This document shows positions 1 to 64,000 of a DNA stretch of 64,000 bases, piece by piece. Source of the stretch: Streptomyces sp. NBC_00490 (GTDB taxonomy: Bacteria; Actinomycetota; Actinomycetes; Streptomycetales; Streptomycetaceae). Made by a program: the position numbers and the translations under genes. Every line of letters starts with the position of its first letter. Position 1 is the stretch's first letter. The DNA lies in NCBI RefSeq assembly GCF_036013645.1, contig NZ_CP107869.1, positions 4,092,001 through 4,156,000 of the forward strand, read 5' to 3'. Under the pieces are notes generated by a model that worked only from the letters and a program-made list of their open reading frames with translations, did not search any database and had not been told where the DNA came from.

Positions 1-447
1 TACGAGAAGGCGGCGGAGCCGCTGCGCCATCTGGCCCTGTGGGACGGCTTCGAGACGCTCGCGTCGGCCCAGGAGGTTCGGCTCCGGAAGCTGGGCTTCC
101 CGAAGGGCGCCTCCGGACGGGCGGGACTGGTCGCCTACGACGGCGACCGCGGCCGTACGGGTGACTCGCTCACCCTTTCGACCGGCCCGACGGACCGCAG
201 GGCGCCCGTGACACTGACCGACGCAGCCAACCCCCGTACAGATGTGCTGAATTCAACGATTTCCGAGCCCGGAACGACGCCGTCGCAGCGCGTCCCCTCG
301 TATGCGAACACCCTCGGCTACGACTCCGATGTGTTCGATCTCGGCACGGCTCTGCGCCCCGGCGGTGACCAGCTGGCCTTCCGGCTCGTTTCCCAGCGGG
401 ACGCGGCGTGGACCGGCGCACTTTTCGTCGCCGTCGACGCGCAGTGA
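1..447 (+). CDS. C-terminal part of a DUF3344-like secreted/surface protein (5' end outside window)
   Basis: An open frame runs from the first base to a TGA at 445–447, giving 148 visible residues. The tail motif NTLGYDSDVFDLG, followed by a hydrophobic beta-like stretch ending LFVAVDAQ, resembles the C-terminal end of DUF3344-type extracellular proteins of streptomycetes; that link is from memory of the family and only moderate. No membrane segment or anchor is visible in the part shown. It lies 51 bases upstream of the exopolysaccharide operon on the same strand, so it may be a secreted product of the same locus. The N-terminus, signal peptide and full length cannot be judged. Confidence 0.7.
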   Translation, partial: YEKAAEPLRHLALWDGFETLASAQEVRLRKLGFPKGASGRAGLVAYDGDRGRTGDSLTLSTGPTDRRAPVTLTDAANPRTDVLNSTISEPGTTPSQRVPSYANTLGYDSDVFDLGTALRPGGDQLAFRLVSQRDAAWTGALFVAVDAQ

Positions 448-498
448 GGCGCGTTCCCGCCCGTCCCGAGTGCCATCCGTGAGCGAGGAAACCGCGCA

Positions 499-1668
499 AT
501 GCACCAGTCAGCAACCGACCCTCGGCCACGGGTCCTTCACCTCACACAACCCGTGGAGGGCGGGGTCGCCCGAGTCGTGACGGACCTGGTGCGAGCCCAG
601 CTCGCGGCCGGGTTGCAGGTAGCGGTGGCCTGTCCGGACGGCGCCTTCGCCGACGGTCTGCGGGAACTGGGGGCGGACGTACGGCGATGGCGGGCGACCC
701 GGTCGCCAGGGCCGTCGCTCGTCGGGGAGGTACGGCGTCTCGCTCAGGTGATCGAAGAGGTGCGGCCCGAACTGGTGCACGCACACAGTGCGAAGGCCGG
801 TCTGGCCGGGCGGCTCGCGGTGCGGGGACGGGTGCCGACGGTGTTCCAGCCGCACGCCTGGTCGTTCGAGGCGGTCGGCGGGGTCACCGCGGCACTCGCA
901 CTGAAGTGGGAACGGTGGGGGGCGCGTTGGGCCTCCCGGGTGGTGTGCGTGAGCGGCGCGGAGCGCACGACCGGTGTACGCGCCGGGATCGCCGGGCGGT
1001 GGAGCGTCATCCCCAACGGCATCGACCCCGCCCGCTTCCACCCCGCCGCCGTGGGCACCGTACGCGCGTCACTGCTGCCGGACGTCGATCCGCAGGCCCC
1101 GCTCGTCGTGTGCGTGGGACGGCTGTGCCGGCAGAAGGGGCAGGACGTCCTGCTCGACGCGTGGGAGGCGGTGCACCGGCGGGCGCCGCGGGCACGGCTC
1201 GTGTTCGTCGGCGACGGACCCGACCGCGCCCGGCTCGCCGCGCGCGCACCGCAGTCGGTGCTGTTCGCCGGGGCCGCCACCGACACCGCCCCCTGGTACC
1301 AGGCCGCCGACCTGGTCGTCCTGCCCTCGCGCTGGGAGGGCATGGCGCTCGCCCCGCTGGAGGCGATGGCGTGCGGGCGGCCGGTCGTGATGTCCGACGT
1401 GGACGGCGCCCGGGAGAGCCTGCCGCCGCATCTCGCGCCCCGCTGCCTCGTACCGCCGGGTGATCCGGCATCGCTCTCCGCCGCCGTCGCCGAGCTGCTC
1501 CTCGATCCGCTGCTGTGCGAGTCGCTCGGCCATCAGGGGCGCCACCACGTCCTGTCCACGCACGACGTGCGGCACACGACCGAGGCGGTGGCGGGTCTGT
1601 ACCGCGAACTGCTCGGCGCCGTGGGACCCGTCGTGCCCACCGAGTACAGGGAGTCCATCCACTCGTGA
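499..1668 (+). CDS. GT4-type glycosyltransferase, first gene of the exopolysaccharide operon
   Basis: A 389-residue cytoplasmic GT-B glycosyltransferase. The N-terminal half has the acceptor-side motif LVHAHSAKAG, the middle has VIPNGID, and the C-terminal nucleotide-sugar domain carries GRLCRQKGQ and the EX7E pair at Glu280 and Glu288 (EGMALAPLE), which are hallmarks of family GT4. Length is normal for the family. The ATG is preceded by GAGGAA with 8-base spacing. The stop overlaps the GTG of the next gene by 4 bases, so translation is probably coupled. It would add a sugar from a nucleotide donor to the lipid-linked repeat unit; donor and acceptor cannot be read from sequence. Confidence 0.93.
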   Translation: MHQSATDPRPRVLHLTQPVEGGVARVVTDLVRAQLAAGLQVAVACPDGAFADGLRELGADVRRWRATRSPGPSLVGEVRRLAQVIEEVRPELVHAHSAKAGLAGRLAVRGRVPTVFQPHAWSFEAVGGVTAALALKWERWGARWASRVVCVSGAERTTGVRAGIAGRWSVIPNGIDPARFHPAAVGTVRASLLPDVDPQAPLVVCVGRLCRQKGQDVLLDAWEAVHRRAPRARLVFVGDGPDRARLAARAPQSVLFAGAATDTAPWYQAADLVVLPSRWEGMALAPLEAMACGRPVVMSDVDGARESLPPHLAPRCLVPPGDPASLSAAVAELLLDPLLCESLGHQGRHHVLSTHDVRHTTEAVAGLYRELLGAVGPVVPTEYRESIHS

Positions 1669-3089
1669 CCGCCGAAAGTACCGTCCCCTCGCCCGGCGGG
1701 CAGCCACGGGATCACGGATTCTCGCCCGTCTCGGTCATCCCGTCGCGCGGTGCCGCCGGCGGCTTCCGCTTCCCGCACCGCCGTCCGCAGCCCCGGCCCG
1801 CCTCGCCGGTGCCGCTGCTCGCCGCGGATCTGGCCGCCGCGCTGCTCGGCGCCCTCGCGCTCACCGGGACCGCACACCATCCGCTGCTCGCGGCCGTGCT
1901 GGTGTCCGCGTCGATGCTGCTGCGCCCGCACCTGCCCCGCGCGGTGCCGGGTGTCCTGGACGAACTGCCCGCCGTCTGCGGCCGGATCGCGGTGTCCTGG
2001 CTGGCGCTCGGCGCGCTGGTCGCCGCGTACGCCCCGCAGCACGCGCTGCCCGCCGACACGCTCGCCCTCGGTTTCCTGCTCCAGTCGGCGGCGGCCTGCG
2101 CGGTCCGCGGCGCCGTGCACTGGCGGCGCCGCACGGTGCTGCGGAACCGCCCGCGCGCCGCCCTCGTCATCGGCCCCGCGACGACCGCGCAGCGCGTGGC
2201 CGCGGGCATCCTGCGCCACCCGCGCTGCGGAGTACGCCCGGTGGGTGTCGTCACCGAGACACCGGACGGCAGCGAGGGCCTGCCCGTGCTGACGACCGGT
2301 CAGGAGGTCGAGCGGGCGCTCATCCAGAACGGCGTACGGGACGTCCTGGTCGTGCATCCGTCCGTACGGTCCCAACAGGGGCCGCTGCTGCGGGCGTTGG
2401 CCGAGTCGGGCTGCGTGGTGTGGGAGGTCGACGCGGACTCCCCGTCGTACGCCACCCGCGACCAGCTCGCCGGATTCGCCTGCCGGCGCCTGGACATGGG
2501 CGGACGGCGGCGCGGCAGCTTCGGCAAGCGGATGCTGGACGTGCTGGTGGCCGGGACCCTGTTGCTGCTGGTCAGCCCGCTGCTGCTGGTGTGCGCGGTG
2601 GTGCTGCGGCTGACCGACGGACGCGGTGTGGTGTTCCGTCAGGAACGCATCGGCAAGGACGGCCGCCCCTTCACGCTGCTGAAGTTCCGCACCCACCGCC
2701 CGGTCGACGAGCACGAGTCGGCGACCCGCTGGAGCGTGGCGGACGAACGCCAGATGTCGTGGTTCTGCCGCTTCCTGCGCAAGACGTCCCTGGACGAGCT
2801 GCTGCAACTGTGGAACGTCGTCTGGGGCGACATGAGCCTGGTGGGACCGAGGCCCGAACGCCCGTACTTCGTCGCGAACTTCAGCCAGACCTACCCCGGG
2901 TACGCGGCCCGCCACCGGATGCAGACCGGCATCACCGGCCTCGCCCAGATCCACGGTCTGCGCGGCGACACCTCCATCGAGGACCGGGCCCGCTTCGACA
3001 ACGCGTACATCGACAACTGGTCGCTGTGGCAGGACATCTGCATCCTGGCCCGCACCGCCGCCGCTCTCGTGCGTCCGACGGGGAGTTGA
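1665..3089 (+). CDS. Polyprenyl-phosphate sugar-phosphate transferase (WbaP/WcaJ type), initiating enzyme
   Basis: A 474-residue membrane protein that would transfer a sugar 1-phosphate from a nucleotide sugar to undecaprenyl phosphate and so start repeat-unit assembly. Residues 1–285 hold hydrophobic helices and a nucleotide-binding-like CoA_binding_3 region. From about residue 287 the conserved bacterial sugar-transferase domain begins with KRMLDVL and a membrane hairpin, then FRQERIGKDGRPF, LLKFRT, KTSLDELLQLWNV and the signature SLVGPRPERP. The frame is open 50 codons further upstream, but the GTG at 1665, overlapping the previous stop and preceded by AGGGAG, fits best. Family identity is secure; the sugar is unknown. 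Confidence 0.95.
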   Translation: MTAESTVPSPGGQPRDHGFSPVSVIPSRGAAGGFRFPHRRPQPRPASPVPLLAADLAAALLGALALTGTAHHPLLAAVLVSASMLLRPHLPRAVPGVLDELPAVCGRIAVSWLALGALVAAYAPQHALPADTLALGFLLQSAAACAVRGAVHWRRRTVLRNRPRAALVIGPATTAQRVAAGILRHPRCGVRPVGVVTETPDGSEGLPVLTTGQEVERALIQNGVRDVLVVHPSVRSQQGPLLRALAESGCVVWEVDADSPSYATRDQLAGFACRRLDMGGRRRGSFGKRMLDVLVAGTLLLLVSPLLLVCAVVLRLTDGRGVVFRQERIGKDGRPFTLLKFRTHRPVDEHESATRWSVADERQMSWFCRFLRKTSLDELLQLWNVVWGDMSLVGPRPERPYFVANFSQTYPGYAARHRMQTGITGLAQIHGLRGDTSIEDRARFDNAYIDNWSLWQDICILARTAAALVRPTGS

Positions 3090-3091
3090 CC

Positions 3092-4423
3092 ATGGACCAC
3101 GTGCGCAGATGCGCGCCGGTGCTCCCGGTGGTGGCGGTGATCGCCCTGCTGGGACTGCCGATCGGGCCGGGCGGCGAGGGGGGCGCGGGGCCCGCCGACG
3201 CGGTCTCGGCGCTGGTGGTGCTCTACTGCGGGGTCCTCCTGGTACGGGACCGGCGGCGCCCCTTGTCGCGCACGGCGGCCGTGGTGCTGGGCCTGCCGGT
3301 GCTCGGGCTGGCGATCGCCGCCGCGGGAGCCTCCTCACCGGGTGCCGGGATCACCGGTATGGGCCGCTATCTGCAGATCTTCGTCCTCGTCCCGGCCGCG
3401 GTGCTGCTGCTGATCCGGGGCCGGGGCGACTTCCGTGTCCTGGCCTGGTCCTTCGTGGGGCTCGCCCTGTGGCAGGGGGCGATCGGGGTGCACCAGTTCC
3501 TGACCGGGACCGGTGCCTCGTACCAGGGCAAGGAGATCCGTGCCGTCGGCACCTTCGGGGCGCAGGACGTGATGGGCATGGCGACGGTCGTGTGCTTCGG
3601 GCTGGTGTGCGCGGTGGGGCTGGCGCTGGGCCGGACCCCCGTACGGCACCGGGCGGTCGCCGCCTGCTGCGCGCTGGCCCTGCTGGTGCCGCTCGCCCTG
3701 TCCTTCAGCCGCGGGGCGTGGATCGCCACGGCGGTCGCGTGCACGGTGCAGCTGATGCTGGCCGGGATGCGGCGGGCGCTGCGGGTGGCGGCCGTGATGA
3801 TGGCCCTGGGCGTGATCCTGGTGGGCGGTTTCGGGGTTGGTTCGGCGATGCTCCAGGAGCGGATCAGCAGCATCACGCAGGTCACCGACGCGCCCGACCA
3901 GTCCGTCACCGACCGGTACACCATGTGGGCGGCGGCGGTCGGCATGTGGCGTGAACAGCCTTTGACCGGCGTGGGGTTGAAGGGCTTCCCCGAACACCGG
4001 GACGCGCACGCCTCACTGGCGCTGTCCGCCGGCAGCGACACCGAGGGCGCGGGCGCGGCCTTCCGCAAGCAGCCGCTGCTCTCCCCGCACAACATGTACC
4101 TCCTGGTCCTCTCCGAGCAGGGCCTCATCGGCCTCCTCGCCCTCGCGGGCGGCTGGCTGGCCCTGCTGGTGTGCGGGCTGCGGGGGCTGGCACGGGTACG
4201 CCGGTCCGGTCCGGGGCTCGACTGCGCCCTGGTCGCCTGCGGCCTCCTGGTCTGGCAGCTCACCGACTTCGCGTACGCCGACATCGGCGGACCCTCGACG
4301 GTCCTGACAGCGGTGTGCTTCGGCCTCGTGGCCTGGTGGGCCCTGCTCGGCAACGCCCCCGAGCAGCCCGCGCCGACCCCGGCCCCGGCCCCCGACCGCG
4401 CCGAGGAGGCGGCAACCCGATGA
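3092..4423 (+). CDS. O-antigen ligase/polymerase (Wzy/WaaL) family membrane protein
   Basis: A 443-residue polytopic protein with about ten to twelve hydrophobic helices. It has the family landmarks LSFSRGAWIA in the middle and, after a long extracytoplasmic loop, HNMYLLVLSEQGLIG beginning at His333. In Wzx/Wzy pathways this family polymerises lipid-linked repeats or ligates the chain to an acceptor. The ATG is 2 bases after the previous stop with GGGAG 6 bases upstream. Its stop overlaps the following ATG (ATGA). Given a Wzz-like protein and a flippase in the same operon, polymerase is the better guess than ligase, but the fold alone does not decide. Confidence 0.9.
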   Translation: MDHVRRCAPVLPVVAVIALLGLPIGPGGEGGAGPADAVSALVVLYCGVLLVRDRRRPLSRTAAVVLGLPVLGLAIAAAGASSPGAGITGMGRYLQIFVLVPAAVLLLIRGRGDFRVLAWSFVGLALWQGAIGVHQFLTGTGASYQGKEIRAVGTFGAQDVMGMATVVCFGLVCAVGLALGRTPVRHRAVAACCALALLVPLALSFSRGAWIATAVACTVQLMLAGMRRALRVAAVMMALGVILVGGFGVGSAMLQERISSITQVTDAPDQSVTDRYTMWAAAVGMWREQPLTGVGLKGFPEHRDAHASLALSAGSDTEGAGAAFRKQPLLSPHNMYLLVLSEQGLIGLLALAGGWLALLVCGLRGLARVRRSGPGLDCALVACGLLVWQLTDFAYADIGGPSTVLTAVCFGLVAWWALLGNAPEQPAPTPAPAPDRAEEAATR

Positions 4424-6996
4424 CGGTGACGCCGCCCCGGACTCCCGGGGACGCGGCAGGCCCGCCGCGCGGAAGAAACGCGGGGCCCATCGCCGCATCC
4501 GCGGTTTCGCCGAGCGCCCCGGGCGGCCATGACGCGAAGCCCGCCGAGACATCCGGACGGCCCTTGGCCTCCCAGAGCCGGCGGACTTCCGGGGTTTCAT
4601 CGAGCACGCCGAACGGACGGGGCGCACGGCCTGATGAGGCTACGGGGCAGGCCATGGCTGTCCGCAACACCCGGGCTTCCGCGGACCCGACGGACTCCCC
4701 GGGCGGCCAGGACGCAGGGACCGGCGAGCCTTCAGGGCGGACCATGATCGCTCGGGGCACCCGGGCCTCCGCGGACCCGACGGACTCCCCGGGCGGCCAG
4801 GACGCACGGGCCGGCGAGCCTTCAGGGCAGGCCATGGCCGTCCGGAACACCCGGGCTTCCGCGGACCCGACGGACTCCCCGGGCGGCCAGGACGCAGGGA
4901 CCGGCGAGCCTTCAGGGCGGACCATGATCGTTCGGGGCACCCGGGCCTTCGCGGTTCCGCCGAGCACCCCGGGCGAGCGGAACGCGGAGCCCGCCGAGGC
5001 ATCCGCACGGGCCTTGGCCTCGCAGAGTCAGCGGGCTTCCGGGGTTTCCCCGGGCATGCCGAAGGGACCGGGCGTGGAGTCGGCCGAGGCTTCCGGGGGG
5101 CCGTTGGAGTCCACTGTTTCCGGGAGGGGCGAGTGGCTCGTAGCGCCCGGAGGCTCCGGGGAGTTCCTCAGTGGTGGGGATTCCGGGGCCCGCGAGGCTC
5201 CGGCCGGCCCCCGCGTCTCCAGCGCCTCCCCGGCTCACCCGCAATCCCGTACACCGGCCGCTCCCCCGGCCCCGGACGCTTCCGCGCCCTCCCGGCACCC
5301 GCGCGCCGTCCGCGCCCCCCGCCCGTCCCGGGCTCCCCGCCCCTCCCGTACCGCGGGACGCGTCCCCGCTCTCCCATCGGCCCGCCCCGCGGGTCCCCCC
5401 ACCACTCCCCCCGGGGACAATCCCGACCTCGCCCCCGTCTCCCGCGGCTTCCTGGCCAAGGCCACCCTCGTCACCGCGGTCCTCTCCGTCGCCGGGGCGA
5501 TCCTCGGGCTCGCGCGGGACCAGGCGCTGGCGCGGCTCTTCGGGGCCGGGATCGAGACGGACGCCTTCCTGGTGGCGTGGACGATCCCGGAGTTCGCGTC
5601 GACGCTGCTCATCGAGGACGGGCTGGCGTTCGCGCTGGTCCCGGCGTTCAGCCTGGCGCTGGCGCGGCGGGCGCAGGGCGCTCCCGGGGATCCGGTGCGC
5701 TCCCTGGTCGTCGCCACGCTGCCCCGCCTCTCCCTGGCCTTCGTCGCCGTGTCCGCGCTGATCGCCGCCACCGCCCCCTACCTCGTCGAAGCGCTGGCCC
5801 CGGGCCTGCCCGACCCCGCTCTCGCCGTCGACTGCACCCGGCTCGCCGCGGTCTGCGTGCTGGGCTTCGGGCTCGCCGGGTACTGCAGCGCCGCACTCCG
5901 CGCCCACCGCAGGTTCCTCGCACCGGCCGCGATCTACGTGGCGTACAACACCGGCATCATCACGACGATGTTCGTCCTGGGCGGGCAGTGGGGCGTGCGG
6001 TCGGCGGCGATCGGGGTCGCGGTCGGCGGCGGGCTGATGGTCCTCGTGCAGCTGCCTTCCTTCGTACGGCAGTTGTGCCGCAAGCAGGTCGCTCAGCCGG
6101 AGTCGGGCGCGAGCGGCGACCGTGCCGTCACCGCCGCCCTCGTCGCCACCGTCCTCCTCTTCGCCCTGTGCAGGCAGTCCCAGACCCTCATCGAGCGCTA
6201 CCTCGCCTCCACCCTCGACGCCGGCGCCATCTCGCACCTGAACTACGCGCAGAAGGTCGCCCAGATCCCGATGACCCTGTCGATGATGCTGTGCACGGTC
6301 ACCTTCCCGGTGGTCGCGCGAGCCCTCGCCGACGGCGACATCGAGCGGGCCCGCAGCCGCGTGGAACGGGACCTGGCGCTGGCCACCTGCATGGTGCTGC
6401 TCGGCGCCGCCACGGTGATCTCCTGCGCCCCGCAGATCATCGAACTCCTCTTCCAGCGAGGCGCGTTCACCGCCCGGGACACCGCGGCCACCGCGGACGT
6501 CATGCGCGTGTACGCCCTCGGTCTGCTCGGCCAGACCCTGACCGGCGTGCTCGTCCGGTCGTACTTCTCCGCCGCCCGCCCCAGCTGGTACCCGGTCGCC
6601 GCGATGACCGCAGGCATCGTCGCCACCTCCTGGATCGGCGCCTGGACGGTGGGCCCCTGGGGCGTCTGCGGCATCGCCGCCGCCAACGCCGTCGGCATCA
6701 CCGTGACCGCCGTACTGCTGCTGGCCGGTATGGGCCCCAGAAGCGTCCCGATCCGCAAGCGGGGCGCGCTGCGCGAGCTGAGCAGGCCCGTCCGTGCCGC
6801 GGTGGTCGCGACGATCGCCGGGACCTTCGTCGCCGGGCAGGTGCCGTCCGCCGTGCCGGGGCTCGCCGCGGGCGGGGCGACCGTCGCCGCCGTCTTCGTC
6901 CTGCTCGCCTGGGCGCTGGACGCCCAGGGCGTCGTACCCGCACTGAGATCCCTACGCTCCGTCACACGAAGGCTGACGCATGGCCGCTGCCGTTGA
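4420..6996 (+). CDS. MurJ/MviN-family lipid flippase with a repetitive N-terminal extension
   Basis: An 858-residue protein in two parts. Residues 1 to about 339 are low-complexity, rich in Gly, Ser, Pro, Arg and Ala, and contain seven 30-residue repeats followed by a Pro/Arg-rich stretch. From about residue 340 a normal MOP-superfamily MurJ core of about 519 residues follows: a first helix ending ILGLARDQALARLFGAG, then TDAFLVAWTIPEF, and about 14 helices. MurJ proteins flip lipid-linked saccharides across the membrane. Here the gene sits among polysaccharide genes, so it probably flips the exopolysaccharide repeat rather than, or as well as, lipid II. The start overlaps the previous stop as ATGA; the 3' end overlaps the next gene by 17 bases. 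Confidence 0.9.
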   Translation: MTVTPPRTPGDAAGPPRGRNAGPIAASAVSPSAPGGHDAKPAETSGRPLASQSRRTSGVSSSTPNGRGARPDEATGQAMAVRNTRASADPTDSPGGQDAGTGEPSGRTMIARGTRASADPTDSPGGQDARAGEPSGQAMAVRNTRASADPTDSPGGQDAGTGEPSGRTMIVRGTRAFAVPPSTPGERNAEPAEASARALASQSQRASGVSPGMPKGPGVESAEASGGPLESTVSGRGEWLVAPGGSGEFLSGGDSGAREAPAGPRVSSASPAHPQSRTPAAPPAPDASAPSRHPRAVRAPRPSRAPRPSRTAGRVPALPSARPAGPPTTPPGDNPDLAPVSRGFLAKATLVTAVLSVAGAILGLARDQALARLFGAGIETDAFLVAWTIPEFASTLLIEDGLAFALVPAFSLALARRAQGAPGDPVRSLVVATLPRLSLAFVAVSALIAATAPYLVEALAPGLPDPALAVDCTRLAAVCVLGFGLAGYCSAALRAHRRFLAPAAIYVAYNTGIITTMFVLGGQWGVRSAAIGVAVGGGLMVLVQLPSFVRQLCRKQVAQPESGASGDRAVTAALVATVLLFALCRQSQTLIERYLASTLDAGAISHLNYAQKVAQIPMTLSMMLCTVTFPVVARALADGDIERARSRVERDLALATCMVLLGAATVISCAPQIIELLFQRGAFTARDTAATADVMRVYALGLLGQTLTGVLVRSYFSAARPSWYPVAAMTAGIVATSWIGAWTVGPWGVCGIAAANAVGITVTAVLLLAGMGPRSVPIRKRGALRELSRPVRAAVVATIAGTFVAGQVPSAVPGLAAGGATVAAVFVLLAWALDAQGVVPALRSLRSVTRRLTHGRCR
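4501..5130 (+). repeat. Seven tandem 90-bp (30-codon) repeats inside the MurJ-like gene
   Basis: Units begin at 4501, 4591, 4681, 4771, 4861, 4951 and 5041, all codon-aligned. Units 3 and 5 differ at only two of 90 bases. Unit 4 shares its first third with these and its last 30 bases, nearly unchanged, with unit 2. Unit 6 resembles unit 1, and the first part of unit 7 resembles unit 2. The order therefore suggests duplication of two-unit and five-unit blocks. The reading frame is kept throughout and the encoded segment is predicted to be unstructured and, as the N-terminus of MurJ, cytoplasmic. Confidence 0.95.
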
Positions 6997-7702
6997 ATCC
7001 GCCCCCGTCCCGTGGATCGCGATGTACCACTCGGTCGGCGACTGCTCCGAGGACCCGTACCGCATCACGGTCACACCCGACCGACTCGACCGCCAGCTGA
7101 CCTGGCTCCGCCGCCGCGGTCTGCGGGGCGTGTCCATGGCCGCGCTGCTGGCCGACCCCAGCCGCAAGGACCTCGTCGGCCTCACCTTCGACGACGGGTA
7201 CGCCGACTTCCTCGACCACGCCCTGCCCGTGCTGCGCGCGCACGACTTCGGGGCCACCCTATTCGTCCTGCCCGGCCGGCTCGGCGGCGACAACGCCTGG
7301 GACCCGCTCGGCCCGCGCAAACCGCTGCTCGACGCCGACGGACTGCGCCGGGCCTGCGAGGCGGGCGTGGAGATCGGCTCGCACGGTCTCACCCACATCG
7401 ACCTGACCGAGGCCGACGACCTGCGGCTCAAGGCCGAGGTCGTCGAGAGCCGGGCCGCGCTGGAGGAGCTGACCGGTGCGCCCGTGAAGGGCTTCTGCTA
7501 CCCGTACGGAACACTCGACCAGCGCGCCGTCGACGCGGTACGGGAAGCCGGATACGCGTACGCCTGCGCCATCGACCCCGGCCACCTCACCGGCCCGTAC
7601 GCCCTGCCCCGGCTGCACATCGGCCAGAACGACACCGCCGTACGCCTCTTCCTCAAGCACCGGCTGCACCGGCTGCGCCGCCGTCCCGTCGAGGGGATCT
7701 GA
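6980..7702 (+). CDS. Polysaccharide deacetylase (CE4 / NodB-like)
   Basis: A 240-residue NodB-homology-domain protein. Motif 1 is TFDDG with Asp71 and Asp72; motif 2 is the metal-binding HGLTH with His135 and His139; motif 3 is the FCYPYG stretch. These supply the catalytic base and the divalent-metal triad for removing N- or O-acetyl groups from glycans. No signal peptide is visible, so it may work on lipid-linked intermediates at the cytoplasmic face or on nucleotide-sugar-derived precursors. The ATG has GAAGG 7 bases upstream and overlaps the MurJ-like gene by 17 bases. The following gene starts 1 base after its stop. Confidence 0.92.
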   Translation: MAAAVESAPVPWIAMYHSVGDCSEDPYRITVTPDRLDRQLTWLRRRGLRGVSMAALLADPSRKDLVGLTFDDGYADFLDHALPVLRAHDFGATLFVLPGRLGGDNAWDPLGPRKPLLDADGLRRACEAGVEIGSHGLTHIDLTEADDLRLKAEVVESRAALEELTGAPVKGFCYPYGTLDQRAVDAVREAGYAYACAIDPGHLTGPYALPRLHIGQNDTAVRLFLKHRLHRLRRRPVEGI

Positions 7703-7703
7703 G

Positions 7704-8849
7704 ATGAAGGCCCTCCACGTCATCACCGGCCTCGGGGTCGGCGGCGCCGAGCAGCAACTGCGGCTGCTGCTGCGGCACCTGCCCGTCGACTGCGACGTCG
7801 TGACGCTCACCAACCCGGGCGCGGTCGCCGACGGGCTCATCGCCGACGGGGTCCGCGTCACCCATCTCGGGATGGCCGGCAACCGCGACCTGGCCGCCCT
7901 GCCCCGCCTGGTCCGCCACATCCGGGCCGGCGGCTACGACCTCGTGCACACCCACCTGTACCGCGCCTGTGTCTACGGCCGGCTCGCCGCGCGGCTCGCG
8001 GGCGTCCGCGCGGTCGTCGCCACCGAACACTCCCTCGGCGACTCGCAGATGGAGGGCCGCAGGCTCACCGCCGGGGTCCGCGGTCTCTACCTGGCCAGCG
8101 AACGCCTGGGCCGCGCGACGGTCGCCGTCTCCCCCACCATCGCCGCCCGTCTGAAGCGCTGGGGCGTGCCCGCCCCCCGTATCGAGGTCGTCCCGAACGG
8201 CATCGACCTGCCCCGCTTCCGCTTCGACGCCCTCCAGCGGCTGCACACCCGCCGCCGCCTCGGCCTGCCCGAGGAGGCGTACGTCATCGGCGGCGTCGGC
8301 CGGCTCACGGCGGCCAAACGCTTCGCCACCGTCATCCGGGCGATGGCCCAACTGCCCGACAATTGCTGGCTGTTGCTGGTCGGCGGCGGCCCGGACGAAC
8401 ACCGGTTGCGCCAGGTCGCCCGTGCGGCCGGGGTCGCCGACCGGGTGCTGTTCACCGGCGAACGCCCCTGCGTTCCCGACGGCTCGCCCGGTCCCGACCT
8501 GCCGTCCCTCACCTCCGCGATGGACCTGCTCGTCTCCCCGTCGCCCGAGGAGGCCTTCGGGCTGGCGGTCGTCGAGGCGCTGGCGTCCGGGCTCCCCGTG
8601 CTCTACAGCTCCTGCCCGGCGATCGAGGACCTGCCCTCGCAGGCGGCCCCCGGCAGCCGCCAGGTCCTGGGCGGCCCCGACGAGTTCGCCCGCGCGATCG
8701 CGGCGGCCCGCACCGAGGGCCCGCGCCCGCGCACCGCCCCGGACGCCGCCCACCACTACTGCATCACCCGCAGCGCCGCACAGCTGATGAATGTCTACGC
8801 GGCCGCGACCTCGTCGCCCACGTCACCCCAGGGAGCCAGTTCCTCATGA
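7704..8849 (+). CDS. GT4-type glycosyltransferase
   Basis: A 381-residue GT-B enzyme, second glycosyltransferase of the operon. It begins with the typical glycine-rich loop HVITGLGVGGAEQQL, has LVHTHLYRACVYG and VVPNGIDLPRF in the linker region, and the donor-domain motif SPEEAFGLAVVEA with the EX7E pair at Glu283 and Glu291. It probably adds a later sugar of the repeat unit. The ATG at 7704 follows the previous stop by one base, and the stop overlaps the next ATG (ATGA). Substrate specificity cannot be inferred. Confidence 0.93.
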   Translation: MKALHVITGLGVGGAEQQLRLLLRHLPVDCDVVTLTNPGAVADGLIADGVRVTHLGMAGNRDLAALPRLVRHIRAGGYDLVHTHLYRACVYGRLAARLAGVRAVVATEHSLGDSQMEGRRLTAGVRGLYLASERLGRATVAVSPTIAARLKRWGVPAPRIEVVPNGIDLPRFRFDALQRLHTRRRLGLPEEAYVIGGVGRLTAAKRFATVIRAMAQLPDNCWLLLVGGGPDEHRLRQVARAAGVADRVLFTGERPCVPDGSPGPDLPSLTSAMDLLVSPSPEEAFGLAVVEALASGLPVLYSSCPAIEDLPSQAAPGSRQVLGGPDEFARAIAAARTEGPRPRTAPDAAHHYCITRSAAQLMNVYAAATSSPTSPQGASSS

Positions 8850-9502
8850 CCGAGAACCCCACCGGACCGCGCCGCCCCGCCACGGTCCTCACCCGCGCCA
8901 GGACGCTCCCGGCCTGGTCCCTGCTCGCGGCCGGTGCCGTCGCCGGGGGAATGCTGGGCGGGGCGTACAGCCTGGCCCAGGCGCCTACGTACACGGCCAC
9001 CAGCTATGTCGTCGCCGTCCCCACCGAGAAGTCCGACCCCGCCTCCGCCCTCGGCTTCGCGCAGGCCTACGGCCGGGTCGCGACCCAGCTCGCGGTGCTC
9101 GGGGACGCGCAGGTGTGGGCGGGTGTCCCGGTCAGGACGCTGCAGTCGAGCGTGCAGACCGCGACCTCGCCGGACGCCCCGATGGTCGCGATCACGGCGA
9201 CCTCCTCGCGCCCCGACCTCGCCGCCGACATGGCCAACGCGGTCGCCCGCGCCCTGACCCGGCACGCGGACACCGCCCAGAGCGCCACCAACGTCGAGCT
9301 CCAGCAGTTCGCCCGCGCCACCAAGCCCACCGAGCCGTCCTCGGCCCCGCCCGCGGTGACCGGGCTGGTCGGGGCGAGCGCGGGCGGACTGCTCGGTGGC
9401 CTGGTGCTGCTGGTGCGGCCGCGACGGGCCGCCGGAGAGCCGGGGCGCCCGGCCCAGGTGCCCGGCCCGGCCGTCGCCGCCGACGCCCACGGCCAGCTGT
9501 GA
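8846..9502 (+). CDS. Small Wzz-like chain-length/co-polymerase membrane protein
   Basis: A 218-residue protein with a hydrophobic helix near residues 18–38 and a second one near residues 172–192 (a Gly/Ala/Leu-rich segment before the Arg-rich end), enclosing an extracytoplasmic region that contains YTATSYVVAV. This two-helix layout is that of Wzz/chain-length determinants and of the YveK/CapA-type regulatory subunit of polysaccharide kinases, but it is shorter than typical Wzz and no tyrosine kinase domain is attached. It likely sets chain length together with the Wzy-like protein. ATG overlaps the previous stop; GGGAG lies 10 bases upstream. The stop overlaps the next GTG. Confidence 0.8.
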   Translation: MTENPTGPRRPATVLTRARTLPAWSLLAAGAVAGGMLGGAYSLAQAPTYTATSYVVAVPTEKSDPASALGFAQAYGRVATQLAVLGDAQVWAGVPVRTLQSSVQTATSPDAPMVAITATSSRPDLAADMANAVARALTRHADTAQSATNVELQQFARATKPTEPSSAPPAVTGLVGASAGGLLGGLVLLVRPRRAAGEPGRPAQVPGPAVAADAHGQL

Positions 9503-10587
9503 CGTACACGACGGAACTCGTCACCGACGACACCGTCTTCGCCGCACTCGCCCCCGACTGGGCACGCCTGTACGGCCGTTCCTCCGCCGCGACCCCGTTC
9601 CAGAGCCACGCCTGGCTGCACTCGTGGTGGCTGTCGTACGGCGGTGGCGGGCGGCTGCGTGTCCTGGTGGTCCGGGACGGGGGCGACCTCGTCGCCGCCG
9701 CGCCCCTGATGCGCGTACCGCGTCCCGTGCCCTCGCTCGTGCCGCTCGGCGGGGCGATCTCCGACTACGGGGACGTCCTCCTCGACGACGAGCGGGGCGA
9801 GGAGCCGGTCGCCGCGCTCACCGAGGCGCTGGCCGCGGCTGCCCGCACCGCACTGGTCGACCTGCGCGAGGTGCGGCCGGGCGGCGCGGCGCAGCGGATC
9901 TACGACCACTGGCCCGGGCCGCGGCGCCGGGTCGACGACTCGCTGTGCCTGGAGCTGCCCGCCGTGCCGATGGACGAGCTGGTGGCCCGGCTGCCGTCGG
10001 CCAAGGCCCAGCAGCGGGTGCGCGCCAAGCTGCGCAAGCTGACCTCGCTCGGCATCGAACGGCATGTCGTGGAGCCCGACGAGGTCGACAAGGCGCTGCG
10101 GCGGCTTCTGGAGCTGCACGAGCTCCAGTGGCAGGGGCGGAAGGTGACGAGCGAGCATCTGCGGCCGCGGTTCCGCGACCACCTGGTGCGCTCGGTCGCT
10201 CCGATGGTGCGGTCCGGGGACGCGGTCGTCACCGAGTTCCGGCTGGACGACGACGTGGTGGCCGTCGATCTGACGCTGCTGTCGCGGCGGCTCGCGGGCG
10301 GCTATCTGTACGGCGCCCATCCATGTCTGCGTGAGCGCAAGGCGGATGTGGCGGTGATGCTGCTCGACGCGGCCGGCGACCACGCGCGGGGCACGCTGAG
10401 TCTGCTGCGCGGCAACGAGCCGTACAAACACCACTGGAAGCCCGAACCTGTGGTCAACCAGCGGCTGCTGATGGCCCGGCGGCGCACCGCCCCGCTGCTG
10501 GCGGCGGCACTGTGCGACGTCGCCGCCCGCAGCCGGGGCAAGGAGCTGGTGCGCAGGTGGAGGGAGCGCGGTGGCGGCGGGCCCTGA
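9499..10587 (+). CDS. GNAT-fold acyltransferase of the BioF2/FemAB-like type
   Basis: A 362-residue protein with a double-GNAT layout. The N-terminal part has FQSHAWLHSWW and the C-terminal part carries the Acetyltransf_6-type motifs LRKLTSLGIERH, LLELHELQWQGRK and AGGYLYGAHPCLRERKADV. Such proteins near polysaccharide genes (CelD/BcsL-like) are thought to acylate sugars or attach amino acids. The GTG overlaps the previous stop by 4 bases, and it is the last gene of the operon; its stop codon lies in the loop of a 14-bp inverted repeat that probably terminates transcription. The acyl donor and target are unknown. Confidence 0.85.
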   Translation: MTYTTELVTDDTVFAALAPDWARLYGRSSAATPFQSHAWLHSWWLSYGGGGRLRVLVVRDGGDLVAAAPLMRVPRPVPSLVPLGGAISDYGDVLLDDERGEEPVAALTEALAAAARTALVDLREVRPGGAAQRIYDHWPGPRRRVDDSLCLELPAVPMDELVARLPSAKAQQRVRAKLRKLTSLGIERHVVEPDEVDKALRRLLELHELQWQGRKVTSEHLRPRFRDHLVRSVAPMVRSGDAVVTEFRLDDDVVAVDLTLLSRRLAGGYLYGAHPCLRERKADVAVMLLDAAGDHARGTLSLLRGNEPYKHHWKPEPVVNQRLLMARRRTAPLLAAALCDVAARSRGKELVRRWRERGGGGP

Positions 10588-10603
10588 CCGGCCCGCCGCC
10601 ACC
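10570..10603. terminator. Bidirectional hairpin between convergent genes
   Basis: GGTGGCGGCGGGCC at 10570–10583 is perfectly complementary to 10590–10603, with a 6-base loop that contains the start of the TGA stop of the acyltransferase gene. No U-run follows, as is usual in Streptomyces. It separates the plus-strand operon from the minus-strand glycosidase. Confidence 0.75.
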
Positions 10604-10609
10604 CGGTCC

Positions 10610-11896
10610 TCACCGGCTGCGCGACCACCAGTCGAAGCGCATGCACAGCTTCCCGCCGATCCAGTACTCCACCCACTCGCCCAGGTCCATCGGCGAACAG
10701 TTGGGCGGGTTCGTCGGAGTGGGGTCGGGCGTCGGCTCGGGCGTCGGGTCGGGCGTGGGCTCGGTCGGCACCGGTGTCGGTTCGTCGGTGCGTCCGAAGA
10801 GCACGGACCGGTAGATCTCCGACGCCTTGGGGTTGTCGCCGCACTGCCAGACGCCGTGCGGACAGTAGTCCGTGAGCGTGTTGTACAGCGGCTTGTGCTC
10901 GTCCATCCACGCGAGCATGCGCCGCATGTACTCGGCGTTGTCTCCGTTGCGGAAGAGTCCCCATTCAGGATAGGAAATTGCCTTGCCGTGGGACTTGGCG
11001 AAATCCACGTGCTCCTGAAGCCCGTACGGCTCTTTCACCTGCTGGTCGAATGAGATGCCTTCCGGCTGGTCGTACGAGTCCATGCCGATGATGTCGACGG
11101 TGTCGTCACCGGGATAGCACTTCGTCCAGCCGATGGAGTCCTGACCGCGGCTCGGCGTGAAATCGAAGCGGAATTTCTGGCCCGGCACCGAACGCATGGT
11201 GGTGACGATCCTGTTCCAGTACTTCTTCCAGGCCTCCGGGTCCGGCCCGCAGCGATGGGTGTACGTGATGCCGTTCATCTCCCAGCCGAGCACGATGACC
11301 GTGTCCGGCACCTTCAGCTCGACCAGCCGTTCGGCGAGGCGGCGGAAGTGGTGATCGAAGTCGCCCCGCGCGCCCTGCTGGATCAGCCGCCGGACCTGGT
11401 AGTCGGGGACCCGGCCCTCGTTGCGCTCCTGCATGGGGACGTTGAGGACGAACATGCGGTCGTCGCGCTGGTTGCGCCAGTCGGCCCAGGAGTCGAGGAA
11501 GTCGGGGGCGCCCTCGATGTTGCTCCAGCGGTCGCCGGGCAGATAGGTGTGGCCGACGCGCAGATCGGCGCCGCCCAGCCAGCGGCTGAGCTCGGAGATA
11601 CGGTTCACTCCGCGCGGGCCGTAGTCGAGGTAGGCGCCGAAGGCGGGGAGCTCCGGTACGGGCTTCGGCTCGGGCACGGTCACCGGACCGACGGACGGAG
11701 TGGCCGCCGGCGGCTGAGCGGACGCGGACGGAACGGCCGGTACCGCGGGCACCGCCGGCGTGGGAGCGGGAGGATCGCCGGCCTGTCCCACCCCCGCTGC
11801 GAATCCGGGCCCCGAGGCCAGGGCGGCGGACGCGGCGACCGACGCCGCAATGAACGCCAGCCTTCTGGTCCGGGCCCGTCGCTGCTGTGAGTCCAT
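10610..11896 (-). CDS. Secreted GH26-like glycoside hydrolase
   Basis: A 428-residue exported protein. It has an Arg-rich N-terminus and a hydrophobic Ala-rich signal segment to about residue 34, then a Pro/Ala linker to about residue 80. A (beta/alpha)8-type catalytic domain follows with VIVLGWEMNG (probable acid/base Glu) and ISYPEWGLF (probable nucleophile Glu), as in clan GH-A family 26. A Thr-Pro-Glu-rich linker leads to a 30-residue tail with two cysteines and several tryptophans that may bind glycan. The start has AAGGAG on the minus strand. It converges on the exopolysaccharide operon, so trimming or remodelling that polymer is the likely job; family assignment is good, substrate is not known. 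Confidence 0.85.
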   Translation of the reverse strand: MDSQQRRARTRRLAFIAASVAASAALASGPGFAAGVGQAGDPPAPTPAVPAVPAVPSASAQPPAATPSVGPVTVPEPKPVPELPAFGAYLDYGPRGVNRISELSRWLGGADLRVGHTYLPGDRWSNIEGAPDFLDSWADWRNQRDDRMFVLNVPMQERNEGRVPDYQVRRLIQQGARGDFDHHFRRLAERLVELKVPDTVIVLGWEMNGITYTHRCGPDPEAWKKYWNRIVTTMRSVPGQKFRFDFTPSRGQDSIGWTKCYPGDDTVDIIGMDSYDQPEGISFDQQVKEPYGLQEHVDFAKSHGKAISYPEWGLFRNGDNAEYMRRMLAWMDEHKPLYNTLTDYCPHGVWQCGDNPKASEIYRSVLFGRTDEPTPVPTEPTPDPTPEPTPDPTPTNPPNCSPMDLGEWVEYWIGGKLCMRFDWWSRSR

Positions 11897-12032
11897 GCCT
11901 GCTCCTTTCTCACTCTCGCGCTAATCCGATAACTGACACTCAGTCACGTGCAGACGAACTCCGCCACCGTGCTTGCGGCTTTCGAGTGGCCCTGTCGCCC
12001 GCATGGGTGAAATAACCGAAGGAATTGAGTCC

Positions 12033-13310
12033 GTGTCGCTGTTCGACACCCGCGTCCCCGCCGTCCTGCTGCGGATCGACCGAAATCCCTTTCACCACGG
12101 AACGCTGGGCGCCGTGCGCTCGCTCGGCAGGGCCGGAGTGGAGGTGCATGTGATCGCGGACTCCGCCGGAAGTCCGTTGGCGCGGTCGCGTTTTGTACGT
12201 CAGATCCATCCCCCGCCGCCACCGCAGGCGTCCGCCCCCGACATCGCCGTGGCCCTGCGCCGTATCGCCGCCGGGGTCGCGCGCCCGGCGGTGCTGATCC
12301 CGATGGACGACGCGAGCGCGGTTGCCGTGGACCGGCTGCGCGAGGAGCTGGCGCCCGCCTATCTGCTGCCCGCGGCGACGGGCCCGCTGGCCGAACGCGT
12401 CGCCGACAAGGCGGAACTGGCCGCCCTGTGCGCCGCCGTGGACGTACCGCATCCGCTCACGCTGATCCCGCGGAGCGCGGCCGAGGCCGCGGGCGCCGCC
12501 TGGCGGCTTGGCCTTCCGGTGATCGCGAAGTGGAGCCGGCCCTGGTTGCTGCCGACGGAGAGCGGGCTGCGCAGCACGGTGGTGGTGCGGTCCCCGCAGG
12601 AGGCGCGGGAGCTGTATCTGCGCTCGGAGGAGGCGGGCAGTCGGCTGCTGCTCCAGGCGTGGCTGCCGCCCGGCCCCGACCGTGACTGGTTCTTCCACGG
12701 GTACGTCGACCGCTCGGGTGCCGTGCGCGGCGGGGGCGTCGGGGTCAAACTGCGGGCCTGGCCGCGCGGTGCGGGCCTGACGGCGGTGGGCCGCTGGACA
12801 CCGGACCCGCGGGTGCAGGAGCTGGCCGAGCGGATCACCGGCGCGCTGGGCTACCGCGGCATCTTCGACCTCGACTTCCGCTGCGACGCCGAGGGCCGCC
12901 ACCACCTCCTCGACTTCAACCCGCGCCCCGGCGCCCAGTTCCGGCTCTTCAGCGACACCGCGGACCTGGACGTCGTACGCGCGCTGCACCTGGACCTCAC
13001 GCACCGTCCGCTGCCGGACGGGGTGCCGCGGGCCGGACGGGCGTTCGTGGTGGAGAACTACGCCCCGCTGACCGCGCTGCGTCCGACGCGCGCCGGGCGG
13101 GAACGGGCCTGGGGTGCCCGGGACGACCCGGCGCCGGGCTGGGCGATGTGGTGGCTGTGGAGCCGGCATGTGTCCCGCCGCCTGCTGGAGCGGTTGCGCA
13201 GGCTGTGCACCCCGGCCGGTGACGGGGCCCGTGTGCGCCTGGTGCGCCAGGCGACCGCCTCTCCGCTGACGACCGGCCTGACCGACGACGAGAAGGCGAG
13301 CAGCCGCTGA
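12033..13310 (+). CDS. ATP-grasp superfamily ligase of unknown substrate
   Basis: A 425-residue protein with the ATP-grasp core. LGLPVIAKWSRP is the first ATP-contact strand, RLLLQAWLPP the adenine-side motif, and the metal-binding end reads FDLDFRCDAEG followed by LLDFNPRPGAQFRL. ATP-grasp ligases join a carboxylate to an amine or thiol through an acyl phosphate. I prefer the GTG at 12033 because AAGGA lies 9 bases upstream; an in-frame ATG at 12003 would add 10 residues. Its stop overlaps the flavoprotein start by one base (TGATG), so the two products probably act together. The protein resembles D-aspartate/carbamoyl-phosphate-type ligases only in general fold. Confidence 0.85.
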   Translation: MSLFDTRVPAVLLRIDRNPFHHGTLGAVRSLGRAGVEVHVIADSAGSPLARSRFVRQIHPPPPPQASAPDIAVALRRIAAGVARPAVLIPMDDASAVAVDRLREELAPAYLLPAATGPLAERVADKAELAALCAAVDVPHPLTLIPRSAAEAAGAAWRLGLPVIAKWSRPWLLPTESGLRSTVVVRSPQEARELYLRSEEAGSRLLLQAWLPPGPDRDWFFHGYVDRSGAVRGGGVGVKLRAWPRGAGLTAVGRWTPDPRVQELAERITGALGYRGIFDLDFRCDAEGRHHLLDFNPRPGAQFRLFSDTADLDVVRALHLDLTHRPLPDGVPRAGRAFVVENYAPLTALRPTRAGRERAWGARDDPAPGWAMWWLWSRHVSRRLLERLRRLCTPAGDGARVRLVRQATASPLTTGLTDDEKASSR

Positions 13311-14581
13311 TGTACGACCTGCTGGTGGTGGGCGCGGGACCCTACGGTCTGTCCATCGCGTCCCACGCCGCGGCCGCCGGGCTGAGGGTACGTGTCTTCG
13401 GCCGACCCATGGCGTCCTGGCGCGATCACATGCCGCGCGGGATGTTCCTCAAGTCGGAGCCGCGGGCCTCCAGCCTCTCGGACCCGGAGCGCCGCTGGCG
13501 CCTCGACGTCTACTGCGAGGGGCAGGGTGTGACGGCCCGTCACGGGGAGCCGATCCCGGTCGAGATGTTCGCCGAGTACGGCCTGTGGTTCGCCCGCAAC
13601 GCCGTACCGAAGGTCGACGAGCGCACGGTGTCCCGAGTGGTGGCGCTGCGCCCCGGCGGCTTCGAGACGGTCACCGAGGACGGCGAGGTGCTGCCCTCCC
13701 GCACGGTCGCGCTGGCCGTGGGCGTGATGCCGTTCGTGGAGATCCCCGCGGCCTTCGAGGGCCTCTCCCCCTCCCTCGTCTCGCACAGCAGCCACCACAG
13801 TGACCTCGACCGCTTCCGCGGCAAGGACGTCACGGTGATCGGCGGCGGCCAGGCGGCCCTGGAGACGGCGGCCCTCCTCGCGGAACAGGGCACCCGGGTC
13901 CGGGTCCTGGCCCGCGCCGGCGAGCTGTGCTGGAACGATGTGCCGCCGCCGTGGCAGCGCCCCTGGTGGCAGTCGGCCCGCTCCCCGCACAGCGGGCTGG
14001 GCTGCGGCTGGCGCAACTGGTTCTACGCCGAGCGCGCCGGTCTCTTCCGCCGGCTCCCGGAGCCGACGCGGGCCCGGATCGCGGCGACGGCACTGGGCCC
14101 GGCGGGCGCCTGGTGGGTGCGGGACCGGGTGGAGCCGGCCGTGGAGGTGCTCCTCGCCCACGAGGTGGCGGCGGCCCGGGCGGTGCCGGGCGGGGTACGG
14201 CTCGACATGCTGGACCGGGCGGACGGGGCGGGGTCCCTGCGCACCCTGGAGACCGAGCACGTCATCGCGGCCACGGGCTTCAGGCCGTCCGCCGACCGTC
14301 TCGGCCTGCTCTCCGAGGACCTGCGCTCGGCCCTGGCCACGGGCCCGGACGGCGCCCCGGAGGCCGGCCGGGACTTCGAGTCCCCGTCGCATCCCGGCCT
14401 GTTCCTGGCGGGCCTGGTGACGGCCTCCGCCTTCGGCCCGGCGATGCGTTTCGTGCACGGCGCGACCTACACGGCGGGCGCGCTGGTACGAGGGGTGCGG
14501 CGCCGTCTGCACACCGGTCCGCGCGAAGGAATCGTCCCGGCGCCGGGACGGCACGGCACGCCGGAGCGGGTGGGGCGTTGA
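13310..14581 (+). CDS. FAD-dependent oxidoreductase/monooxygenase-like flavoprotein
   Basis: A 423-residue two-dinucleotide-binding flavoprotein. The FAD motif is GAGPYG at residues 8–13, the NAD(P)H motif is GGGQAA at residues 178–183, and IAATGFRPS near the C-terminus is the ATG-type motif of flavin monooxygenases and N-hydroxylases. It may oxidise the substrate or product of the ATP-grasp enzyme with which it is coupled by a TGATG overlap. The locus therefore looks like a two-gene modification unit between the polysaccharide operon and the chaplins. No signal or membrane segment is seen, so it is cytoplasmic. Confidence 0.88.
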   Translation: MYDLLVVGAGPYGLSIASHAAAAGLRVRVFGRPMASWRDHMPRGMFLKSEPRASSLSDPERRWRLDVYCEGQGVTARHGEPIPVEMFAEYGLWFARNAVPKVDERTVSRVVALRPGGFETVTEDGEVLPSRTVALAVGVMPFVEIPAAFEGLSPSLVSHSSHHSDLDRFRGKDVTVIGGGQAALETAALLAEQGTRVRVLARAGELCWNDVPPPWQRPWWQSARSPHSGLGCGWRNWFYAERAGLFRRLPEPTRARIAATALGPAGAWWVRDRVEPAVEVLLAHEVAAARAVPGGVRLDMLDRADGAGSLRTLETEHVIAATGFRPSADRLGLLSEDLRSALATGPDGAPEAGRDFESPSHPGLFLAGLVTASAFGPAMRFVHGATYTAGALVRGVRRRLHTGPREGIVPAPGRHGTPERVGR

Positions 14582-14588
14582 GGGGCGC

Positions 14589-14616
14589 GGGTGCCGGACG
14601 AAGGTGTCCGGCACCC
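14589..14616. terminator. Bidirectional hairpin
   Basis: GGGTGCCGGAC at 14589–14599 pairs perfectly with 14606–14616 across a 6-base loop. It lies between the convergent flavoprotein and long-chaplin genes, 8 bases after the first and 8 before the end of the second. Confidence 0.75.
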
Positions 14617-14623
14617 GGCGCGC

Positions 14624-15457
14624 CTACTGGTGGGCCCCGGCCTGCCTACGGCCCCGCCGGTACAGCACGGCACCGGCCCCGATCATCGCCGCACTGCCGA
14701 CGGAAGCGGCCAGCATGGCCTCGTTGCTTCCGGTGTCGGGCAGCTGGGGCGGCGGACCGTGGGGACCGGGGGACGTGCTGTCCGTGCCGGTCGGCGGGGT
14801 GGGGGTGGGCGTCTCCTCACCGTGACCGGGCGGCGTCGGCGTCGGAGTGGGCGTCGGCGTCTCCTCACCGTGACCGGGTGGCGACGGGGTCGGAGTGGGC
14901 GTCTCCTCGCCGTGGCCCGGTGGCGTCGGCGTCGGCGTGTCGCCGTACCCCGGGGTGTCCCCCGGGCCGCCGGAGCCGCAGTCGTCGCCGTAGGCGGGGT
15001 TGAGTCCGCTGATGACATCCGCCGTGTTCCCGCACGCGTTCACCGGCACCTCGACCGGCGCCTGCGTGTTGTTGCCGGACAGCACACCGGGCGAGCCCTC
15101 CGCGCGGCCGTGCGTCGCGTGCCCGGAGGGGCCGTGGCTCCCCCCGCCGTAGCCGGACTCGTCACCGTAGCCGGAGTCGTCGCCGTACGAGGCGCCGCCC
15201 CTGGGTGAACCCGAGTCGTTCGCACAGGAGTTGCCGAACGCCGGGTTCAACAGGGCGATGACGTCCACGGAGTTGCCGCAGGCGTTGACCGGTACGTCGA
15301 CCGGGGCCTGGACGTCGTTGCCGGACAGGACGCCGGGCGAGCCCTGGGCGGCGCCGTTCGCGTCCGAGTCGGCAAGGGCGGGGCTGCTGCCGCACAGGGA
15401 CAGGATGCTCGTCGCGGCGGCGGCCGCGACCATTCCCCTACTCAGGGTCTGTCGCAA
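14624..15457 (-). CDS. chpA: Long chaplin: two chaplin domains, repeat linker, LPDTG wall anchor
   Basis: A 277-residue secreted hydrophobin-like protein. After a signal peptide ending near ALADS come two chaplin domains, each with SPGVLSGN, a VPVNACGN core and a paired second cysteine. A Gly/Tyr/Asp-rich spacer separates the domains. A linker with repeated TPTP-PPGHGEE units follows, then LPDTG, a hydrophobic helix and an Arg-rich tail, which together form a sortase signal. Chaplins coat aerial hyphae as amyloid fibrils and long ones anchor them to peptidoglycan. The start is TTG at 15457 with AGGAAG 10 bases upstream; the MRQ N-terminus fits long chaplins. The symbol rests on synteny with S. 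coelicolor and could be another long chaplin. Confidence 0.88.
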   Translation of the reverse strand: MRQTLSRGMVAAAAATSILSLCGSSPALADSDANGAAQGSPGVLSGNDVQAPVDVPVNACGNSVDVIALLNPAFGNSCANDSGSPRGGASYGDDSGYGDESGYGGGSHGPSGHATHGRAEGSPGVLSGNNTQAPVEVPVNACGNTADVISGLNPAYGDDCGSGGPGDTPGYGDTPTPTPPGHGEETPTPTPSPPGHGEETPTPTPTPTPPGHGEETPTPTPPTGTDSTSPGPHGPPPQLPDTGSNEAMLAASVGSAAMIGAGAVLYRRGRRQAGAHQ

Positions 15458-15490
15458 TCTCGTTGTCTTCCTGCTTGAAGAAGTGGGAAA

Positions 15491-15533
15491 AGCCGGCCTT
15501 GGAAGGCAACAGAGGCTGTTTCCAAGGCCGGCT
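15491..15533 (-). terminator. Hairpin after the short chaplin gene
   Basis: AGCCGGCCTTGGAA at 15491–15504 pairs perfectly with 15520–15533 around a 15-base loop. On the minus strand it is followed by TTTCCC. It lies between the short and the long chaplin gene, so the two are probably separate transcription units or only partly linked. Confidence 0.7.
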
Positions 15534-15566
15534 CACACAGCCGAAAGCGGCTGGGGCGCTACGGCG

Positions 15567-15794
15567 TCACTTGTTGATGCAGGTGTTGCCGAACGCCGGG
15601 TTCAGCAGGGCGATGACGTTGACGGTGTTGCCGCACACGTTGACCGGGATGTGGATGGGAACCTGGACCACGTTGCCGGAGAGGACGCCCGGCGAGTGGA
15701 CAGCGGCAGCCTCGGCGCCCGCGTCGGCAAAAGCGGGGGCGGCCATGCCCAGGGCCATGATCGCGCCCGCGACGACAGCAGCGGTCTTCTTCAT
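15567..15794 (-). CDS. chpD: Short chaplin
   Basis: A 75-residue protein: signal peptide of about 23 residues ending APAFA, then a single chaplin domain with SPGVLSGN, two cysteines (VNVCGN and GNTCINK) and a hydrophobic, beta-prone sequence. Short chaplins are secreted, lower surface tension and assemble into amyloid fibrils on aerial hyphae and spores. The frame is open to 15818, but the ATG at 15794 has AAGGGA 7 bases upstream and starts the typical MKKTAAVVAG signal sequence. The position between a long chaplin and rodlins matches chpD of S. coelicolor; this identity is by synteny. In S. venezuelae sigma-BldN drives chaplin transcription; I could not identify its promoter here. Confidence 0.9.
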   Translation of the reverse strand: MKKTAAVVAGAIMALGMAAPAFADAGAEAAAVHSPGVLSGNVVQVPIHIPVNVCGNTVNVIALLNPAFGNTCINK

Positions 15795-15972
15795 GAGCTT
15801 TCCCTTCTCTGCGGTCATGCCCCTATGACGTGACCTGCAGGCTGTAAACGAGGGATAGCCGGACGAAGAAACTACGGAACGTGAGTCGCCTGGTAATTCA
15901 CTCGAACGCCTTCACAGAATTGACACGAGAAGCCCAATCGAGGAGAAACGCTTCTCCTGAGTGGCGCAAAAC

Positions 15973-16010
15973 GCTCGGACGGCCCGCGCGCATTCGCGGG
16001 CCGTCCGAGC
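15973..16010 (-). terminator. 16-bp perfect hairpin after rodlin gene
   Basis: GCTCGGACGGCCCGCG at 15973–15988 is perfectly complementary to 15995–16010 with a 6-base loop. Reading on the minus strand it is followed by GTTTTGCG, the pattern of an intrinsic terminator for the rodlin gene that ends at 16029. Confidence 0.85.
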
Positions 16011-16028
16011 GGACTCACAACCGGCGGA

Positions 16029-16433
16029 TCAGCGGTTGCCCGCGCCGTTGCCGGAGAGGGCGGAGATGTCGTCCAGGATGTGCGACAGCGGCTCGTCGCC
16101 CTTGGCCTGCGTCGAGTTCTCGGCGCACTGCTGGTTCTGCGGGGCCGACAGGATCGGCACGTCCTGGGCCACGCCGACGGCGGCGATGAGACCGACGATG
16201 GCCTGCAGGTTCGCCTTCGCGGGCAGGCCGACGCACAGCTTGTTGGCCGTGCTCTGCACCAGGGTCGCCTGCGGGCTCAGGTCACCCTTGGTGACCGAGT
16301 TGCCGAACGCCGAGTGGGCGCCGTTGCCGCTGGCGGACTTGGTGCCGTCGTCGTTCCCGATGGCCATGGCCGGCGACGCCGCACCAACGACGGAAGCGGC
16401 GACCGCCGCGGCAGCCATTGCCTTCTTCAGCAT
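16029..16433 (-). CDS. rdlA: Rodlin (divergent partner 1)
   Basis: A 134-residue secreted rodlin: signal peptide of about 24 residues ending AMA, then the conserved N-terminal [14 protein letters not shown] and the family signature [13 protein letters not shown] followed by [18 protein letters not shown]. Rodlins form the parallel rodlets on aerial hyphae and spores, together with chaplins, and at least RdlB-type proteins self-assemble into amyloid-like filaments. The ATG at 16433 has AAAGGAA just upstream; the open frame further 5' lacks a better start. It is transcribed divergently from a paralogue at 16691, the rdlA/rdlB arrangement known in S. coelicolor. Which of the pair is A or B is a guess. 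Confidence 0.92.
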
Positions 16434-16587
16434 TTCTGTTCCTTTCCTGGGTGCATCACCAAGACGCACGCTCCTGCTCCCGCATCAACCAGCTCTGTGT
16501 GGTTTGGTTTCGGCACTTCACCCGATCGGGCCGCGCCTCTCCCCGTAATTCACAGAATCGCCGGACTCCGGTATCCACGACTGGCGT

Positions 16588-16600
16588 CCCATTCAATGGG
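16588..16600. promoter_or_regulatory. Palindrome in the divergent rodlin promoter region
   Basis: CCCATTCAATGGG is a perfect 6+1+6 palindrome located about 90 bases upstream of one rodlin start and 155 bases from the other, within the 257-bp shared intergenic region. It could be an operator for a developmental regulator, but no copy was seen upstream of the third rodlin gene, so the function is uncertain. Confidence 0.4.
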
Positions 16601-16690
16601 CCATCGGAGTGAAGGGGAGCAACCAAGCGGCCGCGAGGCAGTTGACCAGAGCGCTCCGGTGGACGGGGTTTCTCCAGAAGGGACTAGCAA

Positions 16691-17092
16691 GTGATCAAGA
16701 AGGTTCTGGCTACCGCCGCGGTCGCCGCCTCCATCGTGGGTGCCGCCTCCCCCGCCATGGCGATCGGCAACGACGACGGCACCAAGTCCGCCAGCGGCAA
16801 CGGTGCGCACCAGTCGTTCGGCAACTCGGCCACCTACGGCAACATGAGCCCGCAGATGGCGCTCGTCCAGGGCTCGCTCAACAAGCCCTGCATCGGCCTG
16901 CCCGCGAAGGCGAACCTGCAGGGCATCCTCGGCCTCGCCGCCGTCGGCGTCCTCCAGGACGTGCCGATCCTGTCGGCCCCGCAGAACCAGCAGTGTGTCG
17001 AGAACTCCACCCAGGCCAAGGGCGACGAGCCGCTGTCGCACATCCTGGACGACATCTCGGTCCTGGCCGGCAACGGCACGGGCAACCGCTGA
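16691..17092 (+). CDS. rdlB: Rodlin (divergent partner 2)
   Basis: A 133-residue rodlin starting at GTG 16691 with AAGGGA about 8 bases upstream. The signal peptide ends AMA near residue 24, followed by the same [14 protein letters not shown] start as the divergent copy and the conserved C-terminal half with its cysteine pair. The last part of the coding sequence is identical at the DNA level over 104 bases (16955–17058) to the third rodlin gene (18633–18736). A strong terminator follows 55 bases after the stop. It is secreted and expected to build the rodlet layer. Confidence 0.93.
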   Translation: MIKKVLATAAVAASIVGAASPAMAIGNDDGTKSASGNGAHQSFGNSATYGNMSPQMALVQGSLNKPCIGLPAKANLQGILGLAAVGVLQDVPILSAPQNQQCVENSTQAKGDEPLSHILDDISVLAGNGTGNR

Positions 17093-17147
17093 ACCACCCT
17101 CGGGGACTGAGGTCCCTGAGCCTTGGGGCTGCAATCTGAACCCCCGT

Positions 17148-17183
17148 CAGCGGGCCGCCGGTTTCTCGGCGGCCCGCTGTTTT
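17148..17183 (+). terminator. Intrinsic terminator after rodlin gene
   Basis: CAGCGGGCCGCCG at 17148–17160 pairs perfectly with 17167–17179 over a 6-base loop and is followed by TTTT at 17180–17183. This is the clearest rho-independent terminator in the window and isolates the rodlin from the LCP gene, which begins only about 20 bases later. Confidence 0.9.
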
Positions 17184-17201
17184 AGCGTTCGGCCCGTGAC
17201 G

Positions 17202-18221
17202 ATGAAGAGAACTCTTTCTTCCCTCGCAGTCCCCGGACTCGTCCTCGCGACGACCGCGACACTCCTCGCCAGTGCCGCACTCCCCGAACGACGGGCGCCC
17301 AAGGCCCTGAACATCCTGCTCATGGGCACGGACGGCCGGGACACCATCACCGCCGCCGAGAAGCGCACGTTCCACGCCGGCGGCCACGCCTGCAACTGCA
17401 CCGACGTCCTGATGCTCGTGCACGTCTCCGCGCGCCGGGACCGCGTCAGCGTGGTGAGCATGCCCCGGGACTCCTACGCGGACATCCCGCCGTACCGCGA
17501 CGCGGCGAGCGGTGAGGAACGCGCACCGCATCCCTCGAAGATCAACGGCGCCTACAACGAAGGCGGCCCGGCGCTCACCATCAGCACGGTCGAGTCGATG
17601 AGCGGAATGCGGATCGACCGGTATCTCCAGGTGGACTTCCGGCGTTTCATCGACGCCGTGAACGACGTCGGCGGCGTCGAGGTGTGCACCTCGCGGACCC
17701 TGAAGGACTCGGCCACCAAGCTGAAGCTCAAGCCCGGCAGGCACCGGCTGAAGGGCGGCCCGTCGCTGCAGTACGTCCGCTCCCGGCATGTCGACACCAG
17801 CGCCGATCTCGGGCGGATCCAGCGCCAGCACCGGTTCCTGGTGAACGCGCTGCGCGGGCTCCGGGCGGACAACGCGCTCACCGATCCGGTGGGCATGGCG
17901 CGCGTGGTGGACACACTGCTCGGCAAGGGGCGGGTCGAGCAGGGCTTCGACGCCAAGGAAATGGTGCAGCTGGCGGCGGCGCTGCAGAAGGTGCCGGCCA
18001 AGGCGATCGAGTTCACGACGGTGCCGATCGCCGGCTTCAACGAGACCCGGCCGGACATCGGCTCGACGCTGGCCTGGGACATGGAGCGGGCGGACGCGAT
18101 GTTCGCCAAGCTGCGCGCGGACCGGCCGCTGCTCAAGGCCGACGCGAACCCCAGCCCCAAGGATCCGCCGGGCCTGAAGGGCTACGGCCCGGTGCGGGGC
18201 ACCTCGCTGACCTGCAAATGA
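17202..18221 (+). CDS. LytR-CpsA-Psr (LCP) family glycopolymer transferase
   Basis: A 339-residue protein with one N-terminal membrane helix (about residues 6–25) and an extracytoplasmic LCP domain. Landmarks are NILLMGTDGRD, DVLMLVHVS, VSMPRDSY, KINGAYNEGG, a VDFRRFIDAVNDVGGVEV block, and YVRSRHVDTSADLGRIQRQH with the conserved Arg residues that bind the polyprenyl diphosphate. LCP enzymes move lipid-linked glycopolymers to peptidoglycan. The start could be ATG 17202 or GTG 17196; no good ribosome site is visible, and the message may be leaderless or nearly so. Lying between rodlin genes and near the polysaccharide operon, it may fix that polymer to the wall of aerial hyphae. Confidence 0.92.
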   Translation: MKRTLSSLAVPGLVLATTATLLASAALPERRAPKALNILLMGTDGRDTITAAEKRTFHAGGHACNCTDVLMLVHVSARRDRVSVVSMPRDSYADIPPYRDAASGEERAPHPSKINGAYNEGGPALTISTVESMSGMRIDRYLQVDFRRFIDAVNDVGGVEVCTSRTLKDSATKLKLKPGRHRLKGGPSLQYVRSRHVDTSADLGRIQRQHRFLVNALRGLRADNALTDPVGMARVVDTLLGKGRVEQGFDAKEMVQLAAALQKVPAKAIEFTTVPIAGFNETRPDIGSTLAWDMERADAMFAKLRADRPLLKADANPSPKDPPGLKGYGPVRGTSLTCK

Positions 18222-18359
18222 GCTCGTACGACCGGGGCGCCCGCGCGGTTCGCGAATGCGCTGCGCCAATCGGGGCAAAGAACGCAACCCCGGACGGGGT
18301 GCGGCCGTTGACGATCATGCAGCTCCTCACCGGAGTCCGCATTTCGAAAGGGAATGAAC

Positions 18360-18770
18360 ATGAAGAAGCTGTGGGCTTCCGCGGCTATCGCCGCCTCCGT
18401 CGCCGGTGTCTCGGCTGCGGCCGCCCCCCAGGCTCTTGCCATCGGTGACGGCGACGGCACCCACTCCGCCAGCGGCAACCACGCCTCGCAGGAGTTCGGC
18501 AACTCTGCCACGTTCGGCGACATGAGCCCGCAGCTCTCGCTGGTCCAGGGCTCCCTGAACAAGCCCTGTGTCGGCCTGCCGGCGAAGCTGAACCTCCAGG
18601 GCCTTGTCGGCGTCGTCGCCGTCGGTGTCCTGCAGGACGTGCCGATCCTGTCGGCCCCGCAGAACCAGCAGTGTGTCGAGAACTCCACCCAGGCCAAGGG
18701 CGACGAGCCGCTGTCGCACATCCTGGACGACATCTCCGCCCTCTCCGGCAACGGCCAGGGCAACGGCTGA
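18360..18770 (+). CDS. Third rodlin paralogue
   Basis: A 136-residue rodlin with a signal peptide ending near ALA and the conserved C-terminal rodlin half. ATG 18360 is preferred: AAAGGGA is 7 bases upstream, whereas the ATG at 18354 would sit directly against it. The mature N-terminus reads [20 protein letters not shown], more diverged than between the other two. A 104-base tract is identical to the second rodlin gene, and the final bases match the first. S. coelicolor is known for two rodlins, so this is an extra copy, probably from duplication with later gene conversion. A bidirectional terminator follows. Confidence 0.92.
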
Positions 18771-18786
18771 TCCTCGGATCTCCGCC

Positions 18787-18821
18787 ACGGCGGGTCACCG
18801 GTTCCCCCGGTGACCCGCCGT
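18787..18821. terminator. Bidirectional hairpin between third rodlin and acyl-CoA ligase
   Basis: ACGGCGGGTCACCGG at 18787–18801 pairs perfectly with 18807–18821 around a 5-base loop. It separates a plus-strand rodlin ending at 18770 from a minus-strand gene ending at 18830. Confidence 0.85.
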
Positions 18822-18829
18822 TCGGCGTT

Positions 18830-20749
18830 TCATTTGCGGTAGATCGCCTCGATGTCCTGCGCGTACGCCGACAGCACGGCGTGCCGTTTGACCTTCAGGG
18901 ACGGCGTGAGCATGCCGTTGTCCTCGGTGAACTCGCCCTCGACCAGCCTGAAGGCGCGGATCGACTCGGCGCGGGAGACGGCCTCGTTGGCGTAGTCCAC
19001 GGCCTTCTGGACGTCGGCGCGCAGCCTCGGGTCCCGGACGAGTTCGGACAGCGGGGTGTCGGCCGGCATCTTGCGGACCGAAAGCCAGTGGGTGATCGCG
19101 TCGGGTTCGAGGGTGATGAGCGCGGCGACGAAGGGGCGGTTGTCGCCGACCACGAGGCACTGGCCGACCGGGGGGCGGCTGCGCAGCCGGTCCTCCAGGA
19201 CGGCCGGGGAGACGTTCTTGCCGCCCGAGGTGACGATGATGTCCTTCTTGCGGCCGGTGATGGTGAGATAGCCGTCCTCGTCCAGGGAGCCGAGGTCGCC
19301 GGTGGCGAACCAGTCGTCGGTGAGTACGGCGTCGGTGGCGGCCGGGTTGTTCCAGTAGGCGCCGAAGACGATGCCGCCCTTGATGAGGACCTCCCCGTCG
19401 TCGGCGATGCGGACGGCGGTGCCGGGGACGGGCGGGCCAACCGTGCCGGGGCGGGGTTTCAGGGGCGGGACGATGGTGGCGGCGGCCGTCGTCTCGGTCA
19501 GTCCGTAGCCTTCGTAGACGATGATCCCGGCCGCGTAGAAGAACAGGTTGAGGTTGCGGTCGAGCGGGGAGCCGCCGCTGATGGCGTAGCGCATCCGGCC
19601 GCCGAGTTCCTTGCGGACCCGGCGGTAGACCAGCAGGTCGTACAGGGCCCAGGCGGCGTAGAGGCCGAGGCCCGGGCCCTTGCCGCGGTCGAGGAACTTG
19701 TCCAGGTACTGCTCGCCGAAGCGGACGGCGATGCGGTCGGCGCGGTCGAAGGAGGCGCCGCGGCCGAGCTTCTCGGCGGTGGCACGGCCGGTGTCGTGGA
19801 TCTTCTCGAAGAGGTACGGCACGCCGACGAGGAAGGTCGGGCGGAACTCCTTGAGTGCCGGGCGGAGTTCGTCGGGCTTGATGCTCGGGCAGTGGCCGAT
19901 CTCGATGCGGGCCATCAGACAGGCGATCTGGAGGGTGCGGCCGAGGATGTGGGCGAGGGGGAGGAAGAGGAGGGTGGAGGCGACCTGGCGGGTGACCTCC
20001 TTGAAGATCGGGTGGAGCAGCTCGACCGTGTTGGCGGCCTCGGCGTGGAGGTTGGCGTGGGTGAGGACGCAGCCCTTGGGTTGTCCGGTGGTGCCGGAGG
20101 TGTAGCAGATCGTCGCGACGGTGTCGGGGGTCAGGCCGGTGCGGCGCTTGGTGACCTCCTCGTCGGGGATGTCGGCGCCGAGCGTCCTGAGTTCGGCCAG
20201 TGCCTCAGCGTCCAACTGCCAGACGCGTGGCTGCTCTTGGTGGCGGGCCGTGCCCGTCGTCACCGTGGTGGCGTTCTCCGCGGTCTCGGTGACGACGAAG
20301 CGGGCGCCGGAGTCCCGGACGATCCACTCCACCTGTTCGGCGGAGGATGTGGCGTAGATCGGGACGGTCTGGCCGCCCGCCGCCCAGATCGCGAAGTCCA
20401 GGACCGTCCACTCGTAGCGGGTGCGGGACATCACCGCGACGCGGCCGCCCGGTTCGAGCCCTGCGGCGATCAACCCCTTGGCGACGGCGGTGACTTCGCG
20501 GGCGAAGGCGACCGCGGTGACCGGGTGCCAGGTGTCCCCTTGTTTTCGGCGCAGGACCACCGCGTCCGGGGCCTCGCCGGCGTTGGTGAACGGGAGGTCG
20601 GCGGTGCTGCCGGCCGGTGCGGGCGGGGCGAGGGGCGCGGTGCGGGCCTCTCGCACCACGCCCCGCTCGTCCCGGGTGATCTCGACCTTGGCGCGGATGG
20701 CCAGGTCGGTGCGTTGTTTTGCCCTCTTCAGATCCTTGCGTACGCCCAT
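18830..20749 (-). CDS. Long-chain fatty acid–CoA ligase (AMP-dependent synthetase)
   Basis: A 639-residue ANL-superfamily enzyme that activates fatty acids through an acyl-adenylate to acyl-CoA. Motifs are the P-loop-like YTSGTTGQPKG, YEGYGLTETTAA, the hinge region TGDLGSLDEDGYLTITGRKKD, and the C-terminal LTPSLKVKR with the probable catalytic Lys. Length and order fit the FadD15/FACL type. The ATG at 20749 lies just downstream of a hairpin and a palindromic site. It is a soluble or peripheral membrane protein for fatty-acid degradation or lipid remodelling, and is not obviously linked to the rodlin genes that it converges on. Confidence 0.93.
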   Translation of the reverse strand: MGVRKDLKRAKQRTDLAIRAKVEITRDERGVVREARTAPLAPPAPAGSTADLPFTNAGEAPDAVVLRRKQGDTWHPVTAVAFAREVTAVAKGLIAAGLEPGGRVAVMSRTRYEWTVLDFAIWAAGGQTVPIYATSSAEQVEWIVRDSGARFVVTETAENATTVTTGTARHQEQPRVWQLDAEALAELRTLGADIPDEEVTKRRTGLTPDTVATICYTSGTTGQPKGCVLTHANLHAEAANTVELLHPIFKEVTRQVASTLLFLPLAHILGRTLQIACLMARIEIGHCPSIKPDELRPALKEFRPTFLVGVPYLFEKIHDTGRATAEKLGRGASFDRADRIAVRFGEQYLDKFLDRGKGPGLGLYAAWALYDLLVYRRVRKELGGRMRYAISGGSPLDRNLNLFFYAAGIIVYEGYGLTETTAAATIVPPLKPRPGTVGPPVPGTAVRIADDGEVLIKGGIVFGAYWNNPAATDAVLTDDWFATGDLGSLDEDGYLTITGRKKDIIVTSGGKNVSPAVLEDRLRSRPPVGQCLVVGDNRPFVAALITLEPDAITHWLSVRKMPADTPLSELVRDPRLRADVQKAVDYANEAVSRAESIRAFRLVEGEFTEDNGMLTPSLKVKRHAVLSAYAQDIEAIYRK

Positions 20750-20754
20750 GACGG

Positions 20755-20798
20755 CCCCCAGTCGGCTCTGACTGGGGGGTAACTTACTCGCGCGTAAG
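20755..20798 (-). promoter_or_regulatory. Hairpin and palindromic operator upstream of the acyl-CoA ligase
   Basis: CTTACTCGCGCGTAAG at 20783–20798 is a near-perfect palindrome (5-bp arms CTTAC and GTAAG) of the type bound by TetR-like fatty-acid regulators in actinobacteria; the regulator is not in the window. Between it and the ATG, CCCCCAGTC at 20755–20763 pairs perfectly with 20770–20778; this stem contains the only G-rich ribosome-binding candidate, so it could affect translation. Confidence 0.5.
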
Positions 20799-20804
20799 GA
20801 AAGG

Positions 20805-22355
20805 TCAATCCCCGTGGCGTTTCGCCTGGTCGATGGCTTCGGCGAGCTGCGTCACGTCCTTGTCCTCGGTGCTCCTCGCCAAGTCGTGGGCGTGTTCGCT
20901 CAGTTCGCCGAGGGACGGGGTGCCGGGCAGGGGGCTGAACTCGGCGCCGTAGGAGCGCAGGGTGTCGGCGAAGTAGGCGGCGACGGCGGTGACTTGGAGG
21001 CGGGAACCCGCTTTCCAGAGGTCGCCGTCGAGGTCTTCGCTCTCCAGTTGGCCTGACTCCTCGTGCGGGGTGCGGGACTCGGGGTCGAGCCAGCGGACGC
21101 TCGCGGTGGCGAGGTGGCCGTCGGTGCCGGGCTTGTGGCGCACCGCGTAGAGGGCGGTGACGGTGTGGCCGGGGCCGATCTCGCCGCCGTCGACGCTGTC
21201 GTCGCGGAAGTCCTCGTCGTCGACGCGGCGGTTGTCGTAGCCGACGAGACGGAACTCCTTGACCGTCTCGGGGTCGAAGGCGACCTGGGCCTTGGCGTCG
21301 CGGGCGGTCAGGTCGATGTTCCGCGGGAGTTGGTCGACGAAGACCTTGCGGGCGTCGCCCTCGTCGGAGACGTAGGCGGTGTGGCCGTCGCCCTTGTCGG
21401 CGAGCTGCTCCATCAGCTGGTCGCCGTAGTCGCTGCCGACTCCGACGCCGAAGAGGGTGATGCCGTGCTCGCGGCGTTCGCTCGCGATGCGTTCGAGGAT
21501 GGTGTCGGCGTCGGTGTCGCCGGTGTTGGCGAGGGCGTCCGAGATGAGGACGACCCGGTTGGTGGCGCCTTCGCGCAGGCCGTCCTCGGCGGTCTCGTAG
21601 CCGGTGTCGACGCCGGCGCCGAGGTTGGTGGAGTCGGTGGGCTCCAGGCCCTCGATCGCGTCGTGGACCTCGTCGCGGTTGCCGTCCAGGCGGGTCATCG
21701 GCAGGACCCGCTCGGCCTCGTCGCTGAAGGTGACGATGGCGACCGAGTCGTCGTCGCGGAGCTGGTCCGTCATCGTGCCCAGGGAGTCCTTGGCGAGGTC
21801 GAGGCGGCCCGGCTCGGCCATGGAGCCGGAGATGTCGATGACGAAGGTCAGGGCGGCCGGCGGGCGTTCCTCGCCGTCCTCGGCGGCGCGGGTGGCGAGG
21901 CCGACGCGGACCAGGGACCAGTCGTCCTTGTCGGTGCGGGCGCCGTCGACGGTGACCGTGAAGCCGTTGCCGTCGGGGCGGTCGTAGTCCTGGCGGAAGC
22001 TGTTGACGAACTCCTCCGGGCGGACCGTTGAGGGGTCGGGCATGCTGCCCTCGGCGAGGGTGCGGCGGGCGTAGCCGTAGGAGGCGGTGTCGACGTCGAG
22101 GGCGAAGGTGGAGAGGTAGTCGGGCTCGGGGGCGACGTCCCGGGAGTCGCTGTCCGAGCTGTCCGGACTGTCCGGGCTGCTTCCCTGTTGCTCCCCCTCC
22201 GGCGCGGGTGCGTATCCGCCGCCCTTGTTGCCGCCGTCGTACGACGATCCGTTCGCGCCGTCGCCGCTCGCGCTGCACCCCGTCAGCAGCAGGCCTCCCG
22301 CCGCGGTGAGCGCGAGCAGCGCGGCGCGCACGCGTCGTATTCGATACTGCTCCAT
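20805..22355 (-). CDS. VWA-domain lipoprotein (YfbK-like)
   Basis: A 516-residue exported lipoprotein: hydrophobic N-terminus with lipobox LLTGC and Cys27 as the lipidation site, a Ser/Asp/Gly-rich linker, then an N-terminal von Willebrand-type domain (YLSTFALDVDTASYGYARR) and a VWA core with the MIDAS motif DISGS, the TNLGAG loop and RVVLISDA. The C-terminal DUF3520-like part follows. VWA domains bind partners through a metal ion; no enzymatic role is indicated. It lies upstream of the acyl-CoA ligase and 147 bases downstream of the ABC permease, all on the minus strand, so functional links are possible but unproven. Confidence 0.88.
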   Translation of the reverse strand: MEQYRIRRVRAALLALTAAGGLLLTGCSASGDGANGSSYDGGNKGGGYAPAPEGEQQGSSPDSPDSSDSDSRDVAPEPDYLSTFALDVDTASYGYARRTLAEGSMPDPSTVRPEEFVNSFRQDYDRPDGNGFTVTVDGARTDKDDWSLVRVGLATRAAEDGEERPPAALTFVIDISGSMAEPGRLDLAKDSLGTMTDQLRDDDSVAIVTFSDEAERVLPMTRLDGNRDEVHDAIEGLEPTDSTNLGAGVDTGYETAEDGLREGATNRVVLISDALANTGDTDADTILERIASERREHGITLFGVGVGSDYGDQLMEQLADKGDGHTAYVSDEGDARKVFVDQLPRNIDLTARDAKAQVAFDPETVKEFRLVGYDNRRVDDEDFRDDSVDGGEIGPGHTVTALYAVRHKPGTDGHLATASVRWLDPESRTPHEESGQLESEDLDGDLWKAGSRLQVTAVAAYFADTLRSYGAEFSPLPGTPSLGELSEHAHDLARSTEDKDVTQLAEAIDQAKRHGD

Positions 22356-22502
22356 CTTCCGTGCCCCCTTGGTCCGTTGACGTCGACCTTTGTGACTGTG
22401 ACGGGCCAGGGGGCCGAAACGTGCGTTACGGAGCGTTGCGGAAGCGTCTCGAAGAGGCCACGGAGCAGGGCCGTTGAGACCGGTAGGTGATCCTCCGGTG
22501 AC

Positions 22503-23357
22503 CTAGGACACCACGTCCTTGCGGGCGAAACCGCGGAAGGCCAGCGCGAACAGCACGAGGGCGTACGTTATCGAGACCGCGGTGCCCTGGATCATGCCGG
22601 ACCACTCGGGAGTGGGCTGGACGGCGTCCGCCCAGGCGAACTGCCAGTGCGCGGGCAGGAAGTGGCGCCAGTCGCCGAGGGCGGTCACCGCGTCCAGGAC
22701 GTTGCCGACGATGGTCAGGCCGACGGCGCCGCCGACCGCTCCGAGGGGGGCGTCGGTCTTGGTCGAGAGCCAGAACGCGAGCCCCGCGGTGACCAGTTGG
22801 GAGACGAAGATGAATCCCACGACGACGACGAGCCGCTGGGCCGCCGTTCCCGGGTCGAGTGAACCTCCCGTGGGCAGCTCCAGCGAGCCCCAGCCGTAGG
22901 CCGCCGTGCCGACGGCCAGCGCGACGACGGGCAGCAGGATCATCGCGGCCAGGCTGAGGCCGAGGCCGACGACGAGCTTGGACCACAGGAGGCGGGCCCG
23001 GGGCACCGGGGCCGCGAGGAGGTAGCGCAGGGAGGACCAGCCGGCCTCCGAGGCGACCGTGTCCCCGCAGAACAGGGCGACCGGGATGACCAGCAGGAAG
23101 CCCGCCGACACGAACAGGTTGACCGCGGCGAAGTTGGCGCCGGACGCGGTCGCCGTGTCCATCAGGGAGACCGTGTTGTTGCGGCCGCCCGGCTCGCCGC
23201 CGATGGCGAAGGCGACGAGGAGGACGAAGGGCAGGGCGGCGAGGATGCCGCCCATGACGATCGTGCGGCGGCGCTTGAGCTGGCGGATCAGCTCCACGCG
23301 CAGAGGGAGCGTACGGCCCGCTTTGTAGCCGGAGGCCGTCTCGGTCAGCGTGCTCAT
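22503..23357 (-). CDS. ABC transporter permease subunit
   Basis: A 284-residue ABC-2-type membrane protein with about six hydrophobic helices; the region FCGDTVASEAGWSSLRYLLAAPVPRARLL is typical of ABC-2 permeases of the NatB/YhaP kind and is described here only by its ends because of its length. The ATG at 23357 overlaps the stop of the hydrolase–ATPase gene as ATGA. With that ATPase it should form a complete exporter or a membrane sensor complex. The substrate is not known. Confidence 0.88.
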   Translation of the reverse strand: MSTLTETASGYKAGRTLPLRVELIRQLKRRRTIVMGGILAALPFVLLVAFAIGGEPGGRNNTVSLMDTATASGANFAAVNLFVSAGFLLVIPVALFCGDTVASEAGWSSLRYLLAAPVPRARLLWSKLVVGLGLSLAAMILLPVVALAVGTAAYGWGSLELPTGGSLDPGTAAQRLVVVVGFIFVSQLVTAGLAFWLSTKTDAPLGAVGGAVGLTIVGNVLDAVTALGDWRHFLPAHWQFAWADAVQPTPEWSGMIQGTAVSITYALVLFALAFRGFARKDVVS

Positions 23358-25996
23358 GCGGCACCTCCGATCAGGGTGAGGAAGGCGTCCTCCAGGCGGC
23401 GGTGCGGGCCCACCGACTGGACGGGCACCTCGAGCCGGACGAGTTCGGCGACCAGCCGCTCGGCGCTGCCGTCGGTGTCGAGGCGGATCAGGATGCCCTC
23501 GTCGGTGCGGAGCGCCGAGACGATGCCGGGCAGCGCCGCGACCTTCTCGACGATCGGCTCCTCGACGGGCGAGGCCGTGCCGACCAGCAGGGTGTCGCCG
23601 GAGCCGATGATCTCGGCGACCGGGCCGGCCTGGACGAGGCGGCCGCGGTCCATGACCACGAGGTGGGTGCAGGTCTGCTCGACCTCCGCCAGCAGGTGGC
23701 TGGAGACGATGACCGTGCGGCCGGCCGCCGCGTAGCGGATCATCACCTCGCGCATCTCGCGGATCTGTGGCGGGTCGAGGCCGTTGGTCGGCTCGTCGAG
23801 GATGAGCAGGTCCGGCAGGCCGAGCATCGCCTGGGCGATGGCCAGGCGCTGGCGCATGCCCTGCGAGTACGTGCGGACGGCGCGGGCCAGTGCGTCGCCG
23901 AGGCCGGCGATCTCCAACGCCTCGTCCAGGTGGGAGTCCTCGGCCGGGCGGCCGGTCGCCCGCCAGTACAGCTCCAGGTTCTCGCGGCCCGAGAGGTGCG
24001 GCAGGAAGCCCGCGCCCTCGACGAAGGAGCCGACCCGGGACAGGACCGGGGCGCCGGGGCGGATCGCGTGCCCGAAGACCCGGATCTCGCCGCCGTCCGG
24101 CTTGATCAGGCCCATCAGCATGCGCAGGCTGGTCGTCTTGCCGGCGCCGTTGGGGCCGAGGAGGCCCAGCACCTGGCCCTTCTCGACGCGGAAGGAGAGG
24201 TCGCGGACGCTGTAACGGTCGCCGCCCGCGTACTTCTTGCTCAAGTCGGTGATCTGGAGCGGGACTTCGGCCAGCTCCGGGTCCGGGGCGGGCATGGCGG
24301 TGCGGCGGCGGCCCGTCAGGAGCAGGAGCAGCGCGAGCACGGCGCCCGCGAGCGGCAGCCACCAGACCCAGGAGGGCAGCGGGGCGGCCGCGGTGGAGAC
24401 GCCGGGGGCCGTCGGGACCTCGAGGTCGCCCTTCAGGGAGACGGTGTACGTCGCCGGGGCGGCCGGGGAGGCGTAGCCGAGGTCCGTGGAGGCGAGGACC
24501 AGACGGAGGCGGTGGCCCGCGTCGATCTTGTGGTCGATCGCCGGGAGGGTGAGCGTCACGTCCTTGCCCGACTTGGCGCCCTCGACGCGGACGGGTGAGA
24601 CCAGCTGGGACGGCAGTACCTGCCGGGTGCCGTTCGGGCTCACGTCGTAGACCTTGGCGAACAGCACGGCGTCGTCGGTCGTGGACTTCACGTGGACGGT
24701 GGCCGTCGGGGCGCCGGTGATACGGAGGTCGTCGGTGACCGGCTTCGAGTCGAAGCGGGCGAACTGGCCCGGGAAGTCCAGGGAGACGCCGACGCCCAGC
24801 GAGGAGAGCTGGGAGAGGCCGGAGCCGCCGAGGCCGGGGAGGGCGGAGACGGCGGGTGGGTTGGCGCCGGCCGGGTTGGCGAACTCCTGCTCGCGGCCGG
24901 TCAGGGCGATGGACTTCCGGCCGCTCTCCAGGCCCGGGTAGGTGTCGTCGCTCGCACCCCGCAGCTGCGCCGCGCCGTCGGTGGAGTCGACACCGCCGGT
25001 GCGGGTGACGCGGAAGGCCGGGCCGGTGTCGGTGGTCTTCTCGTCCTTGAGATAGCGGTCGAACCAGGACCGCACCCGGGACTGGACGCGGCTCGTCTCC
25101 ATGTCGCCGCCGTCATGGCCGCCCGCGATCCAGTCGACGTCCACGGGGGCGCCGTTGGCCTTGATCGCCTTCTCGGCGGCGTCGGCCTGGTCCAGCGGGA
25201 AGAGGGAGTCGGTCTGGCCCTGGATGAGCAGGGTCGGGACCTTGATCCGGTCGCCGACCGCGGAGGGCGAGCGTTCCTCCAGCATCTTCTCGGCCGCGGC
25301 GTCCGGGGTGCCGGACTCGGCGACGCGCTGGTACATCTCGCAGAGCTGCGGTTCGAACTTGTCGCAGCCGCCGCCGGTGTTGACGAAGATGCCGGCCCAG
25401 AGCTTCTTGAAGACGCCGTTCGGGAAGAGGGCGTCCGAGAGGTTCCAGTAGGTGATCGCCGGGGCGATGGCGTCGACGCGGGCGTCGTGCCCTGCGGTGA
25501 GGAGGGCGATCGCGCCGCCGTACGAGCCGCCCGCCATGCCCACGCGGGGGTCGCCCTTCTTGTCGAGCTGGACCGTCGGCTGCTCGGCGAGCCAGTCGAT
25601 CAGCTTCTCGACGTCGGCCACCTCGGCCTGCGGGCCGTTGAGTCCGACCTTGCCGGTCGACTTGCCGAAGCCGCGGGCGGACCAGGTGAGGACCGCGTAG
25701 CCGTCCCGGGCGAGGGCCTCGGCCTGCTCGCGTACGTCGTTCTTGCTGCCGCCGAAGCCGTGGCCGAGGAGGACGGCGGGGTGCCTGCCGGCGGTGTCGG
25801 GGGTGAAGTACGAGGTGTCTATGCGTACGCCGTTCACCGCCATGACCCGGTCGGCCTGATGCACCGGGGGCGCGTCGTCGTCCGCGACGGCCGTCCATGT
25901 ACCGGCTCCGGCCAGTACGACGACGGAGGCCGCGGCGGTGATCCACCGTCGCGGCCTCCGGAGGCGTCCTCGCAGTCCGGGGGGTCGAAGATCCAT
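23354..25996 (-). CDS. Fusion of an extracytoplasmic alpha/beta hydrolase (CocE/X-Pro peptidase-like) with an ABC ATPase
   Basis: An 880-residue three-part protein. An N-terminal Arg-rich stretch and hydrophobic helix (about 18–35) is followed by an alpha/beta hydrolase with oxyanion motif LGHGFGGS, nucleophile elbow GGSYGG (Ser158) and a late GGHDGGD His, plus a beta-rich CocE/PepX-type domain. A second helix (WVWWLPLAGAVLALLLLL) leads to a cytoplasmic ATPase with Walker A GPNGAGKTT (Lys620), signature YSQGMRQR and Walker B LLILDEPTNGLDP. The topology places the hydrolase outside and the ATPase inside. It is coupled by ATGA overlap to a permease. Similar fusions occur in streptomycetes (from memory) but their role is uncharacterised. 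Confidence 0.9.
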   Translation of the reverse strand: MDLRPPGLRGRLRRPRRWITAAASVVVLAGAGTWTAVADDDAPPVHQADRVMAVNGVRIDTSYFTPDTAGRHPAVLLGHGFGGSKNDVREQAEALARDGYAVLTWSARGFGKSTGKVGLNGPQAEVADVEKLIDWLAEQPTVQLDKKGDPRVGMAGGSYGGAIALLTAGHDARVDAIAPAITYWNLSDALFPNGVFKKLWAGIFVNTGGGCDKFEPQLCEMYQRVAESGTPDAAAEKMLEERSPSAVGDRIKVPTLLIQGQTDSLFPLDQADAAEKAIKANGAPVDVDWIAGGHDGGDMETSRVQSRVRSWFDRYLKDEKTTDTGPAFRVTRTGGVDSTDGAAQLRGASDDTYPGLESGRKSIALTGREQEFANPAGANPPAVSALPGLGGSGLSQLSSLGVGVSLDFPGQFARFDSKPVTDDLRITGAPTATVHVKSTTDDAVLFAKVYDVSPNGTRQVLPSQLVSPVRVEGAKSGKDVTLTLPAIDHKIDAGHRLRLVLASTDLGYASPAAPATYTVSLKGDLEVPTAPGVSTAAAPLPSWVWWLPLAGAVLALLLLLTGRRRTAMPAPDPELAEVPLQITDLSKKYAGGDRYSVRDLSFRVEKGQVLGLLGPNGAGKTTSLRMLMGLIKPDGGEIRVFGHAIRPGAPVLSRVGSFVEGAGFLPHLSGRENLELYWRATGRPAEDSHLDEALEIAGLGDALARAVRTYSQGMRQRLAIAQAMLGLPDLLILDEPTNGLDPPQIREMREVMIRYAAAGRTVIVSSHLLAEVEQTCTHLVVMDRGRLVQAGPVAEIIGSGDTLLVGTASPVEEPIVEKVAALPGIVSALRTDEGILIRLDTDGSAERLVAELVRLEVPVQSVGPHRRLEDAFLTLIGGAA

Positions 25997-26150
25997 GGTT
26001 CAACGGTACGGGGTGAAACTGTCGGATCGTTATCGACCGGGGGTTGAACCGCTGACCTCCCGTGGAGGTACGTCGGCGGGTTCGTGTACCGCGTTCGCTG
26101 TATGGCTAAGAGCTCGGTCCGGGCTGTGAGTTGTCGGGTGCCGGTGCGTT

Positions 26151-26180
26151 GTGGCTGGTCGCGCAGTTCCCCGCGCCCCT
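26151..26180 (+). repeat. Dispersed Streptomyces intergenic repeat, copy 1
   Basis: GTGGCTGGTCGCGCAGTTCC followed by CCGCGCCCCT lies in the 193-bp gap between the hydrolase–ATPase and the APC permease. The same core appears at 35868–35893 and, with two changes, at 39187–39215. Confidence 0.75.
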
Positions 26181-26189
26181 CAAGGGGTG

Positions 26190-27581
26190 CTACTCCTCCG
26201 TCGGGATCGAGACCAGCCACCTCGTGTCCTTGCGCGGGCGCAGGTACAGGGCCCAGTAGAGAGTTGCCGCCGCCGTGATGCCGCCCGTCCAGAGCAGGTA
26301 CGCCGGCTCCTGTTGGCTCAGGATGTACGTCAGTACGACTATGAGCAGCACCGGCACCGCCGGCCACAGGGGCATGCGCCAGGCCGGGGCGTGCTGGTGG
26401 GGGCCCTTGCGGGACAGCAGTGCCGCCACCGCCACCAACAGGTACATGGCGGTCACCGAGACGCCCGTGATGCCGTAGAGGGTGTCCAGGTTCACGAAGC
26501 AGAGGATCGCGCCGGGGACGCCGACCGCGAGGGTGGCGACCCACGGGGAGCCGAAGCGGCCGAGTCTGGCGAAGACGTGGTTGACCGGGGCGGGCCAGGC
26601 CTTGTCGCGGGCCGAGGCGAACAGGACGCGGGAGTTCTGGATGACCATGACGATGCCCGCGTTGATGATCGCGAGGGCCACGCAGAGGCTGACGAAGGTG
26701 CCGACGGCGGAGTTGGACCAGCCGGTGACCATCGTGCCGATGTCGCCGCCCGTGAGCGCGGAGAGGTCCTTGGCGCCCATCGTGATCGCGACCACCGGGA
26801 CCAGGATGACCACGGAGGAGATCGCGAGGGTCGCGAGGACCGTGCGGGCCACGTTGCGGCGCGGGTTCTCCATCTCCTCGGAGAGGTAGACGGCGGTGGA
26901 GAAGCCCTGGGTGATGAAGAGGGCGATGGCCAGACCGGAGACGACCAGCATCGCCGTCACGGTGTCCGCGTGGCCGTCCGCGCCCGCCACCTGGAGCGAG
27001 ACCAGACTGTCCGCGCCCCGCTCGCTGTGTGCGAAGCCCAGGACCGCGACCACGGCCGCCGCGATCACCTCGAGGACCAGGAAGACACCGGTGATCCACG
27101 CGTTGGCGCGCAGGTCGAGCAGGCCGGCGAGCGTCGCCAGAAGCATGACGCCGGCGCCTGCCATGGACGGGTCGAGGTGGACGATCGGGGCGAGGTAGTC
27201 CGCCGTGCCCATCGCGATCACCGGCGGGACGATCATCACGACCAGGAGGGACAGCACGAAGACGAGCCAGCCCGCCAGCCGGCCCGCCATCGTCGAGACC
27301 ATCGCGTACTCGCCGCCCGCGCTGGGGATGAGGGTGCCCAGCTCGGAGTAGCAGAACGCCACGGCGATACAGAGGAGGGAGCCGATGGCGATCGTCAGGG
27401 CGGTCGCGGTGCCGAGCGAGCCGAACAGGTCCGGGACCACCACGAAGAGCGTGGACGCGGGGGTCACACAGGAGAGGGTCAGGAGGGTGCCGCCGACGAC
27501 TCCGATGGAGCGCTTGAGCTTCTGGGGACTGTCGGGCGCCTCGGGGAGGCCGGCCTCGGCAGGGCGGAGCGTGTCGGTCAT
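26190..27581 (-). CDS. APC-family amino acid permease
   Basis: A 463-residue polytopic transporter with about 12 hydrophobic helices. The first conserved stretch is SIGVVGGTLLTLSCVTPAST, followed by CYSELGTLIPSAGGEYAMVS, both typical of the APC superfamily (amino acid–polyamine–cation). ATG 27581 begins MTDTLRPAEAG; the frame is open 20 codons upstream but without a better ribosome site. It would import amino acids or amines by proton symport; the substrate cannot be assigned. A palindrome 57 bases upstream may be an operator. Confidence 0.9.
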   Translation of the reverse strand: MTDTLRPAEAGLPEAPDSPQKLKRSIGVVGGTLLTLSCVTPASTLFVVVPDLFGSLGTATALTIAIGSLLCIAVAFCYSELGTLIPSAGGEYAMVSTMAGRLAGWLVFVLSLLVVMIVPPVIAMGTADYLAPIVHLDPSMAGAGVMLLATLAGLLDLRANAWITGVFLVLEVIAAAVVAVLGFAHSERGADSLVSLQVAGADGHADTVTAMLVVSGLAIALFITQGFSTAVYLSEEMENPRRNVARTVLATLAISSVVILVPVVAITMGAKDLSALTGGDIGTMVTGWSNSAVGTFVSLCVALAIINAGIVMVIQNSRVLFASARDKAWPAPVNHVFARLGRFGSPWVATLAVGVPGAILCFVNLDTLYGITGVSVTAMYLLVAVAALLSRKGPHQHAPAWRMPLWPAVPVLLIVVLTYILSQQEPAYLLWTGGITAAATLYWALYLRPRKDTRWLVSIPTEE

Positions 27582-27637
27582 ACGGCGGTTCCGATCGACT
27601 CGTGCAGCAGATGGCGCTGATGGAACCCCGACGAAAA

Positions 27638-27652
27638 CCATTGCGTCAATGG
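27638..27652 (-). promoter_or_regulatory. Palindrome upstream of the permease gene
   Basis: CCATTGCGTCAATGG is a perfect inverted repeat (6-bp arms, 3-base centre) located 57 bases upstream of the permease ATG in a 272-bp divergent intergenic region. The position fits a repressor or activator site for the permease; the binding protein is unknown. Confidence 0.45.
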
Positions 27653-27853
27653 CTTGCTTGCTACGGAATCAGTAGATCAACTGCCCTGTCACGTTCGTAT
27701 ACGGCAGTCAATCGCTGTCTCCTCCCCGCCCTTGAGAGGTACGGGAACCGCAGCGTCCGCGGTGAAAAAATCCCGTCGCGGGGGTGTCGGTGGGGCCCGC
27801 TACAGTCATTTCTCACAGAACTCACATACGAATCACAGCAACGGGTGGGGAAC

Positions 27854-28687
27854 ATGAAGCTGAGGCACACCGCTGCCTGGGTGGGGTTCACGGCGGCGGC
27901 GCTCTTCGCGACGTCGGCGTGCGGCGCGGAGTCCGTGAAGCAGACGGCCGACGCGATCGACAAGACCGACGCGATCATGGCGGCGCTCACGCGGGCCACC
28001 GACCGGACCGAACAGACCGGCTCGGCCGAGATCAAGATGACGACCGACCTGGGTACCGGCACACCGATAGCCATGGACGGCACGTACTCGTGGGGCGACG
28101 GCATCGCCTACGACGTCCAGATGGACACCGCGGCCGCGCAGATGCAGACCGTGCAGGACGACCCGACGATCCACTGTCTGCTCGTCGACGGCGTGTACTA
28201 CTACGACGTCGACCCGCAGGCCTCGGGCCCGCTCAAGGGCAAGGAGTGGATGAAGGTCGACGCCTCCGCCGTCTTCGGCGAGAACGGCGCCGCGGCGATG
28301 AACGGGGGCGGCGGTGGCAACCCGACGGCCTCGATGAAGGGTCTCAAGTACGCCGATGACGTCAAGGACCTCGGTTCGGAGACCGTCGACGGGCAGAAGA
28401 CGACCCACTACCGGGCCGTGATCGACCAGTCGAAGATGGGCAAGTTCAAGGACGCCTACACCGACAAGGACAGCCTGCTGGGCTCGGTGACCGGCGGCGC
28501 GGACTCCATCACCATGGAGATCTGGGTGAACGACAAGGACCTGCCCGTCCGTCTGAAGCAGGTGATGGGCAAGGTCACGGCCACCATGAACTTCTCCGAG
28601 TTCGGTGCCACGGCCGAGGTCAAGGCTCCGCCGGCCGCGGAGACCGCCGACATGACCCAGGCGCTGAAGGACGCGCAGGGGCAGTAG
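27854..28687 (+). CDS. LppX/LprG/LolA-like lipoprotein
   Basis: A 277-residue lipoprotein with a signal sequence and lipobox ATSAC, lipidated at Cys23, followed by a mature domain with an alternating beta pattern typical of LppX_LprAFG/LolA-like folds, which carry lipids or hydrophobic molecules at the outer face of the membrane. The ATG at 27854 has GGTGGGGAAC before it; the frame is open 84 codons upstream but without support. It stands alone between a divergent permease and a convergent mmsA. Function beyond the fold is inference. Confidence 0.88.
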   Translation: MKLRHTAAWVGFTAAALFATSACGAESVKQTADAIDKTDAIMAALTRATDRTEQTGSAEIKMTTDLGTGTPIAMDGTYSWGDGIAYDVQMDTAAAQMQTVQDDPTIHCLLVDGVYYYDVDPQASGPLKGKEWMKVDASAVFGENGAAAMNGGGGGNPTASMKGLKYADDVKDLGSETVDGQKTTHYRAVIDQSKMGKFKDAYTDKDSLLGSVTGGADSITMEIWVNDKDLPVRLKQVMGKVTATMNFSEFGATAEVKAPPAAETADMTQALKDAQGQ

Positions 28688-28709
28688 GTCTTCCCCTGGA
28701 CATGACTGG

Positions 28710-28736
28710 GCCCGGGCACCTGGCAGGTGCCCGGGC
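28710..28736. terminator. Bidirectional hairpin between lipoprotein gene and mmsA
   Basis: GCCCGGGCACC at 28710–28720 pairs perfectly with 28726–28736 around the 5-base loop TGGCA. It lies 22 bases after the lipoprotein stop and 11 bases before the end of the convergent mmsA. Confidence 0.8.
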
Positions 28737-28747
28737 TCAGTGGTCGC

Positions 28748-30250
<1,503 letters not shown>

Positions 30251-30264
30251 GCCCAGTTGCTCCT

Positions 30265-32148
30265 TCACAGATGGCGGCGTCGGGTAGAGACGTGCCGGTC
30301 GTACAGCTCTCGTGCCTTGACCGCCGACGGTCGGGTCGCGGTCTCGGCCACAGGTACATCCCACCAGGCTTGCGCCGGAGGCGCGCCCGACACTGTGTCT
30401 GCCGTTTCGGTCTCGACGTAGACACATGTGGGTGTGTCCGCCGCACGTGCCTGAGCGAGGGCCTCGCGCAGGTCACTCACGGTCTTCGCGCGCAGCACGC
30501 GCATGCCCAGGCTGGCCGCGTTGGCGGCCAGATCCACCGGGAGCGGCGCCCCGGTGTAGGTACCGTCCTCGGACCGGTACCGGTAGGCGGTGCCGAACCG
30601 CTCACCGCCCACAGACTCGGAGAGCCCGCCGATCGAGGCGTACCCGTGGTTCTGGATGAGCACCATCTTGATCGCGACGCCCTCCTGGACGGCGGTCACG
30701 ATCTCGGTCGGCATCATCAGGTACGTGCCGTCGCCGACCAGCGCCCAGACGTTGCGCTCGGGGGCGGCCATCTTCACGCCGATCGCGGCCGGGATCTCGT
30801 AGCCCATGCAGGAGTAGCCGTACTCCAGGTGGTACTGGTCCCGGGAGCGTGCCCGCCACAGCTTGTGGAGGTCGCCGGGGAGCGAGCCGGCCGCGTTGAT
30901 GATCACGTCCGACTCGTCGACCAGCGCGTCCAGGGCGCCGAGGACCTGCGGCTGGGTCGGGCGGACATCGGGTTCGTCGGCCTCGTAGGCGGCGTCGACG
31001 CGGTACTCCCAGCGGTCCTTGTCGAGCCGGTACTCATCGGCGTACGACTCCGTGACCCGGTGGTCGTGCATCCGCAGGGCCGCGGTCAGCTCGGCCAGGC
31101 CGCTGCTCGCGTCCGCGACGAGCGGCTGCCCGGCGAGCTTGTGGCCGTCGAACGGGGCGATGTTGAGGTTGAGGAAGCGCACGCCGTCACCCGAGAACAG
31201 GGTGTGGGAGGCCGTCGTGAAGTCGGTGTAGCGGGTGCCGACGCCTATCACCAGGTCGGCCTGGCGGGCGAGTTCGTTGGCGGTCGCGGTGCCGGTGTGG
31301 CCGACGCCGCCGACGTCCTGGGGGTGGTCCCAGCGCAGCGAGCCCTTGCCGGCCTGGGTGGAGGCGACAGGGATGCCCGTGGTCTGCGCGAACTCGGCGA
31401 GGGCCTCCTCCGCGCGGCTGTGGTGGACGCCGCCGCCCGCGATGATCAGCGGGCGCCGCGCGGACCGGATCGCCGTGACCGCCTCGGCGAGTTCGGTGGG
31501 GTCCGCGCCCGGCCGTCGTACGACCCAGGTGCGCTCGGCGAAGAACTCCTCGGGCCAGTCGTAGGCCTCGGCCTGGACGTCCTGCGGGAGCGCGAGGGTC
31601 ACCGCGCCCGTCTCCACCGGGTCGGTGAGGACGCGCATCGCCTGGAGGGCGGCCGGGATCAGGGCCTCCGGCCGGGTGACGCGGTCGAAGTACCTCGACA
31701 CCGGGCGCAGGCTGTCGTTGACGCTGATGTCTCCCGCGTGCGGGACTTCCAGCTGCTGGAGGACCGGGTCGGCGACGCGGGTGGCGAAGGTGTCGCCGGG
31801 GAGGAGCAGGACCGGGAGGTGGTTGATCGTGGCGAGCGCGGCGCCGGTGACCAGGTTGGTCGCGCCGGGGCCGATCGACGTCGTCACGGCGTGCGTGGAC
31901 AGGCGGTTGGACTGGCGGGCGTAGCCGATGGCCGCGTGGACCATCGACTGCTCGTTGCGGCCCTGGTGGTACGGCATGTCGTCGCCGTACTCGATGAGCG
32001 CCTGGCCGAGCCCGGCCACGTTGCCGTGGCCGAAGATGCCCCAGGTGGCGCCGATCAGCCGCTGCCGTACGCCGTCGCGCTCCGTGTACTGGGCGGCGAG
32101 GAAGCGTACGAGTGCCTGCGCGACCGTGAGCCTCGTCGTTGAGGTCAT
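30265..32148 (-). CDS. iolD: 3D-(3,5/4)-trihydroxycyclohexane-1,2-dione acylhydrolase (IolD)
   Basis: A 627-residue thiamine-diphosphate enzyme that opens the inositol ring to 5-deoxy-glucuronate. The three domains of the TPP family are visible: an N-terminal Pyr domain with IFGHGNVAGLGQAL and HQGRNEQSMVHAAIGYARQ, a middle Rossmann domain, and a C-terminal PP domain with the GDG...N cofactor motif starting VGDGTYLMMPTEIV and ending QNHGYASIGG. ATG 32148 overlaps the iolB stop (ATGA). It belongs to the operon iolC–aldolase–iolB–iolD–mmsA. Confidence 0.95.
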   Translation of the reverse strand: MTSTTRLTVAQALVRFLAAQYTERDGVRQRLIGATWGIFGHGNVAGLGQALIEYGDDMPYHQGRNEQSMVHAAIGYARQSNRLSTHAVTTSIGPGATNLVTGAALATINHLPVLLLPGDTFATRVADPVLQQLEVPHAGDISVNDSLRPVSRYFDRVTRPEALIPAALQAMRVLTDPVETGAVTLALPQDVQAEAYDWPEEFFAERTWVVRRPGADPTELAEAVTAIRSARRPLIIAGGGVHHSRAEEALAEFAQTTGIPVASTQAGKGSLRWDHPQDVGGVGHTGTATANELARQADLVIGVGTRYTDFTTASHTLFSGDGVRFLNLNIAPFDGHKLAGQPLVADASSGLAELTAALRMHDHRVTESYADEYRLDKDRWEYRVDAAYEADEPDVRPTQPQVLGALDALVDESDVIINAAGSLPGDLHKLWRARSRDQYHLEYGYSCMGYEIPAAIGVKMAAPERNVWALVGDGTYLMMPTEIVTAVQEGVAIKMVLIQNHGYASIGGLSESVGGERFGTAYRYRSEDGTYTGAPLPVDLAANAASLGMRVLRAKTVSDLREALAQARAADTPTCVYVETETADTVSGAPPAQAWWDVPVAETATRPSAVKARELYDRHVSTRRRHL

Positions 32149-32957
32149 CGGTAACCCTCCGTGTGGTCCGGGTGGAAGCAGATCCGCCACTCCCGCGTCC
32201 GGCCCGGTCCCGCCATGACGTTCAGGTAGTACATGTCGTGGTCGGGCTGGGCGATGGACGGGCCGTGCCAGCCGTCGGGGACGAGGACGGCGTCGCCGGA
32301 GCGGACCTCCGTGAGGACGTCCGATCCGCCCTCACGGGAGGGAGATACGCGCTGATAGCCGAAACCGTTCGGGCCGTCGATCTCGAAGTAGTAGATCTCC
32401 TCCAGCTCCGCTTCCTCGCCGGGCCGGTTCTCGTCGTGCTTGTGGGGCGGGTACGAGGACCAGTTGCCGCCGGGGGTGATGACCTCGACGGCGATGAGCT
32501 TGTCGCAGTCGAAGGCGTCGGCGGAGGCGAAGTTGCGGACGTGGCGCAGCCGGTTGCCGCTGCCGCGTTCTTCGGTGGGGACCTCCGGCGCGGGGCCGTA
32601 GCGGGCGGGGAGTCGTCGCTCGCACTTCGCTCCTGCCAGGGCGAAGCGGCCTCCCGCGCCGGAGGCGATCGTTGCCCGGGCGTCGCGGGGTACGTACGCG
32701 AAGTCGGAGACCGACGCGAACACGCTTTCCCTGCCCAGGAGTTGGAACTCGTTTTCTTCTGTTTGTACGGTACATCCGCCTTCCAGCGGAAGGACGATCC
32801 ACTCGCTGTCGCCGGTGGTGAAGGTGTGCGTGCCACCCGGCTCCAGCGTGACGATCCGCAGACTGCAGTAGGTCCAGCCGGCCCGCTTGGGGTCGATGTC
32901 CACGGTGTACAGGGCGTTGGTCGAGGATCCCTCGGGAACGTACAACTCGATGCTCAT
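32145..32957 (-). CDS. iolB: 5-deoxy-glucuronate isomerase (IolB)
   Basis: A 270-residue bicupin that isomerises 5-deoxy-D-glucuronate to 5-dehydro-2-deoxy-D-gluconate. The metal-binding cluster is visible as YPPHKHDE with a following glutamate (EIYYFEI), and VPDGWHGPS carries a further conserved His. Length is normal. The stop overlaps the iolD start. The start is 10 bases after the end of the aldolase gene, so the gene is embedded in a tightly packed operon. Confidence 0.95.
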   Translation of the reverse strand: MSIELYVPEGSSTNALYTVDIDPKRAGWTYCSLRIVTLEPGGTHTFTTGDSEWIVLPLEGGCTVQTEENEFQLLGRESVFASVSDFAYVPRDARATIASGAGGRFALAGAKCERRLPARYGPAPEVPTEERGSGNRLRHVRNFASADAFDCDKLIAVEVITPGGNWSSYPPHKHDENRPGEEAELEEIYYFEIDGPNGFGYQRVSPSREGGSDVLTEVRSGDAVLVPDGWHGPSIAQPDHDMYYLNVMAGPGRTREWRICFHPDHTEGYR

Positions 32958-32967
32958 GCGGCGGCCC

Positions 32968-33849
32968 TCACAGCAGTCCTACGGCGGTGTCCACGGCGGC
33001 GGCCACGTCACCGTCCGCCGGGTAGAGCAGCGAACGGCCGACCACCAGGCCCTGGACGGTGGGGAGTTGCAGCGCCCCGCGCCACTTCTCGTACGCGCCG
33101 TCCTGGTCGTCGCCCACCTCGCCGCCCAGCAGCACGGCGGGCAGGGTGGAGGTGGCCATGACCTCGGCCATGTCGTCGGGGTTGTCGGTGACGGGGACCT
33201 TCAGCCAGGTGTAGGCCGAACTGCCGCCCAGGCCCGAGGCGATGGCGATGGACTTGGTGACGGCCTCGGCGGAGAGGTCGTTGCGCACCTTGCCCTCGTC
33301 CGTGCGGCTGCTGATGAACGGCTCGACGAAGACCGGGAGTCGCCGTGCGGCCATGTCGTCGATCGCACGGGCGGTGGACTCCATGGTGGTCAGGGAGCCC
33401 GCGTCGGCGTAGTCGATCCGCAGGAGCAGCTTGCCGGCGTCGAAGCCGAGCCGCTGTATGTCCTCGGCGCGGTGGCCGGTGAAGCGGTCGTCGAGTTCGA
33501 AGCTGGCGCCCTGGAGGCCGCCGCGGTTCATCGAGCCCATGACGACCTTGCCGTCGAGGGCGCCGAGCAGCAGCAGGTCGTCGAGGATGTCGGCGGTGGC
33601 GAGGACGCCGTCGACGCCGGGCCGGGACAGCGCCAGGACCAGGCGTTCGAGCAGGTCGGCGCGGTTGGCCATGGCGAACTTGCGGTCGCCGACGCCGAGG
33701 GCGCCGCGGGCCGGGTGGTCGGCGGCGACGATCATCAGGCGGTCGTTCGCGCCGAGCAGCGGCCGGCGGACCCGGCGGGCGGCGGCCTCCGCGATCGCCT
33801 CGGGGTGGCGGGTGCGCAGACGGACGAGTTCGGAAACGTCGACGGTCAC
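32968..33849 (-). CDS. Aldolase-type TIM-barrel protein (Cgl0159/DeoC-like) of the inositol operon
   Basis: A 293-residue predicted (beta/alpha)8 protein. Segments such as RLMIVAADHPARGALGV, KVVMGSMNRGGLQGASFEL, GGEVGDDQDG and GLVVGRSLLYP resemble class I aldolases of the DeoC/FbaB/LacD group, and a Lys in WLKVPVT may be the Schiff-base residue. In this operon it most likely cleaves 5-dehydro-2-deoxygluconate 6-phosphate to DHAP and malonate semialdehyde, the step that follows IolC and that IolJ performs in Bacillus. GTG 33849 overlaps the iolC stop (GTGA). The role is inferred from context. Confidence 0.85.
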   Translation of the reverse strand: MTVDVSELVRLRTRHPEAIAEAAARRVRRPLLGANDRLMIVAADHPARGALGVGDRKFAMANRADLLERLVLALSRPGVDGVLATADILDDLLLLGALDGKVVMGSMNRGGLQGASFELDDRFTGHRAEDIQRLGFDAGKLLLRIDYADAGSLTTMESTARAIDDMAARRLPVFVEPFISSRTDEGKVRNDLSAEAVTKSIAIASGLGGSSAYTWLKVPVTDNPDDMAEVMATSTLPAVLLGGEVGDDQDGAYEKWRGALQLPTVQGLVVGRSLLYPADGDVAAAVDTAVGLL

Positions 33850-34796
33850 TTGACGGCCCCCGCGCTGATCGCGGCCTCGACCTCGTCCGGTGTGGGCATC
33901 GCCGAGCTGCACTCCAGGCGGGAGGCGACGATGGCACCGGCCGCGTTGGCGTGCCGCATGGTCTTCTCCAGGTCCCAGCCTTCGAGGAGGCCGTGGCAGA
34001 GCGAGCCGCCGAAGGCGTCTCCGGCGCCGAGTCCGTTGAGGACGGTGACGGGCAGGGGCGGGACCTCGGCTTCCTCGCCCTTGCTGTTGACGGCGAGGAC
34101 ACCCTTGGGGCCCTGCTTGACCACGGCGAGCTCGACACCGGCGTCCAGGAGCGCCTGGGCCGCCGCGCGGGGTTCGCGGACGCCTGTGGCGACCTCCACC
34201 TCGTCGAGGTTGCCGACCGCGACGGTGGTGTGGCGCAGGGCCTCCTCGTAGAAGGGGCGGGCCTGCGCGGGGTCCTTCCAGAACATCGGGCGCCAGTCGA
34301 GGTCGAAGACGGTGACGCCCGCCCTGGCGCGGTGGGCAAGGGCCGCCAGCGTGGCCGTACGGCTGGGCTCCTCGCTCAGGCCGGTGCCGGTGACCCAGAA
34401 GACACGGGCGTCCCGGATGGCGTCGAGGTCGAGCTCGTGGGCGTCGATCTCCAGGTCCGGGGCCTTGGGCTCCCGGTAGAAGTACAGCGGGAAGTCGTCC
34501 GGCGGGAAGATCTCGCAGAAGACGACCGGGGTGGGCAGGCCCGGGACCGCGGTGACCCAGCGGTCGTCGACGCCGAAGTCCTTCAGCGCCTGGTGGAGAT
34601 AGGCCCCGAAGGGGTCGTCGCCGGTGCGTGTGATCACCGCGGTGCGGCGTCCCAGGCGGGCGGCGGCGACCGCGACGTTGGTGGCCGAGCCGCCGAGGAA
34701 CTTGCCGAAGGACTCCACCTCCGGCAGCGGGACGCCCGTCTGCAGCGGATAGATGTCTACTCCGATCCGCCCCATGGTGATCAGGTCGTACGCCAT
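33846..34796 (-). CDS. iolC: 5-dehydro-2-deoxygluconokinase (IolC)
   Basis: A 316-residue PfkB/ribokinase-fold sugar kinase. The N-terminal signature FLGGSATNVAVAAARLG and the C-terminal ATP motif NGLGAGDAFGGSL with the catalytic Asp are clear, as is FDLDWRPMFW, a feature of IolC-type kinases. It phosphorylates 5-dehydro-2-deoxygluconate at the 6 position. It is the first gene of the minus-strand inositol operon, faces a TTGACA–18–TAGAAA promoter, and is divergent from the isomerase/dehydratase gene. Confidence 0.93.
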   Translation of the reverse strand: MAYDLITMGRIGVDIYPLQTGVPLPEVESFGKFLGGSATNVAVAAARLGRRTAVITRTGDDPFGAYLHQALKDFGVDDRWVTAVPGLPTPVVFCEIFPPDDFPLYFYREPKAPDLEIDAHELDLDAIRDARVFWVTGTGLSEEPSRTATLAALAHRARAGVTVFDLDWRPMFWKDPAQARPFYEEALRHTTVAVGNLDEVEVATGVREPRAAAQALLDAGVELAVVKQGPKGVLAVNSKGEEAEVPPLPVTVLNGLGAGDAFGGSLCHGLLEGWDLEKTMRHANAAGAIVASRLECSSAMPTPDEVEAAISAGAVK

Positions 34797-34827
34797 CGAG
34801 TTCCCTTCGTATCGGCTCTCCCCGGAT

Positions 34828-34890
34828 TTCTAGCCTCGGATCCCGAGCCCTGTCAATGTTTTGTCCAGACATTCGGACGAGACCTTGACA
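34828..34890. promoter_or_regulatory. Divergent inositol promoter region with GntR-like operator
   Basis: On the minus strand a -35 TTGACA (34851–34856) and -10 TAGAAA (34827–34832) with 18-base spacing lie upstream of iolC. On the plus strand a second TTGACA (34885–34890) points to the isomerase gene, though no good -10 follows. Between the two -35 boxes, TGTCCAGACA at 34862–34871 is a TGTC-N2-GACA palindrome like GntR-family operators, and TTGTCC–N8–GGACGA (34861–34880) overlaps it. One regulator bound here could control both directions. Confidence 0.6.
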
Positions 34891-34921
34891 GCGCTTACTG
34901 CTCGAACGGAAGCTGACCGGC

Positions 34922-35839
34922 ATGACGTCGTTGTCACCTCAGCCCTCACTGTCGCGCATCCGGATCGGGTCGGCTCCCGACTCCTGGGGTGTGTGGTTCC
35001 CCGACGACCCCCAGCAGGTCCCCTGGCAGCGCTTCCTCGACGAGGTCGCCGGCTCCGGTTACGAGTGGATCGAGCTGGGCCCGTACGGGTATCTGCCGAC
35101 CGATCCCGCGGTCCTCACCGAGGAGGTGGACCGCCGGGGCCTGAAAGTGTCCGCCGGCACCGTCTTCACCGGCCTGCATCACGGCGAGGCCGTGTGGGAG
35201 AAGACCTGGGCGCATGTCGCGGACAACGCGGTGCTGGCGCAGGCGATGGGGGCCAAGCACCTCGTGGTCATTCCGTCCTTCTGGCGGGACGACAAGACCG
35301 GTGAGGTGCTGGAGTCCGACACCCTGACGCCGGAGCAGTGGCGCAATCTCACCTCGTTGACCGAGCGTCTGGGGCAGCGGGTGCGGGAGGAGTACGGGCT
35401 CCAAATCGTCGTCCATCCGCACGCCGACACGCACATCGACAGCGAGTCGAACGTCGTCCGGTTCCTGGACGGGACCGACTCCTCGCTCGTGTCGCTGTGT
35501 CTGGACACCGGGCACTACGCGTACTGCGGCGGGGACAGCGTCAAGCTGATCGAGACGTACGGGTCGCGGATCGGGTATCTGCATCTCAAGCAGGTGGATC
35601 CGGAGATCCTCGCGGACGTGCGGGCCAAGGGGACGCCGTTCGGGCCCGCGGTGGCGCAGGGTGTGATGTGCGAGCCGCCGACGGGGGTGCCCGCGCTGGG
35701 GCCGGTGCTGGAGGCGGCGGGGAAGCTGGATGTGGATCTGTTCGCGATCGTCGAGCAGGACATGTACCCCTGCGAGCCGGACAAGCCGTTGCCCATCGCC
35801 CAGCGGACTCGGGCGTTCTTGAGGTCCTGCGGGGCGTAG
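34922..35839 (+). CDS. Sugar phosphate isomerase/epimerase or inosose dehydratase-like TIM barrel
   Basis: A 305-residue AP-endonuclease-2/xylose-isomerase-like TIM barrel. Motifs are IRIGSAPDSWGVWF at the start, IVVHPHADTHI, LCLDTGHYAYCGGDS with metal-binding residues, and the C-terminal FAIVEQDMYP. In inositol loci this family supplies 2-keto-myo-inositol dehydratase (IolE) or the IolH/IolI isomerase; the start motif fits IolE-type proteins best, but I cannot separate these by eye. It is divergent from iolC and shares its control region, which supports a role in inositol breakdown. ATG 34922 follows GGAAGCTGACCGGC. Confidence 0.85.
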   Translation: MTSLSPQPSLSRIRIGSAPDSWGVWFPDDPQQVPWQRFLDEVAGSGYEWIELGPYGYLPTDPAVLTEEVDRRGLKVSAGTVFTGLHHGEAVWEKTWAHVADNAVLAQAMGAKHLVVIPSFWRDDKTGEVLESDTLTPEQWRNLTSLTERLGQRVREEYGLQIVVHPHADTHIDSESNVVRFLDGTDSSLVSLCLDTGHYAYCGGDSVKLIETYGSRIGYLHLKQVDPEILADVRAKGTPFGPAVAQGVMCEPPTGVPALGPVLEAAGKLDVDLFAIVEQDMYPCEPDKPLPIAQRTRAFLRSCGA

Positions 35840-35856
35840 GCGGTTCTTCGTCCGCT

Positions 35857-35893
35857 GGGGCGCGGGGGCTGGTCGCGCAGTTCCCCGCGCCCC
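35857..35893 (+). repeat. Dispersed Streptomyces hairpin repeat, copy 2
   Basis: GGGGCGCGGGG (35857–35867) pairs perfectly with CCCCGCGCCCC (35883–35893); the loop region includes CTGGTCGCGCAGTT shared with copies at 26151 and 39187. It lies between the TIM-barrel gene and the AraC-type regulator, ending only about 20 bases before the latter's ATG, and could act as a terminator or processing site. Confidence 0.8.
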
Positions 35894-35916
35894 TGCGGGT
35901 GTTGCAGCATGGGGCG

Positions 35917-36852
35917 ATGAGTCGTGCCGTGCGTGTCCTGAGCGGATACGGGTCCTCTGGGACCTGGGAGTTCGCCGTTGCCGCGCCTCATCCCCGGGTG
36001 CGGCCCGCGATCATCAGCTATCGCGGGGTCCGGGTCGCCATGAAGGGGCCCCGGCGGCGGCTGGAGGCGCCCATCGGGGCGGCCACACTGCTGCTCGGGT
36101 TCGAGGAGCCCGTACGGATCTCCCGCGCGGGACGCGCCCCCGACACCCTCGTGTCCGTGTTCTGCGGGCCCACGACGACCCCCGCCGTCGGAGAGCACGA
36201 GGGACGACTCTCCGGCATCGAGGTGCTGTTGGCGCCCTGGGCGGCCTTCACTCTCTTCGGGACGCCGCAGTACGAACTCGCCAACCGGACCGTCGATCCG
36301 GACGAGCTGCCGCACGCCTTGTCCCACCGGGTCGGTGAACTCGCTTCCGCCCTGGCCGCGTTGCCGTCGTGGGAGTCACGGTTCGGCCTGCTGGACGAGG
36401 TGTTCGCGCGGTGGTTCGCGGCCGGTACGCCCTGCTCGGACCGGGTCGTGCGGGCATGGGCGGAGCTGGTGCGAAGCGGGGGTGTGATGCCGGTGCCGCG
36501 GCTCGCCGACGAGGTCGGGTGGAGTGTGCGGCAGCTGGAGAGCCGGTTCCGGGAGCAGATCGGGATCGGACCCAAGGCGGCGGGCCGGGTGCTGCGGTTG
36601 CAGCGGGCTCGGCGGCTGCTGGCGGCGGGGCGGGGGCAGGCGGAGACCGCGGCGGTGTGCGGGTACTACGACCAGGCCCATCTCAGCGGTGAGTTCAAGG
36701 CGATGACCGGGTGCACACCGCGGGAGTTCACGCTGGCGCGGGGCGGGCCGGGCGGGGTGCCCGACGGTGACCGGATGACGGGCGAGGCGACGAGTCTGGT
36801 GCTCACGCCGGGTGGCGGTGCGGATTTCTCCAAGACCGGCGGTGTTGGCTGA
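35917..36852 (+). CDS. AraC/XylS-family transcriptional regulator
   Basis: A 311-residue regulator. The N-terminal half is a ligand-binding region without clear motifs; the C-terminal half (about residues 195–285) is the double helix-turn-helix with PRLADEVGWSVRQLESRFRE, VLRLQRARRLL and the second-helix signature VCGYYDQAHLSGEFKAMTGCTPREF. The ATG at 35917 has only a weak ribosome site; GTG 35899 in frame would add six residues. It follows the inositol-type isomerase on the same strand behind a hairpin repeat and may regulate nearby catabolic genes, which is inference. Confidence 0.9.
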   Translation: MSRAVRVLSGYGSSGTWEFAVAAPHPRVRPAIISYRGVRVAMKGPRRRLEAPIGAATLLLGFEEPVRISRAGRAPDTLVSVFCGPTTTPAVGEHEGRLSGIEVLLAPWAAFTLFGTPQYELANRTVDPDELPHALSHRVGELASALAALPSWESRFGLLDEVFARWFAAGTPCSDRVVRAWAELVRSGGVMPVPRLADEVGWSVRQLESRFREQIGIGPKAAGRVLRLQRARRLLAAGRGQAETAAVCGYYDQAHLSGEFKAMTGCTPREFTLARGGPGGVPDGDRMTGEATSLVLTPGGGADFSKTGGVG

Positions 36853-37239
36853 ATGCAGTCTGTGACCGCCGGCGCGGAGCCGCTCGTCCGGCCACGGGGG
36901 ACGGGGGAGCCGGCGGGCCGGGCCCGGCGCAGCGGGTCCGGCCCGTCCTCGCGCCCACGCCCGACCGCACGCCGTGAGGGGTGCTCCGCGTCCCGATGTC
37001 AACGCGCCCCGCCCATGGGCCCGCGTACGCCTTTGCTGCACTCCCGTCACAAACACCCCCTTCGTGTCACACATGTCGCGTGTACGCGGGTCTTGCGTCA
37101 CACGCGGTACACAGGCCCTGACTTGCAGTCACTCAGCGTCGTTCACCGGGCACAGGCTTTGTGATCGCCAGCGCAGCGCCCGGTACCCCCGACGGCCGTT
37201 CCCGGCCGGCGCCGCGGTGCGCGCGAGGAGGTGCCACTC
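36853..37239 (+). other. 387-bp non-coding gap with repeated GTCAC motifs
   Basis: I see no supported gene here. The stretch contains three related motifs: CGTCACAA at 37045, CGTGTCACAC near 37064 (GTGTCACAC is itself palindromic) and GCGTCACACGC at 37095–37105. They lie 140–200 bases upstream of the small helix-turn-helix gene and could be operator repeats for it. Confidence 0.4.
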
Positions 37240-37440
37240 ATGACCGACCGAAGGCTCTGGTCGTACAAGGAGATCGCGGCGCACATCCGGGTGCAGCCGG
37301 ACACCGTGCGGTCGTACCGCAAGCACGGGCTGCTCCCGCCGCCCGACCATGTCGAGGGCGGCAAGCCGTTCTGGTACGCGGACACCGTCCGCAAGTGGGT
37401 CGCCGCGCGCCCGGGCAACCGTGGGCGCAGAGAGGACTGA
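37240..37440 (+). CDS. Small MerR/excisionase-like helix-turn-helix protein
   Basis: A 66-residue DNA-binding protein consisting of one winged-helix module: LWSYKEIAAHIRVQPDTVRSYRKHG is the recognition region (given by its ends), and FWYADTVRKWVAARP follows. It resembles MerR/AlpA/BldC-type single-domain regulators and excisionase-like proteins. ATG 37240 has GAGGAGG 8 bases upstream; the GTG at 37231 in frame is less well placed. It stands alone between two gaps, with a strong terminator downstream. No phage genes are nearby, so a chromosomal regulator is more likely than an excisionase. Confidence 0.85.
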   Translation: MTDRRLWSYKEIAAHIRVQPDTVRSYRKHGLLPPPDHVEGGKPFWYADTVRKWVAARPGNRGRRED

Positions 37441-37461
37441 GACACCTCCCGTCGTGTCCAA

Positions 37462-37495
37462 GGGTGCCTGCGTACGGCTCGCGGGCACCCCTTTT
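37462..37495 (+). terminator. Intrinsic terminator after the small HTH gene
   Basis: GGGTGCCTGCG at 37462–37472 pairs with CGCGGGCACCC at 37480–37490 (one G·T pair) over a 7-base loop and is followed by CTTTT. Confidence 0.85.
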
Positions 37496-37558
37496 CGTGG
37501 TGCCGGCGGCCACGAAAATCGCGGGCCGGAAGGAGGTCGCCTCTGACACAGTCACCCC

Positions 37559-38125
37559 ATGAGCGACTTCTCTGTCAAACCTGTCCTCACCGGCGAGAAG
37601 ACCGTGCTGCGCCCGTTCACGGAGGCGGACGCGGAGGGCATGTGGGAGATCATCGGCGACGCGGAGGTCACCCACTTCACGGGCGACCCGCCCGACGAGA
37701 TCACCCCGGAGCGGCTGAGGGACTGGTACGGCTCCCGCAGCGCTCAGCCGGACCGCCTCGACCTCGCCGTCACCGACGCCGCCACCGGTGAACTCGTCGG
37801 CGAGGTCGTGCTCTACGAGTGGGACCCCGGCGCCCGCAGCTGCACCTTCCGCACGCTCATCGGCCCGCGGGGACGCGGCCGGGGCATCGGCACGGAGGCG
37901 ACCCGGCTCGTCGTCGGGTACGGCTTCCAGCGACTCGGTCTGCACCGGATCCAGCTGGAGGCGTACGCCTTCAACCACCGGGCGCTGCGCGTGTACGAGA
38001 AGGCCGGGTTCGTACGGGAGGGGCTCCGGCGGGAGACCGAGTTCAAGCACGGCGCATGGGTCGACGAAGTCGTCATGGGCATCCTCGACCGTGACTGGGC
38101 CGCCCTCACCGCCACGGCTCGATGA
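37559..38125 (+). CDS. GNAT acetyltransferase (RimJ/RimL-like)
   Basis: A 188-residue acetyltransferase of the Acetyltransf_3 type. The acetyl-CoA P-loop reads RGRGIGTEA after the long LIGPRG strand, and LGLHRIQLEAYAFNHRALRVYEKAGF is the conserved C-terminal block (given by its ends). These enzymes acetylate N-termini, amino groups or small molecules; the substrate is not known. ATG 37559 begins MSDFSVKPV. Its 3' end overlaps the convergent alcohol dehydrogenase gene by 20 bases. Confidence 0.9.
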   Translation: MSDFSVKPVLTGEKTVLRPFTEADAEGMWEIIGDAEVTHFTGDPPDEITPERLRDWYGSRSAQPDRLDLAVTDAATGELVGEVVLYEWDPGARSCTFRTLIGPRGRGRGIGTEATRLVVGYGFQRLGLHRIQLEAYAFNHRALRVYEKAGFVREGLRRETEFKHGAWVDEVVMGILDRDWAALTATAR

Positions 38126-39149
38126 CCGTCACCCCCGCCCCCGGTGCCGTGCCCATCGCGGCCAGCGCGGCGGGTGTCGCGTCCAGGTCGATCGAGGACG
38201 TCACCAGCAGATCGGGCCGCAGCACGCCCGCCCGGACCAGCTCCAGCATCGGCGGGTAGGTGTGCGCGGCCATGCCGTGGCTGCCGAGGAGTTCGAGCTC
38301 CAGGGCGATCACGCGGGCCATCGGAACCGGGGTCGTGCCGGTGGGTGAGGGCAGCAGGCCGACCTGGACGTGCCGGCCCCGGCGGCGCAGCGAGTCGACC
38401 GAGGCCGCGCAGGTGACGGGCGAGCCGAGGGCGTCCAGCGACAGATGGGCGCCGCCGCCGGTCAGTTCGCGGACCGCCGCCCCCGTGTCCCCGGCCTTCG
38501 ACGCGTCCACGCACTGCGCCGCGCCGAACTTCCGTGCCAGGTCCAGCGCCTGCGGGGACACGTCCACCGCCACCACCCTCGCCCCCGACGCCGCCGCGAT
38601 CATCACCGCCGACAGGCCCACCCCGCCGCAGCCGTGCACCGCGACCCACTCCCCCGCGGCGGCCCTTCCCTGTTGCACGACCGCGCGGAACGCCGTGGCG
38701 AAACGGCAGCCGAGCCCCGCGGCGGTGGCGTAGGAGAGGTCGTCGGGGATCGCCACGAGGTTCACGTCGGCGTGGTCCAGGGCCACGTACTGGGCGAACG
38801 AACCCCAGTGGGTGAAGCCCGGCTGGGTCTGGTGCGGGCAGATCTGGTGGTCGCCTGCGGCGCAGGTCGCGCAGGAGCCGCAGGCGCAGACGAAGGGGAC
38901 GGTCACTCTCTCGCCGGGGCGCCAGGCGGTGACCGCGGTGCCGACCGCTTCCACGACACCGGCGAGTTCGTGGCCGGGTACGTGGGGGAGGGTGATGTCC
39001 GGGTCGTGGCCCTGCCAGCCGTGCCAGTCGCTTCGGCAGAGGCCGGTGGCTTCTACGCGTACGACGACTCCGTGCGCGGGGGGTGCGGGGTCGGGGACCT
39101 CGCGTACCTCTGCCGGGTCACCGTATTGCTCGAAGACCACCGCTCGCAT
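38106..39149 (-). CDS. Zinc-dependent alcohol dehydrogenase (MDR family)
   Basis: A 347-residue medium-chain dehydrogenase. Catalytic-zinc ligands appear as GLCRSDWHGWQGHD and PGHELAG; the structural zinc cluster is CACGSCATCAAGDHQIC with four cysteines; the NAD(P) motif is GCGGVGLSAVMIA. It oxidises an alcohol or reduces an aldehyde in the cytoplasm. ATG 39149 is preferred to the open frame reaching 39236, because the family begins MRAVVFEQYGD and GGGGATGG lies just upstream. The first 32 bases overlap the end of the MMPL gene on the same strand; the 3' end overlaps the convergent GNAT gene. Confidence 0.92.
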   Translation of the reverse strand: MRAVVFEQYGDPAEVREVPDPAPPAHGVVVRVEATGLCRSDWHGWQGHDPDITLPHVPGHELAGVVEAVGTAVTAWRPGERVTVPFVCACGSCATCAAGDHQICPHQTQPGFTHWGSFAQYVALDHADVNLVAIPDDLSYATAAGLGCRFATAFRAVVQQGRAAAGEWVAVHGCGGVGLSAVMIAAASGARVVAVDVSPQALDLARKFGAAQCVDASKAGDTGAAVRELTGGGAHLSLDALGSPVTCAASVDSLRRRGRHVQVGLLPSPTGTTPVPMARVIALELELLGSHGMAAHTYPPMLELVRAGVLRPDLLVTSSIDLDATPAALAAMGTAPGAGVTVIEPWR

Positions 39150-41370
39150 CTGCCATCCCCTCGCCGTTTTCGTCTGCGGGTACATCGTGGCTGGTCGCGC
39201 CGTTCCCCGCGTCCCTGTCGGGGCGCTCATCGCCACCCTCGCTCAAGCCGAACCGTTCGTGGAACCTCCGCAGCGGTCCCGGCGCCCACCACGTCGCCCG
39301 TCCCGTCAGCTTCATCACCGCCGGGACCAGCAGGCTCCGTACGATCATCGCGTCCATCACGACCGCCAGGGCGATGCCCAGGCCCAGCATCTTGGTGTTC
39401 GTGACCCGTGACGTGCCGATCGCGACCATGACCACCGCCAGGATCACCGCCGCCGCCGTGATCAGGCCGCCCGTGCGCTGGAGGCCGTGGCGGACCGCCT
39501 CGTTGTGGTCGCCTGTCGTGTCGTACTCCTCCTTGATGCGGGACAGGAGGAAGACGCCGTAGTCCATGGAGAGACCGAAGGCCACGCAGAACATCAGGAC
39601 CGGGAGGGTCGTCTCGATCGAGCCGGGGCTGGTGAAGCCCAGCGGGCCGGAGAGGTGGCCGTCCTGGAAGACCCAGACCACCGCGCCGAACATGGCCGTC
39701 AGACTGAGCGCGTTGAGCACCACCGCCTGGATCGGTATCAGCACACTGCCGGTCAGGAGGAAAACCAGGAGCAGGGTGACGATCACTATGAAGGCGACCG
39801 CCCAGGGCAGTTGCTCGGCTATCGCGTCCTTGGAGTCGACGAGGACGGCCGCGGTACCGGTCACGCTGGTGTCGAAGGGGGCGTCCGTGGAGCGCAGTTC
39901 GCCCACGAGTCGCTGAGCCGCGTCATCGACCGCCTCGCCCGTCGGCTGCACCGTGAAGTACGCCGACTCACCGTTCACCAGAGGGCCGTCGACCCTCAGC
40001 ACCCCGGGGAGCTCGGCGATCCGCTCCTTGTACGCGGCGTACTGCGCTTCGCTCGCGCGGCCCTCCGCCAGGACTTCCAGGCCGCCGCCGGGGCTGCCCG
40101 GGAAGCCGTCCCTGATGTGCTGCTGCACGACATGGGACTCGGCGGTCGAGGGCAGCTGGCGGTCGTCGGCGGTGCCGAACCTCACGCCCAGGAAGGGGAG
40201 CCCCAGCAGGACGAGGACCGCGGTGGTGCCGAGGGCGAAGAAGGGGGCCCGGCGCATGACGAGCGTCGCCGCGCGGGCCCAGGCCGCGCCTTCCCTGGCG
40301 GGCCGGGCGCGGCGGAACAGGCGCCGCAGGTCCCAGGAGTCGACCCGCTCTCCCAGCAGAACCAGCGCCGCCGGGAGCAGGATCAGCGCGGCCGCCGCGG
40401 CCAGCAGGACGACCGCGATGCCGGCGTAGGCGAAGGAGCGCAGGAAGTACTGCGGGAAGAGCAGCATCGCCGCCAGGGAGACCGCGACGGTGAGGGCCGA
40501 GAAGAGGACCGTGCGGCCGGCCGTGCGCAGGGTGGTGCCGACCGCGGTCGACGGGTCTGCGCCGCCGGCCAGTTCCTCGCGGAAGCGGCGGACGATGAAC
40601 AGGGCGTAGTCGATGGCCAGGCCGAGGCCGAGGGCCGTGGTGAGGTTCATCGCGAAGACCGAGACGTCGGTGAACTCGGTCAGGCCGCGCAGCACCGCGT
40701 TGGTGCCCAGGATCGCCACGATGCCGATGCCGAGGGGCAGCAGGGCGGCGACCGCGCTGCCGAAGACCATCACCAGCAGGACGAGCGTCACCGGCAGGGC
40801 GATCAGCTCGGCCCGGGTGAGGTCCTCCTGGATGATCGTCTGCATCTCGTGCCGCACGGCGACCGGGCCGCCGATCGTCACCTCCACCGGGCCGTGCGCA
40901 CCGCGGAACGAGGGCGCGAGGCGGTCCAGGGTCGTGCCCATCACCTTCTCGTCGCCCGTGATGCGGGCGGCGATCAGCGCCTCATGGCCGTCCTCCGCGC
41001 GCAGGGCCGGGGCGCCGGTGGCCCAGTAGGAGCCGACGCCCGTCACGCCCTTCTCGCCCGCCAGCCGCTCCGTCAGCCGCTCGGCCTCGGCCGCGACCGC
41101 CGGGTCGTCCACCGAGGCACTCCCCGCGTCGACCAGGAGCAGGAGGTTGGGCTGGGAGTCCGGGAACTCGCGCTCCAGCGCCTTGGTCGCGTACGTGGAC
41201 TCGGCGTCCGGGTCCTCCCAGCCGCCGGCGCCCATGCGGTCGGCGACCCCGCTGCCGGCCAGCACGGCGAGCACGGTGAGCACGAGGGCCGCGAGCAGGG
41301 CCAGCCTCGGACGGGCGGTCACGAGCTTGGTCCAGCCTCCGGTGCGCGGCGGCTTGTCGACTTCGGTCAT
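39118..41370 (-). CDS. MMPL/RND-family membrane transporter
   Basis: A 750-residue transporter with two repeated halves, each with one leading helix, a large extracytoplasmic domain and a cluster of five helices. The proton-relay motifs GLGLAIDYALFIV and AFGLSMDYGVFLL mark the first and second half. MMPL proteins export lipids, glycolipids or drugs. The ATG at 41370 follows AAGGGGA on the minus strand. It is divergent from a TetR gene with two operator palindromes between them, so it is probably an efflux pump controlled by that repressor. The last about 20 codons run through a dispersed repeat and into the next gene, suggesting the C-terminus was lengthened. Confidence 0.92.
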   Translation of the reverse strand: MTEVDKPPRTGGWTKLVTARPRLALLAALVLTVLAVLAGSGVADRMGAGGWEDPDAESTYATKALEREFPDSQPNLLLLVDAGSASVDDPAVAAEAERLTERLAGEKGVTGVGSYWATGAPALRAEDGHEALIAARITGDEKVMGTTLDRLAPSFRGAHGPVEVTIGGPVAVRHEMQTIIQEDLTRAELIALPVTLVLLVMVFGSAVAALLPLGIGIVAILGTNAVLRGLTEFTDVSVFAMNLTTALGLGLAIDYALFIVRRFREELAGGADPSTAVGTTLRTAGRTVLFSALTVAVSLAAMLLFPQYFLRSFAYAGIAVVLLAAAAALILLPAALVLLGERVDSWDLRRLFRRARPAREGAAWARAATLVMRRAPFFALGTTAVLVLLGLPFLGVRFGTADDRQLPSTAESHVVQQHIRDGFPGSPGGGLEVLAEGRASEAQYAAYKERIAELPGVLRVDGPLVNGESAYFTVQPTGEAVDDAAQRLVGELRSTDAPFDTSVTGTAAVLVDSKDAIAEQLPWAVAFIVIVTLLLVFLLTGSVLIPIQAVVLNALSLTAMFGAVVWVFQDGHLSGPLGFTSPGSIETTLPVLMFCVAFGLSMDYGVFLLSRIKEEYDTTGDHNEAVRHGLQRTGGLITAAAVILAVVMVAIGTSRVTNTKMLGLGIALAVVMDAMIVRSLLVPAVMKLTGRATWWAPGPLRRFHERFGLSEGGDERPDRDAGNGATSHDVPADENGEGMADASGGLRAIR
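39187..39215 (+). repeat. Dispersed Streptomyces repeat, copy 3, inside a coding region
   Basis: GTGGCTGGTCGCGCCGTTCC followed by CCGCGTCCCT differs at two positions from the copies at 26151 and 35868. It lies inside the 3' end of the MMPL gene, encoding part of its polar C-terminal tail, just before the start of the alcohol dehydrogenase gene. Confidence 0.7.
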
Positions 41371-41434
41371 CGTGCGGTGTCCCCTTCACCAGGCAGCATG
41401 GATCTGCCACTGCCTTGCCATAGACTGACAAACA

Positions 41435-41477
41435 CGAGACATCGCTCGCGTTTCTCCAGAATGCGAGCGACCGCTCG
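41435..41477. promoter_or_regulatory. Two TetR-type operator palindromes
   Basis: CGAGACATCGCTCG (41435–41448) and CGAGCGACCGCTCG (41464–41477) are two 14-base inverted repeats with consensus CGAG-N6-CTCG, centred 29 bases apart in the 143-bp region between the divergent MMPL and TetR genes. They are very likely sites for the adjacent repressor controlling both genes. Confidence 0.7.
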
Positions 41478-41513
41478 TGTTGTCAATCCTGTTCGGAGAG
41501 TTGGGGATAACGC

Positions 41514-42179
41514 GTGCCCGCGAACGAGGAGAAGGACCCGCCACGCCGCCGCCAGGCCCGCGGAGAACGCCGTATCGCACAGCTGCTCGAAGCCGCGGCC
41601 TCGGTCTTCTGCACGACCGGCTACACGGCCGCGAGCACCAACGCCATCGCGCGCGAGGCGGGCGTCTCACCGGGCACGCTCTACCAGTTCTTCCCGAACA
41701 AGGAAGCGATCGCCATCGAGCTCGGCGGCCGGCTCGTGCACGAGATGCAGGAGGCCTACGGCGAGGCGCTCGCACCCGTCGACCCGACGACCCCGCTGGA
41801 GCAGGCGGTGGGCACCATCGTCGACCGGTTCATCGACTTCAACTGCCGGCACCCGGTGTTCTTCGCGCTGATGCACGGCCCCGACATCCCCGGCCGGATC
41901 GCCGAGCAGCACGACGCCCTGCACACGACCCTCGTCGCCCGCGTCGAGAACCTGCTCCGCTCGTTCATGCCCGAGGCGCCCCAGGCCGCGATCACCCGTG
42001 TCGCGCACATGGCGCTGGGGATGTACATGGCTGGCCTGGAGCTCGTCCTCGCCCACGAGGGCGCCGAACGGGACGCGTATGTCCAGGAGTTGAAGAACGC
42101 CCTGGTCCGCTATCTCGAGCCGCTCGTGGGAGCCGGCCTCGGCCTGCCGGACGGACTCACCACGACCCCGACCGCCTGA
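41514..42179 (+). CDS. TetR-family transcriptional repressor
   Basis: A 221-residue regulator with the N-terminal TetR helix-turn-helix: RIAQLLEAAASVFCTTGYTA, then TNAIAREAGVSPGTLYQFFPNKEAI. The C-terminal half is the ligand-binding, dimerising domain with a TetR_C-type stretch HPVFFALMHGPDI. GTG 41514 has GGGGA 6 bases upstream. It is divergent from the MMPL transporter and probably releases two operator sites on binding a transported compound. It does not share a promoter with the copper genes 235 bases downstream. Confidence 0.92.
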   Translation: MPANEEKDPPRRRQARGERRIAQLLEAAASVFCTTGYTAASTNAIAREAGVSPGTLYQFFPNKEAIAIELGGRLVHEMQEAYGEALAPVDPTTPLEQAVGTIVDRFIDFNCRHPVFFALMHGPDIPGRIAEQHDALHTTLVARVENLLRSFMPEAPQAAITRVAHMALGMYMAGLELVLAHEGAERDAYVQELKNALVRYLEPLVGAGLGLPDGLTTTPTA

Positions 42180-42349
42180 CCGGCGGTGTGCTGCCGTCGC
42201 ATCGGCGTCTCGCTGCCGCACGCTCTGTGGGACTCGACACACGGCATCGCGCTGTGGTTGGCGACGCTGCCGGCGAGCACCCGTCCGGACAGGGAGCTGG
42301 CCCTTTTCGGCGTCGCGTGGATGCGGGCTCCGACGCGGCGGGAGCCTTC

Positions 42350-42377
42350 TTGGATAAATACCCCCTAGGGGTATAGT
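42350..42377 (+). promoter_or_regulatory. Copper-responsive promoter with CsoR-like operator
   Basis: TTGGAT (42350–42355) and TATAGT (42372–42377) form a -35/-10 pair with 16-base spacing. ATACCCCCTAGGGGTAT at 42358–42374 (arms ATACCCC and GGGGTAT) fills the spacer and overlaps the -10, the layout of a CsoR repressor site. Copper binding to CsoR would open the copZ–copA promoter. No csoR gene is in this window. The rest of the 234-bp gap after the TetR gene holds nothing I can support. Confidence 0.75.
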
Positions 42378-42413
42378 GGGTAACGGCCCACATCCCTCGA
42401 CGAGGAGAACGAC

Positions 42414-42653
42414 ATGAGCGCCCAGACCGACACCCAGGGTTCCGTCACCACCGTCTACAAGGTGAGCGGGATGAGCTGTGGACACTGCGAGGGTTCCGTG
42501 TCCGGCGAGCTCTCCGAGATCGCGGGGGTGACCTCGGTGAAGGCCGTCGCGTCGAGCGGTGAGGTCACGGTCGTGTCGCAGGCCCCGCTCGACGAGGAGG
42601 CGGTGCGCGCGGCCGTGGACGAGGCCGGGTTCGAGCTCGTCGGCAAGGCCTGA
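42414..42653 (+). CDS. copZ: Copper chaperone (CopZ)
   Basis: A 79-residue heavy-metal-associated domain protein. The Cu(I)-binding motif is MSCGHC with Cys22 and Cys25. The ferredoxin-like beta-alpha-beta fold of HMA domains covers the whole protein. CopZ shuttles Cu(I) to the ATPase encoded next. ATG 42414 has GAGGAG 6 bases upstream. It is the first gene behind a CsoR-like promoter, so copper-induced. Confidence 0.93.
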   Translation: MSAQTDTQGSVTTVYKVSGMSCGHCEGSVSGELSEIAGVTSVKAVASSGEVTVVSQAPLDEEAVRAAVDEAGFELVGKA

Positions 42654-42731
42654 CCCCACCCCCTCACCAAGGGCCGTGCCGACCGGTCGAGACCGGTCCC
42701 GCACGGCCCGGCCCGTTTCCTGGAGTACGGC

Positions 42732-44951
42732 ATGACCACCACCGAGACCCCGATAACGCCGACCGCCTCCGAAGTCGAGCTCCTCATCGGCGGGATGACC
42801 TGTGCCTCCTGCGCGGCTCGTGTGGAGAAGAAGCTCAACCGGATGGACGGGGTCACCGCCACGGTGAACTACGCCACCGAGAAGGCGAAGGTCACCTTCG
42901 CCGGGGGCGTCGGGGTCGCCGACCTGATCGCCACGGTGGTGAAGACCGGGTACACGGCACAGGAGCCGGCGCCGCCACGGGAGGCAGCGGCGGACGAGGA
43001 CCCGGAGTTGACGTCGCTACGGCAGCGTCTCGTCGTCGCCGCCGTGCTCGCCGTCCCCGTGGTGCTGCTCTCGATGGTCCCGGCCCTCCAGTTCGACAAT
43101 TGGCAGTGGCTCGCGCTCACCCTCGCCTCCCCCGTCGTCGTCTGGGGCGGGCTGCCCTTCCACCAGGCCGCCTGGACGAACGCGCGGCACGCCGCGGCCA
43201 CCATGGACACGCTGGTCTCGCTGGGCACCCTGGCCGCGTTCGGCTGGTCGCTGTGGGCGCTGTTCTTCGGTGACGCGGGCATGGCGGGCATGAAGGACGA
43301 GTTCGCGTTCACCGTCTCCCGCGCGCAGGGCGCCTCGACCATCTATCTCGAAGTGGCCGCAGGGGTCACCGTGTTCATCCTGCTCGGGCGCTATCTGGAG
43401 GCACGTTCCAAGCGGCGCGCGGGGGCGGCGCTGCGGGCGCTGATGGAGCTGGGCGCCAAGGACGTGGCCGTGCTGCGGGACGGGCGCGAGGTGCGGATCC
43501 CGGTGGGCCGGCTGGCGGTCGGGGACCGGTTCGTCGTACGGCCCGGGGAGAAGGTCGCCACCGACGGCACCGTCGTCGAGGGTGCCTCCGCCGTGGACGC
43601 GTCGATGCTGACCGGGGAGTCGGTGCCGGTGGACGTGACGGTGGGGTCCGCCGTCGCGGGCGCGACCGTGAACGTCGGCGGGCGGCTCGTCGTGGCGGCC
43701 ACGCGCGTGGGCGCCGACACGCAGCTCGCGCGGATGGCGAAGCTCGTCGAGGAGGCGCAGAACGGCAAGGCCGAGGTGCAGCGGCTCGCCGACCGGATCT
43801 CCGCCGTGTTCGTGCCGGCCGTGATCCTGATCGCCGTCGCCACCTTCGGGGCCTGGCTGGGCCTCGCCGGGGACACGGTCGCCGCGTTCACCGCGGCCGT
43901 CGCCGTGCTGATCATCGCCTGTCCGTGCGCGCTGGGACTGGCCACGCCGACCGCGCTGATGGTCGGCACGGGGCGCGGGGCGCAGCTGGGCATCCTCATC
44001 AAGGGGCCCGAGGTGCTGGAGTCCACGCGCCGGGTCGACACCGTCGTACTCGACAAGACCGGCACGGTGACCACCGGACGCATGACCCTCCAGGAGGTCT
44101 ACGCCGTCGAGGGCACCGACGAGAAGCAGGTGCTGCGGCTCGCGGGGGCCCTGGAGCACGCCTCCGAGCACCCCGTCGCCCGGGCGGTCGCGGCCGGTGC
44201 CGAGGAGCGGGTCGGGCCGCTGCCGGAGGTCGAGGGGTTCGAGAACGTGCCCGGGCGGGGCGTGCGTGGGCGCGTGGAGGGCCGTGACGTGGCCGTGGGG
44301 CGCCTCCATGACGTCCTGCCGCAGGAGTTGGCCCGGATCAAGGAAGAGGCCGAGAGCGGCGGGCGTACGGCCGTGGTGGTCGGCTGGGACGGGGTGGCAC
44401 GGGGTGTCGTGGCCGTCGCGGACGCGGTGAAGGAGACCAGTGCCGAGGCGGTGCGGGAGCTGCGGGCGCTGGGGCTGACGCCGGTACTGCTGACCGGGGA
44501 CAACCGGGCGGTGGCGGAGGCGGTGGCCGCGCAGGTCGGGATCGAGCGGGTCGTCGCCGAGGTGCTGCCCGAGGACAAGGTCGACGTCGTACGGCGGTTG
44601 CGGGCCGAGGGGCGGGTCGTGGCCATGGTCGGGGACGGGGTCAACGACGCGGCCGCGCTCGCCACGGCGGACCTGGGGCTCGCCATGGGGACGGGGACGG
44701 ACGCGGCGATCGAGGCGAGTGATCTGACGCTGGTGCGCGGGGATCTTCGGGTGGCCGTCGACGCGATCAGGCTGTCGCGGCGGACGCTGGCGACGATCAA
44801 GGGCAATCTCGTGTGGGCGTTCGGCTACAACGTGGCGGCGCTGCCGCTGGCCGCCGCGGGGCTGTTGAACCCGATGATCGCGGGGGCCGCCATGGCCTTC
44901 TCCTCGGTCTTCGTGGTGACGAACAGCCTGCGTCTGCGCGCATTCCGTTGA
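42732..44951 (+). CDS. copA: Copper-translocating P-type ATPase (CopA)
   Basis: A 739-residue P1B-type ATPase that exports Cu(I). One N-terminal HMA domain has GMTCASC (Cys24, Cys27); the transport-site motif CPC is at residues 397–399; the phosphorylation site DKTGT begins at Asp441; EHPVARAV holds the nucleotide-binding HP, and [11 protein letters not shown] is the hinge motif. About eight membrane helices are present. It lies 78 bases after copZ with TGGAG 7 bases upstream and is expected to be co-transcribed with it. Confidence 0.95.
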
Positions 44952-45633
44952 GGGGTCCCTCTGGAGTCCGGAGCGACACTCACATAAGCTCTTCACAAGG
45001 CTCGCGCATCATCCTTACGCTTGGGCCTCGATCGACGTATCGGCCCTCTTGCGTACCTAACGGACAAATGCAAGAGACGCAGATCACAGTGATGTGAAGG
45101 TAACCATCGAAGGGGTTCGAAGGTCTAAGTTGACGATGTCAGGCCGCGTCTTGGGGGGCGCGTTCTGGCATCTGGGGATGTCTTGGGGGACTTCCTCAGA
45201 GATGCGTTGCCGGGGCACGCACTTCGGGAAGCTTTGAGCGGCCCTCCCGACCGTGCGCTGTCCCGGCAGATCGCACACTGGAGTAGTACGGCGAGTTTTG
45301 CTCGTTCTGCTCAACGGCAGTACCAGGCAATACCGAAAGACAGCGAATTCAGGCGCTGGTCTCTCAGACGCCCGGCCGGATCCCGTGGGGGGAATCCGCA
45401 CCGGGACATGGGAAGGCGCCCTGGTCGTCGGCCCGTGGGGGGACTGGCGCTGGGGCGCCTTCTCCTATGTCCGCCCACCCACGAACCCCGGACACACGAA
45501 GGCCCCGCACACCTTCATCAGGCGTACGGGGCTCTGCGACATCACGCCTCACCACAGTGGGGCCCTACCCTCTACCGGGGACACGCCTCCAGCGGTGGGG
45601 GCACCCATCGAGCGGCGCCCTCACCGGCAGGTG
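44952..45633. other. 682-bp region without a supported gene between copA and citrate synthase
   Basis: I see no gene I can support. The first 450 bases are visibly poorer in GC than the surroundings. Notable items are ATCACAGTGAT (palindrome, 45083–45093), a possible 33-codon frame starting ATG 45136 and ending TGA 45237, and an inverted repeat GAAGGCGCCC (45412–45421) with GGGCGCCTTC (45454–45463). Nearer the citrate synthase end, GCCCCG and CGGGGC around 45505–45535 form a weak hairpin that could terminate the minus-strand citA transcript. Frames running through it on the plus strand into citA are antisense artefacts. Confidence 0.5.
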
Positions 45634-46923
<1,290 letters not shown>

Positions 46924-47156
46924 GTCTTCCCTCACCCGACGTTGTGCCTCATCTTCGAGGTTGCCCTGACTGTCTCTACCATCCCCCATTTGGCGCAGGA
47001 GAGTGCACTCGGGGTCGGCCATTGGGCTAATTGGCGGCACTCAGTGCCGTCAGCTTGCCCATCCTGCCCCTCCTCGCCCGGTTCCGGAAGGGCTCTGTGA
47101 CCTTCATGACTCATTTGATCGATCATTTTTCGCGATGCGTGACCCGGCGTCCCACT

Positions 47157-49391
47157 TCACTCCCGGAGGGGGCCCGGTGAGAGGCGGAAGTCGAGGGCCG
47201 TACAGCGCCGCCCCGCCGACACCGTGCGCACCGCCTGACCGATCGCCTTGCGCGAACCGACGAGGACGACCAGCTTCTTGGCCCGGGTGACCGCCGTGTA
47301 GAGCAGATTCCGTTGAAGCATCATCCATGCTCCGGTGGTGACGGGGATCACCACGGCGGGATATTCACTGCCCTGGGAACGGTGAATGGTCACCGCGTAC
47401 GCATGGGCCAGCTCGTCCAGTTCATCGAATTCGTACGGAACCTCCTCGTCCTCGTCCGTCAGCACCGTGAGGCGCTGGTCGACCGGGTCGAGTGAGGTGA
47501 CGACGCCCACGGTGCCGTTGAAGACACCGTTCTTGCCCTTCTCGTAATTGTTGCGAATCTGGGTGACCTTGTCGCCGACGCGGAAGACTCTTCCGCCGAA
47601 CCGCTTCTCCGGGAGGTCGGGGCGGCCCGGCGTGATGGCCTGCTGCAACAGGCCGTTGAGGTTTCCGGCGCCGGCGGGGCCCCGGTGCATGGGGGCGAGG
47701 ACCTGGATGTCGCGGCGCGGGTCGAGTCCGAACTTGGCCGGAATTCGCCGGGCCGCCACGTCGACCGTGAGCCGGCCCGCCTCCTCCGTGTCGTCCTCGA
47801 CGAAGAGGAAGAAGTCCTTCATGCCGTCGGTGACGGGATGCTGCCCGGAGTTGATCCGGTGGGCGTTGGTGACCACCCCGGACTGCTGGGCCTGACGGAA
47901 CACGCGCGTGAGACGGACGGCGGGGATGGGGCTGCCGTCGGCGAGCAGGTCGCGCAGGACCTCCCCCGCCCCGACGCTGGGGAGTTGGTCGACGTCCCCG
48001 ACGAAGAGGAGGTGCGCGCCCGGGGGCACCGCCTTCACGAGCTTGTTGGCGAGCAGCAGGTCCAGCATCGAGGCCTCGTCCACCACCACCAGGTCCGCCG
48101 GGAGGGGACGGTCCTTGTCGTACGCCGCGTCGCCGCCCGGCTTCAGCTCCAGGAGGCGGTGGACGGTGGAGGCCTCGGCGCCGGTGAGTTCGGCGAGGCG
48201 CTTGGCGGCGCGTCCCGTGGGGGCGGCGAGGACGACCCTGGCCTTCCTGGCGCGGGCCAGTTCCACGATCGAGCGGACCGTGAAGGACTTGCCGCAGCCG
48301 GGGCCGCCGGTGAGGACGGCGACCTTCTTGGTGAGCGCGAGCTTGACGGCGGCCTCCTGCTCGGCGGCGAGGTCGGCGCCCGTACGGCCCTTCAGCCAGC
48401 CGAGCGCCTTGTCCCAGGCCACGTCGTGGAAGCCCGGCATACGGTCCTCGTCGGTGCGCAGGAGGCGCAGCAGCTGGGCGGAGAGGGAGAGTTCGGCCCG
48501 GTGGAAGGGGACGAGGTAGATCGCGGTGACGGGTTCCCCGTGCTCGCCGGGCACCTTCTCGCGTACGACGCCGGGTTCGCCGGAGTCCTCGTCCGGCTGG
48601 GCCAGTTCGGCGAGGCACTCGATGACGAGACCGGTGTCGACCTGGAGGAGCTTGACGGCGTCGGCGATCAGCTTCTCCTCGGGGAGGTAGCAGTTGCCCT
48701 GGTCGGTGGCCTGCGAAAGGGCGTACTGCAGGCCCGCCTTGACGCGCTCCGGGCTGTCGTGCGGGATGCCGACGGACTGGGCGATCTTGTCGGCGGTGAG
48801 GAAGCCGATGCCCCAGACGTCGGAGGCGAGACGGTAGGGCTGGCTCTTGACGACGGAGATGGAGGCGTCGCCGTACTTCTTGTAGATCCGCACGGCGATG
48901 GACGTGGAGACCTCCACGGTCTGGAGGAAGAGCATCACCTCCTTGATCGCCTTCTGTTCCTCCCAGGCGTCGGCGATCTTCTTGGTCCGCTTCGGGCCGA
49001 GCCCGGGGACCTCGATGAGTCGCTTGGGCTCCTCCTCGATGATCTGGAGGGTGTCCAGGCCGAAGTGCTGGGTGATGCGGTCGGCGAAGACGGGACCGAT
49101 GCCCTTGACGAGACCCGAGCCGAGGTAGCGGCGGATGCCCTGGACGGTGGCCGGCAGGACGGTCGTGTAGTTCTCCACGGTGAACTGCTTGCCGTACTGC
49201 GGATGCGAACCCCAACGCCCCTCCATCCGGAGGGACTCACCGACCTGTGCGCCGAGCAGCGCGCCGACGACGGTGAGGAGGTCGCCGCCGCCCCTGCCCG
49301 TGTCGACACGGGCGACCGTGTAGCCGTTCTCCTCGTTGGCGTACGTGATCCGTTCCAGTACGCCTTCGAGTACGGCGAGCCCCTGAGCCAT
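47157..49391 (-). CDS. recD2: RecD-like ATP-dependent DNA helicase (RecD2)
   Basis: A 744-residue superfamily 1B 5'-3' helicase. The N-terminal region (OB and helix-hairpin-helix repeats, with GSGLVKGIGPVFADRI and VPGLGPKRTKKI) is the mark of RecD2 as opposed to RecBCD-associated RecD. The ATPase core has Walker A GGPGCGKS (Lys368), DEAS Walker B, GDVDQLPSVG and, near the C-terminus, VTIHRSQGSEYP and YTAVTRAK. It acts in DNA repair and replication-fork processing. ATG 49391 has no strong ribosome site. No recB or recC is nearby, consistent with RecD2. Confidence 0.95.
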   Translation of the reverse strand: MAQGLAVLEGVLERITYANEENGYTVARVDTGRGGGDLLTVVGALLGAQVGESLRMEGRWGSHPQYGKQFTVENYTTVLPATVQGIRRYLGSGLVKGIGPVFADRITQHFGLDTLQIIEEEPKRLIEVPGLGPKRTKKIADAWEEQKAIKEVMLFLQTVEVSTSIAVRIYKKYGDASISVVKSQPYRLASDVWGIGFLTADKIAQSVGIPHDSPERVKAGLQYALSQATDQGNCYLPEEKLIADAVKLLQVDTGLVIECLAELAQPDEDSGEPGVVREKVPGEHGEPVTAIYLVPFHRAELSLSAQLLRLLRTDEDRMPGFHDVAWDKALGWLKGRTGADLAAEQEAAVKLALTKKVAVLTGGPGCGKSFTVRSIVELARARKARVVLAAPTGRAAKRLAELTGAEASTVHRLLELKPGGDAAYDKDRPLPADLVVVDEASMLDLLLANKLVKAVPPGAHLLFVGDVDQLPSVGAGEVLRDLLADGSPIPAVRLTRVFRQAQQSGVVTNAHRINSGQHPVTDGMKDFFLFVEDDTEEAGRLTVDVAARRIPAKFGLDPRRDIQVLAPMHRGPAGAGNLNGLLQQAITPGRPDLPEKRFGGRVFRVGDKVTQIRNNYEKGKNGVFNGTVGVVTSLDPVDQRLTVLTDEDEEVPYEFDELDELAHAYAVTIHRSQGSEYPAVVIPVTTGAWMMLQRNLLYTAVTRAKKLVVLVGSRKAIGQAVRTVSAGRRCTALDFRLSPGPLRE

Positions 49392-49436
49392 GATCCGACG
49401 GTACCGGGGGCCTGTGACAGTGGGGGGCGTCAGCGG

Positions 49437-49802
49437 TCAGGCGGACTGGGAAGTCAGGTGGGTGATCACCGGTTCGAAGTCCTCCGTCGGGGAGAACTCC
49501 ACGAAGTCGCAGTCCTCCAGCGCCTCCGGGACGTGGCCGGGGGCCCAGTAGTACGCCTGGCCCGCCTCGTAGGTCTCCGAGCCCGTGGCCGTGCGCATCC
49601 GGAGCTTTCCCTTGAGGAGGTAGCCCCAGTGGGGGCACTGGCAGGCGTCGTCGGTCAGGCCCTTGAAGGCGGGGCCCATGTCCGCGCCCTGCGGGAGGTG
49701 GACGTAGCCGACGGACATGCCGCCGCCGATGGGCATCGTGCGCAGTTCGACCCCGTTGCCTTCGATGGCCACGGGGACGTCGTTGCGTGTCGCCGACGTC
49801 AT
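49437..49802 (-). CDS. Small cupin-domain protein
   Basis: A 121-residue single-cupin protein. The fold shows as GGGMSVGYVHLPQGADMG, CPHWGYLLKGKLRMR (motif 1 with a His, an extra CPHW in place of the usual HxH) and EAGQAYYWAPGHVPEAL (motif 2 with a His). The ligand is unknown. ATG 49802 has GGAGGAG just upstream. It is divergent from the LacI regulator and lies 45 bases from the RecD2 start; it could be a metal-binding stress or sensor protein, which is a guess. Confidence 0.85.
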   Translation of the reverse strand: MTSATRNDVPVAIEGNGVELRTMPIGGGMSVGYVHLPQGADMGPAFKGLTDDACQCPHWGYLLKGKLRMRTATGSETYEAGQAYYWAPGHVPEALEDCDFVEFSPTEDFEPVITHLTSQSA

Positions 49803-49946
49803 GACTCCTCCGTCTCCGGCCCTCGCGAGGGCCCCGGTGAGATCAGTCCGTAGCTCCAGAGTGGCACCCCTGCGGCCGCGGCACATCTGAGCGCCGATCA
49901 TCACGATCGGGTCTCGGGATGCCGGGAGGGGCTTGATTAACCCGCG

Positions 49947-49992
49947 TGTAATCGATTCCAATCCTCTGCGTACGTCGATGTAATCGATTCCA
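49947..49992 (+). promoter_or_regulatory. Two LacI-type operators upstream of the ribose-type operon
   Basis: TGTAATCGATTCCA occurs twice, at 49947–49960 and 49979–49992, 32 bases apart, each centred on the palindrome AATCGATT. The second copy ends 18 bases before the ATG of the LacI gene. They are probably autoregulatory sites of that repressor, also controlling the downstream transport genes; the spacing of about three helical turns would allow cooperative binding. Confidence 0.75.
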
Positions 49993-50010
49993 CGAGGAGG
50001 TGGAGCGGCG

Positions 50011-51048
50011 ATGGCGAGCATCAAGGACGTCGCTGCCGAGGCGGGGGTCTCCGTCGCCACGGTGTCGCGCGTCCTGAACGACCATCCGTCGGTCAGCGAC
50101 GACGCACGCACCCGTGTGCTGGCCGCTGTCGAGGCGCTGGGCTACCGCCCGAACGCCGTCGCCCGTTCGCTGCGCACCGACCAGACCCGCACCCTCGGCC
50201 TGGTCATCAGCGACGTGATGAACCCGTACTTCACCGAGCTGGCCCGCTCCGTCGAGGAGGAGGCCCGCGCGCTGGGGTACAGCGTCATCATCGGCAACGC
50301 CGACGAGCGGCCCGACCTCCAGGACCACCACGTACGGACCCTGCTGGACCGCCGTATCGACGGCCTCCTCGTCTCCCCCACCGACGGCGGCTCCCCGCTG
50401 ATGCTGGACGCCGCGCGCGGGGGGACACCGATGGTCTTCGTGGACCGGTGGATCCCCGGCGTCGAGGTGCCCGTCGTACGGTCCGACGGGCGGGGCGCCG
50501 TGCGTGATCTCGTCGCGCATCTGCACGCGCTCGGGCACCGGCGGCTCGCCATCATCGCGGGGCCCGCCGCCACCACCACGGGTCGCGAGCGTGTGGAGGC
50601 CTTCCGGGAGGCGCTCCTGGCCCACGGTCTCGAACTCCCCGACGCCTACACAGGGCAGGGCGACTTCCAGGCCGAGAGCGGGCGCCGGGTCACCGAGGGC
50701 TTCCTCGATCTGCCCGAGCCGCCCGAGGTCGTGTTCGCGGCCGACAACCTGATGGCGCTCGGCGCCCTGGACGCCGTACGCGCGCGTGGGCTGCGGATTC
50801 CGCGAGACATCGCTCTCGCCGCGTTCGACGACATCCCGTGGTTCGTGCACACCGACCCGCCGATCACCGCGGTCGCCCAGCCCACGGGCGAGCTGGGCCG
50901 CGCCGCCGTGCGCGCGCTCGTCGACCGCATCGAGGGACGGCCCCCGCAGTCCGTCACCCTCCCCGCCCGTCTCGTCGTACGCCGCTCGTGCGGCGAGCAG
51001 CCGGCTTCCCCCGAGTCGGCACCCGCACAGAACAGGAGCCAGTCGTGA
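50011..51048 (+). CDS. LacI-family regulator of the ribose-type operon
   Basis: A 345-residue repressor: N-terminal helix-turn-helix SIKDVAAEAGVSVATVSRVL with hinge YRPNAVARSLRT, followed by a periplasmic-binding-protein-like sugar domain (LGLVISDVMNPYFTELARSV and VFAADNLMALGALDAVR). ATG 50011 has GAGGAGGTGGAG upstream. Its stop overlaps the GTG of the ABC ATPase gene. It probably binds the two TGTAATCGATTCCA sites and releases them on binding ribose or a related sugar. The sugar is inferred from rbsK and rbsD downstream. Confidence 0.93.
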   Translation: MASIKDVAAEAGVSVATVSRVLNDHPSVSDDARTRVLAAVEALGYRPNAVARSLRTDQTRTLGLVISDVMNPYFTELARSVEEEARALGYSVIIGNADERPDLQDHHVRTLLDRRIDGLLVSPTDGGSPLMLDAARGGTPMVFVDRWIPGVEVPVVRSDGRGAVRDLVAHLHALGHRRLAIIAGPAATTTGRERVEAFREALLAHGLELPDAYTGQGDFQAESGRRVTEGFLDLPEPPEVVFAADNLMALGALDAVRARGLRIPRDIALAAFDDIPWFVHTDPPITAVAQPTGELGRAAVRALVDRIEGRPPQSVTLPARLVVRRSCGEQPASPESAPAQNRSQS

Positions 51049-52574
51049 GCAACCAGGACGAGTTGCTGCGCATCGAGGGCATCAGGAAGACCTTCCCCGG
51101 CGTGGTCGCGCTGGACGGGGTCGACTTCGATCTGCGCCGCGGCGAGGTGCATGTCCTCCTCGGTGAGAACGGCGCGGGCAAGAGCACCCTCATCAAGATG
51201 CTCTCCGGCGCCTACACCCCGGACGGCGGGCGCATCCTGGCCGGTGGCAAGGAGGTGCGCATCCATGGCGCGCAGGACTCCGAGCGCCTCGGGATCGCCA
51301 CCATCTACCAGGAGTTCAACCTCGTGCCCGACCTCACGGTCGCCGAGAACATCTTCCTGGGCCGCCAGCCGCGCCGCTTCGGCATGATCGACCGCAAGAG
51401 GATGGAGGCCGACGCCGAGGTCCTCCTCGCGCGCGTGGGCGTCCATGTCTCGCCCCGCGCACGCGTGCGTGAACTCGGCATCGCCCGCCTCCAGATGGTC
51501 GAGATCGCCAAGGCGCTGAGTCTGGACACGCGCGTGCTGATCATGGACGAGCCGACCGCCGTGCTCACCTCCGAGGAGGTCGAGAAGCTCTTCGCCATCG
51601 TGCGCAAGCTGCGCGAGGACGGCGTGGGCATCGTGTTCATCACCCACCACCTCGAGGAGATCGCCGCCCTCGGCGACCGTGTCACCGTCATCCGCGACGG
51701 CAGGTCCGTCGGGCAGGTCCCCGCCACCACCCCCGAGGACGAACTCGTACGCCTCATGGTGGGCCGCTCGATCGAGCAGCAGTACCCGCGCGAACAGCCG
51801 GAGAAGGGCGCCGCGCTGCTCACCGTCGAGGGGCTCACCCGCGACGGGGCCTTCCGCGACGTCACCTTCGAGGTGCACGCCGGTGAGGTCGTCGGCATCG
51901 CCGGGCTCGTCGGAGCCGGCCGTACCGAGGTCGTGCGGGCCGTGTTCGGCGCGGACCCGTACGACAAGGGCACCGTGAAGGTCTCCGGAGCGCCCCTGAA
52001 GCGGCACGACGTCAACTCCGCCATGGCCGCCGGCATCGGGCTGATCCCCGAGGACCGCAAGGGCCAGGGGCTCGTCCTGGACGCGTCCGTGGAGGAGAAC
52101 CTCGGGCTGGTGACGCTGCGTGCGGCCACGCGCGCGGGGCTCGTCGATCTCAAGGGCCAGCGGGAGGCCGCCGCCCGGATCGCCGAGCAGCTGGGCGTCC
52201 GGATGGCCGGGCTCCAGCAGCAGGTGCGCACACTCTCCGGCGGCAACCAGCAGAAGATCGTCATCGGCAAGTGGCTGCTCGCCGACACCAAGGTGCTGAT
52301 CCTCGACGAGCCGACGCGCGGGATCGACGTCGGCGCCAAGGTCGAGATCTACCAGCTCATCAACGAACTGACGGCCGCGGGTGCCGCCGTCCTCATGATC
52401 TCCAGCGATCTGCCCGAGGTGCTCGGCATGAGCGACCGGGTCCTGGTCATGGCCCAGGGCCGGATCGCCGGCGAACTCTCCGCCGCCGAGGCCTCGCAGG
52501 ACGCCGTGATGGCCCTAGCCGTCAGCAACCCCACGAACGAGAAGACCGAAACGGAGGCCACCCGTGGCCACTGA
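51045..52574 (+). CDS. rbsA: Sugar ABC transporter ATPase with two nucleotide-binding domains (RbsA-type)
   Basis: A 509-residue cytoplasmic ATPase with two tandem ABC cassettes. The first has Walker A GENGAGKST, and VLIMDEPTAVLTSEEV; the second has a degenerate Walker A region (GLVGAGRTEVV), signature LSGGNQQKI and ILDEPTRGIDVGA. This layout is diagnostic of the CUT2 class of sugar importers (RbsA, MglA). GTG 51045 overlaps the LacI stop by 4 bases. It pairs with the permease–binding-protein fusion next, which it overlaps by 11 bases. Confidence 0.95.
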   Translation: MSNQDELLRIEGIRKTFPGVVALDGVDFDLRRGEVHVLLGENGAGKSTLIKMLSGAYTPDGGRILAGGKEVRIHGAQDSERLGIATIYQEFNLVPDLTVAENIFLGRQPRRFGMIDRKRMEADAEVLLARVGVHVSPRARVRELGIARLQMVEIAKALSLDTRVLIMDEPTAVLTSEEVEKLFAIVRKLREDGVGIVFITHHLEEIAALGDRVTVIRDGRSVGQVPATTPEDELVRLMVGRSIEQQYPREQPEKGAALLTVEGLTRDGAFRDVTFEVHAGEVVGIAGLVGAGRTEVVRAVFGADPYDKGTVKVSGAPLKRHDVNSAMAAGIGLIPEDRKGQGLVLDASVEENLGLVTLRAATRAGLVDLKGQREAAARIAEQLGVRMAGLQQQVRTLSGGNQQKIVIGKWLLADTKVLILDEPTRGIDVGAKVEIYQLINELTAAGAAVLMISSDLPEVLGMSDRVLVMAQGRIAGELSAAEASQDAVMALAVSNPTNEKTETEATRGH

Positions 52575-54513
52575 CACGCTCAAGAGCACGACGGGCGCGA
52601 GTGGCGCCTCGGGGCTTCGCCGCCTGCTCCTCGACAACGGCGCGCTCACCGCGCTGATCGTCCTCGTCATCGCCATGTCGGCACTGTCCGGCGACTTCCT
52701 GACGACGGACAACCTGCTCAACGTCGGCGTCCAGGCGGCCGTGACCGCCATCCTCGCCTTCGGTGTGACCTTCGTGATCGTCTCGGCGGGCATCGACCTG
52801 TCGGTCGGCTCGGTCGCCGCCCTCTCCGCCACCGTCCTCGCCTGGAGCGCGACCTCGGAGGGCGTGCCGGTGTTCCTGGCGGTGCTGCTCGCCGTCGCGA
52901 CCGGCATAGCGTGCGGCCTGGTCAACGGCTTCCTCATCTCGTACGGGAAGCTGCCGCCGTTCATCGCGACGCTCGCCATGCTGTCGGTGGCCCGCGGTCT
53001 GTCCCTGGTGATCTCGCAGGGCTCCCCCATCGCCTTCCCCGGCTCGGTCTCGCACCTCGGTGACACGCTCGGCAGCTGGCTGCCGGTGCCGGTGCTCGTC
53101 ATGGTCGCCATGGGTCTCGTCACCGCGTTCGTGCTGGGCCGGACGTACATCGGCCGCTCGATGTACGCGATCGGCGGCAACGAGGAGGCGGCCCGGCTCT
53201 CCGGTCTGCGGGTGCAGCGGCAGAAGCTCGCGATCTACGCCTTCTCCGGACTGTTCGCCGCCGCCGCGGGCATCGTGCTCGCCTCCCGGCTCTCCTCCGC
53301 GCAGCCGCAGGCCGCGCAGGGCTACGAGCTCGACGCGATCGCCGCGGTCGTCATCGGCGGTGCCTCGCTGGCCGGTGGCACGGGCAAGGCGTCCGGCACG
53401 CTGATCGGCGCGTTGATCCTGGCGGTGCTGCGCAACGGGCTCAACCTGCTGTCCGTGTCGGCGTTCTGGCAGCAGGTCGTCATCGGTGTGGTGATCGCGC
53501 TCGCCGTGCTCCTCGACACCGTGCGCCGCAAGGCGGGGGCGACCCCGGTGACGGCGAGCGGGACCGGCAACAAGGGCAGGCAGGCGGCGACGTACCTGCT
53601 CGCCGCCGTGGTCGCGGCGGCGATCGTCGGCGCCACCTCCTTCCTGCACAGCGGTTCCTCGGACACGGGGAGGTCGCAGCGGATCGGGCTCTCCCTCTCG
53701 ACGCTCAACAACCCGTTCTTCGTGTCGATCCGCTCCGGCGCGCAGGCCGAGGCGAAGAAGCTGGGTGTGGACCTGACCGTCACGGACGCGCAGAACGACG
53801 CCTCGCAGCAGGCCAACCAGCTGGAGAACTTCACCAGTTCGGGGCTCGGCACGATCATCGTCAACCCGGTGGACTCCGACGCGGTGACCCCGGCGGCGAA
53901 GGCCGTGAACAAGGCGGACATCCCGCTGGTCGCCGTCGACCGCGCGGTCAACAACGCGACCACCGCCGCGCTCGTCGCCTCCGACAACACCACCGGCGGC
54001 AAGCTCGCCGCCAAGTCGCTCGCGGAGAAGCTGGGCGGCAAGGGGAAGATCGTGATCCTCCAGGGCCAGGCCGGCACCTCCGCCAGCCGGGAGCGCGGCG
54101 CCGGTTTCGCCGAGGGGCTGAAGGCCTACCCGGGTATCGAGGTCGTCGCCAAGCAGCCGGCCGACTGGGACCGCACCAAGGGCCTGGACGTCATGACCAA
54201 CCTGCTGCAGGCCAACCCGGACGTCTCCGGTGTCTTCGCGGAGAACGACGAGATGGCGCTCGGTGCGATCAAGGCGCTCGGTTCCAAGGCCGGAAAGTCC
54301 GTCCAGGTCATCGGCTTCGACGGAACCGACAACGGTCTCAAGGCCGTCAAGGCAGGCACGCTGTACGCATCCGTGGCGCAGCAGCCGTCCGAACTCGGCA
54401 GGATCGCCGTGCGGAACGCGGTGAAGGCCGCCGAGGGTGAGAAGGTCGCGAAGTCGGTGATGGTGCCGGTGAAGGTGGTCACGGAGGAGAACGTGGCCGG
54501 GTTCACGGGCTGA
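52564..54513 (+). CDS. Fused sugar permease (RbsC) and substrate-binding protein (RbsB)
   Basis: A 649-residue fusion. Residues 1 to about 325 are a CUT2-type permease (about ten helices, with VSAGIDLSVGSVAALSATVL and GGASLAGGTGKASG). A hydrophobic helix near residues 343–362 follows, then a complete type I periplasmic-binding domain beginning RIGLSLSTLNNPFF and ending with FDGTDNGLKAVKAGTL. In most bacteria these are separate; here the binding protein is tethered outside at a fixed 1:1 ratio to the permease. I recall the S. coelicolor orthologue as a bifunctional binding and transport protein. GTG 52564 has GGAGG 6 bases upstream. Confidence 0.93.
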   Translation: MATDTLKSTTGASGASGLRRLLLDNGALTALIVLVIAMSALSGDFLTTDNLLNVGVQAAVTAILAFGVTFVIVSAGIDLSVGSVAALSATVLAWSATSEGVPVFLAVLLAVATGIACGLVNGFLISYGKLPPFIATLAMLSVARGLSLVISQGSPIAFPGSVSHLGDTLGSWLPVPVLVMVAMGLVTAFVLGRTYIGRSMYAIGGNEEAARLSGLRVQRQKLAIYAFSGLFAAAAGIVLASRLSSAQPQAAQGYELDAIAAVVIGGASLAGGTGKASGTLIGALILAVLRNGLNLLSVSAFWQQVVIGVVIALAVLLDTVRRKAGATPVTASGTGNKGRQAATYLLAAVVAAAIVGATSFLHSGSSDTGRSQRIGLSLSTLNNPFFVSIRSGAQAEAKKLGVDLTVTDAQNDASQQANQLENFTSSGLGTIIVNPVDSDAVTPAAKAVNKADIPLVAVDRAVNNATTAALVASDNTTGGKLAAKSLAEKLGGKGKIVILQGQAGTSASRERGAGFAEGLKAYPGIEVVAKQPADWDRTKGLDVMTNLLQANPDVSGVFAENDEMALGAIKALGSKAGKSVQVIGFDGTDNGLKAVKAGTLYASVAQQPSELGRIAVRNAVKAAEGEKVAKSVMVPVKVVTEENVAGFTG

Positions 54514-54520
54514 GACCACA

Positions 54521-54554
54521 GGGCGGGCGGTTCCCCCAGGGGGACCTCCCGCCC
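54521..54554 (+). terminator. Imperfect hairpin between transporter fusion and ribokinase genes
   Basis: GGGCGGG (54521–54527) pairs with CCCGCCC (54548–54554), and the inner bases continue the stem (GG with CC, CCCCC with GGGGG) with one mismatch and small bulges. It lies in the 68-bp gap inside the operon and may attenuate rbsK–rbsD expression or protect the upstream message. Confidence 0.55.
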
Positions 54555-54581
54555 GAAATCACTTACCAGGGGAGCAACTTC

Positions 54582-55484
54582 ATGTACGACTACGACCTCC
54601 TGGTCGTAGGGTCGGCCAACGCCGACCTGGTGATCGGGGTCGAGCGCCGGCCGGGCGCCGGTGAGACCGTGCTCGGCTCCGACCTGGCCGTCCACCCGGG
54701 CGGCAAGGGCGCGAACCAGGCGGTCGCGGCCGCCCGCCTCGGTGCCCGTACGGCCCTGCTGGCCCGGGTCGGCGACGACGCGTACGGCCGGCTGCTGCTG
54801 GACTCGCAGCGCTCGTCCGGGGTCGACACGGTGGGCGTGCTCGTCGGCGGTGCGCCGACGGGGGTCGCGCTGATCACGGTGGACCCGTCGGGCGACAACA
54901 GCATCGTGGTCTCACCGGGCGCCAACGGGCGGCTGACGCCCCTGGACGTACGGGCCGCGGTCAGCCTCTTCCACGCCTCGCGGGTGGTCTCCGTGCAGCT
55001 GGAGATCCCGCTGGAGACGGTCGTGGAGGTCGTACGGAATCTGGCGCCGGACAGCCGTTTCGTGCTGAACCCGTCGCCGCCGCAGCCGCTGCCGACGGAG
55101 GTGCTGGCCGCCTGCGATCCGCTGATCGTCAACGAGCACGAGGCGAAGGTCATCCTCGGTGACTCCCGGATCGGGGACGAGCCGGAGGACTGGGCGCGGA
55201 TCCTGCTGGCGAAGGGGCCGCGGTCGGTGGTGGTGACGCTGGGGTCGCGGGGTGCGCTGGTGGCCTCCAGGGAGGGCGTGGCCCGGGTGGCACCGGTCAA
55301 GGTGGACGCGGTGGACACGACCGGCGCGGGCGACGCGTTCACGGCGGCGCTGGCCTACCGGCTCGGTGCCGGTGCCTCCCTGGCCGAGGCCGCGGCGTAC
55401 GCGGCGCGGGTGGGCGCGGCCGCCGTCACGAAGGAGGGCGCCCAGGCGTCCTTCCCCACCGCCGCGGAGGTCGACGCGCTGTGA
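54582..55484 (+). CDS. rbsK: Ribokinase (RbsK)
   Basis: A 300-residue PfkB-family kinase that phosphorylates D-ribose at O5. The N-terminal motif HPGGKGANQAVAAARLG and the C-terminal DTTGAGDAFTAAL with the catalytic Asp are the ribokinase signatures. ATG 54582 has GGGGAG 7 bases upstream. The stop overlaps the rbsD start by 4 bases. Confidence 0.95.
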   Translation: MYDYDLLVVGSANADLVIGVERRPGAGETVLGSDLAVHPGGKGANQAVAAARLGARTALLARVGDDAYGRLLLDSQRSSGVDTVGVLVGGAPTGVALITVDPSGDNSIVVSPGANGRLTPLDVRAAVSLFHASRVVSVQLEIPLETVVEVVRNLAPDSRFVLNPSPPQPLPTEVLAACDPLIVNEHEAKVILGDSRIGDEPEDWARILLAKGPRSVVVTLGSRGALVASREGVARVAPVKVDAVDTTGAGDAFTAALAYRLGAGASLAEAAAYAARVGAAAVTKEGAQASFPTAAEVDAL

Positions 55485-55879
55485 AGAAGGCGGGAATCCT
55501 CAACCGTCATCTCTCCGGCGCGCTCGCCGAGCTCGGGCACGGTGACGGGGTGCTGGTCTGTGACGCCGGCATGCCGATACCGGACGGCCCCCGGGTCGTC
55601 GACCTCGCCTTCCGGGCCGGGGTGCCGTCCTTCGCCGAGGTGGTGGACGGGCTGCTGGCCGAGCTGGTCGTGGAGGGGGCCACGGCGGCGACGGAGGTAC
55701 GGGACGCCAATCCGGCGGCGGCGGAGCTGCTGGACGGGTACTTCGGCGAGGACGGCGACCTGGAGTTCGTCTCGCACGAGCGGCTCAAGGAGCTGTCGGC
55801 GGGGGCGCGGCTGGTCGTGAGAACCGGCGAAGCACGGCCGTACGCGAACGTGCTGCTGCGCTGCGGGGTGTTCTTCTAG
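55481..55879 (+). CDS. rbsD: D-ribose pyranase (RbsD)
   Basis: A 132-residue member of the RbsD/FucU family, which converts beta-pyranose to the beta-furanose form of ribose (the form used by ribokinase). The start MKKAGILNRHLSGALAELGHG has the family His, and VRTGEARPYANVLL the C-terminal motif. GTG 55481 overlaps the rbsK stop. It is the last gene of the LacI–rbs operon and is followed by a strong terminator, which makes the sugar identity (ribose) convincing. Confidence 0.95.
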   Translation: MKKAGILNRHLSGALAELGHGDGVLVCDAGMPIPDGPRVVDLAFRAGVPSFAEVVDGLLAELVVEGATAATEVRDANPAAAELLDGYFGEDGDLEFVSHERLKELSAGARLVVRTGEARPYANVLLRCGVFF

Positions 55880-55891
55880 CCGGACAAACTT

Positions 55892-55932
55892 CGAGGGGGC
55901 CTGGTCCGTCGACCAGGCCCCCTCGGGTTTTC
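55892..55932 (+). terminator. Strong intrinsic terminator after rbsD
   Basis: CGAGGGGGCCTGGTC at 55892–55906 pairs perfectly (15 bp) with 55911–55925 over a 4-base loop, followed by GGTTTTCC. Confidence 0.9.
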
Positions 55933-56064
55933 CCCTCCGTATCAGAACCCCCGCGATCCCCCCAGATCCCCACCCCAGAAGTCCTGATGCCAAGTACGAC
56001 CCGCGAGGTGCGGGGAGGGTTGCACGGTTTCTCAAGAAATTTTTACCGGGCCTCCCTTCGCAGG

Positions 56065-56898
56065 TCAGGCCGTGTGTTCCACGAACCTCGCCGCCGTCTC
56101 CGCCAGCACCTCGCGCCCGTCCCTGGCCCACAGCTCGTCGTTGAAGAGCTCCACCTCGATGGCGCCGGTGTAGCCGGCCGCCTCGACGTAGCCCTGCCAC
56201 TCGCGCATGTCGATCGCGCCGTCGCCGATCTGGCCGCGGCCGTTGAGGACACCCTCCGGCAGCGGGGTGGTCCAGTCGGCGAGCTGGAAGGTGTGGATAC
56301 GGCCGGAGGCGCCCGCGCGGGCGATCTGCGCGGGAGCGTTGTCGTCCCACCAGATGTGGTACGTGTCGACCGTGACGCCGACCTGGTGGGCGGGGAAGCG
56401 TTCCGCGAGGTCCAGCGCCTGGGTGAGCGTGGAGACCACGCAGCGGTCGGAGGCGTACATCGGGTGGAGCGGCTCGATGGCCAGCTTCACGCCGCGCTCC
56501 TGCGCGTACGGGCCGAGAACCGACAGCGCGTCCGCGATGCGCTCACGGGCGCCGTGCAGGTCCTTCGAACCGGCGGGCAGGCCGCCCGAGACCAGCACCA
56601 GCGTGTCCGTGCCGAGCGTCGCCGCCTCGTCGACGGCACGGCGGTTGTCGTCCAGGGCCGCGGCGCGCTCCCCCGCGTCGATGGCCGTGAAGAAGCCACC
56701 GCGGCACAGCGTGGTGACGGTCAGGCCCGCGTCGCGGACCAGCTTGGCCGTCGCCTCCAGGCCGTACGTCTGGACGGGCTCCCGCCACAGACCGACGTTG
56801 ACGATGCCCGACCGGCCGCAGGCGTCGGCCAGTTCCGGCAGCGACAGCTGCTTGACCGTCATCTGGTTGATGGAGAAGCGGGAGAGGTCGCCGGTCAC
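56065..56898 (-). CDS. Sugar phosphate isomerase/epimerase-like TIM barrel
   Basis: A 277-residue xylose-isomerase-like TIM barrel. It has VNVGLWREPVQTYG at the start, LAIEPLHPMYASDRC, and VTVDTYHIWWDDN with probable metal ligands, and ends with an EVELFNDELWARDG segment. It is the last gene of a three-gene catabolic operon; GTG 56898 overlaps the preceding stop by 4 bases. It probably isomerises or dehydrates the product of the Gfo/Idh dehydrogenase; the sugar or polyol is unknown. Confidence 0.88.
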   Translation of the reverse strand: MTGDLSRFSINQMTVKQLSLPELADACGRSGIVNVGLWREPVQTYGLEATAKLVRDAGLTVTTLCRGGFFTAIDAGERAAALDDNRRAVDEAATLGTDTLVLVSGGLPAGSKDLHGARERIADALSVLGPYAQERGVKLAIEPLHPMYASDRCVVSTLTQALDLAERFPAHQVGVTVDTYHIWWDDNAPAQIARAGASGRIHTFQLADWTTPLPEGVLNGRGQIGDGAIDMREWQGYVEAAGYTGAIEVELFNDELWARDGREVLAETAARFVEHTA

Positions 56899-58046
56899 TG
56901 GTTCACTCCGTACAGGGACAGCAGGTTCTTCATCCGCTCCTCCGCCAGCTTCGGGTCCGGGAACAGGCCCAGTCCGTCGGCGAGTTCGTAGGCGCGGGCG
57001 AAGTGCGGCAGCGAGCGGGCCGACTGGAGTCCGCCGACCATGGTGAAGTGGCTCTGGTGGCCCGCGAGCCAGGCCAGGAACACCACGCCCGTCTTGTAGA
57101 AGCGGGTCGGCGTCTGGAAGAGATGGCGGGACAACTCGACGGTGGGGTCGAGCAGTTCGCGGAAGCCCGCCGTGTCGCCGGTGTCCAGGACGCGCACTGC
57201 CTCGGCCGCCAGCGGGCCCAGCGGGTCGAAGATGCCGAGCAGGGCGTGGCTGAAGCCCTTCTCGTCGCCCGCGATCAGCTCGGGGTAGTTGAAGTCGTCG
57301 CCGGTGTAGCAGCGGACGCCCTGCGGCAGGCGCCGGCGGATGTCGATCTCGCGCTGGGCGTCAAGCAGCGAGACCTTGATGCCGTCGACCTTGTCCGGGT
57401 GGGCCGCGATGACCTCCAGGAAGGTGTCGGTCGCCGCGTCCAGGTCGGACGAGCCCCAGTAGCCCTCCAGCGCCGGGTCGAACATCGGGCCCAGCCAGTG
57501 CAGGACGACCGGCTCGGAGGCCTGGCGGAGCAGATGGCCGTAGACCTCGAGGTAGTCCTCGGGCCCCTGGGCCGCGGCGGCGAGGGCGCGGGAGGCCATG
57601 AGGATCGACTGCGCGCCGGACTCCTCGACGAGGGCGAGCTGCTCCTCGTAGGCCGCGCGGACCTCGGCCAGCGAACCGGCCGCGATCTGGTCGGTGCCGA
57701 CGCCGCACGCGATCCGGCCGCCGACCGCCTTGGCCTCGGCGGCACTGCGGCGGATCAGCTCCGCCGCGCCCGCCCAGTCCAGGCCCATCCCGCGCTGGGC
57801 GGTGTCCATCGCCTCGGCGACGCCGAGCCCGTGGGACCACAGATGGCGGCGGAAGGCGAGGGTGGCGTCCCAGTCGATCGCGGCGGGCGAGTCGGGGGTG
57901 GTGTCGGCGAAGGGGTCGGCGACGACATGGGCCGCCGAGAACACCGTACGAGAGGTGAGGGGGGAACCCGTGGTGAGGGCGAGCGGCTCCTGGCGGGGCT
58001 CGTACGCCTTCACGTTCCCACTGGTGTCAGGGAGTTGGATGGTCAC
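56895..58046 (-). CDS. DUF993 / dihydrodipicolinate-synthase-like family protein
   Basis: A 383-residue predicted TIM-barrel protein of the DUF993 type, with AGAAELIRRSAAEAKAVGGR, CGVGTDQIA, VVLHWLGPMFDP and KVSLLDAQRE blocks; the last Lys may correspond to the Schiff-base Lys of class I aldolases (inference). Enzymes of this superfamily cleave or condense keto-acids or sugars. GTG 58046 overlaps the stop of the Gfo/Idh gene and its stop overlaps the next GTG; the three genes thus form a tight operon. The reaction is not known to me. Confidence 0.8.
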   Translation of the reverse strand: MTIQLPDTSGNVKAYEPRQEPLALTTGSPLTSRTVFSAAHVVADPFADTTPDSPAAIDWDATLAFRRHLWSHGLGVAEAMDTAQRGMGLDWAGAAELIRRSAAEAKAVGGRIACGVGTDQIAAGSLAEVRAAYEEQLALVEESGAQSILMASRALAAAAQGPEDYLEVYGHLLRQASEPVVLHWLGPMFDPALEGYWGSSDLDAATDTFLEVIAAHPDKVDGIKVSLLDAQREIDIRRRLPQGVRCYTGDDFNYPELIAGDEKGFSHALLGIFDPLGPLAAEAVRVLDTGDTAGFRELLDPTVELSRHLFQTPTRFYKTGVVFLAWLAGHQSHFTMVGGLQSARSLPHFARAYELADGLGLFPDPKLAEERMKNLLSLYGVNQ

Positions 58047-59194
58047 AGCGCGATCTCCGGGACATCGAGGCGACGGCCCTCGGCCGAGGACTTCAGACCC
58101 AGCTCGGCGAGCTGGACGCCACGGGCGCCGGCGAGGAGGTCCCAGTGGTAGGGGGCGTCGGCGTAGACGTGCCGGAGGAACAGCTCCCACTGGGCCTTGA
58201 AGCCGTTGTCGAACTCGGCGTTGTCCGGGACCTCCTGCCACTGGTCGCGGAAGACCTCGGTGGCGGGGATGTCCGGGTTCCAGACCGGCTTCGGGGTGGC
58301 CGAGCGGTGCTGGGCGCGGCAGTTGCGCAGACCGGCGACGGCCGAGCCCTCGGTGCCGTCCACCTGGAACTCCACGAGCTCGTCGCGATTGACGCGGACG
58401 GTCCAGGAGGAGTTGATCTGGGCGATCGCGCCGCCGTCGAGCTCGAAGATGCCGTAGGCGGCGTCGTCGGCCGTCGCGTCGTACGGCTTGTCGTTCTCGT
58501 CCCAGCGCTGCGGGATGTGGGTGGCGGTGAGGGCCTGGACGGTCTTCACCCGACCGAACAGCTCGTGCAGGACGTACTCCCAGTGCGGGAACATGTCGAC
58601 AACGATGCCACCGCCGTCCTCGGCCCGGTAGTTCCACGAGGGGCGCTGGGCGGCCTGCCAGTCGCCCTCGAAGACCCAGTAGCCGAACTCGCCGCGGATC
58701 GAGAGGATCCGGCCGAAGAAGCCGCCGTCGATGAGGCGCTTCAGCTTGAGCAGGCCCGGGAGGAAGAGCTTGTCCTGGACGACGCCGTGCTTGATGCCGG
58801 CGGCGTTGGCGAGCCTGGCCAGCTCCAGGGCGCCGTCCAGGCCGGTGGCGGTCGGCTTCTCGGTGTAGATGTGCTTGCCCGCCGCGATCGCCTTCTTCAG
58901 CGCCTCCTCGCGGGCCGAGGTCACCTGGGCGTCGAAGTAGATGTCCACGCTGTCGTCGGCGAGGACCTCGTCCACGTCTGTTGCCCAGTGCTCCAGGCCG
59001 TGCTGCTCGGCCATCGCCTTCAGCGCGTGCTCGCGGCGGCCGACCAGGATCGGCTCCGGCCACAGCACGGTGCCGTCGCCGAGGTCGAGGCCGCCCTGCT
59101 CGCGGAGCGCGAGGATGGAGCGGACCAGGTGCTGGCGGTAGCCCATGCGCCCGGTCACACCGTTCATGGCGATACGCACCGTCTTGCGTGTCAC
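58043..59194 (-). CDS. Gfo/Idh/MocA-family oxidoreductase
   Basis: A 383-residue NAD(P)-dependent sugar or polyol dehydrogenase. The Rossmann motif is IAMNGVTGRMG (a variant GxxGxxG), ADDSVDIYFDAQVT and KHIYTEKPTATGLDGALEL (EKP motif) follow, and the C-terminal beta-sheet domain is complete. The open frame reaches 59623, but GTG 59194 with AAGGGA 6 bases upstream and the family's usual start fit better. It is the first gene of the operon, divergent from a LacI regulator, with a LacI-type site 94 bases upstream. The likely substrate is a sugar acid, inositol or other polyol. Confidence 0.9.
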   Translation of the reverse strand: MTRKTVRIAMNGVTGRMGYRQHLVRSILALREQGGLDLGDGTVLWPEPILVGRREHALKAMAEQHGLEHWATDVDEVLADDSVDIYFDAQVTSAREEALKKAIAAGKHIYTEKPTATGLDGALELARLANAAGIKHGVVQDKLFLPGLLKLKRLIDGGFFGRILSIRGEFGYWVFEGDWQAAQRPSWNYRAEDGGGIVVDMFPHWEYVLHELFGRVKTVQALTATHIPQRWDENDKPYDATADDAAYGIFELDGGAIAQINSSWTVRVNRDELVEFQVDGTEGSAVAGLRNCRAQHRSATPKPVWNPDIPATEVFRDQWQEVPDNAEFDNGFKAQWELFLRHVYADAPYHWDLLAGARGVQLAELGLKSSAEGRRLDVPEIAL

Positions 59195-59529
59195 GTCGAT
59201 CCCTTCGTAGGCGTCGTGCGCAGCATTCCCTGCGCATTCCGTACGCGGTTGTGCGCGCCGCGTACGCCTCCACTGATGAGCGTCACAGCAAGCGCTTTCT
59301 ATCTGATGAGAAGCTAGCCTCTGAGCAGCGGTTCGGACAAGACCGTGACCGCTTCGAGTTGTTCGAGGGGACGAACGACGGGGTGTCGGGGCCTTAGGGT
59401 CTGCTCGGAACCATGACTGACTGTGCGGCGTCTGTGCAGCCGCACAGTCCTGCGTGGCTGACTGTGCGGGGACGGGCGCGGAGCCCGAGTACGACGAGGT
59501 ACGACGATGCGCGACCGGAGGACGACGAG
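59195..59529. promoter_or_regulatory. Divergent control region with LacI-type operator
   Basis: This 335-bp region between the catabolic operon and the LacI gene contains GCAAGCGCTTTC at 59288–59299, which has the 8-base palindrome AAGCGCTT and matches the general LacI/GalR half-site pattern. No other gene is supported here; an in-frame start at 59413 for the LacI gene is possible but has a worse ribosome site. Confidence 0.65.
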
Positions 59530-60576
59530 ATGACGGTGACCCTGGCGGACGTGGCGGCGCGCGCGCAGGTCTCGCCCGCGACGGTGTCGCGCGTGCTGAA
59601 CGGGAACTATCCCGTGGCCGCAACCACCCGTGAGCGGGTGCTGCGGGCCGTGGACGAACTGGACTACGTACTGAACGGGCCGGCGAGTGCGCTGGCCGCG
59701 GCGACGTCCGACCTGGTCGGGATTCTCGTCAACGACATCGCGGACCCCTTCTTCGGGATCATGGCGAGCGCGATCCAGTCCGAGATCGGCGGTCCGGGCG
59801 GGCGCGCGGGCGGCGAACGGCTGGCGGTGACCTGCAACACCGGGGGCTCTCCCGAGCGTGAGCTGACGTATCTGACCCTGCTGCAGAGACAGCGGGCGGC
59901 GGCCGTGGTGCTGACGGGCGGTGCGGTGGAGGACAAGCCGCACGCGGCGGCGGTCGCCGCGAAGTTGCGGCGGCTGGAGGATGCCGGGACGCGGGTGGTG
60001 CTGTGCGGGCGGCCGCCGGCGCCGGAGACCGGGGCGATCGCGCTGACCTTCGACAACCGTGGCGGCGGGCGGGAGCTGACGGAGCATCTGCTCGGGCTCG
60101 GGCATCGGCGGCTCGGGTACATCGCGGGACCGGAGGAGCGGACGACCACGCGGGACCGGCTGGAGGGGCATCGGGCCGCGCTCGCGGACGCGGGGATCTC
60201 CGAGGATCCGCGGTGGACCGTGCACGGGCGGTACGACCGGCGGTCGGGGTACGAGGCGACGCTGGAGTTGTTGCGGCGGGATCCGTCTCTTACGGCGGTG
60301 GTGGCGGCGAACGACTCCGTCGCGCTGGGGGCGTGTGCCGCGCTGCGGGACTCCGGGCTGCGGATTCCGGATGATGTGTCCGTCGCCGGGTTCGATGATC
60401 TGCCGTTCAGTATTGACGCGGTGCCTGCGTTGACGACGGTGCGGTTGCCGTTGGCGGAGGCGGGGGCTCGGGCGGGGCGGATCGCCATGGGGCGGGAGGA
60501 GGGGCCGCCCGGGGGGATCGCTGTGATTCGGGGGGAGTTGATGGTGCGGGGGTCTACGGGGGGGCCGCGGGGCTGA
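59530..60576 (+). CDS. LacI-family regulator of the Gfo/Idh–DUF993 operon
   Basis: A 348-residue repressor: helix-turn-helix TVTLADVAARAQVSPATVSR with the hinge region LNGPASALAAATSD, then the sugar-binding domain (LVGILVNDIADPFFGIM, and AGFDDLPFSIDAVPALTTVR near the end). ATG 59530 has GGAGG 7 bases upstream. An in-frame ATG at 59413 would add 39 residues not expected in the family. It is divergent from the three-gene operon and likely binds GCAAGCGCTTTC, with a sugar or polyol as inducer. Confidence 0.93.
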   Translation: MTVTLADVAARAQVSPATVSRVLNGNYPVAATTRERVLRAVDELDYVLNGPASALAAATSDLVGILVNDIADPFFGIMASAIQSEIGGPGGRAGGERLAVTCNTGGSPERELTYLTLLQRQRAAAVVLTGGAVEDKPHAAAVAAKLRRLEDAGTRVVLCGRPPAPETGAIALTFDNRGGGRELTEHLLGLGHRRLGYIAGPEERTTTRDRLEGHRAALADAGISEDPRWTVHGRYDRRSGYEATLELLRRDPSLTAVVAANDSVALGACAALRDSGLRIPDDVSVAGFDDLPFSIDAVPALTTVRLPLAEAGARAGRIAMGREEGPPGGIAVIRGELMVRGSTGGPRG

Positions 60577-60663
60577 GGTTCTTTGGGGGTGCGGTGTCGG
60601 GGGTACGGCGTTGGGGTGCCCTCGGCTGTTTTCGCCCCCGCCGCCCCTACCCGTCCCATCCTC

Positions 60664-60745
60664 CAGGGGCTCTGCCCCTTCGACCCCGATCCCTGGGGGC
60701 TCCGCCCCCAGACCCCCGTCGGCCCTCAAGGGGCCTCGTCCTCAA
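60664..60745 (+). repeat. Dispersed Streptomyces palindromic repeat
   Basis: The 241-bp gap after the LacI gene contains two hairpins, AGGGGCTCTGCCCCT (60665–60679) and CTGGGGGCTCCGCCCCCAG (60693–60711), followed by CTCAAACGCCGGACGGGCTG (60741–60760), a combination I recall as very common in Streptomyces intergenic regions. The hairpins could end transcription of the LacI gene. Confidence 0.65.
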
Positions 60746-60817
60746 ACGCCGGACGGGCTGAAAGACACGGGTGGGCAGGGAGGTCGGGACGGCGACGGCG
60801 AGTCCTAGTGTCGTCCC

Positions 60818-61231
60818 GTGTACGCGTACGCGTCCCTCCGGCGCACCACGCCCTGCCCCGAATGCCGCTCTCCCGCCGACTGGGTCGGAGTGCAGGCTCT
60901 CGTCGGTGACTTCTTGCGGTGGGACGTCGAAGTGACCTGCCGGGCCTGCCGGTTCGCCGTCGCCGACTGCGGGGGTGCGCTGCCTGACGACGTACGGGAA
61001 CAGTTGCTCGCCGAGACCGGGGCCGCCGTACTGCGGCTGCGGGCGCCCGCGCACCGGGTCACCGTGCTGCGCGTTCTGCGTGCCGCGCTACGGCTCGAAC
61101 TCGGCGCCGCCAAGGATGTGTTGGAGCGGGTCTGGAGCGGGACGTACACGGGGACGCCGCCCGAGGTGGAGCTGCTCGCGCGCCGGTTGCGGGAGGCCGG
61201 GGTCGATGCGATCGCCTCCGTGGGCTCGTAG
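60818..61231 (+). CDS. Zinc-ribbon protein with ribosomal L7/L12-like C-terminal domain
   Basis: A 137-residue protein of unknown function. The N-terminal half has CPEC (Cys13, Cys16) and, about 25 residues later, CRAC with one more Cys, forming a probable zinc ribbon. The C-terminal part, from RVTVLRVLRAALRLELGAAK through ARRLREAG, can be aligned by eye with the L7/L12 C-terminal domain (KVAVIKAVR...LGLKEAKDLV...ALKKALEEAG in E. coli). That domain contacts translation factors. GTG 60818 is preceded by no strong ribosome site. It stands alone and converges with a GNAT gene 12 bases away. Confidence 0.85.
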   Translation: MYAYASLRRTTPCPECRSPADWVGVQALVGDFLRWDVEVTCRACRFAVADCGGALPDDVREQLLAETGAAVLRLRAPAHRVTVLRVLRAALRLELGAAKDVLERVWSGTYTGTPPEVELLARRLREAGVDAIASVGS

Positions 61232-61243
61232 GGACGGCGAGGG

Positions 61244-61846
61244 TCACGCGGCCAGGCGGGGCACCGGACGGCGGGTCGCCAGCCATACCCCGGCGCCCTC
61301 GGCGAACGGGACCTGGTGCGGGGTGCGGAAGCCCAGCGGGCGCAGTGGGTCCATGTGGCGGGGCGAGAGGGTGACCGCGACCGCGTCGGCGGCCTCCTCG
61401 TCGACGGTGCGCAGGCCCGGGGACAGCAGGTCGGACACGACTCTGCGGTCCCAGGCCTCCGAGTCGTCCGGAGTGCAGACGGTGACCACGGTCCAGTGCG
61501 GCGCGTCGGGCTCGGCCCGCTTCAGTGCGGTCGGCAGGACCGGCTCCTGCGGCAGCGGGGCGGCGAGTTCGCGGGCGAAGAGGCCGCTGAAGCGGGTGTG
61601 AGGGGACTCGGCGCCGGGCGGCAGCCACACCGCGGCCGCGAGAAGGGTGCCGTCCGCACGCTCGGCCACCCAGACTTGGCCCTCCTCGAGCGCGTAGTGG
61701 GCCAGCATCAGCCGCATGGCACGCTGCGCCTGGTCCCGGTCCACACCGACGTGTCCGGGCACCCCGAACAGGCGCACCACGGCGGGTACGTCCACCAGTC
61801 CCGCCCTGCGTACGGCGGTCCGAGGGGGCATCTGCAGGATCGTCAT
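61244..61846 (-). CDS. GNAT-family acetyltransferase
   Basis: A 200-residue protein that starts VRRAGLVDVPAVVRLFGVPG, contains VWVAERADGTLLAAAVWLPPG, and ends with LRPLGFRTPHQVPFAEGAGVW. These are the second- and third-strand and C-terminal blocks of GNAT enzymes, though the acetyl-CoA P-loop is weakly conserved. The substrate is not known. ATG 61846 lies 16 bases after the end of the DMT transporter gene on the same strand, so the two may be co-transcribed. Confidence 0.82.
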   Translation of the reverse strand: MTILQMPPRTAVRRAGLVDVPAVVRLFGVPGHVGVDRDQAQRAMRLMLAHYALEEGQVWVAERADGTLLAAAVWLPPGAESPHTRFSGLFARELAAPLPQEPVLPTALKRAEPDAPHWTVVTVCTPDDSEAWDRRVVSDLLSPGLRTVDEEAADAVAVTLSPRHMDPLRPLGFRTPHQVPFAEGAGVWLATRRPVPRLAA

Positions 61847-61862
61847 CTTCGGGTTCTGCCTC

Positions 61863-63266
61863 TCACATGGCCCGGCTCGCGCCGGTCAGTCCGACGGAGA
61901 CGGGGAGGGGGCGGCGCAGGGGTTCGGTGCGTATCGGTGGGGCGGGGAGCGTCGGCCGCGCCTGGCCGGAGTTCTGTTCGAGGTGCGGGCTGCCGAGCAG
62001 GACCGGGCGGGGCGGGCGGGCTCGGTCGACGTCCTGACCGACGGTCTCGGACCCGCCGACCAGGACGGGGCGGGGCGGCCCTACCGCGTCGACGTTCTGA
62101 CCGGCGGCCCCGGGCCCACCCACCAGGACGGGGCGCACCGGCCCCAACCATTCGACTTCCTGCCCGACCGCAGACCGGCCGACCCGGGCGGTACTCAACG
62201 GCTCCACCCGGTCAACGTCTTGCTCAGCCACAGACCGGCCAACCAAGACGGGACCAGCCCGCCGCGCCCGGTCGACGCCCTCAGACCCACCGATCAGGAC
62301 GGGTCGCAGCGACCTCACCCGGTCAACGTCCTGACCGACGGTCTCGGACCCGCCGACCAAGACAGGACCAGCCCGCCGCGCCCGGTCGACGCCCTCACCG
62401 GCAGCCTCAGACGCACCGACCAGGACAGGGGGCAACGACCCCGCACGGTCAACTTCCTGCCCAGCAACCGCCGCCGGGGCGGTGGTCGGGCGGCTGAGCA
62501 AGGTCACGCCGTGGATGGCGGACGCGGCGGCGGTGAGGGCGAGGAGGGTGCCTGTGGGGCCGTAGCGGAAGCCCTCGCCGAGGAGGGTGAGGCCGATGGC
62601 GGCGGCGGTGACGGGGTTGACGAGGGTGAGGAGGGCGAGGGGGCCGCCGAGGCCGTGGCGGTAGGCCTTCTGGGAGAGCAGCAGGCCGCCCACCGCGAAG
62701 GCGACCGTCAGGAGCGCCACCAGCGCCGTGCTCCAGGAGAGCGTCGGGCCGACCGCGAGCTTCTGTGCCAGCGTGGAGCCGGCCCCGGAGGCGATGCCGG
62801 ACGCGGCGGCGACCGCGAGGCCCCCGCGGGCCGAGAGCAGCGTGACGGCCGCGGCGGCGACGAGTGCCACCAGCAGGACCCCGGTGGTGTTCAGGGTGTC
62901 GCCGCGCCCCGAGGCCGTGACGGCCAGCAGGGTCGTCAGCCCGAGGAGGGTGAAGGCCATGCCGTTCCACTGGGTGCCCGAGGTCCGGCGGCCCGAGACC
63001 AGCGAGCCCAGCGGTACCGCGAGCACGAGGCTCAGCGCGCCGAGCGGCTGCACCAGGGTCAGCGGTCCGTAGCGCAGGGCGACCACGTGCAGCAGCGCAC
63101 CGGAGGCGTTGAGGAGCACGGACCCCCACCACCCGCCGCGGGCCAGCGCCCCGCGCACGCTCATGGTGTCGGCGGCGGTCCGCTCCTGGACGACCGCGGC
63201 CGCCGCGTAGCAGATCGCCGAGACCAGGGAGAGGGCCACGGCCAGGAACACCGGAGAACCTGTCAT
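61863..63266 (-). CDS. DMT-superfamily (EamA-like) transporter with repetitive C-terminal tail
   Basis: A 467-residue protein. Residues 1 to about 265 form a membrane domain with about nine or ten helices (first helix MTGSPVFLAVALSLVSAICY), like DMT-type metabolite transporters. From about residue 269 to the end, 199 residues are polar and made of eight tandem 18–21-residue repeats of the form GQxVDRxxxxxPVLVGGSxxx, then a Pro/Arg-rich end. ATG 63266 has GGAGG 9 bases upstream. The substrate is unknown; the tail is not a normal part of the family. Confidence 0.88.
   Translation of the reverse strand: MTGSPVFLAVALSLVSAICYAAAAVVQERTAADTMSVRGALARGGWWGSVLLNASGALLHVVALRYGPLTLVQPLGALSLVLAVPLGSLVSGRRTSGTQWNGMAFTLLGLTTLLAVTASGRGDTLNTTGVLLVALVAAAAVTLLSARGGLAVAAASGIASGAGSTLAQKLAVGPTLSWSTALVALLTVAFAVGGLLLSQKAYRHGLGGPLALLTLVNPVTAAAIGLTLLGEGFRYGPTGTLLALTAAASAIHGVTLLSRPTTAPAAVAGQEVDRAGSLPPVLVGASEAAGEGVDRARRAGPVLVGGSETVGQDVDRVRSLRPVLIGGSEGVDRARRAGPVLVGRSVAEQDVDRVEPLSTARVGRSAVGQEVEWLGPVRPVLVGGPGAAGQNVDAVGPPRPVLVGGSETVGQDVDRARPPRPVLLGSPHLEQNSGQARPTLPAPPIRTEPLRRPLPVSVGLTGASRAM
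61980..62462 (-). repeat. Eight tandem ~63-bp repeats encoding the DMT transporter tail
   Basis: Eight copies of a 54–63-bp unit encode the motif GQxVDRxxxxxPVLVGG. Two copies lack a few codons (for example the junction of repeats 3 and 4), always in multiples of three. A degenerate ninth copy follows. Third and later copies are similar at the DNA level, indicating recent expansion. Confidence 0.9.
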
Positions 63267-63385
63267 CGCGGTCCACCTCCCCATCTGTCGATGTCGATAC
63301 GAAACGGTTTCGTACCGACACACTACGAGGAGGCTTAACGAAACGCAAGCGTTTCTCTAGCTGGGCCGGATTTCCGACACGAACC

Positions 63386-64000
63386 TCATCGCATCGCGAC
63401 GAATCCGAACAGCTCCGGCACCCCGCCCGGCCCGATCTCGACGGTCCGCTCCAGCCGCAGCCCCGCCGACACCACGGCGTTCAGAAGATCGGCCAGCGGG
63501 ATGTGCCAGGCCCCCACCCGGGCCCGTACACCGGCGGGGTTCCAGGAGTCGAGGGTGCGGGCGCGGTCGGCGTACCGCTCGTCCAGCACCACCCGCCCCG
63601 GCTCCCGCCAGTCGGCGAACGCGCCGACGAAGCAGGGGTGGACGCCCAGGTGCACGAACCGTCCGCCGGGCGCCAGCACCCGGGCGATCTCCCGCAGGAC
63701 GGCCGCGTAGTCGGGCACGTCCGTGCTCGCCAGCACACACATCGCGGCCGGCACCGAGGCGTCGGCCAGCGGCAGCGCCGTCGCGTCGGCGACCGCGACC
63801 GGCAGCCGGCCGGCCGCGTGGCGGAGCTGACCGCCGGAGAGGTCGAACCCGTACGGGGTCCGGCCGAGTTCCGCCGCCACGGACGCGTGGGCGCCGGTCC
63901 CGCAGCAGACGTCCAGACAGATCCCCTCGCCGGGGCCCAGCAGCTCCCTCAGCGTCGCGTGCACCCGGGCGAAGTACTCGCCGCCCGAGGTCGGTGACAT
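63386..64000 (-). CDS. SAM-dependent methyltransferase (probably truncated at the window edge)
   Basis: At least 204 residues of a class I methyltransferase: motif I CLDVCCGTGAHASVAAELG, motif II-like GFDLSGGQL, VAVADATALPLADASV and the motif III-like REIARVLAPGGRFVHLGVHP. The first visible Met is at 64000, the window edge, so the true start may be further upstream. It is on the minus strand, 119 bases upstream of the DMT transporter start. The substrate is unknown. Confidence 0.85.
   Translation of the reverse strand: MSPTSGGEYFARVHATLRELLGPGEGICLDVCCGTGAHASVAAELGRTPYGFDLSGGQLRHAAGRLPVAVADATALPLADASVPAAMCVLASTDVPDYAAVLREIARVLAPGGRFVHLGVHPCFVGAFADWREPGRVVLDERYADRARTLDSWNPAGVRARVGAWHIPLADLLNAVVSAGLRLERTVEIGPGGVPELFGFVAMR

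Follow-up and report, generated by a model that had tools for sequence, protein, structure and literature searches.

A probable repeat-expanded, length-tolerant disordered tail on the flippase of a Streptomyces exopolysaccharide cluster

The flippase encoded in an exopolysaccharide cluster of Streptomyces sp. NBC_00490 has a long N-terminal tail, which is probably a disordered segment expanded by tandem repeats and tolerant of changes in length. The gene lies in a 64,000-nucleotide stretch of the chromosome (the window) and encodes 340 residues ahead of a conserved membrane core. On the evidence, the repeats are more likely tolerated than functional; what is kept among the tails of Streptomyces orthologues is the translation start, the reading frame and a short V/L-P-x-A-R motif. 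A literature search by titles and the starts of abstracts found no paper on the tail of this flippase.

The flippase gene (4420–6996; 858 amino acids) belongs to the MurJ/MOP family and is transcribed rightwards (+ strand), as are all of the genes described here. Its tail consists of a head of 27 codons from the ATG (4420–4500), seven 90-bp (30-residue) tandem units (4501–5130), and a low-complexity remainder (5131–5439) that contains two small arrays inside 5263–5348 (TRF) and the conserved motif, here LPSAR (residues 318–322; 5371–5385). The many-helix membrane core follows (5440–6993), with a Pfam MurJ match to residues 370–801. Upstream are a glycosyltransferase gene (families 4 and 1; 499–1668), an initiating sugar-phosphate transferase gene (1608–3089, start approximate; Pfam Bac_transf, 198 bits) and an O-antigen ligase/Wzy-like polymerase gene (3092–4423; Pfam Wzy_C, 70.5 bits), whose stop codon is overlapped by the flippase start by 4 nt (ATGA). 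Downstream are genes for a polysaccharide deacetylase (6980–7702; Pfam Polysacc_deac_1, 98.6 bits) and a second glycosyltransferase of families 4 and 1 (7704–8849), as well as an open frame (8363–9502) with a possible Wzz/chain-length-determinant-like coding region in its 3′ part; this frame has a weak match to NCBIfam TIGR01006 (22.4 bits vs a cut-off of 296) and no match in a Pfam scan.

The core was initially annotated as that of an otherwise normal MurJ, and membership of the MurJ/MVF superfamily is borne out (Pfam MurJ, 200.4 bits vs a curated cut-off of 27.4); the score against the NCBIfam MurJ equivalog TIGR01695 nevertheless falls below the cut-off (218.7 vs 235.55), whereas the other MurJ of the genome (paralogue L001) passes it with 510.2 bits. 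Genes with Bac_transf, Wzy_C and glycosyltransferase matches adjoin the flippase gene, and because of these neighbours and the missed equivalog cut-off the core likely has a Wzx role, moving a lipid-linked sugar unit across the membrane, such that 4420–6996 is probably an exopolysaccharide flippase gene. Several E. coli MurJ residues that we take to be functional are absent from both paralogues in alignments, and they were dropped as a means of telling the two apart.

It had also been stated that few residues normally lie ahead of a MurJ core, which does not hold for the paralogue in the same genome. The L001 tail is ~210 residues long and is without 90-bp units, and among the matches listed for its relatives (89–100% core identity) 117 of 120 tails have 196–256 residues (mean 221, sd 13.5), the remaining three records having 25–39. 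A low-complexity tail is thus usual on both of these MurJ-type proteins, and of the two only the exopolysaccharide one shows strong change in length.

The initial annotation of the tail is largely upheld by direct comparison of the units. Seven codon-aligned 90-bp repeats lie in the frame of the flippase gene within an extension whose residues 1–340 precede the core; identity across the array is 0.69 at a lag of 90 and 0.70 at a lag of 180 (the best other lag between 20 and 200 gives 0.45), far above 200 codon-shuffled controls, in which lag-90 identity is at most 0.38. Only 2 of 90 bases distinguish unit 3 from unit 5, and 75 of 90 are common to units 1 and 6, both as described. The proposed resemblance of unit 2 to unit 7 fails over the whole unit (52/90, the lowest value of unit 2); only the first half of unit 2 finds its best match in unit 7 (31/45), and its last half matches unit 4 (40/45). 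A 180-bp period with a 93% match extends over 4645–4975 (TRF), and together with the near-identity of units 3 and 5 suggests that the last step in the history of the array was a two-unit duplication. By TRF score the array ranks sixth among 237 non-overlapping arrays in 1.264 Mb of the genome (window included), a sample with 21 arrays of period ≥60, and arrays of this kind are a common product of this genome, with no genomic rarity.

The tail is rich in A/P/G/S/R/T (Ser 12%, Thr 7%), and by MurJ topology it would be located in the cytoplasm. In a predicted model, residues 1 to about 340 are without secondary structure (block pLDDT 28–38) and helices begin at residue 342, which agrees in kind with the disordered N-terminal domain proposed earlier, in a model that is weak as a whole (mean pLDDT only 50).

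Comparison with orthologues indicates how widely the tail varies. A DNA match to 3900–5445 of the window (E≤1e-60) is present in 269 of 393 Streptomyces genomes, its own included, and two overlapping samples of loci were used. The first comprises the best 80 of 205 relatives, 11 of which run off their contig in the tail or at the edge of the core; one locus (L083) gave no start, and 68 loci with the window provide 69 tails of 30–340 residues (median about 50). The second comprises 89 loci, 29 from the top of the window-DNA match list and 60 chosen further down; a core match was present in 86, two loci gave no start (L237, L242), and 84 recorded tails have 19–392 residues (median 55.5). The 153 tails reduce to 144 distinct ones of 19 to 395 residues (median 53.5); 44 of them reach 80 residues or more and ten reach 200 or more. 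Lengths in the combined set run to the first matched core residue, and some exceed the second-sample values by up to 14 residues (395 vs 392 for the longest). Two tails of the second sample are longer than that of the window, and the window array is the highest scoring among the 144. Among the matches listed, eight relatives whose proteins start with MxVT and whose cores are 86–93% identical have tails ranging from 38 to 224 residues. The relatives thus display strong variation of the extension, and of the conservation that had been raised alongside it they retain one short motif.

Tandem repeats are concentrated in the tail: in 69 loci they cover 28.5% of tail bases, vs 1.1% in the core and 1.7% and 2.5% in the two flanks. 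An array touches the tail in 26 of these loci and is the best array of the locus in 11. In the combined set TRF arrays are present in 57 of 144 tails and in 34 of the 44 with at least 80 residues, with units that differ between species (33, 36, 39, 63, 72, 96 bp and others). On a tree of cores, long tails (≥80 residues; 24 of 89 rows) require 13 label changes, at least 10 of them forced by starred branches, and are nonetheless clustered (13 changes vs a shuffled mean of 21.4); this is a quick tree, in which P0001 and P0003 are labelled long though their annotated starts fall inside the tail, and in which unknown lengths are counted as not long. DNA matches between first-sample tails of at least 80 residues are mostly among close relatives (L008, L010 and L070; L030 with L040), and two short matches break this pattern (L010/L034 and L018/L050). 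The tail arrays have independent, lineage-specific origins, as do the amino-acid tandem repeats (aaTRs) of Borg elements discussed below. A unit shared or mobile between genomes was considered and rejected: among the matches listed in 391 other Streptomyces genomes (two candidates per genome) only 23 to 117 bases match, and in the separate search with 3900–5445 no match listed for another genome extends beyond query position 563, which is ~15 codons inside the gene.

The start and reading frame of the tail are well preserved. The 4-nt overlap of the flippase start with the upstream stop recurs in 67 of 69 tails in the first sample and 76 of 84 in the second, and the commonest beginnings are MTVVPS (17), MTVTPP (10) and MTVTPS (8 of the 69). 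Over the 144 tails (11339 codons per frame) the other two forward frames contain 123 stops (in 89 tails) and 63 stops (in 41 tails) and the antisense frames contain 38, 16 and 82; the coding frame has none, partly by construction, as only loci with an open start yielded a tail. These counts exclude the first codon, with which one frame has 262, the upstream gene's own stop lying there in most tails. Array periods are divisible by three in 67 of 73 cases in tails, but also in 347 of 392 arrays found elsewhere in these loci and in 76% of those in the genome sample, and the best tail period is divisible by three in 55 of 57 tails; such periods are therefore common outside the tails too and by themselves say little. 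The window units, with a 90-bp period within an open frame, are in-frame repeats in the sense used for aaTRs. As 90 is a multiple of three, changes in copy number do not shift the frame, and on/off phase variation by the array is rejected.

It is very unlikely that the tail is mostly untranslated, with the real start further downstream (within the array or beyond it) and the array serving as intergenic filler. The annotated starts of P0001–P0003 do fall inside the extension, several in-frame ATG, GTG and TTG codons occur within it, and the codon score of the array is poor (0.52, compared with 0.76 for the core). However, the start–stop overlap is nearly constant, a GAGGAGG sequence is present upstream of the ATG at 4420, and the frame is open for up to 395 codons where the other forward frames are interrupted. 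An antisense open frame at 4260–4967 scores higher than the sense frame (0.63 vs 0.52), and the 16 stops noted above are all that one antisense frame holds over the 144 tails. The frame at 4260–4967 was nevertheless rejected as a gene, since the two features it covers, the end of the polymerase-like gene and a portion of the array, both find a good explanation on the + strand.

The history of the 90-bp units is best seen in the relative WM6386, whose flippase core has 96% DNA identity to that of the window. WM6386 has four units, on the left contig of its locus, and when paired by order with window units 1, 2, 6 and 7 these have 75, 74, 70 and 74 of 90 bases in common; the pairing rests on order, and unit 6 is slightly nearer to the first WM6386 unit, V1 (73/90), than to its partner V3 (70/90). 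Window units 3–5 (4681–4950) have no WM6386 match above 65 of 90 bases, and for that reason would most simply be later gains in the window lineage; a gain of three units there is the simplest account when set against a loss in WM6386, although the WM6386 genome is a draft in which the locus is broken within the tail and the four units could be a collapsed count. With seven units vs four and the wide range of orthologue tail lengths, the in-frame expansion suggested by the initial annotation is supported and is probably recent. A profile of the unit, run on 271 tails (the best score among 1355 shuffled tails being 6.8), finds seven copies in the window, four good copies and a 6.9-bit fragment in WM6386, two copies each in P0003 and S3(2020), one in P0002 and one partial copy in P0001, these last four counts being minima since the starts of P0001–P0003 are annotated inside the tail and S3(2020) is at a contig end. 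Weak single copies are present in P0009 (13.7 bits) and P0004 (11.7 bits), with a 7.0-bit fragment in P0092, and good copies are confined to the window's clade.

That the contig ends inside the tail or at the edge of the core in 11 of 80 orthologous loci shows the region to be hard to assemble, and an assembly artefact might be suspected behind the repeat number. This is extremely improbable for the window, which lies inside a 10.57-Mb contig of a two-contig genome; the seven units differ from each other in sequence, and WM6386 independently has the same unit family.

The pattern of substitution differs between the repeats and the core. Against WM6386, 67 of 360 bases of the paired window units are different, spread evenly over codon positions 1, 2 and 3 (26/21/20), and 60 of 1554 core bases are (18/8/34). 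The corresponding dN/dS values are 1.33 for the units (bootstrap 0.75–2.54), 0.27 for the core and 0.29 for the polymerase-like gene; dS reaches 0.173 in the units, double the 0.083 of the core, and the unit value may therefore be distorted by conversion between units or by wrong pairing. Paired in order, the units give no indication of purifying selection, and the bootstrap range could accommodate positive selection or mild constraint. Short tails behave similarly, with pN/pS of 0.84 vs 0.28 in their own cores (six independent pairs) and core-like synonymous change. Of the options offered in the initial annotation, neutral expansion fits best, and scaffolding, phosphorylation and FHA or PASTA control of the tail find no support in the analysis, given a unit profile bound to one clade, evenly distributed codon-position differences, and a Pfam scan of the flippase with matches only to MurJ and, below cut-off, MatE.

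One part of the tail is conserved. The motif [VL]Px[AT]R occurs in 55 of 69 tails (shuffles: mean 1.3, maximum 5) and, with I also allowed, in 94 of 144 (shuffles: mean 3.4, maximum 9), the shuffles in both cases ignoring shared ancestry. It is situated a median of 23 residues from the core (≤45 residues in 48 of 55), and in 32 short tails its P, A and R are near invariant (31, 30 and 30, respectively). The underlying DNA is varied (44 distinct sequences among the 55), suggesting that the motif is held at the protein level. These features, and the recurrence of repeats in the same gene across several lineages, would suit a selected tether, in which the tail and its motif dock an operon partner (the polymerase, the chain-length protein or a glycosyltransferase) and repeats adjust reach or affinity. 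Such a tether is doubtful, as the paired units give no sign of purifying selection, 32 of 69 first-sample tails have 45 residues or fewer and are too short for a long array, and relatives with 86–93% core identity range from 38 to 224 residues in tail length. A broader version, considered quite unlikely, would have the tail as a genus-wide evolving tether whose motif docks near the membrane, with new in-frame minisatellites resetting the linker length and length tuning the coupling of export to polymerisation; strains would then differ in polymer length or amount.

A phospho-regulated tail, in which a kinase would modify Ser and Thr residues of the units and an FHA protein would recognise them, is modelled on mycobacterial MviN, where the C-terminal tail of the pseudokinase domain is phosphorylated by PknB and in turn recruits FhaA (PMC12599244, in the parts covered here). 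The Ser and Thr content of the window tail would be compatible with such a role, but the precedent concerns a C-terminal pseudokinase part that has no counterpart in the Pfam scan of this flippase, and the unit is hardly found beyond the window's clade; the chance that this reading applies is slender.

Under the favoured explanation of a tolerated, repeat-expanded tail, slipped replication or unequal recombination of GC-rich DNA would have turned one ancestral unit into about four copies and later into seven. Similar arrays would arise again and again in flippase tails, and only in-frame changes would survive, because the downstream membrane domain must be translated. The tail would be tolerated at almost any length, with function residing in the translation start and in the V/L-P-x-A-R segment ahead of the first helix. 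The orthologues offer a natural series of 19 to 395 residues on the same gene, mostly with the same start, with which selection on length can be tested against neutral ballast, and two controls are at hand in the conserved five-residue motif and the length-constrained paralogue of the same genome. The tails also suggest that repeat-built segments of this kind break short-read assemblies and mislead gene-start calls.

Among known systems, the MurJ/MviN lipid II flippase belongs to the same superfamily, and solved MurJ structures align with the core over ~440 residues (103 bits); the window protein differs in missing the equivalog cut-off, in its polysaccharide operon, and in the presence of another MurJ in the genome that passes. 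Like the Wzx of Wzx/Wzy-dependent pathways it is encoded beside Wzy-like, sugar-transferase, glycosyltransferase and weakly Wzz-like genes, but it has a MurJ-type sequence. Mycobacterial MviN is likewise a MurJ protein with an added part outside the flippase core, which as described in the parts of PMC12599244 covered is a C-terminal pseudokinase with a phospho-tail, in place of an N-terminal repeat tail without a Pfam domain. In Streptomyces coelicolor, a chain-length-type protein (Q9KYG0) adjoins a glycosyltransferase and a polysaccharide deacetylase and is linked to polysaccharide export (PMC3924187, in the part covered).

The repeats themselves resemble prokaryotic coding satellites, in which long units are mostly multiples of three; the source is a genome survey that lists 38 satellites for S. 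coelicolor, and the flippase gene does not appear in the parts of it covered (PMC6749651). There is also a likeness to the aaTRs of Borgs as presented in the covered part of PMC9879509, which are likewise in-frame, with units divisible by three, independently formed and rapidly changing, and which make disordered regions, as the window units probably do. The Borg repeats are often in membrane or extracellular proteins, with one conserved hotspot with TolA, and are argued to be under strong selection. They are mostly perfect, whereas the older units of the window have diverged, look neutral and reside on a bacterial chromosome (PMC9879509).

The contig breaks off either within the N-terminal extension (tail) that precedes the MurJ-family flippase core or at the edge of the core at 11 of 80 orthologous Streptomyces loci in the first sample, the best 80 of 205 relatives (L006, L007, L009, L016, L021, L025, L028, L029, L048, L049 and L080). 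At six further loci (L027, L046, L058, L061, L068 and L084) the contig ends on the upstream side, at some other point of the 6-kb flank. The three proteins most closely related to the window flippase (P0001, P0002 and P0003) each have an annotated start within the tail, and these tail-internal starts are probably start-call errors. The tail in S. fumigatiscleroticus (locus L036) seems to contain a duplication of the gene start that includes a hydrophobic stretch resembling the first helix, followed by 36- and 33-bp arrays, an arrangement that could alter topology.

Elsewhere in the window's own genome, an 87-bp array of ~7 copies (locus L145, coordinates 2501–3114) adjoins a sugar-kinase-like frame. 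Within the window, sequence matches identify a leftwards-transcribed chaplin (14624–15457, minus strand) that matches ChpA-C twice and carries an LPXTG anchor; its Thr/Pro spacer is coded by repeats of 24–48 bp. A DMT-transporter-like protein (61863–63323, minus strand; NCBIfam DMT_1, 28.3 bits, below the cut-off of 50) contains a 63-bp (21-residue) repeat inside its C-terminal part and is a second membrane protein with a repeat-built tail.
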